This document shows, one piece after another, positions 1-64,000 of a DNA stretch of 64,000 nucleotides. A program made the translations under genes and the position numbers. How positions within the stretch are numbered: position 1 is the stretch's first letter; each line of letters opens with the position of its first letter. The DNA comes from Hellea sp. (GTDB lineage: Bacteria > Pseudomonadota > Alphaproteobacteria > Caulobacterales > Maricaulaceae), in the NCBI GenBank assembly GCA_014238285.1, contig JABABK010000011.1, forward strand, positions 1 through 64,000. The letters are read 5' to 3'. Below the pieces are notes generated by a model that saw only the letters and a program-made list of their open reading frames with translations, was not told the origin of the DNA and made no database searches.

Positions 1-68
1 GTTCATAGTCTTTCAATATTGCATCCGGTTTAGAATAGGATATATTCCGAAGCTTGCTTTTGTATCGC

Positions 69-1322
69 ATGTTCAATGTGAATGTTGTTAAATGTGTTGA
101 AGGCGCTGAAGGCGATGCTAACCGGGCGCGTAAAAAGGCTGAAAAGGCTCGAAGCCTGATTAGCTCAGTCGCGCTTGGCCGGATGATTTCGGCCCACGCC
201 GCTGAATCTAGCGGTGATAGCGCTGAAGCCATCAGTCATTACACAGCGTTGCTCGAAGATGAGCGAACAGACTCAGTTGGCCGACGTGGTTTGGCACAGC
301 AATATTTGACGACAGGTAACTTATCCGGCGCGATCGAACATGCAGGCGCGGAATATAGTGAAAACAAAAATGCGCGCTGGGCCTTTGAAATTCTACTCCA
401 GGCGCAGCTCTCGGATTATCGCTGGAAAGACGCCATTGAAACATTGGAAACGGCCCTTAGCCGCAAGCATGTAGATAAGGATGTAGCGCGTCGCCGCATT
501 GCAGTCCTAGACACGGCCATTGCCACCAAATTTGAAGATGAAGACAATATGGCAGGCGCCATTGATATGGCTCAGCGCGCTATTGCATCTGCGCCTGGAT
601 TTGCGCCAGCCGCCGCTTTGCTGGCGCGATTACTTGGCAAAGAAGGCGAACAGAAAAAAGCCATCTCAGTTTTAGAAAAAGCGTGGGGGAGAACGCCTCA
701 TCCCGCTTTATCGGCGGCATTTTTGGACCTTTTAGACAATGAAAGTGATAATGGACGCGCCAAGAAAGTTGCCCACTTTATCAAACAAAACCCGGAACAC
801 CGTGAAAGCCTATTATTACAGATCGAAGAAAAGCTGCGCACGGGCGATGCTGTTACCGCTTGGTCCATGCTCTCTCCTTTTGTTGTAGACGAGGATGCCA
901 CAGCGCGGCTCTGTTTGTTGGCCGCCGAAGCTGAAACCATGCTGTCTAATGAGGTCGATGCCAAAGTCTGGGCGCTTAGAGCGGCAACAGCGCCGGTCGA
1001 ACCCAACTGGGCCGATCTTGACCCGCAAGGCGATGCCTTTGATTATGTTGACCAAGATTGGCGGCGTCTCGTGCATTCCTTTGGTGAAAATGGTGAGCTT
1101 ATCCATCCACGATTTGAAATCGGGGCAGCGCGTCAGGGCGTGAATACGGATAGCAAGGCAAAGACGTCAAAACAAAGCGCGTCGGATATCCTCGACGGCG
1201 ATGCCGGCCCAGCCAGACAGCCAGATGATCCCGGCGTTGATAAGAGTGTCGATAAAGACCTCGACACGGATGACCTGGCTATGCGCCTTGATAACCTGCT
1301 TGGGGATAAGTCTAAATCCTAG
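69..1322 (+). CDS. hemY: HemY-like TPR protein, C-terminal part (5' end cut off or frameshifted)
   Basis: The product is a helical, TPR-rich protein that matches the C-terminal part of alphaproteobacterial HemY, an inner-membrane protein historically grouped with haem biosynthesis. Visible signs are Ala/Glu-rich paired helices, a GDANRARKKAEKAR stretch as in the first repeat, and the closing pattern EPNWADLDPQG ... DWRRLVHSFGENG ... LIHPRFE. The two N-terminal membrane helices normal for HemY are missing. The frame is closed by stops at 6-8 and 36-38, and neither ATG 69 nor TTG 54 has a good ribosome-binding site. Another frame (from base 2 to about 95) reads RIGYIPKLAFVSHVQ, which resembles the linker after the HemY membrane helices. 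The likeliest reading is therefore a hemY gene with a frameshift near 60-100, its start lying outside the window. Family assignment is fairly sure; the start is not. Confidence 0.7.
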   Translation: MFNVNVVKCVEGAEGDANRARKKAEKARSLISSVALGRMISAHAAESSGDSAEAISHYTALLEDERTDSVGRRGLAQQYLTTGNLSGAIEHAGAEYSENKNARWAFEILLQAQLSDYRWKDAIETLETALSRKHVDKDVARRRIAVLDTAIATKFEDEDNMAGAIDMAQRAIASAPGFAPAAALLARLLGKEGEQKKAISVLEKAWGRTPHPALSAAFLDLLDNESDNGRAKKVAHFIKQNPEHRESLLLQIEEKLRTGDAVTAWSMLSPFVVDEDATARLCLLAAEAETMLSNEVDAKVWALRAATAPVEPNWADLDPQGDAFDYVDQDWRRLVHSFGENGELIHPRFEIGAARQGVNTDSKAKTSKQSASDILDGDAGPARQPDDPGVDKSVDKDLDTDDLAMRLDNLLGDKSKS

Positions 1323-1329
1323 TTTAGCT

Positions 1330-2808
1330 CTAACTCAAAACCCGCTTCACAGCATTATTCCATCCGCTGAGTAATCCACTTCGTGCGTCGTCTTTCATGG
1401 CGGGTGTGAAGTGTGAGTCTCTTTGCCAGTTTTCGCGCACATCTTCCAGTGAGTCGTACAACCCAGCTTTTAGACCTGCGAGATAAGCTGCGCCAAGGGC
1501 GGTGGTTTCGAGAACCTTTGGGCGCTCGACGGGAATGTCTAAAATGTCGGAGAGGAATTGCACCATCCAGCTATTTTGAACCATGCCGCCATCGACCCGT
1601 AATGAGCTCGGCTTGACGCCGTCTTCGGCCATGGCAGAAAATAGGTCATGAGTTTGGTAGACCACGCTTTCAACGGCGGAGCGGGCCACATGTTCTGGGG
1701 TTGTGTCGCGGGTAATCCCGAAAAGGCCCCCGCGGGCATCCGGGTCCCAATGTGGCGCACCAAGACCCGTGAATGCTGGCACTAGATAGACGCCGTGATT
1801 ATGAGTGAGACCGCTGGCCATGGCTTCGGTTTCTGCTGCGTCTTTGATGATCTTGAGGCCATCGCGTAGCCACTGCACCGCCGCGCCCGCGATGAAAATC
1901 GAGCCTTCAAGAGCATAAGTTGTCTTGCCATTAAGGCGATAACATACGGTCGAAAGTAAGCGGTTCTTGGAGGTGATACATTCGCTACCCGTATTTAAAA
2001 TAACAAAGCAGCCCGTGCCGTAAGTACTTTTAATATCGCCGGGCTTAAAACATGCTTGCCCAATGGCGGCGGCCTGTTGATCGCCCGCGACGCCGAGAAT
2101 TGGAATGGATTCGCCCAGCAAGTTTTTATCCGTTTGGCCGTAATCATCGGCGCAGTCCCTAACATCTGGTAGGACAGAGGCCGGGACATCAAAAAGCTGT
2201 AAAAGCTCCGCGTCCCAATCCTGAGTGTGGATATTGAAGAGGTTGGTTCGGCTGGCATTGGTCGCGTCGGTTGCATGAATCTTGCCGCCTGTTAAGCGGT
2301 AGATCAGAAAGCTATCCACGGTGCCAAAGGCAAGCTCTCCAGAATTGGCCCGCTCCCGCGCGCCGTCCACTTGATCGAGTATCCAGGCCGCTTTGGTTGA
2401 GCTGAAATAAGGATCAAGCAATAGACCTGTCTTGGCGTTAAGCGCCTCTTCGTCATAGCGCGATTTCAGCCTTCTACAAATTTCGGCGGTGCGCCGATCT
2501 TGCCAGACAATAGCGTTATAAATTGGTTTACCCGTGGCTCGATCCCAGATAATTGTGGTTTCCCGCTGGTTGGTAATGCCGATGGCGGCGATCTTTGCGT
2601 CGATCTTTTTGGTGAAAGCATAGGCGTCTTTGAGGGTCGATAAAGTCGTATCCCATATCGCTTCCGGGTTATGCTCGACCCATCCGTCTTGCGGATAGAT
2701 TTGCGGAAACTCCTGCTGTGCCGTGAAAAGAATTTCGCCCTTCTGGCTAAAGACAAGCGTGCGGGAACTGGTAGTGCCTTGATCGATAGAAAGAATAACA
2801 GTGGTCAT
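1330..2808 (-). CDS. glpK: Glycerol kinase
   Basis: The enzyme phosphorylates glycerol with ATP to sn-glycerol-3-phosphate in the cytoplasm. The 492-residue length is normal for the FGGY-kinase family. The N-terminal phosphate-binding motif DQGTTSSR is present at about residues 8-15, and the second half carries GDQQAA, GTGCF and the family-typical [11 protein letters not shown] 2808 is preceded by AGGA about 13 bases upstream. It converges on the hemY-like gene, with seven bases between the stops. No glycerol facilitator or glycerol-3-phosphate dehydrogenase gene lies beside it, so transport and oxidation must be encoded elsewhere. The FGGY family also includes sugar kinases, but overall similarity is to GlpK throughout. 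Confidence 0.96.
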
Positions 2809-2892
2809 AATGCGTTGTCCTATAGCTTGCCTTGTTGGTCAAATTGATTTTGTGGCTATTGGGCGATATTCCTATTTGTGGTAGACTTAGCT

Positions 2893-3312
2893 ATGTCCAA
2901 ATACACACAGTTTTTCGCCTATGAGCATGTCGAGGGCTCTCACAAACTCTATCGACTGACCGAAGAGTTACAATGGGATATCGGGGCTAAGGGGTCGGGT
3001 TGGGTGTTAATTGTTGAAAAATACCGCGTGTTTGATATTTCCGTGCCGCGCTGGCTTGAATGGCTGCAAAGCCCCCATGATCCTTGCGTGCTGTTGGCGG
3101 CTTGCATTCATGATGAGATTCTAAACCGCAAACATGATGTCGGATTTGCGGCGGCTGAATTCCGCCGAGGTCTATTGGCTCGAAATTTAAATCCGCTTAA
3201 AGCTTGGATTTGGTTCTTGGCCGTATTGGTTTGGACGGCTTGCGGCCGGATGATTAACCGCCGCCAGCGCAGCTTCTCCGAAAAGCCTGCATTTATCGAA
3301 AAATCAACGTAA
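2893..3312 (+). CDS. DUF1353 family protein
   Basis: This is a small protein of unknown function. It shows the DUF1353 pattern: a beta-rich first half, then DISVPRWLEWL, then a conserved AACIHDEIL followed by an Arg/Asp-containing helix (RKHDVGFAAAEFRRGLL). A hydrophobic segment WIWFLAVLVWTAC near residues 105-118 may be a membrane anchor. ATG 2893 is chosen because family members begin shortly before the first beta strand; a GTG at 2878 would add five residues. DUF1353 proteins occur in phages and in bacterial chromosomes, and their role is not settled. Neighbours give no functional clue. Confidence 0.72.
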   Translation: MSKYTQFFAYEHVEGSHKLYRLTEELQWDIGAKGSGWVLIVEKYRVFDISVPRWLEWLQSPHDPCVLLAACIHDEILNRKHDVGFAAAEFRRGLLARNLNPLKAWIWFLAVLVWTACGRMINRRQRSFSEKPAFIEKST

Positions 3313-3490
3313 TTTCATTTTAAGAGAGGGTGTAACATGCGTGACGGAGATCACACTGAGTCTATTTGACATGTGTTAGAGATGACTTGACCCTAAGAGC
3401 TTGAATTGCCATCACGGTTTACTAAAGAAAATATGTAAAATGGGGAAAGCACATGCATATGGATCGCTTTACGTCAAAGACGATACGCCC

Positions 3491-5017
3491 ATGACTTCTC
3501 AAATAGACAATCTCAAAACCTACGAAGCGGCCGTCTCTGCGCTTTCCTCTGATCCTGATGATTTATCCCGCAAACATGCGGCTGTTCTGGCGCTAGCACG
3601 GGCGGGTTCCTTGGATTTCGCTCTGTCGGAATATATGCGGCTTGGGATGAACGACATTCGGCATCATGAAGATATCATGGCGCTGGGCGGACGGCTTTAT
3701 AAGGATTTGTATCTTGCGCATCAGGGCCAAGACGCCAAAGAATTTGCGCGGTTATCGGCCGAGAAATATGAAGACGCCTATCAAGATACGAGCGGGTTTT
3801 ACTCCGGCATAAACGCGGCGACCATGTCATTGCTCGGCGGTGTTCCTGCGAAAATGATCCAGATGCGGGCGCAACGCCTTTTAGAAATTTTACCCGCCAG
3901 CGCGGATATAGAAAACGACGTCTATTTTACCGAAGCCACGCGCGCCGAAGCGTATTTTTTACTGGCTGAAACAGACAAAGCCTGGGCCAGCCTTCAACGC
4001 GCGATAAATTATGATCCGCTGAATTTCACCGCTCATGCTTCGACCCTTAAACAATTTGCGATGATTGCGCGCGCGCGCGGTGATGATGTCACTTGGCTAT
4101 CCGAATTTACACCGCCTAAAGCGGTTCAATTTGCGGGCCATATTTTCGGCTACGAAGGGGAGGTGGACGGCGTCCCGGTTTTATCGCAAGCCATAACATA
4201 TGAGCTGGCCGAGAAAATTTCTGATATCATTCAAGTCAACGATATCGGGTTTGGCTATGGCGCTTTAGCGGCGGGTTCAGATATCATGATTGCCGAGAGT
4301 CTTTTGGAGGAAGGCGGGGAACTTCATGTGATTTTACCTGTTGCTAGAAATAGTTTTATCGCAGCGTCTGTGGCGCCATTTGGCGAGTCTTGGGTCGCGC
4401 GTTTTGATGCCTGTATGACGAGCGCGACTTCGATCACTATTTTTGATGATCACGGCGCGTGGCCGGATCATATGCTTCAGCACAGAGGCAGCATCATGGC
4501 TATGGGGGGCGCTATTCGTCGATCAGATGAGCTTGCGATTAAGGCTGGGCAGCTTCTGGTCTGGAACGGCGAAAAGGGGGCTCAGGGCACGGCCTTTGAC
4601 GCGCAGCTTTGGCATGATAGCGGACGTCCGCAATATATCTTGGCCTATCCGTGGGCGCGAAATGTCAAACCTCACGGCACGGTACAATCCGATTATCACT
4701 ATCAAGCCGTCCTAAGCCGCTCGGGCGGCGGCAATACCATCGTTTTTGACGACTTGAGTGAGGCTTTAAAAGCGGCGACCGAAGCACGCCAAGGTACACC
4801 AGATATCATGCAAGGTATTTCGGTAAAATTGCGAAGCTCGGCAAAACGGGATGCCGCAGAATATCCAGATTTATGTAGCGCTCTACCGGGGGCTATTCAT
4901 GTGGATGAACTGGCGGCCAATTATATCGCTGTACATCATGGCGCGGATTATAAAGTCAGTTTTATGGGGCTGACAGATCAAGGCTTGCGGGTTTTTGCCT
5001 TGCAAGAACGCGGCTGA
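3491..5017 (+). CDS. TPR protein with Rossmann-like C-terminal domain, paired with a Crp regulator
   Basis: The N-terminal half is helical and TPR-like: a DDLSRKHAAVLALARAG repeat, then YFLLAETDKAWASLQRA, about residues 10-215. A Rossmann-like region follows (FAGHIFGYEG, then GYGALAAGSD, ESLLEEGGELHVILP). From memory, this combination resembles TPR regions found next to or fused with class III adenylate cyclases in alphaproteobacteria. Here no cyclase catalytic domain can be seen. The gene ends one base before the ATG of a Crp/Fnr regulator, so the two are surely co-transcribed. Sensing or producing a nucleotide signal for that regulator is an inference. ATG 3491 is chosen because the residues upstream of it in the same frame look non-coding. 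Confidence 0.6.
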   Translation: MTSQIDNLKTYEAAVSALSSDPDDLSRKHAAVLALARAGSLDFALSEYMRLGMNDIRHHEDIMALGGRLYKDLYLAHQGQDAKEFARLSAEKYEDAYQDTSGFYSGINAATMSLLGGVPAKMIQMRAQRLLEILPASADIENDVYFTEATRAEAYFLLAETDKAWASLQRAINYDPLNFTAHASTLKQFAMIARARGDDVTWLSEFTPPKAVQFAGHIFGYEGEVDGVPVLSQAITYELAEKISDIIQVNDIGFGYGALAAGSDIMIAESLLEEGGELHVILPVARNSFIAASVAPFGESWVARFDACMTSATSITIFDDHGAWPDHMLQHRGSIMAMGGAIRRSDELAIKAGQLLVWNGEKGAQGTAFDAQLWHDSGRPQYILAYPWARNVKPHGTVQSDYHYQAVLSRSGGGNTIVFDDLSEALKAATEARQGTPDIMQGISVKLRSSAKRDAAEYPDLCSALPGAIHVDELAANYIAVHHGADYKVSFMGLTDQGLRVFALQERG

Positions 5018-5018
5018 G

Positions 5019-5678
5019 ATGAGCGCCGATAATCAAAGTTTAGGCGACACATCCATATTGCCCGAAATCGTGCGGGCCTTGGCCATAGATAAGGCCTATG
5101 CCATCAATAACGTCATCCACCATCAGGATGAAATATTTCAGCATATTTGCTTTATTCAATCGGGCCGCGCGTTTGCGCTCTCCTTTGACATTGAGGGCGA
5201 AGAGACTTGGATCGCCGAATTTGGCCCCGGTCAATTTATGGGGTGCACGGCTTTGTTCTATGAACAGGCATCATCTTATCAAATTGTGGCAAAAACACCG
5301 CTCAGAGGGTTGTTATTCTCACGCCAGAGGTTCCGAGCTTTGATGCAGGAGCATCCAGAGCTAAACAATATGGTCATTGCCGATCTATCTCGGCAAATTG
5401 CGAACCTCACACGGGCCAAAATTGATACTCATAGATTATCCATGCGGGGACAGATCATCTCAGAACTTTCGCGCATGGCACGCCCTGTTGGGAAAGACCC
5501 GGATACATTCATTATCCGGCCAAGACCCATATTTTCCGAACTTGCCCTACGTCTAGGCTCTAGTCGCGAAACCGTTTCTAGAACTGTCAGCAGCTTGGTG
5601 AAAAAGGAAATCTTGATGCGGACAACAGGTGCGCTTGTTGTTCCAGATCCGAAAGTTTTAGCCCGTGAGATTGGGTAG
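5019..5678 (+). CDS. Crp/Fnr family transcriptional regulator
   Basis: This is a cytoplasmic DNA-binding regulator of about 219 residues. The N-terminal half is a cNMP-binding-type beta-roll (FIQSGRAFALSF, then FGPGQFMGCTALF). A dimer helix and a C-terminal winged helix follow, with recognition helix SSRETVSRTVSSLVKK at about residues 177-192. The N-terminal cysteine cluster of FNR is absent, and the usual cAMP-binding signature with Arg-Ser is replaced by GCTALFYEQASSY, so the ligand may not be cAMP. ATG 5019 starts one base after the stop of the preceding TPR gene, implying translational coupling. The target genes are unknown. Confidence 0.85.
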   Translation: MSADNQSLGDTSILPEIVRALAIDKAYAINNVIHHQDEIFQHICFIQSGRAFALSFDIEGEETWIAEFGPGQFMGCTALFYEQASSYQIVAKTPLRGLLFSRQRFRALMQEHPELNNMVIADLSRQIANLTRAKIDTHRLSMRGQIISELSRMARPVGKDPDTFIIRPRPIFSELALRLGSSRETVSRTVSSLVKKEILMRTTGALVVPDPKVLAREIG

Positions 5679-5774
5679 GGTAGTTTTGATGCCTGAAGTA
5701 TAAACTTGCCATTTGTCGTCAAAGCGACTTGCACGCCCCGCCCGATTAGCCTAGATAGCGCCAATCCTTGATCC

Positions 5775-5851
<77 letters not shown>

Positions 5852-5926
5852 TTAAAAGAGATATTCGTTTGAAATTTTCTCTTTAAGCCCCTTGCGATTT
5901 TAGAAGCGGCGCTGCACATAGCTTTC

Positions 5927-6925
5927 ATGAAGACTTTACGTGGAATTTTATTATCTGGATTAGCCGTTTGTTTGGTTTTGCCTATCTTGTCGGCCTGCGC
6001 GCCGGGTGAGGGCGTTAAGGATAAACTTGAAGCCGCTCATGAGCGCAATGACGCGCCGCCGATCTGGGTCGTGAAAGATCATGACAGCAAACTGTTTTTG
6101 TTTGGCACGGTGCACCTTTTACCGACAGATGTGAGCTGGCAAAAAGACGATATGAAAGCTGTCTTTGATGAGGCGGGCACGGTTTTCTTTGAGCTGGATA
6201 ATAGCGGGCAGGCCAATCTGGATATTGTGATTTTGACCCAGCAGCTTGGACTGCTCTCTGGTGGCAATCAGTTGTCAGAGCGGCTTGATCCTTATCAGCT
6301 TAAACTCCTAGAAGCGGTTTGTCATAATGGTGATGTGCCCTTGGCGGTGCTCGATACAATGAAGCCATGGCTTGCCAGTGAAATGCTGACAATTATCGCG
6401 GCGCAGGCAGCAGGGCTATCAGCAGATTTATCCCCGGACGAGACTTTGAAAAACCGGGCGACTAGGCAAAAGAAAAACGTACTGTATCTAGATGATGCCG
6501 AGACACAAATACGCGCCAGTGCTGATCTACCCGATTATGTTCAGATGGATTTATTCATTGAATCCATGGAGCGTTATAATAGCCTTGGAGATGAGCTTAA
6601 AACGATCGCCAGTAGCTGGGCTAAAGGTGACGTTAATACGCTTCGGGTTGTGGGGGCAAATTCGCTTAAGGAAAAATCCCCTGAGCTTTATGAGGCTCTT
6701 ATTGTAAAGAGAAACGAAAACTGGACTCGGCAATTTTTGAAATTCTTAGATGAAAGTGGTACAGGATTTGCAGCCATAGGCATGGGGCATTTGCTCGGCG
6801 ATGACAGTCTTCAAAACATGCTGCGAGATCAGGGTTACACGGTCTCTCGGCATTATGCCTTTCAAGGCGAGCAAGTGATTAAGGCGAGCACGCTTAATAG
6901 TGTGAACTCTGATGCGGAAGAATAG
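5927..6925 (+). CDS. TraB/GumN family lipoprotein
   Basis: The 332-residue protein begins with a lipoprotein signal peptide (MKTLRGILLSGLAVCLVL, lipobox LSAC), so it should be anchored in the cell envelope. The mature part is TraB/GumN-like: IWVVKDHDSKLFLFGTVHLL with the family GTVH motif near residue 62, a FFELDNS segment, and a C-terminal GMGHLLGDDSL. The family contains putative metal-dependent proteases of the Tiki/TraB clan, but the bacterial members have no firmly known substrate. manC starts eight bases after its stop, so co-transcription is likely. GumN itself is linked to polysaccharide loci, which would fit that neighbour, but this is inference. Confidence 0.88.
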   Translation: MKTLRGILLSGLAVCLVLPILSACAPGEGVKDKLEAAHERNDAPPIWVVKDHDSKLFLFGTVHLLPTDVSWQKDDMKAVFDEAGTVFFELDNSGQANLDIVILTQQLGLLSGGNQLSERLDPYQLKLLEAVCHNGDVPLAVLDTMKPWLASEMLTIIAAQAAGLSADLSPDETLKNRATRQKKNVLYLDDAETQIRASADLPDYVQMDLFIESMERYNSLGDELKTIASSWAKGDVNTLRVVGANSLKEKSPELYEALIVKRNENWTRQFLKFLDESGTGFAAIGMGHLLGDDSLQNMLRDQGYTVSRHYAFQGEQVIKASTLNSVNSDAEE

Positions 6926-6933
6926 GACGCAGC

Positions 6934-8013
6934 ATGACTAATATTATACCGGTTATTATGTCGGGCGGCGCGGGTAGTCGTCTTTGGCCTTTATCAAGGC
7001 AAGCTATGCCAAAGCAGTTGTTACCGCTCGTGACAGAGCAAACCATGGTGCAAGAAACGGCCGAGCGGTTTGACGGCGATATATTCACTGACCCGGTCTT
7101 TATTTGTAATGCTTTGCATGTGGATGGCATTCGCGCTCAAATGGCCGAGATTGGCCGGGATGTGAGTGCCTTTATTGTAGAGCCTGTCGGCCGCAATACG
7201 GCGCCGTGTGCTGTGGTTGCTGCGGTGCATGCTGCAGCGCAGGATGAGGAGGCGCTTGTCATGCTGGTCCCTGCGGATCATCACGTGAAAAAGCCGGAAA
7301 AATTCAGAGATGTGATTGCAAAGGCCATTCCGACAGCTAAAGCCGGCTATTTGGTGACCTTTGGCATAACGCCGGATGGTCCTGAAACGGGCTATGGTTA
7401 TATCGCCCAGGGCGAGGCGCTAGAAGAGGGTGTTTACAAGGTTGATGCATTTGCCGAGAAGCCGGATTTAGAAACAGCAAAGGCCTATTTAGAAGAAGGC
7501 CGATATGCTTGGAATGCCGGCATTTTTCTGTTTTCTCCTGAGAGTTTTTTGGGTGAAGCGCAGTCTTATGCGAGCGAAATCGCGACCGAGGCCAAGAAGG
7601 CCTATGAGCGCGCGAGCCACAACGGCAATGTGATTGATCTTAACAAAGAGATTTTTGCGGCCTGCCCATCTGAGTCTATTGACTATGCAATTATGGAGCA
7701 AACTAATAAGGCGGCGATTGTGCCGTGTGAAATTGGCTGGAATGATATCGGGTCATACACGTCGCTTCAGGCGGCTCGCGCCGAAATTAAAAGCGATGAT
7801 CAAGGCAATGCCATTAATGGCTCCGTTATGGTGGAGGCGTCCGAAAACTGTTTGGTTCATACGGATAGTCTGCCCGTTAGTATAATTGGCCTGTCCAATG
7901 TCGGCGTCATTGTTCATGAGGGTGAAGTAATGGTGGTCGCGCTTGATCAAGCTCAAGTCGTGAAAAAAATTGTGACCCGGTTAAAAGATAGCGGCGAAAC
8001 ACACCGTCTTTAA
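6934..8013 (+). CDS. manC: Mannose-1-phosphate guanylyltransferase
   Basis: The enzyme makes GDP-mannose from mannose-1-phosphate and GTP, feeding surface polysaccharide synthesis. The N-terminus carries the nucleotidyltransferase signature SGGAGSRLWPLSRQAMPKQL at about residues 10-29. Later come FAEKPDLETA, WNAGIFLFSP and IDYAIMEQT, all typical of the family, and EIGWNDIGSYTSL near residue 265. At 359 residues it is the single-domain form, without the C-terminal phosphomannose isomerase domain of two-domain ManC proteins. It lies eight bases after the TraB-like gene and 39 bases before the glmM start, suggesting an operon for sugar-nucleotide supply. Confidence 0.93.
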   Translation: MTNIIPVIMSGGAGSRLWPLSRQAMPKQLLPLVTEQTMVQETAERFDGDIFTDPVFICNALHVDGIRAQMAEIGRDVSAFIVEPVGRNTAPCAVVAAVHAAAQDEEALVMLVPADHHVKKPEKFRDVIAKAIPTAKAGYLVTFGITPDGPETGYGYIAQGEALEEGVYKVDAFAEKPDLETAKAYLEEGRYAWNAGIFLFSPESFLGEAQSYASEIATEAKKAYERASHNGNVIDLNKEIFAACPSESIDYAIMEQTNKAAIVPCEIGWNDIGSYTSLQAARAEIKSDDQGNAINGSVMVEASENCLVHTDSLPVSIIGLSNVGVIVHEGEVMVVALDQAQVVKKIVTRLKDSGETHRL

Positions 8014-8052
8014 TAACATCGAAATAAAGCTTTGATATTTTCAAAAGTGAAT

Positions 8053-9393
8053 ATGGCTAAAAGTAAAAAATACTTCGGTACGGACGGAATTCGCGGCAAG
8101 GCGGGTGAGGGTAAGCTCTCTAAGGATATGGTTGCGCGCCTGGCGCGTTGCATCGGGTATTATCTTACGCAGCACAAATCTGACCCGGTTGTCATCATTG
8201 GCCGAGATACCCGTGAGTCTGGTCACTGGATGGAAGAGGCTTTAGTTGAAGGCTTGCAGGCTTTTGGCGTAACAGTCTATTTGCTCGGCGTGATTCCGAC
8301 GGCGGCAATATCTTATTTAACAGCCGATAAAAATGCTGAGCTCGGGATAGTGATTACGGCATCGCACAATCCCTATTGGGATAATGGGATTAAATTTTTT
8401 GGCCCCGATGGGCGTAAGCTTGATGACGATTTCGAAACAGCGATCGAGGCTTTGCTTGATACTGATGTTAGTTTGCCAAAAGGTAAGGAACGGTCAGTTC
8501 AATGTGTTGAAGGCCTTAAACAGAGTTATCAGGAAAAACTTGTAGGAACGCTTGAACTGGCAGGAGCATTAGCTGGACTATCCGTTGTCGTCGACTGCGC
8601 AAATGGATCGGCATTTGAAACCGCGCCGGCAATATTGCACGCGCTGGGGGTTGAAGATTTAACGGTTATTGGCGCTTCACCTGATGGGTTGAATATCAAC
8701 CGTGATTGCGGCTCAACGCACCCCGAAAAGATGTGTGAAATGGTCCGTCAAAAAAAGGCCGATGTTGGAATTGCTTTGGACGGGGATGCTGACCGATTGA
8801 TCATGTGCGATGAAAAAGGCGACATTATTGACGGTGATCAAATCATGGGGGCTTTGGTTCTGTCATGGCAGGCTAAAAATCAATTAGTTAAGCCAGTGCT
8901 CGTGGCAACTGTGATGTCGAATTTAGGCCTAGAACGTCTTATGGATAAACAAGGTATTGAGTTTATCCGCACGGGCGTCGGTGATCGGTTTGTAGCGGCT
9001 GCTATGCTAAAAAATGGATATAATCTGGGCGGGGAACAATCCGGACATATACTCATGCCCGATTACCTACCAACAGGGGATGGCATGCTGGCCGCGATAC
9101 AGATTTTATCAGTTCTGGCGGAATCAAAAAACTTAGCGAGTCAGGCATTGCGGCTCTTTGAACCTGTGCCGCAGCTATTGGTCAATGTTCGGTATGACGG
9201 GCAATCGCCTTTGCATAACTCAAAGGTTGTATCGGCGATAAATCGAGCTGAAATACAGTTCGAAGGACAAGGTCGGCTACTCATTCGGGCATCAGGGACT
9301 GAACCTGTCATTCGCGTTATGGCAGAGGGTGATAATCCTGACCAAGTTCACGAAATTGTCCACAATCTAGCGGATGTGATCCGAAAAGCTTGA
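8053..9393 (+). CDS. glmM: Phosphoglucosamine mutase
   Basis: GlmM converts glucosamine-6-phosphate to glucosamine-1-phosphate on the route to UDP-GlcNAc, peptidoglycan and LPS. The 446-residue product opens with KYFGTDGIRGKAGEG and has the active-site phosphoserine loop ITASHNPYWDNG near residue 100. The metal-binding loop DGDADR lies near residue 243, and the sugar-binding and phosphate loops GGEQSGH and IRASGTEPVIRVM follow. ATG 8053 is chosen because the family begins just before YFGTDGIRG; TTG 8032 would add seven unlikely residues. In many alphaproteobacteria glmM follows ftsH or folP; here it follows manC, so some phosphomannomutase activity is conceivable but unproven. Confidence 0.93.
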   Translation: MAKSKKYFGTDGIRGKAGEGKLSKDMVARLARCIGYYLTQHKSDPVVIIGRDTRESGHWMEEALVEGLQAFGVTVYLLGVIPTAAISYLTADKNAELGIVITASHNPYWDNGIKFFGPDGRKLDDDFETAIEALLDTDVSLPKGKERSVQCVEGLKQSYQEKLVGTLELAGALAGLSVVVDCANGSAFETAPAILHALGVEDLTVIGASPDGLNINRDCGSTHPEKMCEMVRQKKADVGIALDGDADRLIMCDEKGDIIDGDQIMGALVLSWQAKNQLVKPVLVATVMSNLGLERLMDKQGIEFIRTGVGDRFVAAAMLKNGYNLGGEQSGHILMPDYLPTGDGMLAAIQILSVLAESKNLASQALRLFEPVPQLLVNVRYDGQSPLHNSKVVSAINRAEIQFEGQGRLLIRASGTEPVIRVMAEGDNPDQVHEIVHNLADVIRKA

Positions 9394-9451
9394 TTTAATA
9401 GCTTTAACTGCGACTTGCCATTTCAAGTGAATCAGCGGAATTTCTGTTTAT

Positions 9452-10006
9452 ATGAAATGGATTATCCGCATATTTGGCGCTATTATTGGCGCATTTGTAT
9501 TAGCTGGCGTCATCGGTTCTTTTATGCCTAAAGATATCAGCGTAGAGCGGTCCATTCAAGTCTATGGCCAACCCGAAGATATATTCCGTTATTTTTCTGA
9601 TCTTGAAGATTATCAAGCTTGGTCGCCTTGGCAAGGTACGAACACTCTTGAGCACTACGTTGTTGGCGGCGCTGATGAGGGTGTTGGCCAGCGCGCGGCA
9701 TGGGAATGTTCCGAGATCGGTTGTTTGCCCGGGACGCAGGAAATCACTATTATACATTACCCTGAATTTGTGCAGGCCAATCTAAACTTAGGCGGCAAGG
9801 ACGCCGATGCGACATACGCTCTTATGACGGCCGAAAACAATGATGGTAGTGTGACAGTGCTGGTCAAAGTGGATTTGAATGTTGGCGGCTTTCCATTCGT
9901 TCAGCGCCTTCTAACATTTAACCAAAAATCTGATTTGGAAAACCGTCTCGATGCGGCTCTATTAAGGCTTAAAGGCCTTATCAAAGAAGATAGTATTCCA
10001 GGATAG
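9452..10006 (+). CDS. SRPBCC-fold membrane-anchored protein
   Basis: The 184-residue protein has one N-terminal membrane helix (IFGAIIGAFVLAGVIGSF) followed by a START/SRPBCC-type lipid- or ligand-binding fold. Signs are SVERSIQVYGQPEDIFRYFS, then DLEDYQAWSPW, the usual opening of the polyketide-cyclase-like family. Its ligand is unknown. It lies 58 bases after glmM on the same strand and converges, with a one-base gap, on the Pro/Glu-rich gene. Confidence 0.8.
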   Translation: MKWIIRIFGAIIGAFVLAGVIGSFMPKDISVERSIQVYGQPEDIFRYFSDLEDYQAWSPWQGTNTLEHYVVGGADEGVGQRAAWECSEIGCLPGTQEITIIHYPEFVQANLNLGGKDADATYALMTAENNDGSVTVLVKVDLNVGGFPFVQRLLTFNQKSDLENRLDAALLRLKGLIKEDSIPG

Positions 10007-10007
10007 A

Positions 10008-11654
10008 TTATTCGTCTTCTTTCGGATCAGGTGGAAGGATAAGTGTATCTAATCCGATGCCCGTTCTTGGCTCTTTAGGACCGCCGAAAATATCTCTGAC
10101 CCGCGCCGGATCACTACCGTCTAGGGGCGTTGATAGGAATTCACGGCCAAAGCCTGCGTCGCCCAGAACGGTTGTTGACGGCCCGCCATTATTGACCGAG
10201 TTATCGCCAATGCCGCTGCCAGACCATAAATCATTGTCTCCGCCGATGACGCCTTGGACGGGCAGACCTGAACGCGCGCGCCGTGCTGATTGTATGCCGC
10301 TCGTAGAATGAGCCCCGAAAGTTTCAAACCCGGCGGCATTTCTACCTTGGAATTTGGGCATATATTCCGGACAATCCTGATGGGTACGGTCGAGTTCACG
10401 GCAGCGAATATCCTCTATCATCCCACCATAACCTTCACCTGTTTGGCCACCAAGTGATGACGGGTCGAGAGTCCAGCCTCCTGAACCGGGATTAGAACGC
10501 GGTGTTCCGCCAGCAGGAGGTAACCCAGCGCCGCCGGTATTTGGCCCGCTAATTATTGGATTTCTTCCGCCTCCAGGTCGTTGCCCAGGCGTTCGCGGTG
10601 GTCTTCCTAAGGGATCAAACATTTGATCTGCTTGAGATTGCGGCACAGCGAGGTCGAGTTCCTCAATCGTTTCCGGCGCATCACTTGAAGCAAGGACTGT
10701 TGGCGCTGTTGTGATGACAGGCAGCTCAGGCTCTGGTTCGGGTTGAATAATTTCAGATTCAATAGGCGGAGCGATCGGTTCGGGTTCGAAAATTTCTATA
10801 TCTTCTTGCTGAACAGGCGGGGCAATCGGCGTGGGTTCGAACGGCTCTATGATAGGGTCTTGCGTTCCCGGTAGAGGTTCTAAAATATCTTCTAGAGGCT
10901 CAATAATTGGGTCTTGAATGATCTCGGCCTCCGGCATTATGGGGTCCGGTTCAAATACCGGTTCGGGATCAGGCTCGATATAAGGCTCGAATACCGGCTC
11001 TATGATGGGTTCTATATAGGGTTCAGGTTCAATGATGGGCTCAAATTCAGGCAGAGGCTCAAGCAGAGGTTCAGGCAGAGGTTCCTGAATAATGGGCTCT
11101 GGCTCGATAATTGGCTCGGGTTCAATGAACGGTTCGGGCTCAAACACAGGTTCAATTTCAGGTTCTGGCGGCGTAATTGGCTCAAACTCAGGCGTGTCGG
11201 TTGGTTCCGGTGTAGGCGCCGCAAGAATATCTGGCGGTGGAATAAACTCTGGTTCAACAGGTTCGGGTTCTGGCTCTGGTTCAGGTAATGGCTCTGGTTG
11301 CTGAATAGGAGGAGGGGGCGGGGGAACTGGTTTTGGCTTGGGTTTGACCTGCGGACTTACAGCTGGTGCAATCGGAATGATGGGCGCTGGCTCTGGCTCA
11401 ATCACGGGTTCAGGTTCGGGCTGTAAATCTTCAAAGGAAACAATATCAATGGTGATGATTTCCGGTTCTTCCTCTTCTACGGGGTTAGGGAGGATGAAAG
11501 TCGGTTGAAGGAGTAATAATAAGACAATGTGGACCAAAAACGCGACAAAGGCTGATGTCGTGCCGCGCCGGGATATATCCTCATAAAATTCATTTATGGG
11601 TTCCGGGTCTCTATAGGGCGAAAAGCCGTCTGTAGATGGATTGGGCCAAATCAC
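10008..11654 (-). CDS. Pro/Glu-rich TonB-like membrane protein
   Basis: The 548-residue product has a short cytoplasmic N-terminus, one membrane helix ([19 protein letters not shown], about residues 34-52) and then roughly 290 residues of EPEP, IEPEP and PEPEP repeats. This is the layout of TonB/TolA-type periplasm-spanning proteins. The C-terminal 200 residues are Gly/Pro/Asn-rich with [16 protein letters not shown] and no recognisable TonB C-terminal domain. The start is GTG 11654. A genuine TonB domain protein lies at 42485-43438. The repeat tract is internally duplicated at DNA level. A role in spanning or stiffening the periplasm is inferred from composition only. Confidence 0.7.
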
Positions 11655-11767
11655 GCGAAATATCTTATCCTATGTGCCAGAATCCCAGCTTAAAGGATGA
11701 GTCTAGGGCCTCTCGCCATAATCTCCAAGGGCGTGAGTGTAAAAAGTAATGGATAGGGGGTTAAATT

Positions 11768-11968
11768 TCAGAAATGACGGGTTTCAGCTCGGAACATTTT
11801 TGTTGCGAGATAGAGAGCAACCAACCCGAAAGCCTGTGCTTTGAAGCCTGATGGGCTGATCATAGCCTGCTGGATCGACGTGGCATCGGCATTAGAGCTG
11901 ATCATCACGAGGCCGAGAAAACCAAGAGAGCTGATAAAACAGAATTTTTCAATCGTTAAGCCGTCCAT
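11768..11968 (-). CDS. Small two-helix membrane protein (hypothetical)
   Basis: This 66-residue ORF has two hydrophobic stretches, FCFISSLGFLGLVMISS and AFGLVALYLATKMF, separated by a polar loop. ATG 11968 has no strong ribosome-binding site. It lies between the divergently placed Pro/Glu-rich gene and the aminotransferase, in a gap that otherwise holds nothing recognisable. The two-helix pattern makes it a plausible small membrane protein, but no family is recognised and it may be chance. Confidence 0.35.
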   Translation of the reverse strand: MDGLTIEKFCFISSLGFLGLVMISSNADATSIQQAMISPSGFKAQAFGLVALYLATKMFRAETRHF

Positions 11969-12119
11969 AATGTACTTCTTTATTCAACTTTCGTGCCACT
12001 TAAAACAGTTTGCTATAGTGCAAATTGCTGTGGGTGATTTGATTTTCACTGTCTTTGGTCTAATACTGTTATGAGGCGCCGATAAGACCAAATTAAGGTC
12101 ATTTTATGGTTAGAGATTT

Positions 12120-13325
12120 ATGAAGGTGCAGATTTCCAAACATTTGCTTGCGGTAAAACCTTCCGCAACCATGCATATGTCGCAATTAGCACGGGACCTA
12201 AAAGCAAAAGGGCATGATGTTATCAGCTTGTCTATGGGGGAACCTGATTTTGACACGCCAGAGCATATTTGCGACGCTGCGGTTAAAGCTATTCGGGATG
12301 GCAAGACCCGTTATACATCTGTGGACGGTATTCCTGAGTTGAAAATAGCGATCTGTGACAAATTCCAGAGAGAAAATGGTCTGAATTATAGTCCTGAACA
12401 CATCAACGTATCGCCGGGTGGTAAGGCTGTTTTATATAATGCATTGATAGCGACACTTAACCCGGGTGATGAGGTAGTCATACCCGCACCTTATTGGGTG
12501 TCTTACCCAGAGATGACACGGCTTTGCGGAGCGAAGCCTATCGTTGTGTCTTGTGGTATGGAAGCAGGGTTTAAATTATCGCCAGAGGTTTTGGAGGCAA
12601 ACATTACACCTAAGACCAAATGGCTGATTTTAAACTCTCCGTCTAACCCAACCGGCGCTTGTTATTCTGCTGACGAACTTAAGGATTTGGGTGAGGTGTT
12701 ATTGCTCCATCCTCAAATATTGATCCTCACAGACGATATATATGAGCATCTAATTTATGATGAGCGTGAATTTACGACTATCGCTGAGGTCGTGCCCAAC
12801 CTCAAAGACCGGGTCCTGACCATGAACGGTGTATCAAAAGCCTATGCCATGACGGGCTGGAGGCTGGGCTATGCTGGCGGGCCAAGATGGCTAATAGGCG
12901 CAATGCGTAAAGTCATGATGCAGACGACCTCAAACCCTTCTTCAGTGACGCAGTGGGCGTCTCTAGTCGCCTTAACGGGACCGCAGGAGTTTTTAAAAGA
13001 GCGATGCGACGTCTTTGAGCAAAGACGTGATAGAGTCGTTGAAGGTCTAAATGAAATCATAGGATTGAAATGCCCCGTACCTGATGGAGCCTTCTATGTG
13101 TTTCCAAGCTGTGAGGACTTATTAGGCCTTACCTCTCCGGGCGGAACTTTAATCAACAACGACCAAGACTTTGTTCAGTGTCTGCTAACGGAAGCTCATG
13201 TGGCGGTTGTTCCTGGGAATTCCTTTGGCGGACTCAATCATTTCAGGCTATCATTTGCGGCGGATATAAATCTGTTGGAAAAGGCTTTGGCACGGATAAA
13301 TAATTTTTGCGCCGACTGTTCTTGA
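12120..13325 (+). CDS. aatA: Aspartate-type class I/II aminotransferase
   Basis: This is a PLP enzyme of fold type I, 401 residues, close to the alphaproteobacterial aspartate aminotransferase type. It would transfer amino groups between aspartate and 2-oxoglutarate. Visible motifs are VISLSMGEPDFDTPEH near residue 37, TRYTSVDGIPELK, VIPAPYWVSYPEM and SPSNPTGACYS. The Schiff-base lysine lies in NGVSKAYAMTGWRLGY near residue 242, and the phosphate-contacting Arg in FRLSFA near the end. It begins at ATG 12120 and is followed 78 bases later by the WS/DGAT gene. Aminotransferases of this subgroup may also act on aromatic or prephenate substrates, so the substrate is inferred. Confidence 0.88.
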   Translation: MKVQISKHLLAVKPSATMHMSQLARDLKAKGHDVISLSMGEPDFDTPEHICDAAVKAIRDGKTRYTSVDGIPELKIAICDKFQRENGLNYSPEHINVSPGGKAVLYNALIATLNPGDEVVIPAPYWVSYPEMTRLCGAKPIVVSCGMEAGFKLSPEVLEANITPKTKWLILNSPSNPTGACYSADELKDLGEVLLLHPQILILTDDIYEHLIYDEREFTTIAEVVPNLKDRVLTMNGVSKAYAMTGWRLGYAGGPRWLIGAMRKVMMQTTSNPSSVTQWASLVALTGPQEFLKERCDVFEQRRDRVVEGLNEIIGLKCPVPDGAFYVFPSCEDLLGLTSPGGTLINNDQDFVQCLLTEAHVAVVPGNSFGGLNHFRLSFAADINLLEKALARINNFCADCS

Positions 13326-13403
13326 TCCGGGTTTTGGCCCAATTTAAGTTAGAATAGGAATTCTAACCGTTTGATGGTAGAACTTAAAAAAAAGGATAAT
13401 GTC

Positions 13404-14987
13404 ATGGAACAATTACAAGGTTTGGACGCTGTATTCGTCGCGCTTGAGCAACCCACATCTCCGGTGCATGTCGGATCAATTATGATTTACGATCCGTCGA
13501 CAGCACCCGGTGGATTTGTGCGATTTAAAGATATTTTGTCTTTTGTTGAGGATCGTTTGCAGCTTTCCAAAACACTTCGCCAAAAAATGGTCAAGGTTCC
13601 GTTCGGTTTAGACTACCCTTACTGGGTTCAGGATATTGATTTTGACCTCGAATTCCATGTTCGCCACGTTGCGCTCCCGAAACCGGGTGACTGGCGTCAG
13701 CTTTGTATTCTAGCGGCTAGAATTTTCGCACGTCCACTCGATTTATCCCGTCCGCCGTGGGAAATGACAGTCATTGAAGGGCTTGATAATATTGAAGGTC
13801 TGCCAAAAGGCTCATACGCTGTTCTATCCAAAGTCCACCATGCGGCGATTGACGGGGTTTCTGGCGTTGACATGATGCAAGCCATGCATACGCTTTTCCC
13901 AACACAAGAACCGCTCGATACGCCTGACACTTGGAAACCTGAAGCTAACCCTAGCCAAATCGGGACGTTTATGCGCGGCTCTATGCGCAGCATGACTCTG
14001 CCATTTCGTCAGTTAAACGCGACCCGTAAATCAATGCCAGGTATTTTTAGGGCCACTAAAGGATTAGTGAAGCGTGACTATGGTGTAAAACACTTGGTTC
14101 AGGCTCCTCGAACACGGTTTAATGTTCCGGTTACGCCGCACCGTATGTACGGCGCTAGCACCTTTGATATTAAAGATATTATCGCCATGAGGGCTATGTG
14201 CGAAGGCACTAAGCTCAATGATGTAATGCTATCGATTACGGGTGGTGCCTTGCGGCGTTATCTCGAAGCAAAGAGTGAGTTACCTGATACTACCTTGACG
14301 GCTATGGCGCCTATATCTGTTCGCTCCGAAAGCGAAAAAAATACGATGGGTAATCAGGTTTCGGCTATGTTTGTGCCTTTGGGCTCGCATATTAAGGACG
14401 CACAAGAGCGTTTGGAATATGTGCGTGAAGAGACGCGAAAAGCTAAAGAAATGACCAATGATTTGGGCGCACGTCAAATGACTGAAATGGCCAAACTAGC
14501 GCCGTCCATGGCAATGAACGTCGGGGCCAAATTATACACCCAGTTTAAACTGGCTGATAAAGCAAAACCTTTTATCAATACGATTGTAACAAACGTTCCT
14601 GGCCCTAGAATTCCAGTTTATTCTGCTGGCGCAAAAGCCGTTGGTGTTTATGGCATGATGTGTTTGTTTGATGGTGTCGCCCTTGGCCACATTGTTCATT
14701 CCTATGTCGATAAAATTACGCTCTCATATACCGCTTGCCGGGATGCTATGCCTGACCCAGATTTTTATAGCGAATGTATGCAGGCCAGTTTTGATGACCA
14801 TATGAAAGCTTTAAAAGCATTTGAGAAAAAAGAAGCCGCTAAGGCGACGCAAATCACGAAACCTAAAATAGCTAAGCCTCAAATTACTAAACCTAAGAAG
14901 CCTAGTAAGCCTAAAAAACCGGTGGCTAAACCAGTTGCGTCCAAGACCAAACCAGTCAATGGTGGCCAATCAGATACGTTGAATTAG
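13404..14987 (+). CDS. Wax ester synthase / diacylglycerol acyltransferase (WS/DGAT)
   Basis: The enzyme transfers acyl groups from acyl-CoA to fatty alcohols or diacylglycerol, making storage lipid. The condensation-like active-site motif HHAAIDG occurs near residue 146. The N-terminus LQGLDAVFVALEQPTSPVHVG and the later FINTIVTNVPGP are family hallmarks. ATG 13404 is preferred because AAGGA stands eight bases upstream and homologues begin here; TTG 13371 or ATG 13374 would add a Lys-rich leader. The last 50 residues are an unusual Lys/Pro tail (ITKPKIAKPQ, KPKKPSKPKKP). The lipase-like gene starts nine bases downstream, forming a likely storage-lipid operon. Confidence 0.9.
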   Translation: MEQLQGLDAVFVALEQPTSPVHVGSIMIYDPSTAPGGFVRFKDILSFVEDRLQLSKTLRQKMVKVPFGLDYPYWVQDIDFDLEFHVRHVALPKPGDWRQLCILAARIFARPLDLSRPPWEMTVIEGLDNIEGLPKGSYAVLSKVHHAAIDGVSGVDMMQAMHTLFPTQEPLDTPDTWKPEANPSQIGTFMRGSMRSMTLPFRQLNATRKSMPGIFRATKGLVKRDYGVKHLVQAPRTRFNVPVTPHRMYGASTFDIKDIIAMRAMCEGTKLNDVMLSITGGALRRYLEAKSELPDTTLTAMAPISVRSESEKNTMGNQVSAMFVPLGSHIKDAQERLEYVREETRKAKEMTNDLGARQMTEMAKLAPSMAMNVGAKLYTQFKLADKAKPFINTIVTNVPGPRIPVYSAGAKAVGVYGMMCLFDGVALGHIVHSYVDKITLSYTACRDAMPDPDFYSECMQASFDDHMKALKAFEKKEAAKATQITKPKIAKPQITKPKKPSKPKKPVAKPVASKTKPVNGGQSDTLN

Positions 14988-14996
14988 GGAAATTAT

Positions 14997-15803
14997 ATGA
15001 CAGCTTCTGCCATGACGGAAAAATATAAACATCGGGCGCCTTCACCTATTTGGACTCTATTAGAAGGGCGCTGGATTTTCGAATTGGCGTCCTTTTATTC
15101 CATGCGTCCACTCTTGAAACAGCTCCCTAAGGGTGACGGTCATCCTGTGATCGTTTTTCCTGGGTTTATGGCCAGCAGTCTTTCTACGCGGCCTATGCGT
15201 AAGCTTCTCAAGGATTTGGGCTATAGCGCCTATGATTGGGGACTAGGCCGTAATTTACGGTTTAATGCTGAGGTCGAAGAGCAAATGCATGACCTTCTCA
15301 AGAAAACCTTCTTAAAGCATGGCTGTAAAGTATCTTTGGTAGGATGGAGTCTTGGTGGAGTATTTGCTAGAGAGATTGCCAAGACCTATCCTGATTACGT
15401 CCGTAATGTTGTGACGCTAGGGAGCCCTATTACTGGTCCCAGACATGCTGCACGCGCGCGTCCTTTGTTTGAGTTTATTAATGGTAGTCCGTCGGAAGAG
15501 ACAAAAACAAGACTTGAAAATCTACATATTCCACCGCCTGTCCCTTGTACGTCGGTTTATTCAAAAACGGATGGTATCGTGCATTGGCATGGGTCTATTC
15601 AAGATGATATTCCGCAAGCTGAAAATATTCAGGTGCCATCAAGCCATGTAGGCATGGGTGCTAATCCATTAGTCATGTATATTTTGGCTGATAGATTGTC
15701 TCAAGCCGAAGACGATTGGACGCCTTTCGAAATATCCGGGTTTAAGAAATTATTGTATAAAACACCGCGAAAATTCAATCACACGCCCGAAAAGTTTTAC
15801 TAG
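14997..15803 (+). CDS. Alpha/beta hydrolase, lipase-like
   Basis: The 268-residue alpha/beta-hydrolase has nucleophile elbow GWSLGG near residue 118, a candidate acid in SKTDGIV and a candidate catalytic His in SSHVGMG. An oxyanion-hole region is seen in VIVFPGFMASS. It starts nine bases after the WS/DGAT gene and has no signal peptide, so turnover or supply of acyl chains for storage lipid is the likely role. Similar hydrolases accompany WS/DGAT genes in other bacteria. Substrate and direction are not shown by sequence. It converges on the hybrid kinase gene. Confidence 0.82.
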   Translation: MTASAMTEKYKHRAPSPIWTLLEGRWIFELASFYSMRPLLKQLPKGDGHPVIVFPGFMASSLSTRPMRKLLKDLGYSAYDWGLGRNLRFNAEVEEQMHDLLKKTFLKHGCKVSLVGWSLGGVFAREIAKTYPDYVRNVVTLGSPITGPRHAARARPLFEFINGSPSEETKTRLENLHIPPPVPCTSVYSKTDGIVHWHGSIQDDIPQAENIQVPSSHVGMGANPLVMYILADRLSQAEDDWTPFEISGFKKLLYKTPRKFNHTPEKFY

Positions 15804-15817
15804 GGCCGAGGTCTAAA

Positions 15818-18253
15818 CTATCCTCTTAGGAGGATATTTGACATGTCTTGGTTTTGTCCAGTATCGTCGCTAATGCACTCCTCAAGTGTTTTTAAGAGAC
15901 GTTCTTGGCGAATTGGCTTGGCAATGTAATCGCTCATACCAGCATCAATGCATTTGTCACGATCATGTTTTAGGGCGTGTCCTGTTAGGGCAATGATTGG
16001 TGTTGCCGGATAACCCTGTTCGGCTTCAATGTTTCTGATAAAGTGGGAGGCTTGGTAGCCATCCATAACAGGCATGGAAATATCCATTAAAATAGCTGCA
16101 TATTTTTGCGGATCGGCCTTAAAGGTGTCGACGGCTTCTTTACCGTTGTTGGCAAAATGCGGCTCATAATCTGTATCGGCTAACATAAGCCGGATAACTT
16201 CTTGGTTTAACGCAAAGTCTTCGGCCACTAATATTTCTGTTTTTAGGCTTACAGTTTCGGCTTCTATTAGATCTAGTGTTTCTATTGCGACGGGCGCTGT
16301 AGCACCAATAGTCTTAGGGGCATCTGATAAAATCTTGACCATTGCATCAAATAAAACGCTTTCCCGAGCAGGTTTCATCAGAAACTTTCTGATATTTATA
16401 GCTTTGAGTTCTTTCGTAGATACGGGCTGATCGCAGGATGAAAGCATTAGGACCGGGATGTCTGGCAGGGTTTGTTTGTTATGGAGCAGGCGGGCGAATT
16501 CGAGGCCGTTCATGCCTGGCATGAGGTAATCACAGATAATGAGATCGAATTGATTACCTTCAGTCATGTTTGTTTTAATGTGGGTTAGGGCGTCAATGGC
16601 GTCGCTGACAGCGACAGTTTCAACTTTCCAGCCTTCGAGGCGCTGACTTAGAATGCTACAATTCACATCAATATCATCAAGGATCAATATACGTTTGCCG
16701 CTCACGACTGTCGTATCATAGGCTATTTGGGTCGCGTTTAAATCAATTGGTAGGGGGAGGGTGAAGCTAAAGTCCGAACCTTTTCCGACCTCTGATTTGA
16801 CGTGCATTCGGCCGTTCATAAGTTCAACTAGCTTTTTGGATATGGAAAGACCTAGGCCAGTACCTCCATAAAGTCGGGTTGTACTGTTATCCGCTTGCGT
16901 GAAATTGTCGAAAATTGTTTCTAGCTTGCTGGTATCAACACCGATGCCCGTATCTTCAACGCTGACCGTGACGATACTAGATTGATCGCGGAGTTCATTG
17001 ACGAAGATGTTGATAATAACGTGACCTTCATGAGTGAACTTAATCGCATTGTTGAGAAGGTTGGTCAGGATTTGCCGTAGCCGGTTTTCGTCGCCGATAA
17101 AATGACTGGGGAGCCTTGTATCGTAATTCACGATGAGTTCTAGATCGTTTGCTTGTGCAGATTGGGTCAATAGATAGGCAACATCATTGACCATTTCGCG
17201 CATATCAAACGGGGCTGGATCCAGTTCCATAGCGCCGGCCTCAATTTTTGAAAAGTCCAGGATATCATTGATGATAATAAGCAAGGCGTTCGCCGATTTA
17301 TAAATGACTTTTACATGTTCTTTGTTGTGCTCATTAATGGCTGAATTGGCCAGAAGTTCTGCCATGCCCAGAATGCCGTTCATAGGCGTTCGAATTTCAT
17401 GGCTCATATTAGCGAGAAAGGATGATTTTGCCTGTGAAGCTGCTAGAGCTTGGTCTTTAGCGCGGTTAAGTTCTTTAGCTTGTTCGTGATCCTCTGTGAT
17501 GTCTTTTACGAAAGCTTGAATTTTAGCAGGCCTACCGTCCCCGTCACGAATGATTTTACCATAGGTTTGGTTGCGCCGATTTTGACCTTTTAGATTACGG
17601 GTATGGCTTTCAAATTTAAATCGATCATTGGATTTAAGGGCTCTTGCAATAGCTTTGGGAAGGATTGCCTTATCTTCATCAATAGTAATCGAATTAATGC
17701 CGAGCTTATGTATTCTTTCCAAATCTTCTGTGTTGAAATAATCATGATATGTTTTGCTCAGAAGGGTTGTTTTCGTTTTAACGTCGAAAATCCAATATCC
17801 CGATTTTCCAAGATAAAGGGAATTCTGTAATAGGCGTTCTGTTTCAACGAGTGCAGATATATCTCTAGAAACGGAAACAGTATGACCGTTGGATAAGCGT
17901 GTTCTGGATAATTGCATAGTCCGTCCATCAGCAAATTCCATTATTTTAGTAAATCGAGAGGAGGGACCTCTTTGTTCTTGAGCTTCTGAGCTCAGCGTGT
18001 TTTTATTAATGATGTCGGAGTTTAAGAGGCCTTTCGCTAGCAGTAAGTCATGCATATCTTGTAGGTTTTTGCCAGGTGAAATCTCTTCCTGTGTCAGGCC
18101 TAATTGCTCGTAAGTTGCTGAATTTATATATAAATAATTCAAGTTCTCATCAAGAACACTAATGCTCATATCAAGGGCCATATCTAGCATACCTAGAAAG
18201 CTCTGAGCATTTTCAGATGTGATGGTTTTGTTTAAACTGTTCATGGTGTTCAT
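15818..18253 (-). CDS. Hybrid sensor histidine kinase with two receiver domains
   Basis: The 811-residue protein has no clear membrane helix, so it is probably cytoplasmic. Order of parts: two PAS-like regions (about 20-140 and 145-265, ending AFVKDITEDHEQA), a HisKA domain with phospho-acceptor His in HEIRTPMNG near residue 285, an ATPase with DTGIGV and GGTGLGLSI, receiver 1 (ILILDDIDVN, acceptor Asp in ICDYLMPGMNG near 575) and receiver 2 (ILVAEDFALN, acceptor Asp in MDISMPVMDG near 722). No HPt domain is attached, so phosphate must pass to a separate HPt or regulator. The signal sensed is unknown. Confidence 0.93.
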   Translation of the reverse strand: MNTMNSLNKTITSENAQSFLGMLDMALDMSISVLDENLNYLYINSATYEQLGLTQEEISPGKNLQDMHDLLLAKGLLNSDIINKNTLSSEAQEQRGPSSRFTKIMEFADGRTMQLSRTRLSNGHTVSVSRDISALVETERLLQNSLYLGKSGYWIFDVKTKTTLLSKTYHDYFNTEDLERIHKLGINSITIDEDKAILPKAIARALKSNDRFKFESHTRNLKGQNRRNQTYGKIIRDGDGRPAKIQAFVKDITEDHEQAKELNRAKDQALAASQAKSSFLANMSHEIRTPMNGILGMAELLANSAINEHNKEHVKVIYKSANALLIIINDILDFSKIEAGAMELDPAPFDMREMVNDVAYLLTQSAQANDLELIVNYDTRLPSHFIGDENRLRQILTNLLNNAIKFTHEGHVIINIFVNELRDQSSIVTVSVEDTGIGVDTSKLETIFDNFTQADNSTTRLYGGTGLGLSISKKLVELMNGRMHVKSEVGKGSDFSFTLPLPIDLNATQIAYDTTVVSGKRILILDDIDVNCSILSQRLEGWKVETVAVSDAIDALTHIKTNMTEGNQFDLIICDYLMPGMNGLEFARLLHNKQTLPDIPVLMLSSCDQPVSTKELKAINIRKFLMKPARESVLFDAMVKILSDAPKTIGATAPVAIETLDLIEAETVSLKTEILVAEDFALNQEVIRLMLADTDYEPHFANNGKEAVDTFKADPQKYAAILMDISMPVMDGYQASHFIRNIEAEQGYPATPIIALTGHALKHDRDKCIDAGMSDYIAKPIRQERLLKTLEECISDDTGQNQDMSNILLRG

Positions 18254-18310
18254 GTTGATAACGCCCGCGCGGTGATCTATGGCGGAAGTAGTAAAGATTT
18301 GGGGTTAATA

Positions 18311-18348
18311 AAAAGAAAAAACCGGGCGTCGACAGTGTCGAGCCCGGT
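18311..18348 (-). terminator. Intrinsic terminator
   Basis: On the minus strand the stem ACCGGGC/GCCCGGT with an inner TCGA/TCGA pairing and loop CACTG is followed by TTTTTCTTTT. It ends the greA-to-lysR transcript or an sRNA encoded just upstream. Confidence 0.85.
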
Positions 18349-18440
18349 ATAAGTCTTCGCTATACATTCGGGGAGGAATAATACGCGGTTGAACACTAGC
18401 GGCAAAAAGGGGAGGACGCCGCCTTGTGTTGAACTCTATT
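18311..18440 (-). ncRNA. Candidate small RNA with two anti-Shine-Dalgarno motifs and own terminator
   Basis: The gap between the LysR and kinase genes ends, on the minus strand, in a perfect intrinsic terminator (18311-18348). Upstream of it on the same strand the motif TCCTCCCC occurs twice (complement of 18370-18377 and 18409-18416), once beside a T5 run and a GGCGGC/GCCGCT pairing. No ORF is present. Paired C-rich anti-Shine-Dalgarno motifs plus a terminator are typical of alphaproteobacterial trans-acting sRNAs. The 5' end is a guess; the element could also be the long 3' UTR of the trxB-lysR transcript. Confidence 0.45.
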
Positions 18441-18512
18441 TAGGGGTTTTCTAGAAAATCAGAAGAGATAGAACTGCAAATTAGCTATGCATTTATGCAT
18501 GGCGAGAGTGTT

Positions 18513-19415
18513 TTAGTTTTCCCAGTTCTTTGACACGCGCAGGAGAAACTCTCTAAACACTTTTGCTTTGACGGATCCACGTAGTTCGCTGGGATAAACA
18601 AAGAACACGTCAAAAGGCTCGCCACGAACTTGTGGTAGGACACGGACCAGCCGTCTGGACATGGAAACCGTATAATCAGGAATGCCAGCAATCCCAAGGC
18701 CAGCTTCAGCGGCGCGCATAATACCATGCAAATTGTTGACCTCCATAACCGGTTTGCGGGGCTTGTCGGTGGGGCGACCTGCTTTTAATACCCAATTGGT
18801 TGAATGCAGACGTTTAGGGATCAGTTCACCGAAGGCGATAATCCGGTGGTTATCGAGATCTTCTAATGATGTGGGCGCGCCGTATTTCGCTAGGTAAATA
18901 TCGGATGCGTAAAGGCTTTGAGAAATTGTGCCTAATCGCCGTTCGATAACATCGCCTTCAGTTGTCGGCCAAGGACGTAGGGCGCAGTCGACGTCTAGGG
19001 CTGATAAGTCATGTTCGTCGTCTTCAAGGATGATCTGTAGGTCGATCTCTGGATAGGCCCGCACAAATTCTGGCAAGACTGACATGAGCCAATTGGACCC
19101 TAGAGAAATGGGAGATGATACACGTAACGTCCCTTGGGGTTTACCTCGGCTGTCAGCCACTTGGGCCTGAGCCAAGGCCACTTTATGGGCCATTTCATGA
19201 GCGGTGCGGTAGAGAATATGACCTTGTTCTGTCAGGGTCAGGCCACGGGCATGGCGATGGAATAGCGGCGTGTTGAGCTGCTCTTCAAGTGCTGCGATTT
19301 GGCGGCTGACGGCAGATTGGGAAATATGTAATTTTTCAGCAGCTGCGGTCAGTGAACCTGTTTCCGCAGCTGCGTGAAATGTCTTAAGCTTATCCCAATC
19401 CAGCGTGTTTGGCAT
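18513..19415 (-). CDS. LysR family transcriptional regulator
   Basis: This is a 300-residue LysR-type regulator. Its N-terminal winged helix reads LKTFHAAAETGSLTAAAEKL and SQSAVSRQIAALEEQL (about residues 8-45), followed by the periplasmic-binding-like effector domain. Its ATG overlaps the trxB stop by one base (TAATG), so the two genes are co-translated. The same trxB-lysR pairing occurs in other alphaproteobacteria. The effector and targets are unknown; a link to redox control is inferred only from the neighbour. Confidence 0.93.
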   Translation of the reverse strand: MPNTLDWDKLKTFHAAAETGSLTAAAEKLHISQSAVSRQIAALEEQLNTPLFHRHARGLTLTEQGHILYRTAHEMAHKVALAQAQVADSRGKPQGTLRVSSPISLGSNWLMSVLPEFVRAYPEIDLQIILEDDEHDLSALDVDCALRPWPTTEGDVIERRLGTISQSLYASDIYLAKYGAPTSLEDLDNHRIIAFGELIPKRLHSTNWVLKAGRPTDKPRKPVMEVNNLHGIMRAAEAGLGIAGIPDYTVSMSRRLVRVLPQVRGEPFDVFFVYPSELRGSVKAKVFREFLLRVSKNWEN

Positions 19416-20383
19416 TAGGCCGCCGAGCTGATCTTGACTTTGCTTGCTTGTTCCTCAAGCCAGCGCTCGGCTTCAAGGGCGCCCATACAGCCTAGCCCAG
19501 CCGCCGTTACGGCTTGGCGGAAGGTCTCATCAGAAACATCGCCAGAGGCAAAGACGCCGGGAATATTAGTTGCCGTGCTGTCCGGCGCGGTTTCGATATA
19601 GCCGCCCTCATTCATTTTGACGTGACCTCTAAAGATTTCTGTAGAGGGTTTATGCCCAATGGCGATAAAGACGCCGTGAACATCACGTTCAAAGACTTCA
19701 CCTGACTTTACATTTTTCAAACGAACGCCTGTGACGCCGAGGGGATTTTCATCACCGAGGATTTCATCCAGTGTTGTATCCCATAGGATTTCGACTTTCT
19801 CGTTTGCAAATAAGCGGTTTTGTAAAATTTTCTCCGAGCGGAGCTCGTCACGGCGGTGAACGAGTATGACTTTAGAGGCAAATTTCGTCAGAAAGAGTGC
19901 TTCCTCAACGGCCGTATTGCCGCCGCCGACAACGACAACTTCTTTGCCGCGATAGAAAAATCCATCACATGTGGCACATGCAGAAACCCCAAAACCTTTG
20001 AATTTCTCTTCGCTTTCCATGCCAAGCCATTTGGCTTGTGCGCCTGTCGCAATCACCACAGCGTCGGAGGTGTAGGTTTTTCCGCTATCGCCTTTCATGA
20101 CAAATGGACGAGATGTTAAGTCCACATCAACAATCACATCTTCGTAAAAACTTGTTCCAAATTTTAGAGCATGTTCTTTGAATTTGTTCATGAGGTCTGG
20201 ACCCATAATTTCTGGGAAGCCCGGATAGTTTTCCACATCGGTTGTAATGGTAAGCTGACCGCCGGGCTGAAGACCTGCAACCATACCAGGCTCGAGCATA
20301 GCGCGCGCTGCGTAAACGGCTGCGGTATAACCGGCGGGGCCGGACCCAATGATAAAGACTTTGTGGTGGATAATTTCAGACAT
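19415..20383 (-). CDS. trxB: Thioredoxin-disulfide reductase
   Basis: The FAD enzyme uses NADPH to reduce thioredoxin in the cytoplasm. The 322-residue sequence contains the FAD-binding GSGPAGYTAAVYAARA, the redox pair CATC in SACATCDGFF near residue 140, the NADPH-binding GGGNTAVEEALFL, and the C-terminal FASGDVSDETFRQAVTAAG. Length and motifs are normal. It is the third gene of the run greA, ELM1-like, trxB, lysR, lying 46 bases after the ELM1-like stop. Confidence 0.97.
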   Translation of the reverse strand: MSEIIHHKVFIIGSGPAGYTAAVYAARAMLEPGMVAGLQPGGQLTITTDVENYPGFPEIMGPDLMNKFKEHALKFGTSFYEDVIVDVDLTSRPFVMKGDSGKTYTSDAVVIATGAQAKWLGMESEEKFKGFGVSACATCDGFFYRGKEVVVVGGGNTAVEEALFLTKFASKVILVHRRDELRSEKILQNRLFANEKVEILWDTTLDEILGDENPLGVTGVRLKNVKSGEVFERDVHGVFIAIGHKPSTEIFRGHVKMNEGGYIETAPDSTATNIPGVFASGDVSDETFRQAVTAAGLGCMGALEAERWLEEQASKVKISSAA

Positions 20384-20429
20384 GATTCTCTCGTGATTTT
20401 GTATAGAGAAAATAGGGTCGGCTTAGCGC

Positions 20430-21401
20430 CTATGCAAGAGCTGCAGAGCGTTTATCAAGGGCCGTCCATAGCTTTTGTGCAGCGAGGTCGGTTTCATTCA
20501 GCGGAGCATAGGCTTGCGGGGATAAATCAGAGCCAATGGCAGGGCGCACACGACAGCGTGTTTCTAGGGTATTATAAAGTTTTTGGAATTTCCCCGGTTT
20601 ACCGCTCATAGGTAGGCGAAAGACTGGTTTTCCTGTCACGCAAGCCTCTGTGAGCATATTTGTGCTTTCTTCGGTCACAAAGATCATGTTTGCGTAATGT
20701 AGGTAGGCAAAATAAGGGTTTTCGCCGTCGCCCGTATAGAGCTGTATATTTTTTGTTGTTTCGGCCAGTGATTTATAATCTTGAGTAACATTTTGCGGCG
20801 TCCGACGGGATGTTGTGACCAGCATGTGCCATCCGTTATCAAGAAAATCCCGCATTAAGGCCATATGTTGCTTGTGTTGACCGGCGTTTAGTCTGTGATT
20901 TTTGGAATCTCCGCCGACAAGCCATGTGGCAATATTTTTGTTTGTGGGCTGTATGAGGCCTTTATCAACGGCAAGTTTTTCAATGGAAATACGATTAGGA
21001 GAGCCGATAATAGAAATTACGTTAGGGCCTGCTAAATTGTCATGCTCAGGCGCGACGACATAATTAAAATAGGACGGGTCCAGTCGTGGATGCTGAACAT
21101 AGACCGTGAAAATTTTATCTTTGCGTTCGCGCTTAAGGGCTAGAAGAGGCGCGATCGCTTGACGTCCGCAGCCAATAGCTATGTCTGGATAATCTTGATT
21201 GTCAAAATATTTAGCTGGGTTTTTGCGAAGACTAAACTGTGTCCAGGCCGGTAGGGCACTAAACAGTGGCCCGTTTTTTATAACTTGAGTTGTCAGCGTT
21301 AATTCACGTCGCAAGGCCATAGCTTCAGCCAAGCCAAGAGCTTGATTTTCAATACCGCGCCGCCCGTCTGAAATAACCCAGGCTGTTAGCGGCGCGTTCA
21401 T
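20430..21401 (-). CDS. ELM1/DUF1022 family protein
   Basis: The 323-residue protein belongs to the family named after the plant mitochondrial fission factor ELM1 (DUF1022), whose bacterial members have a glycosyltransferase-B-like shape. Signs are WVISDGRRGIENQALGLAEA at the N-terminus, DIAIGCGRQA, VYVQHPRLDPSYFNYVVAPEHD and VTEESTNMLTEACVTGKPVF, the last resembling the nucleotide-sugar site of GT-B enzymes. Its biochemical role in bacteria is not known. It starts five bases after the greA stop. Confidence 0.87.
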   Translation of the reverse strand: MNAPLTAWVISDGRRGIENQALGLAEAMALRRELTLTTQVIKNGPLFSALPAWTQFSLRKNPAKYFDNQDYPDIAIGCGRQAIAPLLALKRERKDKIFTVYVQHPRLDPSYFNYVVAPEHDNLAGPNVISIIGSPNRISIEKLAVDKGLIQPTNKNIATWLVGGDSKNHRLNAGQHKQHMALMRDFLDNGWHMLVTTSRRTPQNVTQDYKSLAETTKNIQLYTGDGENPYFAYLHYANMIFVTEESTNMLTEACVTGKPVFRLPMSGKPGKFQKLYNTLETRCRVRPAIGSDLSPQAYAPLNETDLAAQKLWTALDKRSAALA

Positions 21402-21406
21402 ATAGC

Positions 21407-21880
21407 CTATTTAAAATCTATCTTGAGAATTTCATAGCCTTTAGCCCCGCCGGGCGCGATGACTTCAAATTCATCACCAACTTCTTTAGAGATCATGGCG
21501 CGGGCTATCGGAGACGTAATCGAGACCTTACCGTTTCTGATGCTGGCTTCGTCTTCACCCACGATTTGGTAAGTGCTCTCCTCATCAGTATCTTCATTGA
21601 CGATTGTGACTGTCGCGCCAAATATAACAGTGTTGCCGCGCATTTTTGTGATGTCGATAACCTGAGCCAGGGATAATTTGCTCTCAAGCTCTTGAATCCG
21701 GCCTTCAATAAAGCCCTGTTTTTCTTTGGCCGCGTGATATTCGGCGTTCTCTTTAAGATCGCCATGATCGCGAGCAACGGAGATCGCCCGGATGATTTCC
21801 TGGCGTTCAACTGTCTTTAGCTGCTTTAGTTCCGCTTCCAGAGCCGCGTGGCCCTGAACAGTCATCGGGACTTTTTGCAT
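21407..21880 (-). CDS. greA: Transcription elongation factor GreA
   Basis: GreA rescues backtracked RNA polymerase by stimulating transcript cleavage. The 157-residue product has the N-terminal coiled coil with acidic tip residues ([20 protein letters not shown], about residues 37-56) and the C-terminal FKBP-like domain ending [15 protein letters not shown]. Length is normal. It heads the minus-strand operon that runs to the terminator at 18311. The 184-base divergent gap upstream probably holds its promoter. Confidence 0.97.
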
Positions 21881-22064
21881 GTTAATTCCTTTGTTTCATC
21901 GGGCGAACTCTCGCCAAACGTATAAGCGCGGGGAACATAAGATGAATTTCTCAATAATCAACCCCTAATGGACATCAAATTTCACCGGCAAGACAAACCG
22001 GGAAATATTAAAACTAATCCTTGGGTTAAACACATTTTTACCCGTTATTGATATAGTACCGTTA

Positions 22065-23204
22065 ATGATTAAAAATCTGTCAACCTTAGCCGTTGTAAAT
22101 GGGCGAAAAAGTCACCGATATTTCACATTATTGGCTGCGTATTTGTTTGCCTTATTGACGAGCTTCCCGGCGCTCGCTCACGAACGTTGGGTGCTAACGC
22201 CGGATCAAATGCAGACGCTTAATTCTCAGCCCAAACCAGATATTTACACGTCTTTTACTTTGGAAGGGTCTGTGGTTCTATTGTTCTTTGGAAGCATATT
22301 GGCATTTCTAATCTATGTTCACTATTTTAGACATCCCGATAAATGGCTGTTGCTTTTTTCTGGTCGAATGCAGAGATTTGTCGAGTGGATACAGCCTTTA
22401 TTGCGTCTAACTTTAGGGTGGACGCTTATTGCGGCAGCTTTGGGACTGGTTCCCCGTTTGGGCAACTCGGCTATGTCATACCCAACCTTTCTAGCCCCGG
22501 ATCTTGAACTGGCGAGTTTATCACCGAGCTGGCAATGGCTTGTCTGGGCGGAAATGGGTTTGGGTTTCTGGTTTATGTCAGGGCTTTGGACCCGTATTGC
22601 GGCGTCAGTTTTATTGCTTGCTATACATTTGGCGCTGGCTTTGTATGGGGAGGCCTTTCTTGCTTATTATTTTACTTTTTTAGGGATTTCGCTGTACCTT
22701 ATTATTCGGGGCGGTGGACGCGGTACTATGCATACGCGGACGTTTTTTGGGTTACAGCCTGTCTTAGACTGGCTGGATAATCTCCAAATGCGGCACGCGC
22801 AATATATTCTGCGGGTGTTGGCAGGTCTCAACTTCATTTATCTAGGGGTCTGGTTTAAAGTATTACAGCCCAACCTGGCTGTCGGAATTATCAATATTTA
22901 TGAGGTGCCTATTCTTTGCGAAGCTCCGGAATGCTTCACATTGATTATGGCCTGTATCGAGATTATTGCCGGTATTGCAATCATGGCCGGAATCCTTATT
23001 CGGCCTGCTGCTCTTTTCCTGTTCTGTGGATTCGTGTTTTTCGCGACCGTTCTTCCTGAAGGCTATGATGCGCATTTGGTGTTCTACGGCGTGTTAATGG
23101 CCTTTTTGCTAGGGGGACCCGGACGATTGACGTCGACAGGTATTTATCAAAGAAAGACAAGTGACAATGTCCTCAAAAGACGCATTAAGACCTTTATCAA
23201 ATAG
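22065..23204 (+). CDS. DoxX-like multi-spanning membrane protein
   Basis: The 379-residue protein has an N-terminal helix that may serve as a signal (YFTLLAAYLFALLTSFPALA), then about eight hydrophobic segments. The C-terminal half resembles the DoxX/SURF4-like fold: LRVLAGLNFIYLGVWFK, then a helix with CIEIIAGIAIMAGILIRPAA. No catalytic motif is evident. The next gene overlaps its 3' end by 38 bases, so the two are translationally coupled. DoxX-like proteins are linked to quinone or sulfur redox in some organisms; here the role is unknown. Confidence 0.65.
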   Translation: MIKNLSTLAVVNGRKSHRYFTLLAAYLFALLTSFPALAHERWVLTPDQMQTLNSQPKPDIYTSFTLEGSVVLLFFGSILAFLIYVHYFRHPDKWLLLFSGRMQRFVEWIQPLLRLTLGWTLIAAALGLVPRLGNSAMSYPTFLAPDLELASLSPSWQWLVWAEMGLGFWFMSGLWTRIAASVLLLAIHLALALYGEAFLAYYFTFLGISLYLIIRGGGRGTMHTRTFFGLQPVLDWLDNLQMRHAQYILRVLAGLNFIYLGVWFKVLQPNLAVGIINIYEVPILCEAPECFTLIMACIEIIAGIAIMAGILIRPAALFLFCGFVFFATVLPEGYDAHLVFYGVLMAFLLGGPGRLTSTGIYQRKTSDNVLKRRIKTFIK

Positions 23205-23637
23205 GGATAAACTCGCGCTCGTCGCTATTGCGCTGCTTGTAGCAAGCGTTCTTGTGCTTATGCGGTTGGATACAGCAGGCTGGGTTTTTAAATATGAAGA
23301 TCATTTTATCGAAATAAATGAAACGGCTCCCGCGCCCAAACTGGATTTTGATTTAGAAAAATCAGGTGGCAATGACTTAAAAATCAAACTCAGATTGGAA
23401 AATATCTCTCTTGTGGAGTTTTGCACGGCAAAAGATAGAGGTTGGGCTAAGGGACATGCCCACATATTTTTGGATGGGATAAAGCAAGGCAGTTTTTATA
23501 TTATGGAGCATACATTGGAAAATCTATCCGTCGGTGTTCACACTGTCACAGTCAGTATAAATCAACCGCCTTCACATAAAGTTTTATCTTGGCAGGGAAA
23601 GCCAGTCGCTGTCACAAAATCCATTAAAGTCGACTAG
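23167..23637 (+). CDS. Membrane-anchored periplasmic protein, unknown
   Basis: The 156-residue product starts with a membrane helix (LALVAIALLVASVLVLMRL). A beta-rich periplasmic domain follows, with GHAHIFLDGIKQGSFY and LSVGVHTVTVSINQP. The H-x-H-x-x-x-DG pattern with a later G-x-H resembles small extracellular beta-sandwich domains, where paired His could bind metal. ATG 23167 is chosen over GTG 23161. It overlaps the DoxX-like gene by 38 bases and so probably works with it. No named family is claimed. Confidence 0.62.
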   Translation: MSSKDALRPLSNRDKLALVAIALLVASVLVLMRLDTAGWVFKYEDHFIEINETAPAPKLDFDLEKSGGNDLKIKLRLENISLVEFCTAKDRGWAKGHAHIFLDGIKQGSFYIMEHTLENLSVGVHTVTVSINQPPSHKVLSWQGKPVAVTKSIKVD

Positions 23638-23778
23638 AAGCTTTATTTTTTATCAAGTTCTCGTTAAGTCTGTAAAAATTAATTATTTATCAACATCTTA
23701 GATATGAATTATTAACCATCGCATTAACCAGATTTTAGATTTTGTTATCCATAAATTTTAAAACTTTGGGATAACTTG

Positions 23779-25155
23779 ATGGCTCTAACGAGAAGACATG
23801 TACTGGCGGGCGCTACCGCTCTTGCGGCGGGAATGAGTACTGGCTGCACGGCTGCGATGGGAACCAAGAGTTCCTATTTGACACAAATATTAGCCCCTCA
23901 AAACAATAATACGGTCTTCCATTGGCTTGACATCATCATGCAGCAAGTGCGGGATCAACGGGTTCCGCCGCCCCGTGCTGCCGTCGCTTTTGCAGCGCCG
24001 CTTGTGGCCGGGTTTTTGGCTGTAAACGGTATCGCTCGAAAGTATGCCGAGCCCTATAATATAGGATTTGGTCCGCAAGGCGCGAATATGGATGTAGCTT
24101 TTGCGACGGCTTTTGCGACTGCAGCTTCCGAAGCCTTCCAACAACCTTTTCTTTTTGAACGTACGGCCTTTTTGAAAAAATTCCCTGGCAGTGAAGCCAA
24201 ATCTCTGGGGGTTAGCTGGGGACGGCGTGTTGGGCTTAAAGTGGTCAGAATGCGGACAGATGACGCGGCACATTTAACAAAGGCCAATTATTATCGGCGG
24301 CTCTATAAGCGCCGCACAGATGCCTTGGCATGGAAACCAACCGGTTCCTTTTTCAGCGCTAAGCCGAGCCCGGCCTTCACGTCTTTTCCTAAGGCTCTAT
24401 TCCCCGGACATGGCGGTATCAGGCCATGGACTATGAATAGCGGCTCGCAATTTCGAGTTTCTGGTTTTTATCACCCTGAGAGTCCTGAATTTGCTCAAGA
24501 GTTTGACCGTATTCGAACTCTAGGCGGTAAACACAGCCCGGCTCGTACGCCGGACGAAACGGAAATTGCTCTGTTTTGGGAGGATGGCCCATGGGGAATT
24601 ACGCCGCCAGGGCATTTCCTATATCTCGCTGTGCAGGCCCTTCAGCATCATCGTTTAAGCCTTGTGGACATGGCCCGCAATTTTGCCCTTCTGGGTATGA
24701 CGCAATGCGATGCGTCTATTTGTGCTTGGGATAATAAATACCATCATGACATTTTACGCCCTGAAAGTGCTATTCGCGCCCGAGCGCCATATTTTAACAA
24801 CCGTGACCCGCGTGTGCGCAAGCATGCCAAATGGGTGAGTTATATCCCAACACCGGAATTTCCAGCCTATACATCAGGTCATTCGACATTTGGAGCTGCA
24901 GCGGCAGAAATGATGGGGCTTATCCTTGGGCATGATAATGTACCATTGGTTGGGCGTTCGCCGGATCAGGTTTTATGGCCTCAGCTTACAGGCGTTGTCA
25001 GGCGCTGGAGCGGTTTCAAGCACGCAGCGGAAGAAAATGGTCTCAGCCGTCTTTACGGCGGCGTCCACTGGGAAATCGATCATAAAATGGGTATGCGTTC
25101 CGGGGCAGATATTTCTCGGCATGCTTATAATACAATGTTTCCGAGGTATGCATAA
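23779..25155 (+). CDS. Vanadium-dependent haloperoxidase / PAP2 superfamily enzyme
   Basis: The exported 458-residue protein begins with a Tat-like/lipoprotein signal (LTRRHVLAGATALAAG, then STGC). The C-terminal half holds the complete PAP2/vanadium haloperoxidase signature: KYHHDILRP (K-x6-RP), then AYTSGHSTFG (SGH), then SRLYGGVHWEID (SR-x5-H-x3-D). These residues bind phosphate or vanadate; long members of this type are usually haloperoxidases that oxidise halide with hydrogen peroxide. ATG 23779 is preferred over TTG 23776. The lipoprotein/barrel gene starts one base after its stop. Acid phosphatase activity is the alternative. Confidence 0.82.
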   Translation: MALTRRHVLAGATALAAGMSTGCTAAMGTKSSYLTQILAPQNNNTVFHWLDIIMQQVRDQRVPPPRAAVAFAAPLVAGFLAVNGIARKYAEPYNIGFGPQGANMDVAFATAFATAASEAFQQPFLFERTAFLKKFPGSEAKSLGVSWGRRVGLKVVRMRTDDAAHLTKANYYRRLYKRRTDALAWKPTGSFFSAKPSPAFTSFPKALFPGHGGIRPWTMNSGSQFRVSGFYHPESPEFAQEFDRIRTLGGKHSPARTPDETEIALFWEDGPWGITPPGHFLYLAVQALQHHRLSLVDMARNFALLGMTQCDASICAWDNKYHHDILRPESAIRARAPYFNNRDPRVRKHAKWVSYIPTPEFPAYTSGHSTFGAAAAEMMGLILGHDNVPLVGRSPDQVLWPQLTGVVRRWSGFKHAAEENGLSRLYGGVHWEIDHKMGMRSGADISRHAYNTMFPRYA

Positions 25156-25156
25156 C

Positions 25157-26443
25157 ATGGCGCATCAGGTTAAATCCTATATAATGATTATAGGCGTGGG
25201 CATATTGTTGGCAGCTTGTTCCAATGGACAGGATAGTCGCCATTTACGCTATCAACAAAATGCTTCTGCTGGATATCAGGGCGGTAATTATACCTATAAT
25301 TCGGCCGCCCCATATAAGCCTCATCAAGGGCAGTCATTTTCTCAGCCATATCACATGCAGCCAGGATTAGCTTATAATGTAGACGGTCATAACGGCCAAA
25401 TGCGCCAGAGTTATTATCCTCAACAGAGAGGGTATGGGCAAAGACAAGGTCAGCCTTTCCCCCATTTGCGCGGGCCTTATAAAGGTTCCAAAATGAGCTA
25501 TGAAAACCTCAATGCTTTTGAAGCTCCAGTTGCAACAGAGATTGCCGGCGTGACTTTTGAGCTACGCGGAAGATTGGATTCGGTTACGGATTATAGCTTT
25601 GACCAAGACCGAAATGCGGATCATCGTCTGGTCGGAACTCACCGCCTGACGGCAGAAAAACAGCTCCCGAACCGCTTGACAATTGGCGCGGCGTTTACCG
25701 GGCGTCACGAAGATATAGGTAATTCCAATGCTGACTATAAAGGCCGGATCAGAGGTTATGTTGGCGGGTCATGGGGCACGGTTTTGGGCGGTAATGTCCA
25801 GGACATCGTTTATGAGGACACACGGCGATTAAGAGGCGCTGGGGCACTCGTTGGCAGAGGTCCGCGCGAAGAAAACCTTTGGGGCGACGGCGCGCTCGGA
25901 CGTTTGAATGACTGGGGCGGTGGTTATCAAGGGCGGTTTGGCCCGACGACGGTTAGCGCTATTGTCGATGAAGATACAAATTATGATGTCGGTATTAAAT
26001 TTCAGCGCCCTATTGGGAATAAGGATTACCGCCTGACCGCGCGCCATAATAGCGGCACATATCTTGCTGCTGATGGTCTTACGGAAATCGACACAAAAGC
26101 TGTAACCGGGGTCGGTGAATATGTCTATGGTAGTACGCGCTATGATATTAGCGGGGGTTATGAGCAATTAGATACAGGCGCAACAAACGCAGATCGCTGG
26201 TTCACATCTGCGGGTGTCACGACTAAGTTAGGTCTTTGGAACTTTACGGCCGAAGGACATTATGGACAGATCGAGGGCCAAGATGAAGTGTCGGCATTTG
26301 CGGGCGTGAAATATGACATCGCCAGAGGGCTATCCGCCACCGCTGCTGTGGATTATCAGGATCGGCAAATCAATGTTGGAGGTGTAGATCTCGTGAATGA
26401 AAAAGACACACGGGCGCTCATGGGCTTAAGTTACGGATTCTAG
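25157..26443 (+). CDS. Outer-membrane lipoprotein with porin-like C-terminus
   Basis: The 428-residue protein has a lipoprotein signal (YIMIIGVGILLAACS, Cys near residue 19) and a low-complexity Gln/Tyr/Gly-rich linker (residues about 25-115, e.g. YYPQQRGYGQRQGQ). The remaining 310 residues alternate as in beta strands and end in LMGLSYGF, a C-terminal Phe typical of outer-membrane barrels. ATG 25157 follows a GAGG ten bases upstream, one base after the haloperoxidase stop; ATG 25148 lacks spacing. It is probably translationally coupled to the haloperoxidase and may carry its substrate or export its product. No named family is recognised. Confidence 0.62.
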   Translation: MAHQVKSYIMIIGVGILLAACSNGQDSRHLRYQQNASAGYQGGNYTYNSAAPYKPHQGQSFSQPYHMQPGLAYNVDGHNGQMRQSYYPQQRGYGQRQGQPFPHLRGPYKGSKMSYENLNAFEAPVATEIAGVTFELRGRLDSVTDYSFDQDRNADHRLVGTHRLTAEKQLPNRLTIGAAFTGRHEDIGNSNADYKGRIRGYVGGSWGTVLGGNVQDIVYEDTRRLRGAGALVGRGPREENLWGDGALGRLNDWGGGYQGRFGPTTVSAIVDEDTNYDVGIKFQRPIGNKDYRLTARHNSGTYLAADGLTEIDTKAVTGVGEYVYGSTRYDISGGYEQLDTGATNADRWFTSAGVTTKLGLWNFTAEGHYGQIEGQDEVSAFAGVKYDIARGLSATAAVDYQDRQINVGGVDLVNEKDTRALMGLSYGF

Positions 26444-26575
26444 AATTGTTATTCGGTTAAACCAAAAGCGCTATCTTCATCACAAAATGTTAGAATGCGT
26501 TTCCGGGCTGCATCCGCCGCTGGCATGGACTGTAGAGTTCTGATAGCGAGGCGCAAACCAAATGCGGAGACAATT

Positions 26576-27694
26576 TTGTCTATTCCTTTTATCGACCTTC
26601 AAAGTCAACGGGCCAGAATAGAACGGGCCGTTGATAGGGCTATTGCCAATGTTTTGAACCATGGTCAGTTTATACTGGGGCCAGAGGTTACGGCATTTGA
26701 AACAGCTTTGGCATCATTTGAAAACGCAGCTGCTGTTGTCGCCTGCGCCAATGGGACTGACGCCTTAGTATTAGCCATGCGAGCATTGGGCCTTGGAAAG
26801 GGTGATGCCGTCTTTTGTCCTTCCTACACATACACGGCCAGCGCGGAAGCTATCGTGCTGACGGGCGCGACGCCCGTTTTTATTGATATCGAGCGAAGTA
26901 GTTATTGCATGTCGGCAGCCTCCTTAGAGGTTGCTATCAAGGACATGCAAGAGCTTACGCCGAAAGCAATCATGACGGTGGATCTGTTTGGACATCCGGC
27001 CGACTATGAAGCGATAGCACCGATAGCGAATAAATATGGTCTCAAGCTCATCTCTGACAATGCGCAATCCATCGGTTGCCGGATTAACGGTAAAACTACA
27101 TCACAGTGGGCTGATGTTACGACGACGAGTTTCTTTCCGGCCAAACCGCTTGGCTGTTACGGCGATGGCGGCGCAATCCTTTTAAAAGATAAAGCTTTAG
27201 AGCCGCTTTTGCGGTCCCTCGCGTTCCATGGCCGGGGCAGCGAGCCCTATGATCATGACAAAATTGGCTTTAATTCGCGGCTAGATACGATGCAGGCGGC
27301 GGTCCTGCTTGAGAAGCTCAAAATATTTGAAGACGAAATCAAAGAGCGTAACCAAGTGGCTGATCGATATGCTGATGGCCTCGGCGGTATTATTAAATCT
27401 GTGCCGCGGGTAAAAAAAGGCTGCATTTCAACCTGGGCGCAATACGCCATCGAAGTTGACGACCGCGATGCATTTTTAACTTATATCCGCGCGCAGGGCT
27501 TGCCTGTTGCCGCCTATTATCCACGGCCTGTCCATGAGCAAACCGCTTATACAAACTATCCAGTCGTTTCGTCGGGTTTAGAAGAAACCAATCGCGCCAA
27601 ACAATTTGCCGCCGCTCTGCCGATGCATGCTTACCTCTCGGAAGCAGATCAGGATTCAATGATTAGCGCGGTTAGAGGGTTTTATCAGGGGTAG
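26576..27694 (+). CDS. DegT/DnrJ/EryC1/StrS sugar aminotransferase
   Basis: This PLP enzyme usually aminates nucleotide-linked keto-sugars for surface glycans. Family marks are IPFIDLQSQRARI at the start, CANGTDALVLAMRALG, DNAQSIG, the Schiff-base lysine region TTSFFPAKPLGCYGDGGA near residue 190, and FNSRLDTMQAAVLLEKL. TTG 26576 is chosen because GGAGA stands nine bases upstream and homologues begin at this point; ATG 26495 would add 27 residues that look unrelated. It stands between the barrel lipoprotein and the convergent tyrosinase locus, without other sugar genes nearby. Confidence 0.88.
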   Translation: MSIPFIDLQSQRARIERAVDRAIANVLNHGQFILGPEVTAFETALASFENAAAVVACANGTDALVLAMRALGLGKGDAVFCPSYTYTASAEAIVLTGATPVFIDIERSSYCMSAASLEVAIKDMQELTPKAIMTVDLFGHPADYEAIAPIANKYGLKLISDNAQSIGCRINGKTTSQWADVTTTSFFPAKPLGCYGDGGAILLKDKALEPLLRSLAFHGRGSEPYDHDKIGFNSRLDTMQAAVLLEKLKIFEDEIKERNQVADRYADGLGGIIKSVPRVKKGCISTWAQYAIEVDDRDAFLTYIRAQGLPVAAYYPRPVHEQTAYTNYPVVSSGLEETNRAKQFAAALPMHAYLSEADQDSMISAVRGFYQG

Positions 27695-27709
27695 TTTCTT
27701 CATTGGCGG

Positions 27710-28171
27710 TTATCGACTGACCAAATCCAGCTTAACATTATGAAATGCAAGCTCTGCTGAGCCTTGCTTTGGTTTTGTAACTGGAACACCTTCAATTCCG
27801 GAAATTGGCGTGAAGGTGATCGTGAGCTCTTCGGCGCCTAGTTTTTCATAAGCGGATTCCAAGGCAAATACGTATTCTGATTTTTCGTTAATCCCGTAAG
27901 TGGAAAATGTGCCGAGAATGACATTGTTAGATTTTCGGCAAAACTTCTTAGCGGGTTTTGATGCAGACACTTCCCAGCTGCCGGTAACATCTCCAAGCAT
28001 TTCAGAGCGGCTGAGCAACAAGACTAAATCAAGATTTGGATCTTGAATTGCGGCGTGTTGCTGCTGCGCCAGAACAGGTAACGATATTTGAGTGCTGTCG
28101 GCTTGTGTCAGCATAAGGGACGTGTCTGCCCCTAGGATAGATTGGCTGAATATTATCAAGAATGGGATCAT
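27710..28171 (-). CDS. Secreted protein resembling the tyrosinase C-terminal domain
   Basis: The 153-residue protein has an N-terminal signal-like stretch (MIPFLIIFSQSILG) and then a beta-rich domain. Its body parallels the C-terminal domain of the upstream tyrosinase. LDLVLLLSRSEMLGDVTGSW matches DDLVLRLQGIEAETQTGAAY, SEYVFALESAYEKLG matches AEYVFSINERLAKGL, and LTITFTPISGI matches YEVVIVPISGL. It lies 47 bases downstream of the tyrosinase on the same strand, so co-expression is likely. It carries no copper ligands of its own. A caddie or chaperone role is possible but unproven. Confidence 0.6.
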   Translation of the reverse strand: MIPFLIIFSQSILGADTSLMLTQADSTQISLPVLAQQQHAAIQDPNLDLVLLLSRSEMLGDVTGSWEVSASKPAKKFCRKSNNVILGTFSTYGINEKSEYVFALESAYEKLGAEELTITFTPISGIEGVPVTKPKQGSAELAFHNVKLDLVSR

Positions 28172-28218
28172 TCCTTATACCTTTGGATTGATTGGTCAGT
28201 GCAACTATAGCACAGATA

Positions 28219-29697
28219 TCATTCGCTTTCAGCTTGAGAACGCAGTTTTTCTTGCTCGTCCTTATTTGGAACAGGTGTGGCTTCGATCCCTTCCACGCTA
28301 ATGCTTTGAATAGACAGCGGGTATTCTGATTTTGGCCTGATTTTCTCATCGTCTAATCCGCTTATGGGGACTATAACGACCTCATATTCATCCCTTCGCA
28401 AACCTTTCGCTAGGCGTTCGTTGATCGAGAAAACATATTCTGCTGGTCGGTAATGATGTTGCCGGCTTTTGAGCCCGGCGCTGAACATTCCAAAAACGCC
28501 AACAAAATAGCGACTATCGGAATTAAAAGACTCCATACCTTTGGGACCTAAATAAACTTCATAAGCAGCGCCAGTTTGTGTTTCGGCTTCGATTCCTTGC
28601 AGGCGTAGAACCAAGTCGTCATCTGTTTCACCGCGCCTTTTTTCTTTTGCTTTGTCTCTAAAACCTTCAATCATTTTAAGGTTTTCTGGCTCCAGATTCC
28701 CTAGGTTATGTCTGACTATGTCATTTCTAATGAGGTAGGGGTCACGCAGGCGACCTTTTAAAATGGGATACCATTTGATTGGGATTAGAGGGCCTACTAT
28801 TATAGGTGTGAGAGGACAGTATTGATTAACCTGTGTTGGTTCATCTTCATATTCGTATCCAAGTTGGCGTGCTGCGCGCAATATTTGGCATGGCGTCATG
28901 GTTACTTCTTCGCAGCATTCATCAAAGAAAGTGAATGATTCATTGCGCCAACTTGCATCGGAAACAGGATTACTTCGACCGCCTTGACCCAGCCATACAT
29001 TCCATTGTCGATCGACTTCGGAATGATGCAACCAAAACAGGGGATCTTTTGCGGCGGAATTAACTGAACCCATATTTCCTCCAATCGCAACATGTACGCC
29101 ACCGTGCGGCCCGTTAGCGGAGCCTTGCGCCGAGAAATAATTGTTTTGATTGTTGATGAAATTGGCGACAGAAGTACCTAGAGACGTCGAAAGTGATGTC
29201 GCGCCTGTGTTTAACGATGCGTTTCTTGACGCGTCATAAAGCGTGCTGTTTGTAACTCTGAAAGGGGCCGGGATGGCCCGTTGGGCGGCGTTTGTGCTGG
29301 TCCAGTTCCAGTAGGGTAAAGCCCAGTCAAACATACCTGAATATTTGCGGATGATCCGTTCAAACCAGTACAGGTACATACGGTGCCAAGCCCAGAAAAA
29401 CCGCGCATCCATATGGCAAGAATTCCATGCTGTCTGAGCAGGCATGACATTCGTGCCGTGAATAGCGGATTGGTAGAACCAGCTACATGGATTGCTATCA
29501 GGTAGGTTCTTCATCGCCGCCACTGCTCTGCGATACCCAATCATGACAGGGTCGTTTGTTGCCATGTTAGACGCGTTGCGCCGCATAGTTGGATTTATGG
29601 CATATCCGTATAGGGCGGATACGTCTGTGAAATAAGTTGCTGCCCCAACAGTCGCTGCTGTTGATTGCATGAATCGTCTTCGGTTTAGTTGCGCCAC
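28219..29697 (-). CDS. Tyrosinase (Tat-exported type 3 copper oxidase)
   Basis: The enzyme would hydroxylate and oxidise phenols to quinones, leading to melanin-like products. A Tat-type signal is visible (LNRRRFMQSTAATVGAA). Copper A ligands are in SAIHG, NSCHMDARFFWAWHRMYLYW; copper B ligands in GPHGGVHVAI and DPLFWLHHSEVDRQW. A C-terminal beta domain follows from about residue 330, as in polyphenol oxidases that carry a covering domain. GTG 29697 is chosen because GGGGAG stands seven bases upstream; an upstream ATG at 29739 would bury the Tat signal. The next gene encodes a free copy of the C-terminal domain. Confidence 0.92.
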   Translation of the reverse strand: MAQLNRRRFMQSTAATVGAATYFTDVSALYGYAINPTMRRNASNMATNDPVMIGYRRAVAAMKNLPDSNPCSWFYQSAIHGTNVMPAQTAWNSCHMDARFFWAWHRMYLYWFERIIRKYSGMFDWALPYWNWTSTNAAQRAIPAPFRVTNSTLYDASRNASLNTGATSLSTSLGTSVANFINNQNNYFSAQGSANGPHGGVHVAIGGNMGSVNSAAKDPLFWLHHSEVDRQWNVWLGQGGRSNPVSDASWRNESFTFFDECCEEVTMTPCQILRAARQLGYEYEDEPTQVNQYCPLTPIIVGPLIPIKWYPILKGRLRDPYLIRNDIVRHNLGNLEPENLKMIEGFRDKAKEKRRGETDDDLVLRLQGIEAETQTGAAYEVYLGPKGMESFNSDSRYFVGVFGMFSAGLKSRQHHYRPAEYVFSINERLAKGLRRDEYEVVIVPISGLDDEKIRPKSEYPLSIQSISVEGIEATPVPNKDEQEKLRSQAESE

Positions 29698-29985
29698 TTG
29701 TTGCTCCCCGTGTGGTGTTAATAATTCATTATACCACAAAAACGTGTATTCTTCAAGTTGGCGCCCATCCCCGCCGTTAAGTAAACGCCTGATTTGGGAG
29801 TGTTAAGTTGAGTATGTTTTTGATAAAAAACGTAAATTTGAATGAAACAAAACAGGGGTGTAGGAAGCTTTGAGCCGCTTCAGAACCGTTAAATAATTTG
29901 AAATACGCTCACCCTTTATTGCCCAAAAAACTTGGGATGAGTAACTCGAATGAAGTGCGCCGGATGAGGGAATTTCTCTAAAGCC

Positions 29986-31335
29986 TTAGCTCCAGGGGAA
30001 CGGGCTGTTAGATGTTGGGTGAAGTTCACCTTCAGCATATCTCGAGAAGCGGAACGGTTTTAGGAGCTCAGATGTGTAGCCCATAACGTGCTTGGCAACC
30101 AATTTGCCAACGCCGAGCATTTTATAACCGTGATTACTATCGGCGATGACATAGCAATTTTCACGAAATTCATCAAAGACTGGGAAGTTATCAGGTGTGA
30201 AGCAGCCGACGCCGCCGGATGGCTCTTTATGGTAATATTGCATGGTGTCTTCAAAACGCTTGTGGCAATGGGCCAATGCTGACACCCACATGTGAGCAAA
30301 TTCAGGGGATGAAATCCATTCAGGGCTGGCCGGCCCGTAAGGATCAAGCTCCAGTTCATCGGCCGGTGTCGTCACTGGATATGGCATCGCGCCGCCTTGG
30401 ACGCCGCCAAAATGGAAGTCTGGCTTGTAATACAGCCCCCAGATTTTATCTTCTTCAATGATTGAGCCGTCAACGAGCGAGTGCAAAGTGGCATCTGTAT
30501 CCACATGCATGACGGGCGGTTGTTTGCCGTCATTAGTTTTGAACATGTCAGGGTCAACATTAAGGACGCCTTCTTCGAGCTGCCAGTAGGTCCACATGTC
30601 TAGGCCATCATGGACCAAGCCGCCCTTGCCGCGAATGCTGATCTTTTTTGGTAGCTCTAACATATCCCAAAAATCGCGAACCCATGGCCCTGTGCCGACA
30701 ATGACATAGTCACACTCTACATTACCTTTAGAAGTTTCAACGGCAGTGATGGCCGAGCTCGAACCATTGGCGTGCTTAAATCCCGTGACCTCTACACCGG
30801 TGATGATACGAACGCCTTCGTTTTCAGCCTTTTTGGCGAGGCCGTACATGGCTTTTGTGTTATTGGCGTAACCGCCTCTTTTTTCGTGCAGCACTGACGT
30901 AATGTTCTGGGCCTGCCAGTCGCTATAGATGTCTTTCATATAGCTTTCGCAATCCGGTGCCCCTTCGATGAAAGTGCTTTCATACCCAATGGCTTGCTGC
31001 TGCTCATATATAGCGGCGACATCTTCATGCATGGATTCGCACGATATCTGCATATAGCCGACCGGATGATAAGAATAAGCTTCCATATCTGTTTCCCAGA
31101 CTTCAACAGAATGGGCCATGAGTTCACGCATGGCGGGCTGGTAATAATTGTTCCGCACGACGCCGCAAGCAATCCCGGACGCGCCTGAGGCGATGCCGTC
31201 TTTATCGAGGATGACAATATCATCGCCGCTACCTTTTCCGGTGGCTTTGAGGTCTTTAGCCAAGTGGTAAGCTGTGGAGAGGCCGTGAATGCCTGCGCCA
31301 ATGATGACGTATTTTTTATGTTCTGGAAAAGCCAT
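29986..31335 (-). CDS. FAD-dependent oxidoreductase (DAO family)
   Basis: The 449-residue flavoprotein belongs to the D-amino-acid oxidase/sarcosine oxidase group, which oxidises C-N bonds of amines. The FAD-binding YVIIGAGIHGLSTAYHLA is at residues about 9-26, and IASGASGIACGVVRNNYY follows. The C-terminal part has SGGVGCFTPDNFPVFDE and DSNHGYKMLGVGKLVAKHVM. It starts 28 bases after the Rieske oxygenase stop, so the two form one transcript. In the context of the neighbouring oxygenase and aldehyde dehydrogenase, a methylated amine such as dimethylglycine or sarcosine is a plausible substrate; the exact one is not visible. Confidence 0.87.
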   Translation of the reverse strand: MAFPEHKKYVIIGAGIHGLSTAYHLAKDLKATGKGSGDDIVILDKDGIASGASGIACGVVRNNYYQPAMRELMAHSVEVWETDMEAYSYHPVGYMQISCESMHEDVAAIYEQQQAIGYESTFIEGAPDCESYMKDIYSDWQAQNITSVLHEKRGGYANNTKAMYGLAKKAENEGVRIITGVEVTGFKHANGSSSAITAVETSKGNVECDYVIVGTGPWVRDFWDMLELPKKISIRGKGGLVHDGLDMWTYWQLEEGVLNVDPDMFKTNDGKQPPVMHVDTDATLHSLVDGSIIEEDKIWGLYYKPDFHFGGVQGGAMPYPVTTPADELELDPYGPASPEWISSPEFAHMWVSALAHCHKRFEDTMQYYHKEPSGGVGCFTPDNFPVFDEFRENCYVIADSNHGYKMLGVGKLVAKHVMGYTSELLKPFRFSRYAEGELHPTSNSPFPWS

Positions 31336-31363
31336 GATGAGCTCCTATTTTTCCATTTTGCTG

Positions 31364-32512
31364 TTATTGTTCTCGTTTCGACTGGATTTGTGTGGCGACC
31401 CAGTGGTGGAAGATATGGGTCGGCACATCCATGACCGGAGAGAATTTCCCCCCATCAAAAAATTCGCCTTTACGGCCTCGCTGCATACCTTCAACGACAA
31501 AAACATCTTCTTCAAAAACTGATTTCCAGAGCTTAGCATTTTGGACTCTCATATCCGCGTAATCATCGCTTTGAGCTTCTTGACTGTAATAGAGCTCTAT
31601 ATGTTCAATACTGTGATCGGTCGCTAGAGGTTCGATGACGATGGAGAATACATGATCTCGGTGGACGCCAAATAGGACATTGGGGAAAACCGATATGTAT
31701 TCTGACCCGGAGTCCCAAGACGAGCTAAGGTCATCGAAATCTGGAAAGCGCTTTCCACCTTCCCCCTCGATTTGTTGGTAAACCCATGAGCCCTGACCTG
31801 AATAGGCTAGAGGAGCTTCAATGTTATAGTGATCTTCGAGACGAGAAATTGTATTCAGCCCGGGATGAATCCAGGGCAGATGATAGCTTTCGCAGTAGTT
31901 TTCAACCGCGAGCTTCCAATTGGTTTTTATATCAAGTTTGAAAGAGGACGCCTCGCCGCCGTGGAATATTGGTTGATCAAATTCTTTCCATCGTTCGAGA
32001 AGATCCGCGTGGACGACGTTGAATTCGGGTGCAGAGCGGTCAATATTAACAAAAACAACATCGTGCCAAACATGGGAGCGAATGCGGAAAAGACCGAGTT
32101 CCTCATGTTTAATATCTTCATGCATATTGACGCCGCTGCCGCCAACATGGGGTGTTGATTTCAAAGCGCCGTTTAGATCGTAACACCAGCTATGATATGG
32201 GCATCGTATTGGGCCTTTAATCCGCGTCGGTTCATCCACCAAAATCATACCGCGATGACGACAGGTGTTTTGAAAGACCGCGACCTCGCCGTTGTGGTCT
32301 CTGACCAGCAGTAGTGGCATGCCTATAAATGTTATGGGTTTAGCGTCGCCTATTTCAGGAACATCTTTGCCAAAACCAATACCGCTCCAGTTTTTAAACA
32401 ATACGGCGCGTTTTTCTTCTTCAAACATATCCGGGCTGGTATAATGCGCATTGGGCAGGCCCTTGGCATTGTTAACTTCGGTGAGAACGGAGGCAAGAGA
32501 ATCCGGTGTCAT
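31364..32512 (-). CDS. Rieske [2Fe-2S] ring-hydroxylating-type oxygenase alpha subunit, quaternary-amine class
   Basis: The 382-residue oxygenase has the Rieske motif CRHRGM ... CPYHSWCYDL near residues 85-110. The mononuclear iron site is NWKLAVENYCESYHLPWIHP near residue 200. The bridging residue between the two metal sites is Glu (E in YCESYH), as in carnitine, choline and glycine betaine monooxygenases, rather than the Asp of aromatic dioxygenases. N-demethylation or hydroxylation of a quaternary ammonium compound is thus likely. No reductase gene is adjacent. It sits 105 bases after the LysR gene and upstream of the FAD oxidoreductase. Confidence 0.88.
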   Translation of the reverse strand: MTPDSLASVLTEVNNAKGLPNAHYTSPDMFEEEKRAVLFKNWSGIGFGKDVPEIGDAKPITFIGMPLLLVRDHNGEVAVFQNTCRHRGMILVDEPTRIKGPIRCPYHSWCYDLNGALKSTPHVGGSGVNMHEDIKHEELGLFRIRSHVWHDVVFVNIDRSAPEFNVVHADLLERWKEFDQPIFHGGEASSFKLDIKTNWKLAVENYCESYHLPWIHPGLNTISRLEDHYNIEAPLAYSGQGSWVYQQIEGEGGKRFPDFDDLSSSWDSGSEYISVFPNVLFGVHRDHVFSIVIEPLATDHSIEHIELYYSQEAQSDDYADMRVQNAKLWKSVFEEDVFVVEGMQRGRKGEFFDGGKFSPVMDVPTHIFHHWVATQIQSKREQ

Positions 32513-32597
32513 AAAATTATCCAGTGTTAATTATCTACTGGAAGCATTAAATGAGGTTAGAGATATTTTAGCAATATCACTAATCTTCGATATGAGT

Positions 32598-32612
32598 TGA
32601 GTTGAATTAACC
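32598..32612. promoter_or_regulatory. Copy 1 of a shared 15-base motif (candidate LysR operator)
   Basis: The sequence TGAGTTGAATTAACC stands in the gap between lysR and the Rieske gene, 86 bases before the Rieske ATG. It matches 14 of 15 bases with copy 2 at 33523-33537. The core GTTGAATTAAC is nearly palindromic. Confidence 0.4.
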
Positions 32613-32617
32613 TGAAT

Positions 32618-33508
32618 TTACAAATTGTTCAACAGCCAACCTTTGAGGATGCGAGCATTCGGTGAGATCGCCTCATCAGGATCCGAGATAATATAAAACC
32701 GCTTGGGAGATTGCATTCGATAAGAACCCACAGGGGCGAGCAGGTTTTTGTCTAAAAGCGGTTTGATGAGTTGTTGCCAGCCTAATACGATGCCCATGCC
32801 GTCTTGGGCCGCCTGTAAAGCAATAGTGTAATTATTTACCTTATTGCCTTTAGCGATGTCGCCGTCATATCCTAAGGCGTTAAACCAGGTTTTCCAATTC
32901 GGCCAGCGTGTGCCCCTAGTTTGCAGGTGGATTAGCGGCTGTTTTGCTAAGTTTTCAATACTGATGCCTGATAGGGTTTTAGCGGTTTCCGGCGTACCGA
33001 CCGGGATGACATAATCTTCGAATAGCTCTTGTTGGGCTAAGGCGGTATCGTCGTTTTTTCCGAACTGAATCCGCAAATCAGGTGTTTCGCCGGGGTTTAG
33101 GTCTCTGTCCGAGACGATTTGATTGACGGGTATGTCGCCATATTCTTTCCAAAATTTTGACAGTCGCGGCGTAAGCCATAGAGATGACATGGCGGTGGTT
33201 GAGGCGACAACGACAGTGTGATTATCTCTGGATTTTTGCAGTTGAGCCAAAGCCACGCTGATATCCGTGAAGCTGTTTTGAAGGGCATTGAATAAAAGCT
33301 GACCATGCTCGGTTAAAACCACACCCCTATAGCGGCGTTCAAATAAGCTAATCCCTAGTTCGGTTTCGAGGGCTTTAATTTGATGGCTGACAGCGCCGGG
33401 CGTGACGTTTAGCTCTGATGCAGCCACTTTAAAACTGGCATTGCGGGCGGCCGTTTCAAACGAGGCGAGGGCGCTCAGCGAGGGCAATTTGTAATGACGT
33501 CGAGACAT
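32618..33508 (-). CDS. LysR family regulator of the amine cluster
   Basis: The 296-residue regulator has an N-terminal winged helix: LSALASFETAARNASFKVAA, then TPGAVSHQIKALETELG and LFERRYRGVVLTEHG. It resembles the GcvA-type branch of LysR proteins. The gene is divergent from the aldehyde dehydrogenase (148-base gap) and precedes the Rieske and FAD genes on the minus strand. This is the classic place for a pathway-specific activator. Copies of a 15-base motif lie in both flanking gaps. Effector unknown; an intermediate of the pathway is expected. Confidence 0.93.
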   Translation of the reverse strand: MSRRHYKLPSLSALASFETAARNASFKVAASELNVTPGAVSHQIKALETELGISLFERRYRGVVLTEHGQLLFNALQNSFTDISVALAQLQKSRDNHTVVVASTTAMSSLWLTPRLSKFWKEYGDIPVNQIVSDRDLNPGETPDLRIQFGKNDDTALAQQELFEDYVIPVGTPETAKTLSGISIENLAKQPLIHLQTRGTRWPNWKTWFNALGYDGDIAKGNKVNNYTIALQAAQDGMGIVLGWQQLIKPLLDKNLLAPVGSYRMQSPKRFYIISDPDEAISPNARILKGWLLNNL

Positions 33509-33522
33509 AAAAGCGTTCTACA

Positions 33523-33537
33523 TGAGTTGAATTCACC
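33523..33537. promoter_or_regulatory. Copy 2 of the shared 15-base motif (candidate LysR operator)
   Basis: The sequence TGAGTTGAATTCACC lies in the divergent gap between lysR and the aldehyde dehydrogenase, 15 bases upstream of the lysR start. It matches copy 1 at 32598-32612 at 14 of 15 positions and in the same orientation. Confidence 0.4.
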
Positions 33538-33587
33538 CAACTATGAAGTTTTTAGCTATTGTCAGCAATGTGTATTATCGAAATTGA

Positions 33588-33606
33588 TTGCATATGATTA
33601 ATGCAA
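33588..33606. promoter_or_regulatory. Inverted repeat in the lysR/ALDH divergent promoter
   Basis: TTGCAT and ATGCAA are separated by seven bases, a perfect six-base inverted repeat that contains a T-N11-A as in LysR binding sites. It lies 51 bases before the aldehyde dehydrogenase ATG. It may be a second regulator site; short arms make chance possible. Confidence 0.3.
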
Positions 33607-33656
33607 ATGCCTCGATTTATGATTAGGGCTATGAGCAGAAGCAAAAGGTTCTGGAT

Positions 33657-35105
33657 ATGACACTTAAACCAGTTTGGCAGAATTACATTAATGGACGATT
33701 TGTCGATGGCGGCGCAGGGCTTCTGGATGTTGATAATCCAGGGACAGGCGAAATATTGGCCCAGCAGGCCATTGCCGATGCGGCGGATGTATATATGGCA
33801 GTTTCAGCCGCGCGGCAGTGTCATCAAAGCGGCGTCTTATCAGATTTACGCCCTGTCGAGCGAAGCCGCATGGTTCGAAAAATGGGTCAATATTTTTTGG
33901 ACCATATTGATGAAATTGCGCGGGTTCTTACCCTTGAAGCGGGCAAGCCCCTTTGGGAAGCGCATATAGAGGTCGAAGGCGCGGCGCGATACTTTGAATA
34001 TTATGGTAATCAGGCGGAAACAGTCGAAGGCCGTTCTATCCCGCTGGGCAAAGATTATTTTGACTTTACCGTGTATGAGCCGCGCGGCGTATCGGCTCAA
34101 ATCATTCCGTGGAATTATCCCCTTGAAATGACGGCTCGAGGGATCGCGGCGGCATTGGCCACGGCAAATACCGTTGTCATCAAGACGCCGGAACTTGACC
34201 CGCTCAGTAATTACTATTTTGCTAAGGCGGCTGAAATGGCAAGCTTTCCGGATGGGGCCGTGAATATTATTTGCGGATATGGACATGAGGCCGGCGCAGC
34301 GCTTTGCGCGCATAAAGGTGTCGACCAAATTGTCTTCACAGGGTCTGTCCCAACGGGCATCGCGATTGCCACGGCAGCAGCGCAAAACATCGTGCCCTGT
34401 ATTTTAGAGCTCGGCGGGAAATCCGCCGCGATTGTCCATGCCGATGCTGACCTTGATAAAGTGCTGGATGATGTGCGCTGGGGTATCTATTTCAACGCCG
34501 GTCAGGTCTGTTCCGCTATGTCGAGAATGATCATTCACGAAGATGTCCATGATGAAATGGTTGATCGCGTGGCGGATCTAGCAAAAGGCTTATCTGTGGG
34601 GCCAGGCTTAGACCGGCCCGAATTTGGTCCCAATATGGGCGCCATGGTGTCAAAGAAACAGCGCGACCGCGCCGCTAATCTTTGCGCGCAAGCACAGACA
34701 GAGGGCGCACAGATCGCGGCTGGCGGGCATAAGCTTAATATCCCCGGACATTTCCTAGAACCAACAGTTCTGACGAACATCACCAGAGACATGAATATTG
34801 CCCAAGAAGAAATTTTTGGGCCAGTCTTATCTGTGATGAAATTCAAATCTGATCAAGACGCTATCGATATTGCCAATGATAGCGAATATGGTTTGGTCGG
34901 CGGTGTATTTACCCAAGATATTGACCGTGCTATGCAAATGGCAAGGCAGGTTCAAGCCGGGCAGATATATATCAATGAATGGTATGCGGGCGGCGTCGAG
35001 ACTCCGTTTGGCGGCTATAAAAATTCTGGCTATGGCCGGGAAAAGGGCCGTGAAGCCCTTTGGAATTATGTCCAAACTAAAAATATAGGTATCCGCTTGA
35101 AGTAA
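33657..35105 (+). CDS. NAD(P)-dependent aldehyde dehydrogenase
   Basis: The 482-residue enzyme oxidises an aldehyde to the acid in the cytoplasm. It shows IIPWNYPLEM near residue 145, the cofactor loop FTGSVPTG, the catalytic Glu in LELGGKSA near residue 250, and the catalytic Cys in NAGQVCSAMSR near residue 285. EEIFGPVLSVMKF and the C-terminal PFGGYKNSGYGREKG are family-typical. It resembles betaine-aldehyde or gamma-aminobutyraldehyde dehydrogenases. It is divergent from lysR, and a small VOC gene follows 25 bases later. Oxidation of an aldehyde released by the neighbouring amine-degrading enzymes is the likely job. Confidence 0.93.
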   Translation: MTLKPVWQNYINGRFVDGGAGLLDVDNPGTGEILAQQAIADAADVYMAVSAARQCHQSGVLSDLRPVERSRMVRKMGQYFLDHIDEIARVLTLEAGKPLWEAHIEVEGAARYFEYYGNQAETVEGRSIPLGKDYFDFTVYEPRGVSAQIIPWNYPLEMTARGIAAALATANTVVIKTPELDPLSNYYFAKAAEMASFPDGAVNIICGYGHEAGAALCAHKGVDQIVFTGSVPTGIAIATAAAQNIVPCILELGGKSAAIVHADADLDKVLDDVRWGIYFNAGQVCSAMSRMIIHEDVHDEMVDRVADLAKGLSVGPGLDRPEFGPNMGAMVSKKQRDRAANLCAQAQTEGAQIAAGGHKLNIPGHFLEPTVLTNITRDMNIAQEEIFGPVLSVMKFKSDQDAIDIANDSEYGLVGGVFTQDIDRAMQMARQVQAGQIYINEWYAGGVETPFGGYKNSGYGREKGREALWNYVQTKNIGIRLK

Positions 35106-35130
35106 ACGGTCTTATTTTAGAGGTAATATT

Positions 35131-35475
35131 ATGCAGGTTCAGTATCTCGAAATCGTAACGCCCGACGTAGATGGCACTATAAAAATATTTGAAAAATCCG
35201 CCGGGGCTGTATTCTCCGCGCCTGACCCTATGCTGGGGAATGCGAGGCTTGCTGATATGCCTCATGGCGGCAAAGTTAGTATCCGGGCACCGATGCACGA
35301 TGCGGAAGAGCCTGTGACGCGGACCTATTTTTTAACCGATGATATAGAAGCGGCGACCAAGAAGGCTGTCGATGCAGGGGCAGAACTTGCACATCCTGTT
35401 ATGGAAATTCCAGGCGTGGGCACGTTTTCAATCTTCTTTCATGGTAACAACCAATTTGGATTCTGGCAGGTTTAA
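35131..35475 (+). CDS. VOC/glyoxalase family protein
   Basis: The 114-residue single-domain protein has the vicinal-oxygen-chelate fold: MQVQYLEIVTPDVDGTIKIF at the start and a closing VGTFSIFFHGNNQFGFWQV. VOC proteins bind metal and small molecules, and include glyoxalases, dioxygenases and drug-binding proteins. It lies 25 bases after the aldehyde dehydrogenase and is probably co-transcribed. Several metal ligands normal for enzymes in the family are absent, so it may be a binding protein. Confidence 0.82.
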   Translation: MQVQYLEIVTPDVDGTIKIFEKSAGAVFSAPDPMLGNARLADMPHGGKVSIRAPMHDAEEPVTRTYFLTDDIEAATKKAVDAGAELAHPVMEIPGVGTFSIFFHGNNQFGFWQV

Positions 35476-35527
35476 ACGCCAAGGTATGGGATCTATTAAT
35501 AATCGGCCCGGTTCTTTACCCGGTTCT

Positions 35528-35875
35528 TTAATTGCTGGCTTTATCTCTTTGCCAGGGAAATCGACCTTCTAGCTCGACTTGCAGTGAAAGGCTTAGGAAC
35601 GTCCGAATGAGTACAATCATGCCTAAGATCAAAACTTCTTGCATAGTCGGTTTATCTACCACTGTCGCCATAATGTCAGCTGCAATCAATATTTCTAAAC
35701 CAAGTAATATAGACTTGCCTAAGGTTTGCCGAAGCTGAGTATAAGCATTCTCGCTTGAGGAAAGTGACATCAAAAATTTACCAAGCGCGTAAAGGCAGCC
35801 GATAAAAATCGTCAATACACCAATTCCCTCTATGATTTGCGCGACTAGGTCTACATATAGTTTTACTTGATCCAT
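35528..35875 (-). CDS. DUF1622 family membrane protein
   Basis: The 115-residue membrane protein has three hydrophobic segments: IIEGIGVLTIFIGCLYALGK, then ILLGLEILIAADIMATVV with conserved LGLEILIAADI, then EVLILGMIVLIRTFLSLSL. This is the DUF1622 pattern; function is unknown. ATG 35875 is chosen because GGGAGA lies eight bases upstream. It converges on the VOC gene and follows recQ on the minus strand after a 59-base gap. Confidence 0.85.
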   Translation of the reverse strand: MDQVKLYVDLVAQIIEGIGVLTIFIGCLYALGKFLMSLSSSENAYTQLRQTLGKSILLGLEILIAADIMATVVDKPTMQEVLILGMIVLIRTFLSLSLQVELEGRFPWQRDKASN

Positions 35876-35934
35876 ATTGCGGTCTCCCGAGACAAGGATA
35901 ATCGCTACGCAGCCCGCTTGCAAAGTTAAATTTG

Positions 35935-37752
35935 CTAAGTCTCTTCTGTGATGATTTCCAAAAATGCAGGTCCAAACCGTTCAAATTTGACGCGGCCGAC
36001 ACCGGAGACATCTAGCATGGCTTCTGCGCTGTGAGGACGTTTTTGGGCCATATCAATCAAGGTGGCGTCAGAAAACACGATATAGGCAGGTTTCCCAAGC
36101 CCGCGTGCGATTTCCATGCGCTTGGCTTTCAGGCGAGAAAGTAGCTCTTGGTCGCGCTCGGACAAGGCGCTTTGGGCTTCGTTTTTGGATTTTCTGCTTG
36201 ATGAGCGTTTGCTGGTTTTAGCGGTTTTGATGGCTTTGCATTCATAGGTCGCGCGACCTTCTAAAACGGCCCGCCCTTTATCGGTTATGGTCAGCGCGCC
36301 AAAACGCTGAATATCCATATCAATATGGCCGCTGGCGAGAGCTTGCCGAATGAGCCCTTGCAGATAGGGGGATCCCATAGCTTTAGCCTTGCCGTAACTG
36401 TCTATTTTTTCGTGCCCGAATTGTTTGACCCGCTGCGTATCGGCCCCGCGCGCCACGGCGATTATATGTGCCTGACCAAAGCGCGCGCTAGTGTCTTTGA
36501 TCGTGGCGAGGATAAATTGCAGGCCTTCTGTGGCAGCGACCATATCGGGCGGGTTTTCGCAGTTATCGCAATTTCCGCAGGGGTTAGCTTCTTCGCCGAA
36601 ATAGGCCAGCATGACTTGGCGTCGACAGGTCGAGGCTTCACAATAGGAAAGGAGTGCGTCGAGGCGTTTGAGCTCTCTGATCTGGTGATCACCGCTCCTG
36701 TCAGATTTTGAGCCGTCATCCATGATAAATTGACGGCGCATACGCACGTCATCAAGGCCGTAGCATAGTGCGGTGGCCGCTGGCGCGCCGTCGCGGCCAG
36801 CACGGCCAATTTCTTGGTAATAGGCTTCGAGCGAGCCGGGAAGGTTAGTGTGATAAACAAACCTGATGTCCGGCTTGTCGATTCCCATACCGAACGCGAT
36901 GGTCGCGACGATGACCATGCCTTCCTCGGCCATGAACCGCTCTTGGGTATCAAAGCGTAGCTGTGGATCGAGCCCAGCGTGATAGGGCAGGGCTTTATGT
37001 CCAGCAGCGACTAAATGGGCGGCGAACTCTTCGGTGTTTTTACGTGATAAAGCGTAGACGATCCCAGAGCTACCGCGCACGCCTTCCATAAACTTGGCGA
37101 GCTGAAATTTACGGTCGGTTTTGGGCGTTATGGCGAGAGAGAGATTAGGCCGATCAAAACCGTGGACGATGATTTGACCACGAGACCTAAATAACGCTCT
37201 TGCAATATCTTCGCGGGTTGCGCCATCTGCCGTGGCCGTGAAGGCCGCGATCACCGCGTCTGGAAAACTTTCATGAAGCTCCGAGAGTTGGCCATATTCC
37301 GGCCGAAAGGCTGGGCCCCATTTAGAGACGCAGTGCGCCTCATCGATGACAAACATAGACGGGCTCAAACCTTTGATGGCGGCCATCATGCGCGGCGTCA
37401 TCAGGCGTTCGGGTGAGAGGTATAGAATTTTACTTTCCCCGGATGCCGCCCGTCGCCACTCTGATACATTCACATCACGGGACTGACCGGAGTGAATACA
37501 GGACACTGAAACGCCGTTTGTCCGAAGGCCGGCAACCTGATTATCCATCAATGCCACGAGCGGCGAGACAACCACGGTCAGCCCGTCAAAGATCAGGGCG
37601 GGCACTTGATAGCAAAGAGATTTCCCAGCCCCTGTCGGCATAACCGCGAGCACATGCCGTTTCGCCATAATTTCAGAAATAACGCCTTCTTGGCCGGGGC
37701 GGAACTCATCAAACCCAAAGGTCGATTTCAAAATAGAAAGGGGAGTCGTCAT
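35935..37752 (-). CDS. recQ: ATP-dependent DNA helicase RecQ
   Basis: The 605-residue 3'-5' helicase acts in recombination and repair. Motif I is MPTGAGKSLCYQVPA (residues about 40-54), motif II DEAHCVSKWG, and motif VI QEIGRAGRDG near residue 320. A zinc site follows with C-x-x-x-R-x16-C-x2-C-x2-C type residues (CEASTCRRQ ... CGNCDNCENP), then a winged helix and a C-terminal HRDC domain (LLSRLKAKRMEIARGLG). Length and order are normal. Confidence 0.96.
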   Translation of the reverse strand: MTTPLSILKSTFGFDEFRPGQEGVISEIMAKRHVLAVMPTGAGKSLCYQVPALIFDGLTVVVSPLVALMDNQVAGLRTNGVSVSCIHSGQSRDVNVSEWRRAASGESKILYLSPERLMTPRMMAAIKGLSPSMFVIDEAHCVSKWGPAFRPEYGQLSELHESFPDAVIAAFTATADGATREDIARALFRSRGQIIVHGFDRPNLSLAITPKTDRKFQLAKFMEGVRGSSGIVYALSRKNTEEFAAHLVAAGHKALPYHAGLDPQLRFDTQERFMAEEGMVIVATIAFGMGIDKPDIRFVYHTNLPGSLEAYYQEIGRAGRDGAPAATALCYGLDDVRMRRQFIMDDGSKSDRSGDHQIRELKRLDALLSYCEASTCRRQVMLAYFGEEANPCGNCDNCENPPDMVAATEGLQFILATIKDTSARFGQAHIIAVARGADTQRVKQFGHEKIDSYGKAKAMGSPYLQGLIRQALASGHIDMDIQRFGALTITDKGRAVLEGRATYECKAIKTAKTSKRSSSRKSKNEAQSALSERDQELLSRLKAKRMEIARGLGKPAYIVFSDATLIDMAQKRPHSAEAMLDVSGVGRVKFERFGPAFLEIITEET

Positions 37753-37821
37753 AGGCGCGGTGTTGGCGCGAGTGATCGCGGATGTAAAGAGGTGATGATG
37801 ACTTGGTTGAAAGTCTTCTGG

Positions 37822-38787
37822 CTAAGAAACGGTTTCCGCATCTGGAATGATAGTAATGTCTCGCGGCGTGGCCTCGGCTTCGCAGTTACCACAGACGATT
37901 TTTGGCTCAAGGGGCAAGCCGCATTTATTATGGGTCAGATAGATCGGCGGTCCAGCTTCTGACGGATAATACTTATCGCCCCACATCATCAGGCTGATAA
38001 TGACTTCATAATAATCCATGCCTCTTGTGGTCAGGTGATACTCTAATCGAACAGGCGTTTCTTGATAGGGCTTGGCGCGCAGGACTTTGAGCTCGGCGAG
38101 TTTTTTAATGCGCGTCGATAAAATATTGGGCGCCGCGCCTGTCTCTGCCAGGATTTCATCAAAACGCCGTTGCCCGACAAAAACCGCGCGCATGATCAGC
38201 GCGGCCCAGCGGTCGCCCAGAATGTCTATAGAACCGCGCAGCATGGATGACTGATCAAATGCGCCTTTGGCTTGATTGCGGCGGCGGTTATAAGCGGCGG
38301 GCATCCACCCTGTTCCTGGGCCTTCAGTCCATTCAATGTCTTTGACGCTGTAGCTCTCACAGCACGACCCACAGCGGGTTTCCGGGATGAATTCTGCGCC
38401 GCAGCTATTGTGTTGTAAAAGGCTGTGAAGCCGTGATTTGGACGTGCCCCATTTACGCTCCCAGCGATAAAGCATTAACACCACGCCGAATAGATCGCCG
38501 CCCTGGGGAGTTAGGGCATATTCGTAGGACTTGGTGCTGCCTGATCTAAGGCGTTTCACTAATAGGCCTTTATCAATCAATCGTTTTAAGCGGCTGGATA
38601 ATAAGGCTTTGAGTAGGCCCGTTGTTTTTCCGATCTTGCCAAATCGGCTGGAGCCCATCCAAATGGATTCGAGTATCAACAGGATGGGTTTATCGCCGAC
38701 CACATCCAGCGCTCGCCATATGGAACAGGTTTTGACAAAGCCAGGCTGATAGCTTTCTGGCGCTAAACTTATTTGGGGGCTTTGCAT
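37822..38787 (-). CDS. Double HxlR-type winged-helix regulator (tandem fusion)
   Basis: The 321-residue protein contains two HxlR domains in one chain. The first (about residues 19-115) reads CSIWRALDVVGDKPILLIL and YEYALTPQG. The second (about 180-280) reads SIDILGDRWAALIMRAVFVG, RFDEILAETGAAPNILSTRI and LEYHLTTRG. Each is followed by a small Cys-pair region (CGAEFIPETRCGSC and CGLPLEPKIVCGNCEAE) that could bind zinc. HxlR proteins normally have one domain and act as homodimers, so this fusion would be a built-in dimer. No target is visible beside it. Confidence 0.85.
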   Translation of the reverse strand: MQSPQISLAPESYQPGFVKTCSIWRALDVVGDKPILLILESIWMGSSRFGKIGKTTGLLKALLSSRLKRLIDKGLLVKRLRSGSTKSYEYALTPQGGDLFGVVLMLYRWERKWGTSKSRLHSLLQHNSCGAEFIPETRCGSCCESYSVKDIEWTEGPGTGWMPAAYNRRRNQAKGAFDQSSMLRGSIDILGDRWAALIMRAVFVGQRRFDEILAETGAAPNILSTRIKKLAELKVLRAKPYQETPVRLEYHLTTRGMDYYEVIISLMMWGDKYYPSEAGPPIYLTHNKCGLPLEPKIVCGNCEAEATPRDITIIPDAETVS

Positions 38788-38801
38788 GAACTAGGCTCGA
38801 A

Positions 38802-39569
38802 CTAGGCAGGGGCTAGGGGATCTGAGTGATCATGGACCGACGTGTCGTCTTCAGAAGGCACAATAATGTTTGAGCGAATGGTCGTTTCCAGCAAAGCGTG
38901 AAAGGCTTTCCTTGATAATCCTGGCGCGATCGGCGCGCAAAAGGTTCCGGTAATTATACCGGGACGAACACCAAAACCGCTACGTGGCCAACAATAGCCT
39001 GAATTATGTGAAAACGGCAGGCAAGGGACATCGTGCCTTTCATAGAGCCGCGCAATGCCCTTGGCATAGGGTTTGGTCGTTTCGGGCGCGAGGCGGGTGC
39101 CTTCGGGGAAGATCACGACTTGGCTGCCATTTTCAAGGGCTTGCCCAGCATGATATAAAACTGATTCAATGGCGGTTTTTGGATGGCGACGATCAATGCC
39201 GATACAGCCAATAGCTTTGATCCACCATCCGAGTATAGGAATGGTAAATAACTCTTTTTTGACGATGAAAACTGGATCGGGGAGATGTATCACCAAGGCG
39301 AACATATCCCATGTGGACTGGTGGTTGGCCGCCACTAACATCGGCTCAGAGACTATATTTTTCTTACCCAATATGACGCTTTTCGATCTGCAGATATAAA
39401 ACTGCCCTATTAAAATCAGGCGGGCCCAGATGCGGACGATTTTCCATCCGGCTTTGCGAGACACAAAAGGCACAGGTAGAGCGATGAGTCCCATGACGAT
39501 TGTCAGGACCGTGAAATTGGCCGCGAAAGCCGCGCTTTTGATGCAATGTTTGATTTTAGTAATAGGCAT
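38802..39569 (-). CDS. plsC: 1-acyl-sn-glycerol-3-phosphate acyltransferase
   Basis: The 255-residue membrane-associated enzyme adds the second acyl chain to lysophosphatidate. It has the catalytic NHQSTWDMF (H-x4-D) near residue 83, VIFPEGTRLAPE near residue 155 and hydrophobic N-terminal helices. Length is normal for PlsC. It lies 14 bases upstream of nothing else coherent: the double-HxlR gene on its upstream side is on the same strand, 14 bases away, and might share a transcript. Confidence 0.92.
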   Translation of the reverse strand: MPITKIKHCIKSAAFAANFTVLTIVMGLIALPVPFVSRKAGWKIVRIWARLILIGQFYICRSKSVILGKKNIVSEPMLVAANHQSTWDMFALVIHLPDPVFIVKKELFTIPILGWWIKAIGCIGIDRRHPKTAIESVLYHAGQALENGSQVVIFPEGTRLAPETTKPYAKGIARLYERHDVPCLPFSHNSGYCWPRSGFGVRPGIITGTFCAPIAPGLSRKAFHALLETTIRSNIIVPSEDDTSVHDHSDPLAPA

Positions 39570-39698
39570 AGTGAAAATAGTATGGTTATGAAAGTCGCGA
39601 CTTCTATAAACATACTAAATATCTGGTCAAGGCCTATGATGGCTAGGTGTTGTATTTTAAAATAAGTTCAACGCGTGTTGAAAGGGTTGTGAGCCTAA

Positions 39699-39830
39699 TT
39701 ATTTAGAATCGCTCTCGGATTCGTTACTAGATTCGTTCTGTGTATCATCCTTGGGTTTTCTGACTTCGCAATAAACCCAATAGGCGACGCCGATAATAAA
39801 AAACCAAAATGCGGAAGCCATAATGTCCAT
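39699..39830 (-). CDS. Small single-helix membrane protein
   Basis: The 43-residue product from ATG 39830 has one helix (ASAFWFFIIGVAYWVYCEV) followed by a charged tail rich in Lys, Asp, Glu and Ser. GGGGCCGGA stands just upstream of the ATG. A longer start at 39899 exists but its leader looks random. It lies between plsC and the ABC ATPase gene, same strand as both. No family recognised. Confidence 0.45.
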   Translation of the reverse strand: MDIMASAFWFFIIGVAYWVYCEVRKPKDDTQNESSNESESDSK

Positions 39831-40051
39831 TTCCGGCCCCGAGGGGCAGGTCAATAAGGGGCTGTTTGTGAATGCAGTATGACAGGCTTCAATTTTCAAA
39901 CATTTTGAAATGATTTGTTAATTGGGTGTTGTTCTCTTCACCCCGAGCTTGACGAGGGGCGAAGGAGGGCAGAAAATTAGGCTCTATCTCCACGCCCGCG
40001 ACGCTAACGTTTGCGCGGCGTACAGGGTGCGCCAGTGTAGACTGAATCTAT

Positions 40052-40990
40052 TTAATCCCGATCGTAAGTCAGCGCCATAAACACGTCTTCAAGGTCAGGC
40101 TGCTCAGTCCGTAAATCGGCAATGGATAGCCCGGCCGCTTTGACCGTGTTGAGCATGCCTGAGATGGAGTCTGTTCCGCTACGGTATTGAATGGCTAGAT
40201 CGCCATTACCTCTTAGCGAGATATCGAGTTTTTTTAGTTTATTCGGAATCTCCGACAACTCAGTCGTTGGCGTAATGATCAAAGTACGTTTATCGAGCCT
40301 AGACAGAAGTGTGCTTTTTTCTTCATTAGCTGTGATTTCGCCGTTGTGTATGATGGCGATACGGTCGCAGAGCGCTTCGGCTTCTTCTAGATAATGTGTG
40401 GTCAAAATGATGGTTGTGCCTCTGCTATGCAGTTCTTGGACATATTCCCAAAGCTGACGACGAAGTTCGATATCCACGCCCGCTGTGGGTTCGTCGAGGA
40501 TCAGAACGGGTGGATTGTGGACGAGGGCCTTGCCGATCAAAAGCCTGCGTTTCATGCCGCCAGAGAGCTGGCGCACATAGGCATCGCGTTTATCAGATAG
40601 GCCAAGGGCGCTCAGAATCTCTTCCGTGCGGCGTTCTGATTTTGGCACGCCGTAATAGCCAGCTTGTAGTTCAAGGGCCTGATAGGGCGTGAAATAGACG
40701 TCCATGGCAATTTCTTGCGGGACAACGCCGATAGAGGCGCGAGCCTGCCGGGTTTGTGTCGTAATATCAAAGCCGCAAATACTGGCGTCACCCTCGGATT
40801 TCATGACCAGGCCCGCCAGAATATTGATCATGGTCGACTTGCCAGCGCCGTTTGGCCCTAAAAGTCCAAAGATGCTGCCGCGCGGTATAACCAGATCGAC
40901 ACCTTTAAGCGCTTCTTTGGCTGCGGCTTTTTTAGTGGCTTTATAGGTCTTTTTTAGACCTTTTATCTCTATAGCTGGGCTATCTTGCAT
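40052..40990 (-). CDS. ABC transporter ATP-binding protein (ABC-2/DrrA type)
   Basis: The 312-residue ATPase drives an ABC exporter. Walker A is LLGPNGAGKSTMINILAG near residue 45, the signature is LSGGMKRRLLIGKAL, and Walker B VLILDEPTAGVD with LTTHYLEEAEALCD after it. The C-terminal 80 residues are the extension typical of NatA/DrrA exporters of drugs or polysaccharides. ATG 40990 is chosen over TTG 41002. The permease gene expected downstream is not there, so the partner is encoded elsewhere or lost. Confidence 0.92.
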   Translation of the reverse strand: MQDSPAIEIKGLKKTYKATKKAAAKEALKGVDLVIPRGSIFGLLGPNGAGKSTMINILAGLVMKSEGDASICGFDITTQTRQARASIGVVPQEIAMDVYFTPYQALELQAGYYGVPKSERRTEEILSALGLSDKRDAYVRQLSGGMKRRLLIGKALVHNPPVLILDEPTAGVDIELRRQLWEYVQELHSRGTTIILTTHYLEEAEALCDRIAIIHNGEITANEEKSTLLSRLDKRTLIITPTTELSEIPNKLKKLDISLRGNGDLAIQYRSGTDSISGMLNTVKAAGLSIADLRTEQPDLEDVFMALTYDRD

Positions 40991-41069
40991 TTGGCTAACC
41001 AATATAATTGACGCGGGGCTGTGCCTCGCCTATCTGTTCATCAAATAGTGCATAGGATGAGTCCCGACA

Positions 41070-41246
41070 ATGTCAAAAGGTCCAAAAGTCGAAATCGTTA
41101 CAAAAACCCGCATCGCCTGTGACGGCGGCGGGTCGCTAGGTCACCCGAAAGTCTGGATGGATATGGCTCAGGACACAGAAGTGATCTGCAAATATTGTGA
41201 CAAGGTCTTTAAGCTTGATCCTAATGCCAAGGTGCATGGGCATTAG
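41070..41246 (+). CDS. Zinc-finger domain protein (NDUFS6-like)
   Basis: This 58-residue ORF starts at ATG 41070 and ends TAG 41244-41246. It has the zinc-binding set C17, H25, C40 and C43 in IACDGGG, GSLGHPKVWM and VICKYCDKVF. This matches the small zinc-finger family shared with mitochondrial complex I subunit NDUFS6. In alphaproteobacteria it occurs as a free protein and is thought to belong to or assist complex I. AGGA stands 12 bases upstream. It lies divergent from the ABC ATPase gene. Confidence 0.85.
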   Translation: MSKGPKVEIVTKTRIACDGGGSLGHPKVWMDMAQDTEVICKYCDKVFKLDPNAKVHGH

Positions 41247-41254
41247 ATTTGCCT

Positions 41255-41707
41255 ATGATTACTCTTAAGGTACCCCGTTGGGAGTTAGGTTTAGGTGTAC
41301 CTGATCACTTGCGTGACAAAGAATTAAACCCCGATGAGCCTATTTATTTGGTTATTACGTTTGAAATCCAAATCTATACAAATAAATTTTCATCATTTTT
41401 CACTTTAATTCTAACAAATCCAGCAGCTTTGCAAAAAATGGGAATGCAGCAAGATCATAATATGTTCTTGATATACGGTCGTGTTGTTCCTTCAGAGATA
41501 GTTAAAAAATGCATAGAATATCTGGAAGGGTTAGTATTTTTGGATTTGGATGAAGCGTACACTTTTTTAAATCAAAACTTTGGAGCTGAAGAATTTCCAA
41601 GCCATGAAACTATATCGCTTAGAGATGTACTTTCTGAGTTTAACAAAGAGTGGCTTGTGAGGTCAAGAAAGGGACATCTCAGTGATGTCCCAAAAAGAAA
41701 AGATTAA
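41255..41707 (+). CDS. Imm8-like putative immunity protein
   Basis: The 150-residue product begins MITLKVPRWELGLG and contains a beta-rich centre (FEIQIYTNKFSSFFTLILTN, FLIYGRVVPSEI) and a closing helix region LDLDEAYTFLNQNFG. The order of strands and the final helices resemble the Imm8 family of toxin-neutralising proteins; this is a weak, pattern-based match. Base composition is more AT-rich than its neighbours, suggesting acquisition. No toxin gene is next to it. Its stop overlaps the end of the broken outer-membrane gene by four bases. Confidence 0.5.
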   Translation: MITLKVPRWELGLGVPDHLRDKELNPDEPIYLVITFEIQIYTNKFSSFFTLILTNPAALQKMGMQQDHNMFLIYGRVVPSEIVKKCIEYLEGLVFLDLDEAYTFLNQNFGAEEFPSHETISLRDVLSEFNKEWLVRSRKGHLSDVPKRKD

Positions 41708-42363
41708 AACTTTTTCGCGATCCCAATCGATAGAACCGGATAATATTTATAATCATCCGCGTCGTCTTCGAGGCGCTGAATTTCCGTTTGAATTTCGCTG
41801 ATCAGTTGTGGTGAGGTGCTAAGGAGGCCGCCGACAGATATTAGGTTCGCTTCAGGTGATCCGGTAAACATGACGCCCGCACGGATGTTGAAACTGATGC
41901 TCTTGCTTTGAATGAAATTATCATAGCCAATGCCAAGATAAGGCGCGAAGTCTTACAAGTTTACATCTCCAATTAAGGTCCCGACTTCTTGTGGCGTGTA
42001 TGTAACGTCCCCGATTTCAACATTTGACGCTGGCATGGCGATAATGTCGATCGATTTTTCGCCGATAAACGCGCCGCCTGAAACGTTGAAGCCGCCGCCA
42101 AATGGGTAAGCATCAACAAAACCGCCAAAGTTGGACATGTTCAAATCACCATTATAGGCAATATCATCAAATGTTTCGTCGTGCTCATAATCCAGATAAT
42201 TATAAGAACCTCTTAAAACGAAACGATCGGCCATAGACGTTTTGATTTCAACCGAAAGACCCGGTGTGCCGACTCCGCCGCCAATCCCGAAATCGCCTGC
42301 ATTTGCGGCTGTGCTGGCTAATAGGCTGAGTGTAAGTGTTAGTAGTTTTGTTGCATTTTTCAT
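41704..42363 (-). pseudogene. Outer-membrane beta-barrel protein gene interrupted by one stop codon
   Basis: The first 136 codons encode a signal peptide (LLTLTLSLLASTAANAG) and a barrel-like chain (GSYNYLDYEHDE, GGGFNVSGGAFIGE) ending at TAA 41953-41955. The same frame then continues open for 82 codons (DFAPYLGIGYDNFIQ ... YYPVLSIGIAKKF) and ends with Phe, the usual outer-membrane barrel end. A single base change (for example AAA to TAA) would explain the break. The gene follows tonB on the minus strand. It may be a fresh pseudogene, a sequencing error or a suppressed stop. Confidence 0.75.
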
Positions 42364-42484
42364 AAGTGTCTCCCTCGAATGCGTCTTCTACAATCGGTTA
42401 AAATGGGAGTGTTGGCGAAAGATGAATAAACCTGTTGCAACAAGCTATTTCTTGTTTTGTCGTTAATTTTATATGATCGAAAAC

Positions 42485-43438
42485 CTAGTCTTCAACCTGA
42501 AAGACAAAGCGCTTGGTAACACCCATAGACGCAACAGGCCTGCCATCAATAGTCTTGGGATAAAACCTCGTTTTGAGAGCCGCACGTTCGGCGGCTTTGA
42601 CGAAGTGTTTGTGGTATTTGCGAGTTTTGACGGAAATCAATTCGGTCATTTGCACGTGTCCTTTTTCGTCAATATTGAGGGCAAGCGTGATCTCGGCGTC
42701 TATGCCTCGTCTGAGGGCGCGGCTCGGATAGCGGGCTTTTACGTTCTTTCTGACCTTTGGTTCAATAACCAAGCCATTATTATTCGGAAGGGTTTCGACG
42801 GGCGGTGTAGGTGGGATATAAGTGGGTTCAGGAATGAAAACACCGCCGGCCATTTCATCTCCGTTGACGCTATCATCAAATTTATCGGGCGGAGGGGTAA
42901 AGTCCTTGGTTTCGTCAAGCTCTTCTCCGTCTTCCTGTTTAAGGATGACCTCTTCCCCAAGTAGAGCTTTTAGCCGAATCAAATCATGTTCGCGTCCGCC
43001 GAGGAGCTGTGTGCCCCAAATATCTTCATAAAGGTCAAGCGCGGCGAGTTTTACAGGTTCGCTTTGAATAGGGTTATAAACAACGTCTGTGAGGCTAGCC
43101 CAGTCTTTGGCTTCTGTCGCTTGGATCACGCTAAGCTGAGCTTTAGCCGCGAGCAGTCGGCCATGTTTTGGATAAGTTTGTATGAAGTCTAATAGACGGG
43201 CTCGCCTAAGGGCTGGGTCGGTTTCCGTCATGGCCTTTGTATAGACTGCGTAATGCTCGGCAGTTTGATCCGGCGGGGCGTTGTTAGACCTTTGGGTTTG
43301 AGCCGAGTAAATCGCAGCCAGAATCAATAAGACGATACCGAACAAGATCAAAACACTGACCTTGAGCCGGTTCAGGGCTTTCTTGGGCGGTATGACCGAT
43401 TCCTCGGCGTCATTTATGTCGTCAACGGATTGATACAT
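42485..43438 (-). CDS. TonB family energy transducer
   Basis: The 317-residue protein has an N-terminal membrane helix (VLILFGIVLLILAAIYS, about residues 30-46), a helical middle, a Pro-containing spacer (FIPEPTYIPPTPPVETLP) and a C-terminal TonB domain (ARYPSRALRRGIDAEITLAL, then TRFYPKTIDGRPV). TonB passes proton-motive energy to outer-membrane receptors. No exbB/exbD genes are beside it. Unlike the Pro/Glu-rich protein at 10008-11654 it retains the real TonB fold. Confidence 0.85.
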   Translation of the reverse strand: MYQSVDDINDAEESVIPPKKALNRLKVSVLILFGIVLLILAAIYSAQTQRSNNAPPDQTAEHYAVYTKAMTETDPALRRARLLDFIQTYPKHGRLLAAKAQLSVIQATEAKDWASLTDVVYNPIQSEPVKLAALDLYEDIWGTQLLGGREHDLIRLKALLGEEVILKQEDGEELDETKDFTPPPDKFDDSVNGDEMAGGVFIPEPTYIPPTPPVETLPNNNGLVIEPKVRKNVKARYPSRALRRGIDAEITLALNIDEKGHVQMTELISVKTRKYHKHFVKAAERAALKTRFYPKTIDGRPVASMGVTKRFVFQVED

Positions 43439-43535
43439 GGGAACAGCATATTCCCATGTTTATATTCTGGCAAGCATTCAGCACGCTTGAAATTACCTCT
43501 CTTAAACGCGATACAGGAGGCGAAAAGGATTCTCT

Positions 43536-46349
43536 ATGACTTCAGCGCCGATTGACCGAAATTCACATGTGGTTCTAGTAGATGGCTCTGGCTATATATT
43601 TAGAGCCTATTATGCGCTGCCTCCGCTTACCCGCAAAACCGATGGCTTACCGATTGGAGCCGTGGCCGGGTTTTCCAATATGCTGTTTAAGCTGCTGCGA
43701 AACCAAAATGACGAAGAACGCCCGACGCATTTTGCTGTGATTTTTGATGCCTCTGGCCATACGTTTCGAAATGAAATGTATGATCAATATAAGGCCAACC
43801 GCTCAGAAACCCCCGAAGATTTGATTCCGCAATTTCCGCTGACCCGTGATGCGACAATAGCCTTTGGCTCGCCTTCTATCGAAATGAAGGGCTTTGAGGC
43901 TGATGATTTAATCGCAACTTACGCCACGCAGGCAGCCGCCAAAGGCGCGCGGGTTACGATTATTTCCTCTGATAAAGATATGATGCAGCTGGTCACGGAC
44001 CGGGTGCAAATGCGCGATACCATGAAAAATAAAGACATTGGTATCGAGGAAGTGAAAGAGAAGTTCGGTGTCGCGCCAAATAAAGTCATCGATATTCAAT
44101 CGCTCGCAGGCGACAGCGCTGATAATGTGCCGGGCGTGCCGGGTATTGGGGTTAAAACCGCCGCGCTCTTGATTAATGAATATGGAGATCTGGATACGCT
44201 TTTGGAGCGTGCGGGCGAGATCAAACAAAAGGGTCGCCGTGAAAAACTCTTAGAGCATGCCGATATGGCGCGAATTTCGCGCGATCTCGTTACGCTCAAA
44301 GTCGATGTGCCTGTTGAGGTATCTGTCGAAGAATTAGCGGTTCGTGACCCGGACCCGAAAGCTTTGTTCGACTTTCTCGACGAGATGACTTTTCGCACCC
44401 TGACCAATCGCGTCCGCGATGCCATGGGGGAGGGCGCTACAGATGGTCTTCGCCGTGATGATACGGGCGAGACAATACCGGTTCAACAGGCTATGCCGCC
44501 TGCCGCGATATTTGATAAAGCCGGATATGAATGCGTCCAAACCATGGAGCGGTTAGAGCACTGGATAGCTCGCGGATTTGATGAAGGCGTCATTGCCGTC
44601 GATCTGGAAACAGATAGTCTTGATAGCGCCGAAGCTAATCTGGTCGGTGTGTGTTTGGCTGTGACAGATAATGAAGCCTGTTATATCCCGCTTGGCCATA
44701 CGGGCGGCGGAGATTTAATGGGTGATGGCGCGCCTGAGCAAATTGACATGCGACAAGCGCTGGATGCGCTTAAACCCCTTCTTCACGCGGAAAGCGTTTT
44801 GAAAGTGGGACAGAATTTCAAATATGATCTTGGCGTGTTTCAGCGCTATGGTCTTTTTCCCTTTCCTTATGATGATACGATGTTGATGTCTTATGCCCTC
44901 GAAGGCGGGCTTCATGGGCATGGTATGGATGAGCTGTCCGAGATGTATTTCGGCCATAAGCCGATCAGTTTCAAATCCATTGCAGGCACCGGCAAAAAAG
45001 CTCGAACCTTTAACGAGTTTTCACTTGAAGAGGCGACGCCATATGCGGCCGAAGATGCTGATGTGACTTTGCGGCTGTGGCGGTTCTTCAAACCAAAGCT
45101 TGGCCAAAAACAGGTCGCGACAGTTTACGAAACACTCGAACGGGGCCTGCCGCGCGTCATTGCGAAGATGGAAAATGAAGGCATTAAAGTTGACCGGGCC
45201 GTGCTGGCGCGTCTTTCATCGGACTTCTCTCAAAAAATGGGCGCGCTCGAAGCGGCCGCTTATGAAATGGTTGGAACGCCGTTTAATGTCGGTAGTCCCA
45301 AGCAACTCGGTGATATTTTGTTTGGACAAATGGAACTGCCCGGCGGAAAGAAAACCAAAACGGGTGCGTGGCAAACAGGCGCTGGGATACTTGAAGGCTT
45401 GGCTGCCGAAGGTCATGAGTTGCCGAAAACCATTCTGGAATGGCGGCATTACCAAAAGCTCAAATCCACCTATACGGACACGCTCGTAGATCAAATTAAT
45501 CCTGCAACGGGCAGGGTGCACACAAGCTTCTCACTGGCCTCTACGACAACTGGCCGTCTGTCGTCATCTGATCCTAATATTCAAAACATTCCGATCCGAA
45601 CTGAAGATGGCCGTAAAATCCGCGACGCCTTTATAGCCGAGCCGGGCCATGTTCTAGTCGCCGCTGACTATTCCCAGATCGAGCTTCGTATTCTTGCTCA
45701 TGTGGCTGACCTACCGACCATGAAACAGGCCTTTGCCGACGGCGTTGATATTCACGCGCTGACGGCCTCAGAAATGTTTGGCGAAAAGATTGAGGGCATG
45801 GACCCGATGATAAGACGCAAAGCCAAGGCGATTAATTTTGGGATTATTTATGGTATCTCTGCCTTTGGTTTAGCAAATAACCTTGGCATAGGGCGAGGTG
45901 AAGCTAAGGACTATATTGAAAGTTATTTCGAAAAGTTTCCGGGCATCAAAGCTTATATGGACGCGGCCAAAAACGAAGCCCGCGAATATGGATATGTCAA
46001 AACCATTTTTGGCCGCAAATGCCACGTCAAAGGCATCACGGACCGTAATTTCAATGTCCGAGGCTTTGCCGAACGTCAGGCAATCAACGCACCGATCCAA
46101 GGCGCGGCAGCTGATGTTATCCGCCGCGCCATGATCCGAATGCCCGATACCATTGCTCCCATCGAAGGCGCGCGCATGCTCTTACAAGTCCACGATGAAT
46201 TGGTCTTTGAAGTTCCGGAAAATAAGTCGGACACGCTGATCTCAGCCGTTACAAAAACCATGGAAGGCGCCGCCATGCCAGCGGTCAATCTATCCGTCCC
46301 GCTTAAAGTCGAAGCACAGGCGGCAAAAAACTGGAACGACGCGCATTAA
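43536..46349 (+). CDS. polA: DNA polymerase I
   Basis: The 937-residue enzyme removes primers and fills gaps. The 5'-3' exonuclease domain covers about residues 1-310 (LVDGSGYIFRAYYALPPL; GFEADDLIATYA). The 3'-5' exonuclease domain keeps its DEDD residues (AVDLETDSLD, QNFKYDLGVF, YAAEDADVTLRLW), so proofreading should be active. The polymerase domain holds motif A (ADYSQIELRILAHV), motif B (RRKAKAINFGIIYG) and motif C (LQVHDELVFEV). It stands divergent from tonB. Length is normal. Confidence 0.98.
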   Translation: MTSAPIDRNSHVVLVDGSGYIFRAYYALPPLTRKTDGLPIGAVAGFSNMLFKLLRNQNDEERPTHFAVIFDASGHTFRNEMYDQYKANRSETPEDLIPQFPLTRDATIAFGSPSIEMKGFEADDLIATYATQAAAKGARVTIISSDKDMMQLVTDRVQMRDTMKNKDIGIEEVKEKFGVAPNKVIDIQSLAGDSADNVPGVPGIGVKTAALLINEYGDLDTLLERAGEIKQKGRREKLLEHADMARISRDLVTLKVDVPVEVSVEELAVRDPDPKALFDFLDEMTFRTLTNRVRDAMGEGATDGLRRDDTGETIPVQQAMPPAAIFDKAGYECVQTMERLEHWIARGFDEGVIAVDLETDSLDSAEANLVGVCLAVTDNEACYIPLGHTGGGDLMGDGAPEQIDMRQALDALKPLLHAESVLKVGQNFKYDLGVFQRYGLFPFPYDDTMLMSYALEGGLHGHGMDELSEMYFGHKPISFKSIAGTGKKARTFNEFSLEEATPYAAEDADVTLRLWRFFKPKLGQKQVATVYETLERGLPRVIAKMENEGIKVDRAVLARLSSDFSQKMGALEAAAYEMVGTPFNVGSPKQLGDILFGQMELPGGKKTKTGAWQTGAGILEGLAAEGHELPKTILEWRHYQKLKSTYTDTLVDQINPATGRVHTSFSLASTTTGRLSSSDPNIQNIPIRTEDGRKIRDAFIAEPGHVLVAADYSQIELRILAHVADLPTMKQAFADGVDIHALTASEMFGEKIEGMDPMIRRKAKAINFGIIYGISAFGLANNLGIGRGEAKDYIESYFEKFPGIKAYMDAAKNEAREYGYVKTIFGRKCHVKGITDRNFNVRGFAERQAINAPIQGAAADVIRRAMIRMPDTIAPIEGARMLLQVHDELVFEVPENKSDTLISAVTKTMEGAAMPAVNLSVPLKVEAQAAKNWNDAH

Positions 46350-46435
46350 GTTTATCTCACAGCAATCATTCATTTCATTTTCAGAAAAACTGTCTATATG
46401 TTCTTCGAAATTAGATCATAGGGATTCTGAAATAG

Positions 46436-47167
46436 ATGACACACTTAGTGCTCGTCCGTCATGGACAATCGAAATGGAATAAAGAGAACCGCTTTACGGG
46501 TTGGGTCGATGTTGATCTGACCGCTGAAGGCGTCAAAGAGGCCAAAAAAGCGGGTAAGCTTTTGGCGAAAGAAAAAATTCAGTTTGATGCTGGCTTTACC
46601 TCTTATCAGCGCCGCGCCATTCGCACGCTTTGGATGGCCCTTGAAGGGGTTGAGCAGTTTCATGTGCCGGTGACAAAAGACTGGCATTTGAATGAACGTC
46701 ACTATGGCGGATTGACAGGGCTGAACAAGCAAGAAACACGAGATAAACACGGCGAAGAGCAAGTGCATATTTGGCGCCGTAGTTTTGATATACCGCCACC
46801 GCAGCTTGATCGCGACCATGAATATCATCCGGCCAATGATCCAAAATATGACGGGATTGATCCGGCGGAGCTTCCGGGCGGTGAGAGCCTAGAGATGACA
46901 ACAAAACGCGTTGTTCCTTATTATAATAGTCAAATTGTTCCATTTATTTTGGCCAATTGTAATTTGATCGTCTCAGCTCATGGAAATTCTCTTCGGGCTT
47001 TGATGAAGGAGCTGTTCAACGTTGCCGATGAAGATATTCCGGGATTTGAATTTCCGACGGGTAATCCACTCTTGATTGAACTCGATGAGGGAACGCTCAA
47101 CGTGACATCCGCGCGTTATCTTGATCAAGGCCGTGCCAAGGATTTGCCGCCCATCCCGAATGCATAA
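46436..47167 (+). CDS. gpmA: 2,3-bisphosphoglycerate-dependent phosphoglycerate mutase
   Basis: This glycolytic enzyme interconverts 3- and 2-phosphoglycerate through a phosphohistidine. The phospho-acceptor is in LVLVRHGQSKWNKENRFTGW (residues about 4-23), and the second His is in VSAHGNSLRALMKEL near residue 180. The 243-residue length is normal. The ribD-like gene starts inside its last codons (eight-base overlap). Confidence 0.96.
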   Translation: MTHLVLVRHGQSKWNKENRFTGWVDVDLTAEGVKEAKKAGKLLAKEKIQFDAGFTSYQRRAIRTLWMALEGVEQFHVPVTKDWHLNERHYGGLTGLNKQETRDKHGEEQVHIWRRSFDIPPPQLDRDHEYHPANDPKYDGIDPAELPGGESLEMTTKRVVPYYNSQIVPFILANCNLIVSAHGNSLRALMKELFNVADEDIPGFEFPTGNPLLIELDEGTLNVTSARYLDQGRAKDLPPIPNA

Positions 47168-47612
47168 TCAATCGTCGATAGACCAAAAATATATGGAGCG
47201 GGCATTAGAACTCGCTTGGGCGCAAAAAGGTAAGACCTTTCCAAATCCGTCTGTTGGCTGCGTAATTGTTAAGTCAGGTAAAATAGTCGGGCAGGGCGCG
47301 ACAGCTGATGGTGGTAGGCCGCACGCTGAAACCCAAGCTCTTCAACTTGCAGGAACTCAGGCCAAGGGCGCGACAGCCTATGTCACTTTGGAACCTTGTT
47401 CGCATCATGGGCAAACACCGCCCTGCGCCGAAGCGCTTATTGAGTCAGGCATATCTCGGTGCGTGATTGCCTGCGTTGACCCGGACCCGCGCGTGAATTG
47501 GCGCGGCGCGGCGCTATTGCAAGAAGCCGGAATAGATACCGTGATTGGTATCGGTCTTGAAGAAGCGTTCGAAATTAATGCCGATTTTTTTGCGAGAGTA
47601 GAAACGTCTTAA
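47160..47612 (+). CDS. ribD: RibD-type pyrimidine deaminase, stand-alone
   Basis: The product (150 residues from ATG 47160) is the deaminase half of RibD, which removes an amino group in riboflavin synthesis. The zinc site is visible: HAETQAL near residue 50, and EPCSHHGQTPPCAEALIESG near residue 75. The C-terminal reductase domain of bifunctional RibD is absent; the ORF ends cleanly at EAFEINADFFARVETS. Its ATG overlaps the gpmA stop by eight bases. It might also serve another deamination, such as a modified-nucleotide pathway, so the exact substrate is not certain. Confidence 0.82.
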   Translation: MHNQSSIDQKYMERALELAWAQKGKTFPNPSVGCVIVKSGKIVGQGATADGGRPHAETQALQLAGTQAKGATAYVTLEPCSHHGQTPPCAEALIESGISRCVIACVDPDPRVNWRGAALLQEAGIDTVIGIGLEEAFEINADFFARVETS

Positions 47613-47674
47613 ATTTCGAGTTGTGCCGTTTTCTTACACTTTCAATCAAAGCGCGAGTTATCAACAATATATCA

Positions 47675-47688
47675 CCTCCTCCTAGGGG
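47675..47688 (+). promoter_or_regulatory. Anti-Shine-Dalgarno-like C-rich hairpin upstream of a hypothetical gene
   Basis: CCTCCTCCTAGGGG lies 57 bases upstream of the 99-residue ORF in a 132-base gap. The run is perfectly complementary to ribosome-binding sites and could be a leader element or part of a small RNA. No terminator is seen. Confidence 0.25.
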
Positions 47689-47744
47689 ATTCGCCTTGCT
47701 TTTTCCGGTAAAGCCGCTGATGGTTTATGTGTTAGGGGAAAGAA

Positions 47745-48044
47745 TTGGGAAAAGTTTTCGAAACAGTTGAATTTGGGCGTATCGTCTTGCCTGTCGCCCA
47801 GCGGCGGACAGCTGATGTCTTATTCCTATCAGGGGCCTTAAAAGCTGCCAAAAATACGTCCCCGGACATTCGAAAAAAAATTCTGACAGATATCATATCT
47901 CACACTGAATATTCTGAAACCGAGCTGTCATTTTTGTTTTCTGATATTCCACAAGAAGCCCATGATCCTAAAATTTATGATTTTCCAGACTCTGAACGGC
48001 GTCGCCAAGTCATTCGCGCAAACCGTTTGGATGCGGCAGAATAA
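47745..48044 (+). CDS. Hypothetical protein
   Basis: The 99-residue protein starts at TTG 47745 with AGGGGAA five bases upstream. It is soluble and mixed alpha: FLSGALKAAKNTSPDIRKKI and a charged C-terminus SERRRQVIRANRLDAAE. No family is recognised. It lies 89 bases before creD on the same strand. Confidence 0.6.
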   Translation: MGKVFETVEFGRIVLPVAQRRTADVLFLSGALKAAKNTSPDIRKKILTDIISHTEYSETELSFLFSDIPQEAHDPKIYDFPDSERRRQVIRANRLDAAE

Positions 48045-48133
48045 AGGCCGCTGCGCCGCCAATTCGTCCTAATTCAGTCAATCTTCGACCATATAGCCCT
48101 TTTATCCACTCTTCGTGAAAGAAGGAGGATGAA

Positions 48134-49576
48134 ATGGAAATCCCTGTTAAATTACCGAGTCGGTCTTACGGCCTTAAGTTATTTGTAGTCTGTGCTTTGG
48201 TTTTAGTCATGGCGATCCCGGCCATGTTTATATCCTATATTAGTTTTGAACGCTCAAACCGCGCCGATGAAGTCACGCGGGAAGTTTCTCAGCGTTATGG
48301 CGGCGAGCAATATGTTATGGGGCCGATATTATCGATCCCCTATCATGTCACTAAAGGCGATAAAATCACGGAGACAGGCGACTACATAATTTTTCCTGAA
48401 AAAGGACAGGCAAATTTTTCGCAAGTCGATGTTGATATTAAAAAGAGGTCATTGTTTAAAGTGCCCGTCTATCACGCGAAGGGCACGCTGAGCGCGGAGT
48501 TTTCACCCATAAACCGAAAGTCGTTCGAAACATCCCGAAATATGAATTGGAACCAGGCTAGAATTCTGATTGCGATTACCGATGGCCGAGGCCTCAAAGA
48601 CGATATTTATCTGGAGCATGGTCTGAAGAAGATTAAATTTGAACCGGCCTTTGCCAAAGGCCAAATAGGTGGAAGTTCAGGAAATTATGTGTTCGCCAAA
48701 GAAGCTACGAAACATACGTTTTTTGAAGACCGTATGAGCGGTACATTTTTATCAGTGCCTGCCGCGCCGCTACTCAAAAATGGTACGCCCCTAAAAGTCT
48801 CAGCTAAGCTTAGCCTGGGCGGCGCATCGAATTTGTCGATTTATCCATTTGCCAAATCTACTCGTGTTGAAATGAAATCTCCTTGGCCAACGCCGGGCTT
48901 CCATGGCGCGTTCCCGCCGACACAACATGATATAACGCCGGAAGGCTTTACAGCCAAATGGTCTGTGCCATATCTGGCGCGCGGCATTGTGGGCGAAGGA
49001 CCTGGACAAAGTCTCAATATGTTTTCTGGCCGCGATAAAGCTATGACCGTGAAATTCGTGTCAAGCCTAGATCCTTACCGCACGGTCAATCGATCTTTGA
49101 AATATGCCGTTATGTTTATTGGCCTCGTGTTCATCGCGTTTTTCATGTTTGAAGTGATGATCGGCAAACCAGTCCACCCGGCGCAATATGTTTTAATCGG
49201 TTTGGCACAATCCATATTTTATCTCTTGCTGTTAGCCTTCTCTGAGCAAATAGGATTTGGCGGAGCGTTTTTGATATCATCCATCGCGACGGTCGGCTTA
49301 ACAGCGCTTTATGCAGGATGGACATTCGGTGGACGTCAATACGCCATCCGGGCCGGAGTGGTATTTACCTTAACCTACGGGTTACTCTACAGCCTCATGC
49401 GGATGCAAGATTTCGCGCTTATGATCGGTGCTTTGTCCAGCTTTATGGCGATAGCGCTTGTGATGTACCTAACCCGAAATATGGATTGGTATGGCGGGAA
49501 GTCTGAAGTGAAATTAGGCGATCCTAGCCGTTCGCCTTTAGAACCTCACCCGACAAATACAGGGAGCCGCATATAA
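48134..49576 (+). CDS. creD: CreD-like inner-membrane protein
   Basis: The 480-residue inner-membrane protein has an N-terminal helix (LFVVCALVLVMAIPAMFISY), then about 290 residues of periplasmic beta-rich sequence with SQRYGGEQYVMGPILSIPY. At least five C-terminal helices begin with RTVNRSLKYAVMFIGLVFIA. This is the CreD/inner-membrane stress protein layout; in gammaproteobacteria it belongs to the CreBC regulon and affects colicin and beta-lactam resistance. CreBC is not next to it here. A strong GAAGGAGGATG precedes ATG 48134. The last 53 bases overlap the convergent folC gene. Confidence 0.87.
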   Translation: MEIPVKLPSRSYGLKLFVVCALVLVMAIPAMFISYISFERSNRADEVTREVSQRYGGEQYVMGPILSIPYHVTKGDKITETGDYIIFPEKGQANFSQVDVDIKKRSLFKVPVYHAKGTLSAEFSPINRKSFETSRNMNWNQARILIAITDGRGLKDDIYLEHGLKKIKFEPAFAKGQIGGSSGNYVFAKEATKHTFFEDRMSGTFLSVPAAPLLKNGTPLKVSAKLSLGGASNLSIYPFAKSTRVEMKSPWPTPGFHGAFPPTQHDITPEGFTAKWSVPYLARGIVGEGPGQSLNMFSGRDKAMTVKFVSSLDPYRTVNRSLKYAVMFIGLVFIAFFMFEVMIGKPVHPAQYVLIGLAQSIFYLLLLAFSEQIGFGGAFLISSIATVGLTALYAGWTFGGRQYAIRAGVVFTLTYGLLYSLMRMQDFALMIGALSSFMAIALVMYLTRNMDWYGGKSEVKLGDPSRSPLEPHPTNTGSRI

Positions 49577-50864
49577 GGACTCTCGGAGCGGTTTGGGGGG
49601 CGATTTGAGGCATTATCGAGGTGGCGGTTTGTCCGCCGCCTATTTTACAAGCCAGCTCAACGGCTTTTTCCACATTATCGGCTGTATAGCTTGAGATATT
49701 TCTCGCGCTCGCCAGCTCTGCCAAAGTTTCTGCGGCGAGGGATGCATGGCCTGGAATATCGACGGCGATGACGTGAGCGGCCAGGCCCGCATAACAATCT
49801 AAAAACCCACCAACATCTTTATTGGCCAGCATACCCGTCACAAGAACAAGCGGGCGGGGCGTTCGGCTTTCAAGATCAGCAATGACCGCGGCAATGGCAT
49901 TGGCCGCGTGGGGATTATGGCCACCGTCAAGCCAAAGCTCTCCGCCAATAGCGTTGACCTTATCAGCAAGCGGCCCTGTCGTCAGGTTTTGCATGCGGGC
50001 CCGCCAGCGTACATTTTCCAACCCTTTGGCGATAGCTTCGCGGCTGATCTGCATATGCCGGGCAAGCGCAATGGCGAGCCCTGCATTCATATATTGGTGA
50101 TCACCCATAAGCCCCGGCGCAGGTAGGTCCATAACCTCACTATCGTTTTCAAAAACCATTCGGCCTTGCTGTTTATAGGCCCGAAAATCTTGCCCCCACT
50201 GCAATAGCTGCGTATTCATTTTATTGGCTTCGGCTTCGATAACAGCTTCGACGAGGTCTGTTTGCGGGCCCCTAAAAGCAACGGAATTAAATTTGAAAAT
50301 TCCGGCTTTCTCGCGCGCAATACCGGCAATATCGCGGCCAAGAAATTCAGCGTGATCTAGTGCAATCGGGGTGATACCGCAGGCGGCCGGCATATCGATG
50401 ACGTTGGTTGCATCAAAACGTCCGCCTAGCCCAACTTCGATGATACACATATCTGCGGCGTTTTCTGAAAACGCCAGGAAGGCCGCTGCCGTCGTAGCTT
50501 CAAAAAATGATAGTGGCTCGCTGCCATTGGCTTCTCTGACGCGGGTCAATACATCAACGAGGCTTTCATCATCGATCATCTTGGAACCGACGACGATACG
50601 TTCTTTGAAATGGACTAAATGAGGTGAGGTATAGACGTGAACTTTAAGGCCTTGTGCCTCCGCCATAGCGCGTAGAAAGGCAACGGTTGAGCCTTTACCG
50701 TTCGTGCCAGCAATATGAACTGTTGGCGGCAATAGATGGTGGGGATTACCGAGTTTTTTTAAAACTCGTTCGATCCGCTCTAAACCTAGATCAATCTTTT
50801 TCGGATGCAGGCGGGTAAGTTCATCAAGGGTGGCTTGGACTATATCAGATGATTGATTTGGCAT
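49524..50864 (-). CDS. folC: Folylpolyglutamate synthase / dihydrofolate synthase
   Basis: The 446-residue Mur-ligase-like enzyme makes dihydrofolate and adds glutamates to folates. The ATP loop is HIAGTNGKGSTVAFL near residue 50, and LSFFEATTAAAFLAF, then EVGLGGRFDATNVI follow. A C-terminal domain contains ELWLDGGHNPHAANA. Length is normal. The accD stop abuts its start (consecutive bases), so accD-folC is an operon, the usual alphaproteobacterial arrangement. Its 3' end overlaps creD by 53 bases. Confidence 0.95.
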   Translation of the reverse strand: MPNQSSDIVQATLDELTRLHPKKIDLGLERIERVLKKLGNPHHLLPPTVHIAGTNGKGSTVAFLRAMAEAQGLKVHVYTSPHLVHFKERIVVGSKMIDDESLVDVLTRVREANGSEPLSFFEATTAAAFLAFSENAADMCIIEVGLGGRFDATNVIDMPAACGITPIALDHAEFLGRDIAGIAREKAGIFKFNSVAFRGPQTDLVEAVIEAEANKMNTQLLQWGQDFRAYKQQGRMVFENDSEVMDLPAPGLMGDHQYMNAGLAIALARHMQISREAIAKGLENVRWRARMQNLTTGPLADKVNAIGGELWLDGGHNPHAANAIAAVIADLESRTPRPLVLVTGMLANKDVGGFLDCYAGLAAHVIAVDIPGHASLAAETLAELASARNISSYTADNVEKAVELACKIGGGQTATSIMPQIAPQTAPRVLICGSLYLSGEVLKANG

Positions 50865-51722
50865 TTAGGCAGCTTTATTTTTCTTCATTAAAACGGCAAG
50901 GATATTGGCAAGAGTCTCGCGCATATCACCGCGGGTGACAACTTTGTCGACCATGCCTTTTTCTTCAAGATATTCAGCGCGCTGAAATCCTTCCGGTAAT
51001 TTCTCGCGAATAGTATCTTCGATCACGCGAGGTCCGGCAAAGCAAATAAGCGCCCCAGGTTCAGCCAAATGAATGTCACCCAGCATGGCGTAGCTGGCTG
51101 TGACGCCGCCGGTTGTTGGATCACAGAGCACAACAATATAAGGTAGGCTTGCTTCTCGTAGTTGCTGTACCGCGATGGTAGTTCTTGGCATTTGCATGAG
51201 GGACAAAGCCCCTTCTTGCATACGAGCACCGCCTGCCGCCGTGAACGCGATTAAAGGTAATCCACGCTTTACGGCTTCATTTGCTGCTGTGATGAACCCT
51301 TCGCCGGCTGCCATACCTAAAGAGCCGCCCATAAAGGCGAAGTTTTGAACAAGCGCAACAGCTTCAATATCTTGAATTTTACCAATGCCGATGGACATAG
51401 CATCATTGTGACCGGTTTTGGTTCGAGCCGCTTTGAGCCGGTCTGTATATTTCTTATCGTCTTTGAACTTTAGAGGGTCTTTAGCCACGTCGGGCGTTAC
51501 GATAGATTCATATTTGCCATCGTCAAACGTGTACCCCATACGCAGCTCAGGTCCTATCCGCAGGTGATGGCCCGCTGGCGTGACGTGTAGAAGTCCTGGT
51601 AAGTCGTTCGAGAACACCATCTCACCCGATTTGGGACATTTGATCCATAGATTGTCAGGGCTGTCCTTTTTCGAGAACATTCCTTTGACGCCAGGAGGCG
51701 TAATTTTTGTGAGCCAATTCAT
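50865..51722 (-). CDS. accD: Acetyl-CoA carboxylase carboxyltransferase subunit beta
   Basis: AccD works with AccA to carboxylate acetyl-CoA to malonyl-CoA for fatty acid synthesis. The 285-residue product starts MNWLTKITPPGVKGMF and has the crotonase-type core FAFMGGSLGMAAGEGF, then AFTAAGGARMQEG and CDPTTGGVTASYAMLGDI. The N-terminal zinc region reads LWIKCPKSGEMVF and keeps a single Cys of the usual four, which is normal for alphaproteobacteria. It is directly upstream of folC. The 195-base gap before the divergent haem lipoprotein should hold its promoter. Confidence 0.97.
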   Translation of the reverse strand: MNWLTKITPPGVKGMFSKKDSPDNLWIKCPKSGEMVFSNDLPGLLHVTPAGHHLRIGPELRMGYTFDDGKYESIVTPDVAKDPLKFKDDKKYTDRLKAARTKTGHNDAMSIGIGKIQDIEAVALVQNFAFMGGSLGMAAGEGFITAANEAVKRGLPLIAFTAAGGARMQEGALSLMQMPRTTIAVQQLREASLPYIVVLCDPTTGGVTASYAMLGDIHLAEPGALICFAGPRVIEDTIREKLPEGFQRAEYLEEKGMVDKVVTRGDMRETLANILAVLMKKNKAA

Positions 51723-51917
51723 AAAGGAAGCTTAACCTGATTTCGGCGTATAGAGCAATATAATGATGGCAATGACCTGTGAAAGAACGGATCTGGGGTG
51801 GTTCTCTCAAATGATAACGACGGATTTCCAAACTATAAACGTTATATGATTGAACAATTTGCGTTGCGAGCTTGAATTCATTAGGCTTCAACATAACAAG
51901 AATATTGGGGAATTTTC

Positions 51918-54836
51918 ATGTTTGAAGCGATGAACCGGAAACTCGTCCATTTATGGACCTTAGGATTTGCAATGGCTTTGGGCGCCTGCGGGCATCCATT
52001 GATGATTGATGGTAAGGGCGACATTGTATCTGCCTCAGGAACGAGGAACTGTTCTTTTGAAGAACAGCCTTGTGAAAATCTCGTCGTTGACGCCTATTTA
52101 GAAACATATTCGGCTATTCCCCGCGAAGGGTATGAGTTCATCGGGTGGGAAAATTGCGAGGATCAATTTCCTCAGTGCAGCTTTGATGTTGATCAAGAAA
52201 CGGTCGAAGAAAACTGGGGGGAAGTCATGCCAGCTTTAACGGCTGTTTTTGAACCCTTAGACATGCCAAGCGCAGTTACAAATCCGGAAGTCACAGCTTT
52301 TGAATCGGGTCACGTCAGACCTCTGGCGATGAACGCAGATAGTACTAAGCTTTACGCTGTCAATACGCCGGATAATGCCCTGGAGATTTTCGATATCACG
52401 GATGATGGTCTTGTCTGGAATTCTTCTATCCCTGTTGGGCTAGAGCCAGTTGCCATTGCCGTTCACAATTCTGGCGATATATGGGTGGTCAATCATGTGT
52501 CAGACAGTATTAGTATTATAGACGGTGCGTCCGTAACCCCTTCTGTGACGCGGACATTACTAGTAGGCGACGAGCCACGCGATATTGTTTTTGCGGGCCC
52601 CGGTGTAAATAGAGCCTTTATTACCACAGCCCATAGAGGCCAGAACTCTCCGGTTGATCCTGAGCTGCTGACTGAAGGTGTTGGACGGTCAGATGTTTGG
52701 GTTTTTGATACTCTAGATCTCGGCGATGCATTGTCCGGTACGCCGCTCACTATCGTGAATATGTTTGCCGACACACCCCGTGCTCTTGCTGTTTCAAACG
52801 ATGGAGAGCAGGTCTATGTGGCGACGTTTAATTCAGGGAACCAAACAACCACGATTAATGCAGCGGTTCGTATGGGGGGTCTTGATAAGCCGACGCCGAC
52901 GATGAATATTGAGGAAGTTGAGCAGCCTGACACGGGACTTATTGTCAAATATAATGGCGCAAATTGGATGGGGCCTGGTGATCCGATTACCGATACGGCG
53001 CCGAGGGATTGGTCAGGTCGGGTTAGGTTTGATCTGCCCGATTATGATATTTTTGAAATTGATGCGAGCGCCGCAACGCCGACTGTTTTAGATCAGGTAA
53101 GCGGCGTTGGGACCATTTTGTTTAACATGGCCGTTCACCCGGTCAGCGGTCGTTTATACGTATCTAACACTGATGCCCGTAATGATATCCGGTTTGAGGG
53201 TGAAAGTGCGGCGGGAACGACTGTACGAGGCAATTTCATCCGAACACAAATTAGTATTCTTGACCGTGTCTCCGTGACCAAGCGTAATCTCAATAAACAT
53301 ATTGCTAGCTATGATGATGATCACGGAACCCTGACTGAAAGACGGCTCAGCGTGTCTCAAATTTTGCAAATGGAATTTTCGTCTGATGGTATTTGGGTTT
53401 ATGGGGCCGCTTTTGGCAATTCAAAGATCGTAAAATATGGTGCTGCCAAACTCGAAGATGACAGCTTTACGCATAAGTTTTCCCATCAGGCCCTTGTCAC
53501 TGGCGGCGGGCCAACTGGTTTGGCCGTGGATGAAGCACGGGGTAAAATTTATGTTCTGACGCGGTTTGACAATGGTATTTCGACCGTGGATATTGAGGAT
53601 TTTATCGAGACTGATCATATTCTTATGCATAATCCAGAGAGTAGCCTCATCGTTGAAGGGCGGCCATTTCTGTATGATGCTTTTCTAACGTCTAGCCGCG
53701 GTGATAGTTCCTGTGCCAGCTGTCATATCTTTGGAGATATGGACCACCTGGCCTGGGATTTGGGTAATCCTGATGGCCTCGTTGTCGAAAATACACGCGA
53801 TTATGCTTTGGATTTTGAGAATAAGGTGAGGGACCTCCATCCCATGAAAGGGCCTATGACGACGCAATCGTTTCGCGGCATGAAAGGCAATGGTCCCATG
53901 CATTGGCGCGGAGACCGTCAGGGGACTTCAAGAGATAATGACGAGACCTTGGAGGAGCAAGCCTTTGAGGATTTCAATGTTGCGTTTCCTGGTCTTCTTG
54001 GAAAAGAAACCCCGCTCAGCGACGCTGATATGGACAAATTCGCCAAGTTTTCTCTAGAGCTGGCTTATCCGCCTAATCCGCTACGTGCTCTGGATAACAG
54101 CCGAACGCCCGGACAGGTTAATGGCCTGGATGTATTTATGAATGACCTAACAACCGGCGGCGGTAATTTGACTTGTAACCAGTGCCATACGTTTGATCCT
54201 CTCAATAATCACTTCGCCACATCTGGTCTTATGAGTGTTGAGGGCGGCGGCGTGTCGGAAGATTTTAAAATTCCGCATCTTCGCAGCATTTATCAAAAAG
54301 TAGGAATGTTTGGAACTATTGTAGAAACTGGTCCGCAAATACGAGGCTTTGGTTATTTGCACGATGGCAGCGTTGATACGATCGACACTTACCTAGCGGA
54401 AAATAATGGCGCCGGATTTATTTTTGACACGCCTCAGGACAAATTGGATGTGATGGATTTTGTCTTTACTTTGGACAGTGAGCTTGCCCCAATCGTCGGG
54501 CAGCAAGTGACAATAAATACGGAAAACGTTACTAATAGTACGGTGACTGATCGCCTTGATCTTTTGGTTGCTCGTGCTGAAGTGACCACGCCGCGCGAAG
54601 AATGTGATTTGGTTTTTAGTGGCCGAATAGGTGATGTAGTGCAGGGCGCATTCAAGCTTTCAAACGGGATGTTCGCGATGGACTCACAATCAGATGTGCA
54701 GCTCACATTGAGCGAACTGACCGCGCTCGCTGGTGCTGGCGGGAATAACGGTACCTTTACCTGTGTTATGCCGGGTCAAGGTCAGCGTATTGGTATCGAC
54801 CGGGATGCAGATGGCGTTCTTAACCGGGACGAGTAA
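51918..54836 (+). CDS. Large exported lipoprotein: InlB-like repeat, beta-propeller and c-type haem domain
   Basis: The 972-residue protein has a lipoprotein signal (LWTLGFAMALGAC). Residues about 30-110 resemble a divergent InlB B-repeat (YSAIPREGYEFIGWENC). Residues about 120-580 look like a YncE/lactonase-type propeller (AVNTPDNALEIFDIT, IWVVNHVSDSISIID, KIYVLTRFDNGISTVDI). A haem region follows with two CxxCH motifs (SSCASCHIF, LTCNQCHTF), as in di-haem cytochrome c peroxidase relatives. The end DRDADGVLNRDE resembles a calcium-binding thrombospondin/EF-like turn. Substrate and electron partner are unknown. Confidence 0.75.
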   Translation: MFEAMNRKLVHLWTLGFAMALGACGHPLMIDGKGDIVSASGTRNCSFEEQPCENLVVDAYLETYSAIPREGYEFIGWENCEDQFPQCSFDVDQETVEENWGEVMPALTAVFEPLDMPSAVTNPEVTAFESGHVRPLAMNADSTKLYAVNTPDNALEIFDITDDGLVWNSSIPVGLEPVAIAVHNSGDIWVVNHVSDSISIIDGASVTPSVTRTLLVGDEPRDIVFAGPGVNRAFITTAHRGQNSPVDPELLTEGVGRSDVWVFDTLDLGDALSGTPLTIVNMFADTPRALAVSNDGEQVYVATFNSGNQTTTINAAVRMGGLDKPTPTMNIEEVEQPDTGLIVKYNGANWMGPGDPITDTAPRDWSGRVRFDLPDYDIFEIDASAATPTVLDQVSGVGTILFNMAVHPVSGRLYVSNTDARNDIRFEGESAAGTTVRGNFIRTQISILDRVSVTKRNLNKHIASYDDDHGTLTERRLSVSQILQMEFSSDGIWVYGAAFGNSKIVKYGAAKLEDDSFTHKFSHQALVTGGGPTGLAVDEARGKIYVLTRFDNGISTVDIEDFIETDHILMHNPESSLIVEGRPFLYDAFLTSSRGDSSCASCHIFGDMDHLAWDLGNPDGLVVENTRDYALDFENKVRDLHPMKGPMTTQSFRGMKGNGPMHWRGDRQGTSRDNDETLEEQAFEDFNVAFPGLLGKETPLSDADMDKFAKFSLELAYPPNPLRALDNSRTPGQVNGLDVFMNDLTTGGGNLTCNQCHTFDPLNNHFATSGLMSVEGGGVSEDFKIPHLRSIYQKVGMFGTIVETGPQIRGFGYLHDGSVDTIDTYLAENNGAGFIFDTPQDKLDVMDFVFTLDSELAPIVGQQVTINTENVTNSTVTDRLDLLVARAEVTTPREECDLVFSGRIGDVVQGAFKLSNGMFAMDSQSDVQLTLSELTALAGAGGNNGTFTCVMPGQGQRIGIDRDADGVLNRDE

Positions 54837-54913
54837 GTCGCATAGATCTCTTGTGGCGAGGTGTTTGCCATACCAACTCTCTTGCTATACCAAATCGGTA
54901 TGAGGAGAATTAA

Positions 54914-55783
54914 ATGAAATATTTGAAATATGTGACCGTAAGTGCAGTCGCAGTTTTGTTGGCATCATGCACCGAAACGCAAAAGCCAGATGCCAATTCG
55001 AAGGTAGAGGCTAGTTCAACACAAACTGAGACGAAGACGGAAACGTCGAAAAATGCGAAGCCGATTAAACGCCCAAGTAAGAAAGCCAATATTAAGGCTG
55101 CACTTGAAAACCCGAACCGTCTTGCGGCTGAAAAAGCAGATGATGAGATCAGAAAAGCCGCTGAAGTCCTGCAATTTGCTAGCATTAAACGAGGTTTGAC
55201 GGTTCTCGAGCTAGAAGCGGGCGGCGGCTACTACACTGAATTAATGTCATTGATAACTGGACCAAAAGGCAAAGTTATCTACCAAAACCCGGCTGCTTTT
55301 GACGCCTATATTACACCAGAAGCCGTGGTCGCAAAATTTGGCGACGATGGGAATAGATTACCAAACGTCGAGCGACACAAAAGTAATTTTGATGACTTAA
55401 GTTTTGCAAAAGACAGTTCTGTGGACGTTGTGACATGGTTTCTTGGACCACATGAATTATGGCTCGCCAATCCTGAAGGGCAGTTAACTTTAGGGGCGCC
55501 AGATAACGTCTATGCCGAAATTTTTCGAGTTTTAAAACCTGGGGGTAAATTTGTGGCACTTGATCACAAGGCTGCTCCGGGAACCCCTGAAACATCAGGC
55601 GGCGATACCCATAGAATTGATCCAGCTAAAGTTCGCGAACGGGTGGAGGCTAGCGGGTTAGAGTTTTTGAAGGAAAGTGACATTTTAGCGAATACAACGG
55701 ATAATTATGATGTCATGGTTTTTGATCCAAGTGTTCGCCGTAAAACGGACCGTTTCCTACATAAATATGTGAAACCGAAATAA
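54914..55783 (+). CDS. Exported class I SAM methyltransferase-like protein (COG4798 type)
   Basis: The 289-residue product opens with a lipoprotein signal (VSAVAVLLASCTE). A Thr/Glu/Lys-rich linker follows, then a Rossmann methyltransferase fold with LTVLELEAGGGYYTELM near residue 100, VDVVTWFLGPHELW and IFRVLKPGGKFVALDHKA. Exported methyltransferase-like proteins of this type are common in alphaproteobacteria. How they would meet SAM outside the cytoplasm is unexplained, so a moonlighting or binding role is possible. It ends at a strong terminator. Confidence 0.78.
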   Translation: MKYLKYVTVSAVAVLLASCTETQKPDANSKVEASSTQTETKTETSKNAKPIKRPSKKANIKAALENPNRLAAEKADDEIRKAAEVLQFASIKRGLTVLELEAGGGYYTELMSLITGPKGKVIYQNPAAFDAYITPEAVVAKFGDDGNRLPNVERHKSNFDDLSFAKDSSVDVVTWFLGPHELWLANPEGQLTLGAPDNVYAEIFRVLKPGGKFVALDHKAAPGTPETSGGDTHRIDPAKVRERVEASGLEFLKESDILANTTDNYDVMVFDPSVRRKTDRFLHKYVKPK

Positions 55784-55803
55784 GACGCTCATTATTGCAA
55801 GCA

Positions 55804-55842
55804 AAAACCCGGCTTCCAAACTAATGGAAGCCGGGTTTTTTT
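55804..55842 (+). terminator. Strong (bidirectional) intrinsic terminator
   Basis: AAAACCCGGCTTCC pairs with GGAAGCCGGGTTTT around an eight-base loop and is followed by a T run (55836-55842). The A run on the other side lets it work on the minus strand too. Confidence 0.93.
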
Positions 55843-55846
55843 ATAA

Positions 55847-55960
55847 TGTCATTCCGGGGCTCGTGTAACGAGAACCCGGAAGTTCGAGAAAGCTAAGTTG
55901 TATCTGGTCTTTGGTCGTTTCGACCTTCCGGATATTGGCATAGCCAATTCCGGAATGACA
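55847..55960. repeat. REP-like intergenic palindromic element
   Basis: TGTCATTCCGG (55847-55857) and CCGGAATGACA (55950-55960) form perfect 11-base terminal inverted repeats around about 92 bases that hold internal pairing (CTCGTGTAACGAG). It sits between the terminator and the etfA stop. Elements with such ends are dispersed in many proteobacterial genomes. Only one copy lies in this window. Confidence 0.55.
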
Positions 55961-55964
55961 GAAA

Positions 55965-56906
55965 TTAGTACCCAGCTTTAGCCAGTTCAGCGTCAAGCTC
56001 AGGCAGAGCCTTGAACAAGTCAGCGACAAGGCCGTAATCAGCAACCTGGAAGATCGGGGCTTCTTCGTCTTTATTGATGGCGACGATGACTTTACTGTCT
56101 TTCATACCCGCCAAGTGTTGGATCGCGCCGGAAATGCCGACAGCGATGTAAAGCTCAGGGGCAACCGCTTTACCGGTTTGGCCGACTTGATAGTCATTAG
56201 GGACAAAGCCTGCGTCAACAGCCGCGCGAGATGCGCCAACAGCTGCGCCAAGTTTGTCAGCGATAGCTTCGATAAGCGCAAAGTTTTCGCCGGAGCCCAT
56301 TCCGCGGCCACCAGAAATAACGATTTTCGCATCGGTCAGCTCAGGACGTTCTGAAACGGTCAAGTCTTCGCTGATGAATTCAGCTTTGAACGGGCCAGAT
56401 GGATCTGCGATAACTTCAATAGAAGCGCTTCCGCCGTCTCCAGCTGATTCAAAAGCTGTCGTCCGAACGGTGACAACTTTCTTGCTATCAGTTGATTGGA
56501 CAGTCGCCATAGCGTTACCCGCATAGATTGGGCGCACAAATGTATCTGCGCTCTCAACACCTGTGACGGAGCTGATTTGCTGTACGTCTAGCTTGGCAGC
56601 GACTCGCGGCATGTAGTTTTTGTGAGACGTTGTGTCCGGCGCGAGAACGGCATCGTAATCACCCATCAAACCAACAACCACTTGTTCCATGCTCTCGGCG
56701 AGTTGACGACGAAGGCTTTCATGATCGCACGCTAGCACTTTTCGGACGCCGGCAATTTTAACGGCTTCGGCTGAAACGTCTTTGACGCCTTTACCAGCGA
56801 CAAGCACATCAACATCACCGCCCATAGCTTGAGCGGCTGTTACCGCTTTGTGGGTGGCGTCTTTAAGAGATTCATTATCGTGTTCTGCAACAACAAGGAT
56901 GGCCAT
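55965..56906 (-). CDS. etfA: Electron transfer flavoprotein alpha subunit
   Basis: EtfA carries the FAD and passes electrons from acyl-CoA and amine dehydrogenases to ETF:ubiquinone oxidoreductase. The 313-residue product has the FAD-binding C-terminal region: [19 protein letters not shown] near residue 198, then [20 protein letters not shown] and [20 protein letters not shown]. Length is normal. Its ATG overlaps the etfB stop by one base. Confidence 0.97.
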
Positions 56907-57655
56907 TAGATCACTCCCGCTTCGTTTTTGAGTTTATCAACTAAGGCGGCAACGTCTTCAACTTTGACGCCAGCTTTACGAGAGTCTGGCTCAGTCACTT
57001 TGATTGTCTTGAGGCGAGGGGCTGTATCAACGCCGTAATCAGCTGGCGTTTTTGCATCAATCGGCTTTTTCTTAGCTTTCATGATATTTGGCAGAGACGC
57101 ATAACGCGGCTCATTCAAACGAAGGTCAGTTGTGATGATCGCCGGAAGCTCAATCTTGACGGTTTGCAAGCCACCATCGACTTCGCGGGCAACGTTAAGC
57201 GCGTCGCCGTCTTTGGCGATAGAGTTAGCGAATGTGCCTTGCGGCCAATCAAGAAGCGCTGCGAGCATAGAGCCGGTTGCGCCGTAATCATTATCAATGG
57301 CTTGTTTGCCTAGGATCACAACTTCTGGACCTTCGGCATCGACAATAGCCTTGAGGATTTTAGCAACAGCGAGCGGCTCAACATCGTCATCCGTTAGGAC
57401 GTGGATACCCCGGTCCATGCCCATGGCAAGGGCGGTGCGGATGGTTTCGGCTGCTTTGGCTGGCCCAATAGAAACAACGATGGTTTGTTCGGCTGTTCCG
57501 GCTTCTTTCATGCGAATGGCTTCTTCGACAGATATTTCGTCAAATGGGTTCATCGACATTTTAACATTAGCTAGGTCAACGCCGGTTTGGTCTGATTTGA
57601 CCCGGGCCTTGACGTTATAGTCAAGCACGCGCTTGACGGGGACGAGGACTTTCAT
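56906..57655 (-). CDS. etfB: Electron transfer flavoprotein beta subunit
   Basis: EtfB binds AMP and pairs with EtfA. The 249-residue product has [20 protein letters not shown] at the start, [19 protein letters not shown], and the typical [20 protein letters not shown] and [20 protein letters not shown]-like stretch near residue 185. It overlaps etfA by one base. Together they supply the electron acceptor needed by the amine and acyl-CoA dehydrogenases. Confidence 0.97.
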
Positions 57656-57793
57656 TTCTAACTCCGGTTAAGGGAAATATTTTTACCGCTGTCCTATGCG
57701 ATAAAGGCTTTAGAAAGACAAGCCTAGAGTTACGGCCGTTTATGAGACTTATTGCATATATAATCTTTTTTTATCCGAGTGATTAAAATTTAT

Positions 57794-57822
57794 AGAAAGC
57801 CTGGATGTAATCCAGGCTTTCT
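57794..57822 (-). terminator. Hairpin downstream of the small secreted protein gene
   Basis: AGAAAGCCTGGA and TCCAGGCTTTCT form a perfect 12-base stem with a five-base loop. On the minus strand it is followed by an AT-rich, only partly T-rich stretch, so termination strength is moderate. Confidence 0.7.
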
Positions 57823-57833
57823 TGGTTGATTTG

Positions 57834-58169
57834 TTAGTCTTTTCCGTTCTTCTTGTCTTTTTCAAGGATCTTATCCGCTGCGTCAGTAACTGCATCCCAT
57901 CCACAGTCCATACAGTATTCAATGGTCTTTTTGACACCACGGACACGCTTGCCTACACTTTTATTGTTATTATTTTGATTGGTGCCGACAGTTTCGACGC
58001 CGTCACGTACAGCTTCTTTAACTTTTTGTGTGAAATTTTCTGTCGTACAACCTGTGCTTCCTGCTGGACATCTCTTAACAGTGCTTTGGTTATTAGATTG
58101 TGCTTGGCTTACACAGGGCAACGCAAAAATAGATGTCAGCATACATGTTATTAATAATAATTTTTTCAT
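57834..58169 (-). CDS. Small secreted Cys-containing protein
   Basis: The 111-residue protein has a clear signal peptide (LLLITCMLTSIFALPCVSQA, cleavage after AQA). The mature chain is polar with four cysteines in two pairs (RCPAGSTGCTT and EYCMDCGWDA), an Asn-rich stretch and a Lys/Asp-rich end. Disulfides in the periplasm are likely. No family is recognised. It interrupts the usual adenosyltransferase-etfB order and has its own terminator. Confidence 0.65.
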   Translation of the reverse strand: MKKLLLITCMLTSIFALPCVSQAQSNNQSTVKRCPAGSTGCTTENFTQKVKEAVRDGVETVGTNQNNNNKSVGKRVRGVKKTIEYCMDCGWDAVTDAADKILEKDKKNGKD

Positions 58170-58247
58170 TTTAAATCTCCATTGGTTTGAGACCTAAAAC
58201 ATACACGAACGTCGGATGTTCGTTGTAACACAGGTTACATCGTCAAA

Positions 58248-58826
58248 TTAACCTCTATTCGCTCCCGGTACCCATTTCACATCAGACTCGCCTTGGTCAT
58301 TGCACCAGCGTGCGGCCACGAATAGGAAATCTGATAGACGGTTAAGGTAAGTGAGCGCAGCTGGATTTACCGGTTCGTCAGCCATTAATTCCACGCATAG
58401 TCGTTCAGCACGGCGGCAAACGGTTCGGGCTTGGTGCAAATAGGCAGATGGCGGAGAGCCGCCGGGCAGAACAAAGCTTCGAAGCGGCTCCAAATCAGCG
58501 TTAAGTTCATCAAGTTCCTTTTCGAGCCGTGTGGATTGCTCGGGCACCATGCGAAGGGCATATTCACTATCGGCTTCGCCTTTGGCAGGCAGGGGCGTTG
58601 CGAGGTCTGCCCCAAGATCAAAGAGATCATTTTGGATGCGCGATAACATATTATCTAAATGCTGGTTTTGTAGATGAAGCCGAACAAGGCCTATTACGGC
58701 ATTGGTTTCATCGACTTCGCCGTAAGCAGAGACCCGGGCGCTGGCTTTGGGGAGGCGTGAGCCGTCAACGAGGCCGGTCGTTCCGTCATCGCCTGTGCGG
58801 GTGTAGATTTTATTGAGTTTAACCAC
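58248..58826 (-). CDS. Cob(I)alamin adenosyltransferase, PduO type
   Basis: The enzyme transfers adenosyl from ATP to cob(I)alamin, making coenzyme B12 for mutases. The PduO-type signature KIYTRTGDDGTTGLVDGSR is at residues about 5-23, followed by YGEVDETNAVIGL. ARTVCRRAERLCVEL and LNRLSDFLFVAARW are in the C-terminal half. GTG 58826 is chosen as homologues begin here; the long upstream ORF is the twin-membrane gene in another frame. It overlaps the preceding gene by eight bases. Placement before etf genes is normal for the class. Confidence 0.92.
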   Translation of the reverse strand: MVKLNKIYTRTGDDGTTGLVDGSRLPKASARVSAYGEVDETNAVIGLVRLHLQNQHLDNMLSRIQNDLFDLGADLATPLPAKGEADSEYALRMVPEQSTRLEKELDELNADLEPLRSFVLPGGSPPSAYLHQARTVCRRAERLCVELMADEPVNPAALTYLNRLSDFLFVAARWCNDQGESDVKWVPGANRG

Positions 58827-59022
58827 CGTTTTTTCTAACCAGTAAAATGAGAAGGAGGAACATAACGGCGACGGCTTGCGCCCAGATACGGCGCCACATC
58901 CATTTGTTTGATGTGCTGCGATCACCATCATTATGAGTAACCATGGATTTTCCGCCCATTACCAAAGTAAAAACCACGGCCGCCATGGAGATGGCGAGTA
59001 AAATATATAATATCTGTAACAT
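58819..59022 (-). CDS. Twin transmembrane protein
   Basis: The 67-residue protein has two helices, ILYILLAISMAAVVFTLVMG and WAQAVAVMFLLLILLV, joined by a polar loop with RSTSNKWMWRR. Its position immediately before the cobalamin adenosyltransferase (eight-base overlap) matches a conserved alphaproteobacterial small membrane protein of unknown function. Confidence 0.83.
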   Translation of the reverse strand: MLQILYILLAISMAAVVFTLVMGGKSMVTHNDGDRSTSNKWMWRRIWAQAVAVMFLLLILLVRKNGG

Positions 59023-59104
59023 GAAGACTCCATTGTGTTTGGGGGGTGTGCTTCGAGCATTTAGGTGAGCTTAGCGCCTCTGGGAGACGCTGGCGACCTA
59101 AAAC

Positions 59105-59926
59105 TTAGGGATTCATGGCGCGGCCGAGATAGGTGTAGAGCTCTGGTAGGAGTGCCTCATCCCCAACAGCCACAACGCGTCCGCCGTCGACACAGGATCC
59201 GCCGTGCCAATTTGTGATCTTCCCGCCAGCGCCTTCTATGATCGGTATGAGGGCCCTGACATCACAGGGCTTAAGTCCAGATTCGATAATAATATCCATA
59301 CGGCCACTGGCAACTAAACCATATCCGAAGGCATCAAGGCCGAGGCGCGAAAACCGCGCTGCCGAGCGAATGATATTATAGGCAGCCAGTTCACCGGCGT
59401 TGAGCATAGATAAAGGCTCCGTACAGCCCATGATGGCGTCATTTATTTTAGAGCAGGCCTTGGTATGAATATTGGTTTTGCCCGATTTATCTTCGCGCCA
59501 AGCATGGCCGGGCTCACCCCAAAAGGCGGTATCAAGCGCAGGCAGGTCTATCAGGCCTAAAAGAGGTTTGCCCAGATAGCTAACGGCTATGAGCGTGCTC
59601 CATACGGGAACACCGGCGACAAAACCGCGAGTGCCGTCAATAGGGTCAAGGGTCCACATCCAATCCGATGTACCGTCTATATCGTCAAATTCTTCGCCGG
59701 TGATGGCGTCATTAGGGAAGTTTTTTTGGATAATTGCGCGCAGGGCTTTTTCAGCGTTTGTGTCGGCCTGCGTGACAGGATCATAGCCGGACTCTGTGCC
59801 CAGTTCTGCTTTGTTGACAACGGTCATACCGTCCTCAAACAATGGGAGTGTGATTTCGCGGGCTGCACATTGCAGCTCTCGCATGGCGCTGAGGCGCGCT
59901 AGAATGTCATTGGAATATTCATGCAT
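59105..59926 (-). CDS. hisN: Histidinol-phosphatase, inositol-monophosphatase family
   Basis: The 273-residue Mg-dependent phosphatase has GEEFDD near residue 78 and the metal-site motif WTLDPIDGTRGFVAG near residue 91. C-terminal AYGLVASGRMDI-like (FGYGLVASGRMDIIIESG) and CDVRALIPIIEGAGGKITNW follow. The subgroup is annotated as HisN, which removes phosphate from L-histidinol phosphate. Related inositol phosphatases share the motifs, so the substrate is inferred from subgroup likeness. It follows nothing obviously histidine-related here. Confidence 0.87.
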   Translation of the reverse strand: MHEYSNDILARLSAMRELQCAAREITLPLFEDGMTVVNKAELGTESGYDPVTQADTNAEKALRAIIQKNFPNDAITGEEFDDIDGTSDWMWTLDPIDGTRGFVAGVPVWSTLIAVSYLGKPLLGLIDLPALDTAFWGEPGHAWREDKSGKTNIHTKACSKINDAIMGCTEPLSMLNAGELAAYNIIRSAARFSRLGLDAFGYGLVASGRMDIIIESGLKPCDVRALIPIIEGAGGKITNWHGGSCVDGGRVVAVGDEALLPELYTYLGRAMNP

Positions 59927-59980
59927 AATAAAGGCGGCATTATCATGCCGCCTCGGGATTGTAACTATAAATGCGCTGGA

Positions 59981-60400
59981 TTAAGGTGCGACTAATCTGA
60001 GACCTAGCTTAGAAGGATCAAGTTTTGTTGGATCATTTTGCAATGACTTGGCAAGATCCAAAAGATGTTTCCTCGGGCCTTCTGCCATTGAGTAATAGGC
60101 CCGTACCAAATCCATGGTTTCTTTTTTCGACAAAACATCCGGCGCGATAAATTCAGGCGCGTCTTGAAGGTTTTCGCGTTGGTCCGACAGACCTTCATAG
60201 AAATACTGGATCGGCACAGATAACGCTTCGGAGAGTTCAAACAGGCGAGCTGCACTGATACGATTGGCGCCGCATTCATATTTTTGAATTTGCTGAAAGC
60301 GAATGCCAACCATTTCGCCAAGGGATTGCTGGGTCAGGCCTAGAAGGCGTCGTCTACGGCGAAGGCGTTTGCCTACGTGATAATCAATTTCATTTGTCAT
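59981..60400 (-). CDS. XRE-family helix-turn-helix regulator
   Basis: The 139-residue DNA-binding protein has an N-terminal helix-turn-helix: LRRRRRLLGLTQQSLGEMVG and IRFQQIQKYECGANRISAAR, about residues 12-50. The C-terminal part includes QYFYEGL, PEFIAPDVLSKKETMDLVRA and a helix. This closely follows a conserved alphaproteobacterial regulator class with a QQIQKYE recognition helix. Targets are unknown. It stands upstream of hisN on the same strand, 54 bases away. Confidence 0.93.
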   Translation of the reverse strand: MTNEIDYHVGKRLRRRRRLLGLTQQSLGEMVGIRFQQIQKYECGANRISAARLFELSEALSVPIQYFYEGLSDQRENLQDAPEFIAPDVLSKKETMDLVRAYYSMAEGPRKHLLDLAKSLQNDPTKLDPSKLGLRLVAP

Positions 60401-60747
60401 CGGTTTTCCCTTTAAAACTTATCTGCGCCCCAGATTGGGGTATTCGCCAATAAGGGGAGCAATTGCCGTGCCAAGATCCTCAGGGGTTGTTCCCCCCATA
60501 GACGAAGGTATTTGGGGCTTTGCGGGTGCTTTTCAGGGGAGTCGTGACCGATAATAGGCCGAATTAACCAATCCATGTATCAAAACAGGACAAATTCGCG
60601 CCAAGCAAACGTCAGTTAAGTTTCATTCGTTAGGTTTTGAAGGGGTCAGGAAATCGCCCAACATATTCCATATAGAGTTTGTCCTGATGAATTCAGGTTC
60701 CTTCCCTATACTTGGTCCTAGTCTCTACGTCTTTTTCTTTGCGCTGT
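60401..60747. other. 347-base gap upstream of the XRE gene
   Basis: No ORF or RNA gene is convincing here. A CAGGACAAA/TTTGTCCTG inverted pair (around 60586 and 60679) and a GCCCCAGATTGGGG stem near the XRE start are visible; their meaning is unknown. The promoter of the XRE gene should lie here. Confidence 0.5.
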
Positions 60748-61227
60748 TTAAATCAGCGTTAGGCGCTGGCTATTTATAGGAAATGCCGCGGAGGTTTTCA
60801 TATTGCTCATCAAGAATATCGTTTCCATCGATACGATATGCGGAACTTTTCCCAGTTCGTTTGTGAGTATTCTTTCATAATCTTCAAAGTCTTTGGCATA
60901 GATATGGGCTACAAAATCAATTTTTCCGGTTGTCATGTAACATGCCGTAATTGATCGTAAACCTTTAAAGGCTTGAGTTATTTCATCCCACGCTTCACGC
61001 GTATGGTTGCCCGTTTTTAATAATACGAGAGCAGACATTGTAAACCCAAGTGTAGATGGGTCAATGACGGCGCTATATCCGGATATCACACCTGATTTCT
61101 CTAGCTTTTTTACACGGTTCTGGCAGGCGGTGGCGGATAAATTAACGCACTCAGCAAGATCTAGATTTGAAATCCGGCCTCTTTGTTGAAGCGTATCGAG
61201 TATTTTTCTATCAATTTTATCTAGCAT
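60748..61227 (-). CDS. Lrp/AsnC family regulator
   Basis: The 159-residue regulator has the N-terminal AsnC winged helix (MLDKIDRKILDTLQQRGRIS, then LSATACQNRVKKLEKSGVI) and a C-terminal RAM ligand domain with HIYAKDFEDYERIL. ATG 61227 is chosen because AAGG stands seven bases upstream and homologues start with this helix; the upstream extension looks non-coding. It probably senses an amino acid. No transporter or target operon is adjacent; the gap upstream holds the two sRNA-like copies. Confidence 0.93.
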   Translation of the reverse strand: MLDKIDRKILDTLQQRGRISNLDLAECVNLSATACQNRVKKLEKSGVISGYSAVIDPSTLGFTMSALVLLKTGNHTREAWDEITQAFKGLRSITACYMTTGKIDFVAHIYAKDFEDYERILTNELGKVPHIVSMETIFLMSNMKTSAAFPINSQRLTLI

Positions 61228-61320
61228 AATTTTACCTTGAATTTGAATGAATAAGATATATTCACTAAATAAGTGCAATATTACAGTGAATTTTAATATA
61301 TAAAACCATATTCCATGGGC

Positions 61321-61495
61321 AAATAAAGTGACATTATCAAGCACGATAAGTTATAGTGTTGGTGCTAGGAAGCTTGAGCTCTTTGTCGCCTCCTAATAGA
61401 GGCATTCTTAAGACGAGTGGTTTAGGGTTTCTGGCATTTTTTCAACAATTATGACGTTGTCGTCGCCCCCTTCCCTTAAGGGGGGTGACGGTTCT
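61321..61495 (+). ncRNA. Candidate small RNA gene, copy A of a tandem pair
   Basis: The copy has a sigma70-like promoter (GTGACA 61328-61333, 18-base spacer, TATAGT 61352-61357) and then two hairpins: GCCTC/GAGGC with a CCTAATA loop (61388-61403) and a long GC-rich stem (61461-61490). CTGGCATTTTTT (61431-61442) is a conserved U-rich block. No ORF is present. Transcription would begin near 61364. Copy B lies 357 bases downstream with matching promoter, hairpins and U block. Confidence 0.45.
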
Positions 61496-61677
61496 TATCA
61501 TGAGTATCTTATTGTCTTGACGGCCTCTGGCGCTTGATGAACGTCAAAATTCTTTTACCATGTGTCTTTGTAAAATGAGATGATTCAGTGGGGGTATTAA
61601 TTTCGAAGGAAGTGAGATGTCCTCGATATCTAATATATTGGAGTGAAAATGATTAGATAAACCACAGAATATTGGAT

Positions 61678-61852
61678 AAATAAAAATGATATTTTTCAAT
61701 ACGGCGCACTATAGTGTCTGCGCTAGGATGTTCTTGCCTTTTGCCGTCTCTTAAAAGAGATTTTTCGAGACTAGAGGTTTGGGCTTACTGGCATTTTTTA
61801 ACGATTATGACATTGTCGCCACCCTTACCTTAAAAGGGGTGGCGGTTATTCC
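61678..61852 (+). ncRNA. Candidate small RNA gene, copy B of a tandem pair
   Basis: The parallel copy shows ATGATA (61686-61691), the same 18-base spacer, TATAGT (61710-61715), a TCTCTT/AAGAGA hairpin (61747-61760), CTGGCATTTTTT (61788-61799) and a long stem (61817-61844). Hairpin arms differ from copy A while pairing is kept. Transcription would begin near 61722. It precedes the amidohydrolase gene by 29 bases on the opposite strand. Confidence 0.45.
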
Positions 61853-61880
61853 GTGTACTTCTTAGTATTTAAAGGAGGCT

Positions 61881-62762
61881 TTACTCAGCGGCTAACGGAA
61901 GCTCACGTCGTTCAGGCAACATGTCCCAGCAAATAGACTTCATATCATCAGCGAGACGAGCATATTCGGTCTTGCGCATCATTGTGACGGGGTTGAGGTA
62001 GAGGTCTCGGTTTATTTCGATCTGGATAACTTCCATATTACGCTCGGGGCGGCCGTAGTGCGAGGTCACATATCCACCTGCATAGGGGTAGTTGCGCGCT
62101 ACGCTGTAACCTTTGGCGGTGAAGAGGGCTTCTAGCCGTGCCAAGGTTTCAGGATAACAAGATGTCCCGTGGCGATCACCCAATACAATGTCCGGTCGTC
62201 TTTGTCCCATTTGGGTAAAGCCCGGCATGGAGTGACAGTCTAGCAGGAGCGCCTGTCCGAAAGTTTTTATGGCATCCGTGATAAGCTGTATTAATGCATC
62301 ATGATAGGGACGGTATAAATGTTCCAGCCTGTCATCGACACAGCTGGCTTTGAGCTGACGTTTATAAATAGGCACTTTATCGGCGATAATGGTCGGAATT
62401 ACGCCCAGGCCCATTTCGGCCCGCGCCGTAGAGGGCAGATCGCCCGGTTTTTTCCAACTCATGGGCACTTCATCTACGGCGCGGTTGACATCCACAAAAC
62501 AGCGCGGAAAGCGTGCGGTCAAAAGCGGGATATCCATATGGCGGGCAAAGCCCAGCATATCATCGATATAAGCATCTTCGTTTTGGCGTAGGGTTTTAAG
62601 GTCCAGGGCAGAGCGGTCGATCAGAGCTTGAGGGTAGACACGCCCTGAATGAGGCGAGGCGAGAATCAGTGGGCCGCACGGAACGACAGGCCGGTCGATG
62701 GTAATAGGCGGGTCAAAGACTTGCAGGCACTCTACCTCTTGACTTTTTTGCCGGCGGATCAT
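61881..62762 (-). CDS. N-formylglutamate amidohydrolase family protein
   Basis: The 293-residue zinc hydrolase family acts on N-formylglutamate in histidine breakdown, though some members have other substrates. Signs are LILASPHSGRVYPQAL near residue 30, EDAYIDDM, FVDVNRA with the conserved Asp-Val-Asn-Arg, LLLDCHSMPG near residue 180 and QIEINRDLYLNPVTM. ATG 62762 is preferred; an earlier start at 62831 adds a random-looking leader. It is divergent from cpdR, the usual alphaproteobacterial order. No other hut genes are in the window. Confidence 0.88.
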   Translation of the reverse strand: MIRRQKSQEVECLQVFDPPITIDRPVVPCGPLILASPHSGRVYPQALIDRSALDLKTLRQNEDAYIDDMLGFARHMDIPLLTARFPRCFVDVNRAVDEVPMSWKKPGDLPSTARAEMGLGVIPTIIADKVPIYKRQLKASCVDDRLEHLYRPYHDALIQLITDAIKTFGQALLLDCHSMPGFTQMGQRRPDIVLGDRHGTSCYPETLARLEALFTAKGYSVARNYPYAGGYVTSHYGRPERNMEVIQIEINRDLYLNPVTMMRKTEYARLADDMKSICWDMLPERRELPLAAE

Positions 62763-62990
62763 GTATTTACAGTCTTTGTTGTAATTCGTGGCCCAATAAG
62801 GGCTTTTCTTAAGACATTGTTCAGAGAACACTCAGAAATATTTAAGCTATATAGAGTAGTTATACTCCAATTGGCGGGTATCGTGCATAGGTTTAGGTAA
62901 GAGCCGAACATAGTGCCGATATAGGCCAGTCGGAGAAGAAGAGTCTATAGTTTGCCCGCAATGGGTGATATATTTTTACGGGGTTAGTGA

Positions 62991-63350
62991 ATGGCTACCA
63001 TTTTATACGCAGAAGACGATGACGCGATGCGCCGCTTTTTTGAAAAAGCGCTAGAAAAAGCAGGGCACCATGTGATTGCCTGTGCTGATGGCGATCGGGC
63101 TTTACGGGCTTTGAAATTTGCCGATGGCGCTTTTGACCTATTGCTGACCGATATTATGATGCCGGGCGTTGACGGGATCGAGCTGGCTAAACAGGCTGAA
63201 ATCATCGCGCCGGGCATTAAAATCATGTTTATTACAGGCTTTGCCGCCGTCGCCATGAATGATCCTAGCTCGGTTGATAGCACTGTTTTGTCTAAACCCG
63301 TCCACTTGCGTCAGCTCGTCAACGAGGTCGATAAGCTCATTGCTGCCTAA
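62991..63350 (+). CDS. cpdR: Cell-cycle response regulator CpdR
   Basis: CpdR is a stand-alone receiver that, when unphosphorylated, brings ClpXP to its substrates in the Caulobacter cell cycle. The 119-residue product has the acidic pair in ILYAEDDDAMRRFF, acceptor Asp in LLLTDIMMPGVDG near residue 51, and the CpdR-typical KIMFITGFAAVAMN and VLSKPVHLRQLV. No output domain is present. It is divergent from the amidohydrolase gene; the 228-base gap holds its promoter. Confidence 0.92.
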   Translation: MATILYAEDDDAMRRFFEKALEKAGHHVIACADGDRALRALKFADGAFDLLLTDIMMPGVDGIELAKQAEIIAPGIKIMFITGFAAVAMNDPSSVDSTVLSKPVHLRQLVNEVDKLIAA

Positions 63351-63454
63351 GGCGCAACTTAGCTGCCTCTTTTAAGCATAATTTTTCAAATTCAGGCTTG
63401 ATTAGCCGCGGGCACACAGATATATGCCCGTTTCCGCATGGATGGTTCGAATAC

Positions 63455-63529
63455 GGGCGATTAGCTCAGCGGGAGAGCACTACATTGACATTGTAGGGGT
63501 CACTGGTTCAATCCCAGTATCGCCCACCA
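63455..63529 (+). tRNA. tRNA-Val (anticodon GAC)
   Basis: Acceptor stem GGGCGAT/ATCGCCC, D-arm with TAGCTCAGCGGGAGAGCA, anticodon stem CTACA/TGTAG around TTGACAT (anticodon GAC), T-arm GGTTCAATCCC and an encoded CCA. It reads GUC and GUU valine codons. The following 180 bases carry direct repeats that may belong to an integrated element. Confidence 0.97.
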
Positions 63530-63616
63530 TCCTTTTCTCTTTTATATCAAGGGTTTACAGGATTTCAGAGCTTTAGTGTTATAATGTTGCTGGCGCTATT
63601 TTGGCGCTAAAATCGG

Positions 63617-63698
63617 AAAATTCACACGGAAACCTAGCTTTTTGGAGTTAAAAATCCTGTATTATTGGCAATATGAGGCATAAAATTCACACGGAAAC
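63617..63698. repeat. 17-base direct repeat downstream of tRNA-Val
   Basis: AAAATTCACACGGAAAC occurs at 63617-63633 and again at 63682-63698, 65 bases apart. TGGCGCTA is also doubled just before (63591 and 63602). Such repeats next to a tRNA 3' end resemble arm-type or attachment sites. Confidence 0.45.
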
Positions 63699-63713
63699 AT
63701 GCTTCGAAACGGA

Positions 63714-64000
63714 TTATTCGTGATACCTTCCCTTCCCCTCAAAGTTCACATGACATTCAAGATAGTCACTGAGCAATTCAGGATCAGGGGTTTTGTTGAT
63801 ATGGCGATTGATGAAATCAGCAATGGTTTTAAATCGTTGCCAGTCGATTTTCTCATTTATTGTAACAGTAGCCGAGATCAATTCTAAATGCCGCAAGGCT
63901 GATCTTTCGGGCGGACATAGCCATTGCGAGCATTTTTCGATATGGCGAATATCTTTGGCCCGAATGGTGTCCTTAATCGGCTCAATTTTATCGGAATAAT
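63714..64000 (-). CDS. Partial hypothetical protein running out of the window
   Basis: A minus-strand frame is open for 94 codons from the window edge to TAA at 63714-63716. The visible end of the chain includes IRAKDIRHIEKCSQWLCPP, ERSALRHLELI and LLSDYLECHVNFEGKGRYHE. It is charged and alpha-helical in appearance with no recognisable family. Its 5' end lies beyond base 64000. A plus-strand ORF overlaps it but looks less protein-like. It might be the edge of an element inserted at tRNA-Val. Confidence 0.45.
   Translation of the reverse strand, partial: YSDKIEPIKDTIRAKDIRHIEKCSQWLCPPERSALRHLELISATVTINEKIDWQRFKTIADFINRHINKTPDPELLSDYLECHVNFEGKGRYHE

Follow-up and report, generated by a model that had tools for sequence, protein, structure and literature searches.

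Downstream of an N-formylglutamate amidohydrolase (FGase) gene in the window, the 64,000-nt stretch of Hellea sp. DNA analyzed here, lies a tandem pair of homologous segments (copy 1 and copy 2). Copy 2 is convergent with the FGase gene, and copy 1 is divergent from a gene for an Lrp/AsnC-type regulator, on the far side of which is an element that resembles the alpha-R8 sRNAs. The features of the locus are listed in Table 1. The genome is a 168-contig assembly that is 95.6% complete. The contig may be chimeric, yet both flanks are syntenic with those of relatives.

Table 1. Position, strand and supporting evidence for each feature of the FGase locus
Feature	Position	Strand	Evidence or remark
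Decayed alpha-R8 (MmgR/SisA-type) sRNA element	60679..60740	+	R2 model, 41.8 bits, E 8e-7
Lrp/AsnC-type regulator gene	60748..61227	-	Pfam HTH_AsnC-type + AsnC_trans_reg
Copy 1, homologous block	~61277-61505		
Copy 1, promoter-like hexamers GTGACA-18-TATAGT	61328..61357	+	10/12 matches; predicted TSS 61364
Copy 1, hairpin 1 (GCUAG...CUGGC), variable 5′ domain	61364..61435	+	z -4.4 for 61364-61443
Copy 1, conserved block CTGGCATTTTTTCAACAATTATGA with U6 run and A/U-rich linker (candidate Hfq site)	61431..61454	+	23/24 identical between copies
Copy 1, final GC-rich stem (putative terminator)	61461..61490	+	z -3.5; weak T-tract
Copy 2, homologous block	~61641-61860		
Copy 2, promoter-like hexamers ATGATA-18-TATAGT	61686..61715	+	9/12 matches; predicted TSS 61722
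Copy 2, hairpin 1	61722..61792	+	z -2.8 for 61722-61800
Copy 2, conserved block CTGGCATTTTTTAACGATTATGAC	61788..61811	+	identity between copies
Copy 2, GC-rich final stem	61817..61844	+	z -3.3
FGase gene	61881..62756	-	PF05013, E 1e-68; syntenic in sister species

The alpha-R8 sRNAs (MmgR, SisA) combine a weak hairpin with the 10-mer UUUCCUCCCU and a Rho-independent terminator, and most species carry one copy, adjoining an FGase gene (PMC12559287). In six of the eight sister species that have the FGase gene, the gap between it and an XRE regulator gene holds an alpha-R8-like element downstream of the FGase gene (L005, L006, L007, L008, L009, and L010). In these elements, a weak hairpin (CCUGAU...AUCAGG) is followed by UUUCCUCCCC and then by a terminator stem and a T-run. 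Judged by its anatomy and genomic address, the sister element is an alpha-R8 element. Rfam 15 gives no report at the gathering score for four of the six (L005, L006, L009, and L010), and L009 goes unreported even at E ≤ 1.

Model R2, which was built from these six elements, gives the window element 41.8 bits versus 68–84 bits for the sister elements, whose scores are high by construction. The terminator stem of the window element is mismatched, its 10-mer reads UUCCUUCCCU instead of UUUCCUCCCU, and its fold is no better than that of shuffled sequence (z = -0.02, versus -5.4 for a sister element). Thus, it looks decayed. R2 found no second alpha-R8 in the genome (next match, E = 0.97). Loss at the FGase site is not unique to the window genome, since G001 (locus L004) has no alpha-R8 element in its FGase-XRE gap and no R2 match anywhere in its genome, and in G005 the R2 match is on another contig, not at the FGase site. 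The pattern in G001 suggests repeated loss within the genus.

Between the decayed element and the FGase stop codon are ~1.1 kb that are absent from relatives. This insert carries the Lrp/AsnC-type regulator gene and the tandem pair and is AT-rich, with a GC content of ~0.38–0.40 versus ~0.50 in the flanking genes.

The two copies are 75% identical (blastn, E = 7e-19; alignments agree). The earlier note had described copies of about 175 bases that lie 357 bases apart. There are indeed two copies, with a start-to-start distance of 357–358 bp, but the homology covers more than 175 bp, extending from ~80 bp upstream of the predicted transcription start site (TSS) to just past the final stem. When copy 1 was used as a blastn probe of the 3.74-Mb genome, the only matches were itself and copy 2.

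The gap that contains the pair had been described as free of ORFs, and we also found no convincing ORF in it. Although small ORFs do overlap the copies, indels of 1 nt and 2 nt disrupt the frames that the copies share, and a protein-coding reading was rejected. The pair had no match in Rfam at the gathering score, and at E ≤ 5 there were chance matches alone; this negative result is weak evidence, as Rfam also misses clear alpha-R8 elements of the sister species. RNA duplexes between the copies and the translation-start regions of nine window genes did not exceed those of shuffled sequences.

As proposed previously, each copy carries sigma-70-like hexamers with an 18-nt spacer, in the same register. 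Since the region is not enriched in promoter-like sites as such (6 sites versus 4.4 expected from shuffles), the case for promoters rests on how the copies differ. Identity between them is 6/6 in the -10 box, 7/18 in the spacer, and 99/129 in the transcribed part (Fisher P = 0.0017). An identical -10 box beside a diverged spacer is what constraint, and not uniform drift, would give. With the -10 box unchanged, the spacer only 39% identical, and the CTGGCATTTTTT-AACRATTATGAC segment 96% identical, the copies look constrained.

Stretches of ~140 nt from the two copies fold more strongly than dinucleotide shuffles (z = -6.3 for copy 1 and -3.8 for copy 2). When folding begins at the predicted TSS, both copies give a large hairpin (hairpin 1); downstream of it come A-UUUUUU, an A/U-rich linker that contains a weak hairpin of 5 bp, and the final, GC-rich stem. 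The base of hairpin 1 (GCUAG/CUGGC) directly precedes A-UUUUUU. The small hairpin that had been noticed in each copy does pair, although as the tip of hairpin 1 rather than as a separate structure. This tip had been said to keep its pairing while its bases differ (GCCTC/GAGGC against TCTCTT/AAGAGA), but the second of these pairings is out of register. The in-register comparison sets GCCTC/GAGGC against GTCTC/GAGAT and reveals one compensatory change and one G-U.

Over the whole fold, 3 of the 34 consensus pairs show two-sided (compensatory) changes between the copies. When mutations were redistributed at random, this number was not significant (P = 0.07 with copy 1 as the reference, 0.26 with copy 2), nor was the retention of pairs between the copies (P = 0.13 and 0.53). 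On two sequences, the broader claim that bases change while pairing is kept makes a weak argument. Fold energy, on the other hand, is kept much better than in randomized copies (P = 0.008 and <0.001). Thus, the fold is conserved and the covariation argument is weak.

Conservation is uneven along the predicted RNA. The shared block recognized in the earlier note is present, with CTGGCATTTTTT identical in both copies, and CTGGCATTTTTT(C)AACRATTATGAC is identical at 23 of 24 positions, versus 45 of 66 in the other part of hairpin 1 (P = 0.006). Within hairpin 1, the first 7 nt alone are identical in both copies and the remainder diverges. The final GC-rich stem was also found in both copies, in a region that is 31/39 identical. 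The T-tract after this stem is weak; the linker before it is 96% conserved. The linker block is a candidate Hfq site, and the genome encodes Hfq (E = 4e-32).

The predicted RNA would be ~80 nt long if it ended at the U6 run that follows hairpin 1 and ~130 nt long if transcription read through the final GC hairpin. One alternative is that hairpin 1 and the U6 run make up a whole sRNA of ~79 nt with its own terminator. The GC stem would then be a separate element, for example one that backs up termination or keeps converging transcripts apart. In favor of this alternative, the U6 run follows a closed stem and a single A in both copies, and the closure of hairpin 1 coincides exactly with the predicted TSS. 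However, in copy 2 the basal stem is limited to 5 pairs and has internal loops above it, and if transcription always stopped at the U6 run there would be no obvious reason for the linker and final stem to be kept. Because these parts are conserved better than hairpin 1, we favor the ~130-nt form with a mostly single-stranded U6-AAC linker, with some RNA perhaps ending at U6, and consider the ~79-nt sRNA unlikely.

Outside the window genome, we found no relative of the pair by blastn in 10 genomes of the genus, 137 genomes of the family, or plasmids and phages. Covariance model R1 also detected none, whether at the level of the family (137 genomes), the order (398 genomes), or the class (385 genomes). 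When 84,980 species of bacteria and archaea were scanned by pattern, there were two matches, in unrelated phyla, which is about the number estimated by chance, and a scan of viral contigs gave nothing similar. As R1 was built on two sequences and the filters of the large model searches were stricter, these searches may have missed relatives that are strongly diverged. None of the weak matches (L033, L034, L035, and L039) is a convincing relative; L039 was rejected as it sits in a GTP cyclohydrolase-like reading frame.

This distribution bears on a second alternative, in which the insert is the remnant of an acquired AT-rich, lineage-specific element and the copies are repeated regulatory DNA that yields no discrete RNAs. 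The low GC content, the lack of homologs, and the absence of the insert from the same gap in sister species all fit this reading. Against it are the uneven conservation and the fold energy retained between the copies, together with the failure to find anything similar in viral contigs, phages, or plasmids or another copy in the genome. We regard this reading as decidedly unlikely. The same results, with only two copies in the genome, led us to reject a mobile element.

We estimate a probability of roughly 0.6 that the copies are two sibling sRNA genes of the Hfq type, the products of an old tandem duplication. Duplicated small RNA genes, the interpretation offered in the earlier note, best explain the conserved -10 box, the non-coding character, the stable fold, the A/U-rich linker, the GC hairpin, and the presence of an Hfq gene. 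Several results weigh against this reading: the lack of an Rfam match, the poor final T-tract, the non-enrichment of promoter-like sites, compensatory changes and pair retention that are not significant, and the finding of no target among the nine window genes. As no homolog was found in the genomes searched, it also lacks phylogenetic support.

If the copies are sibling sRNA genes, each would be transcribed rightward from its own sigma-70-type promoter, starting near the predicted TSS. The RNA would have a variable hairpin at its 5′ end to recognize targets, an A/U-rich linker that binds Hfq, and a GC-rich terminator hairpin. Such RNAs would act in trans by base pairing with mRNAs, and the siblings would differ in their targets or timing. 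We infer transcription, the RNA ends, Hfq binding, targets, and Lrp control of the pair.

The comparison with AbcR made previously is a fair analogy, but for layout only. Like the pair, AbcR1 and AbcR2 (alpha-r15, Rhizobiales) are two tandem copies with their own promoters (putative in our case) beside a regulator gene, with a 5′ hairpin and an A/U-rich stretch ahead of the terminator hairpin (PMC3712013). The regulator neighbor of the pair is of the Lrp/AsnC type, whereas in Sinorhizobium meliloti AbcR lies between ArsR- and LysR-type regulator genes (PMC3712013). There is no sequence or Rfam match, and the exposed UCCUCCC anti-Shine-Dalgarno loop that defines AbcR is not common to both copies; the CCUCCU of copy 1 lies within a stem, and copy 2 has CUCUU. 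As this loop is absent, we do not file the pair as AbcR, and at most it works like AbcR.

The sRNA family tied to the FGase locus in relatives is alpha-R8, not AbcR. The pair shares the address of alpha-R8 (MmgR, SisA-D), adjoining the FGase gene and convergent with it (PMC12559287), but has no UUUCCUCCCU 10-mer. We rejected membership of this family, as copy 1 scores 6.2 bits with R2 and copy 2 is not listed, versus the 68–84 bits of the sister elements. The enterobacterial OmrA and OmrB are likewise a single sRNA duplicated in tandem within one intergenic region. Their 5′ ends are almost identical (PMC12559287), whereas in the pair hairpin 1 diverges past its first 7 nt and is less well conserved than the linker and final stem. 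If mostly single-stranded, as we favor, the linker would be like that of Hfq-binding sRNAs.

A further possibility is that in this lineage alpha-R8, which is widely conserved in alphaproteobacteria, was lost at the FGase locus and functionally replaced in place by an acquired module in which the Lrp/AsnC regulator controls unrelated sibling sRNAs. Such a non-orthologous replacement of a conserved riboregulator strikes us as improbable. In Caulobacter, CrfA is a sponge RNA that binds alpha-R8 sRNAs. A sponge role for the copies is barely credible and was rejected: copy 1 forms duplexes of 17–21 kcal/mol with the alpha-R8 RNAs of sister species, but these are at the level of shuffled controls (z = -0.6 to -1.4; none for copy 2), and the alpha-R8 at the FGase locus of the window genome is decayed.

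If transcribed, the pair would be a new orphan sRNA family with built-in divergence between siblings, in a genus that shows an ancestral sRNA of the same locus being lost, and thus a compact case of sRNA gene birth, duplication, and swapping. If not transcribed, the pair would be an ordinary lineage-specific insert.

Copy 1, at least, is probably under the control of the Lrp/AsnC gene, a reasonable guess since a regulator gene beside the sRNA that it controls is a known arrangement. Between this gene and copy 1, at 61228–61303, are two 27-nt direct repeats, 49 bp apart and 78% alike, as well as overlapping dyads. This segment is a possible regulator-binding region.
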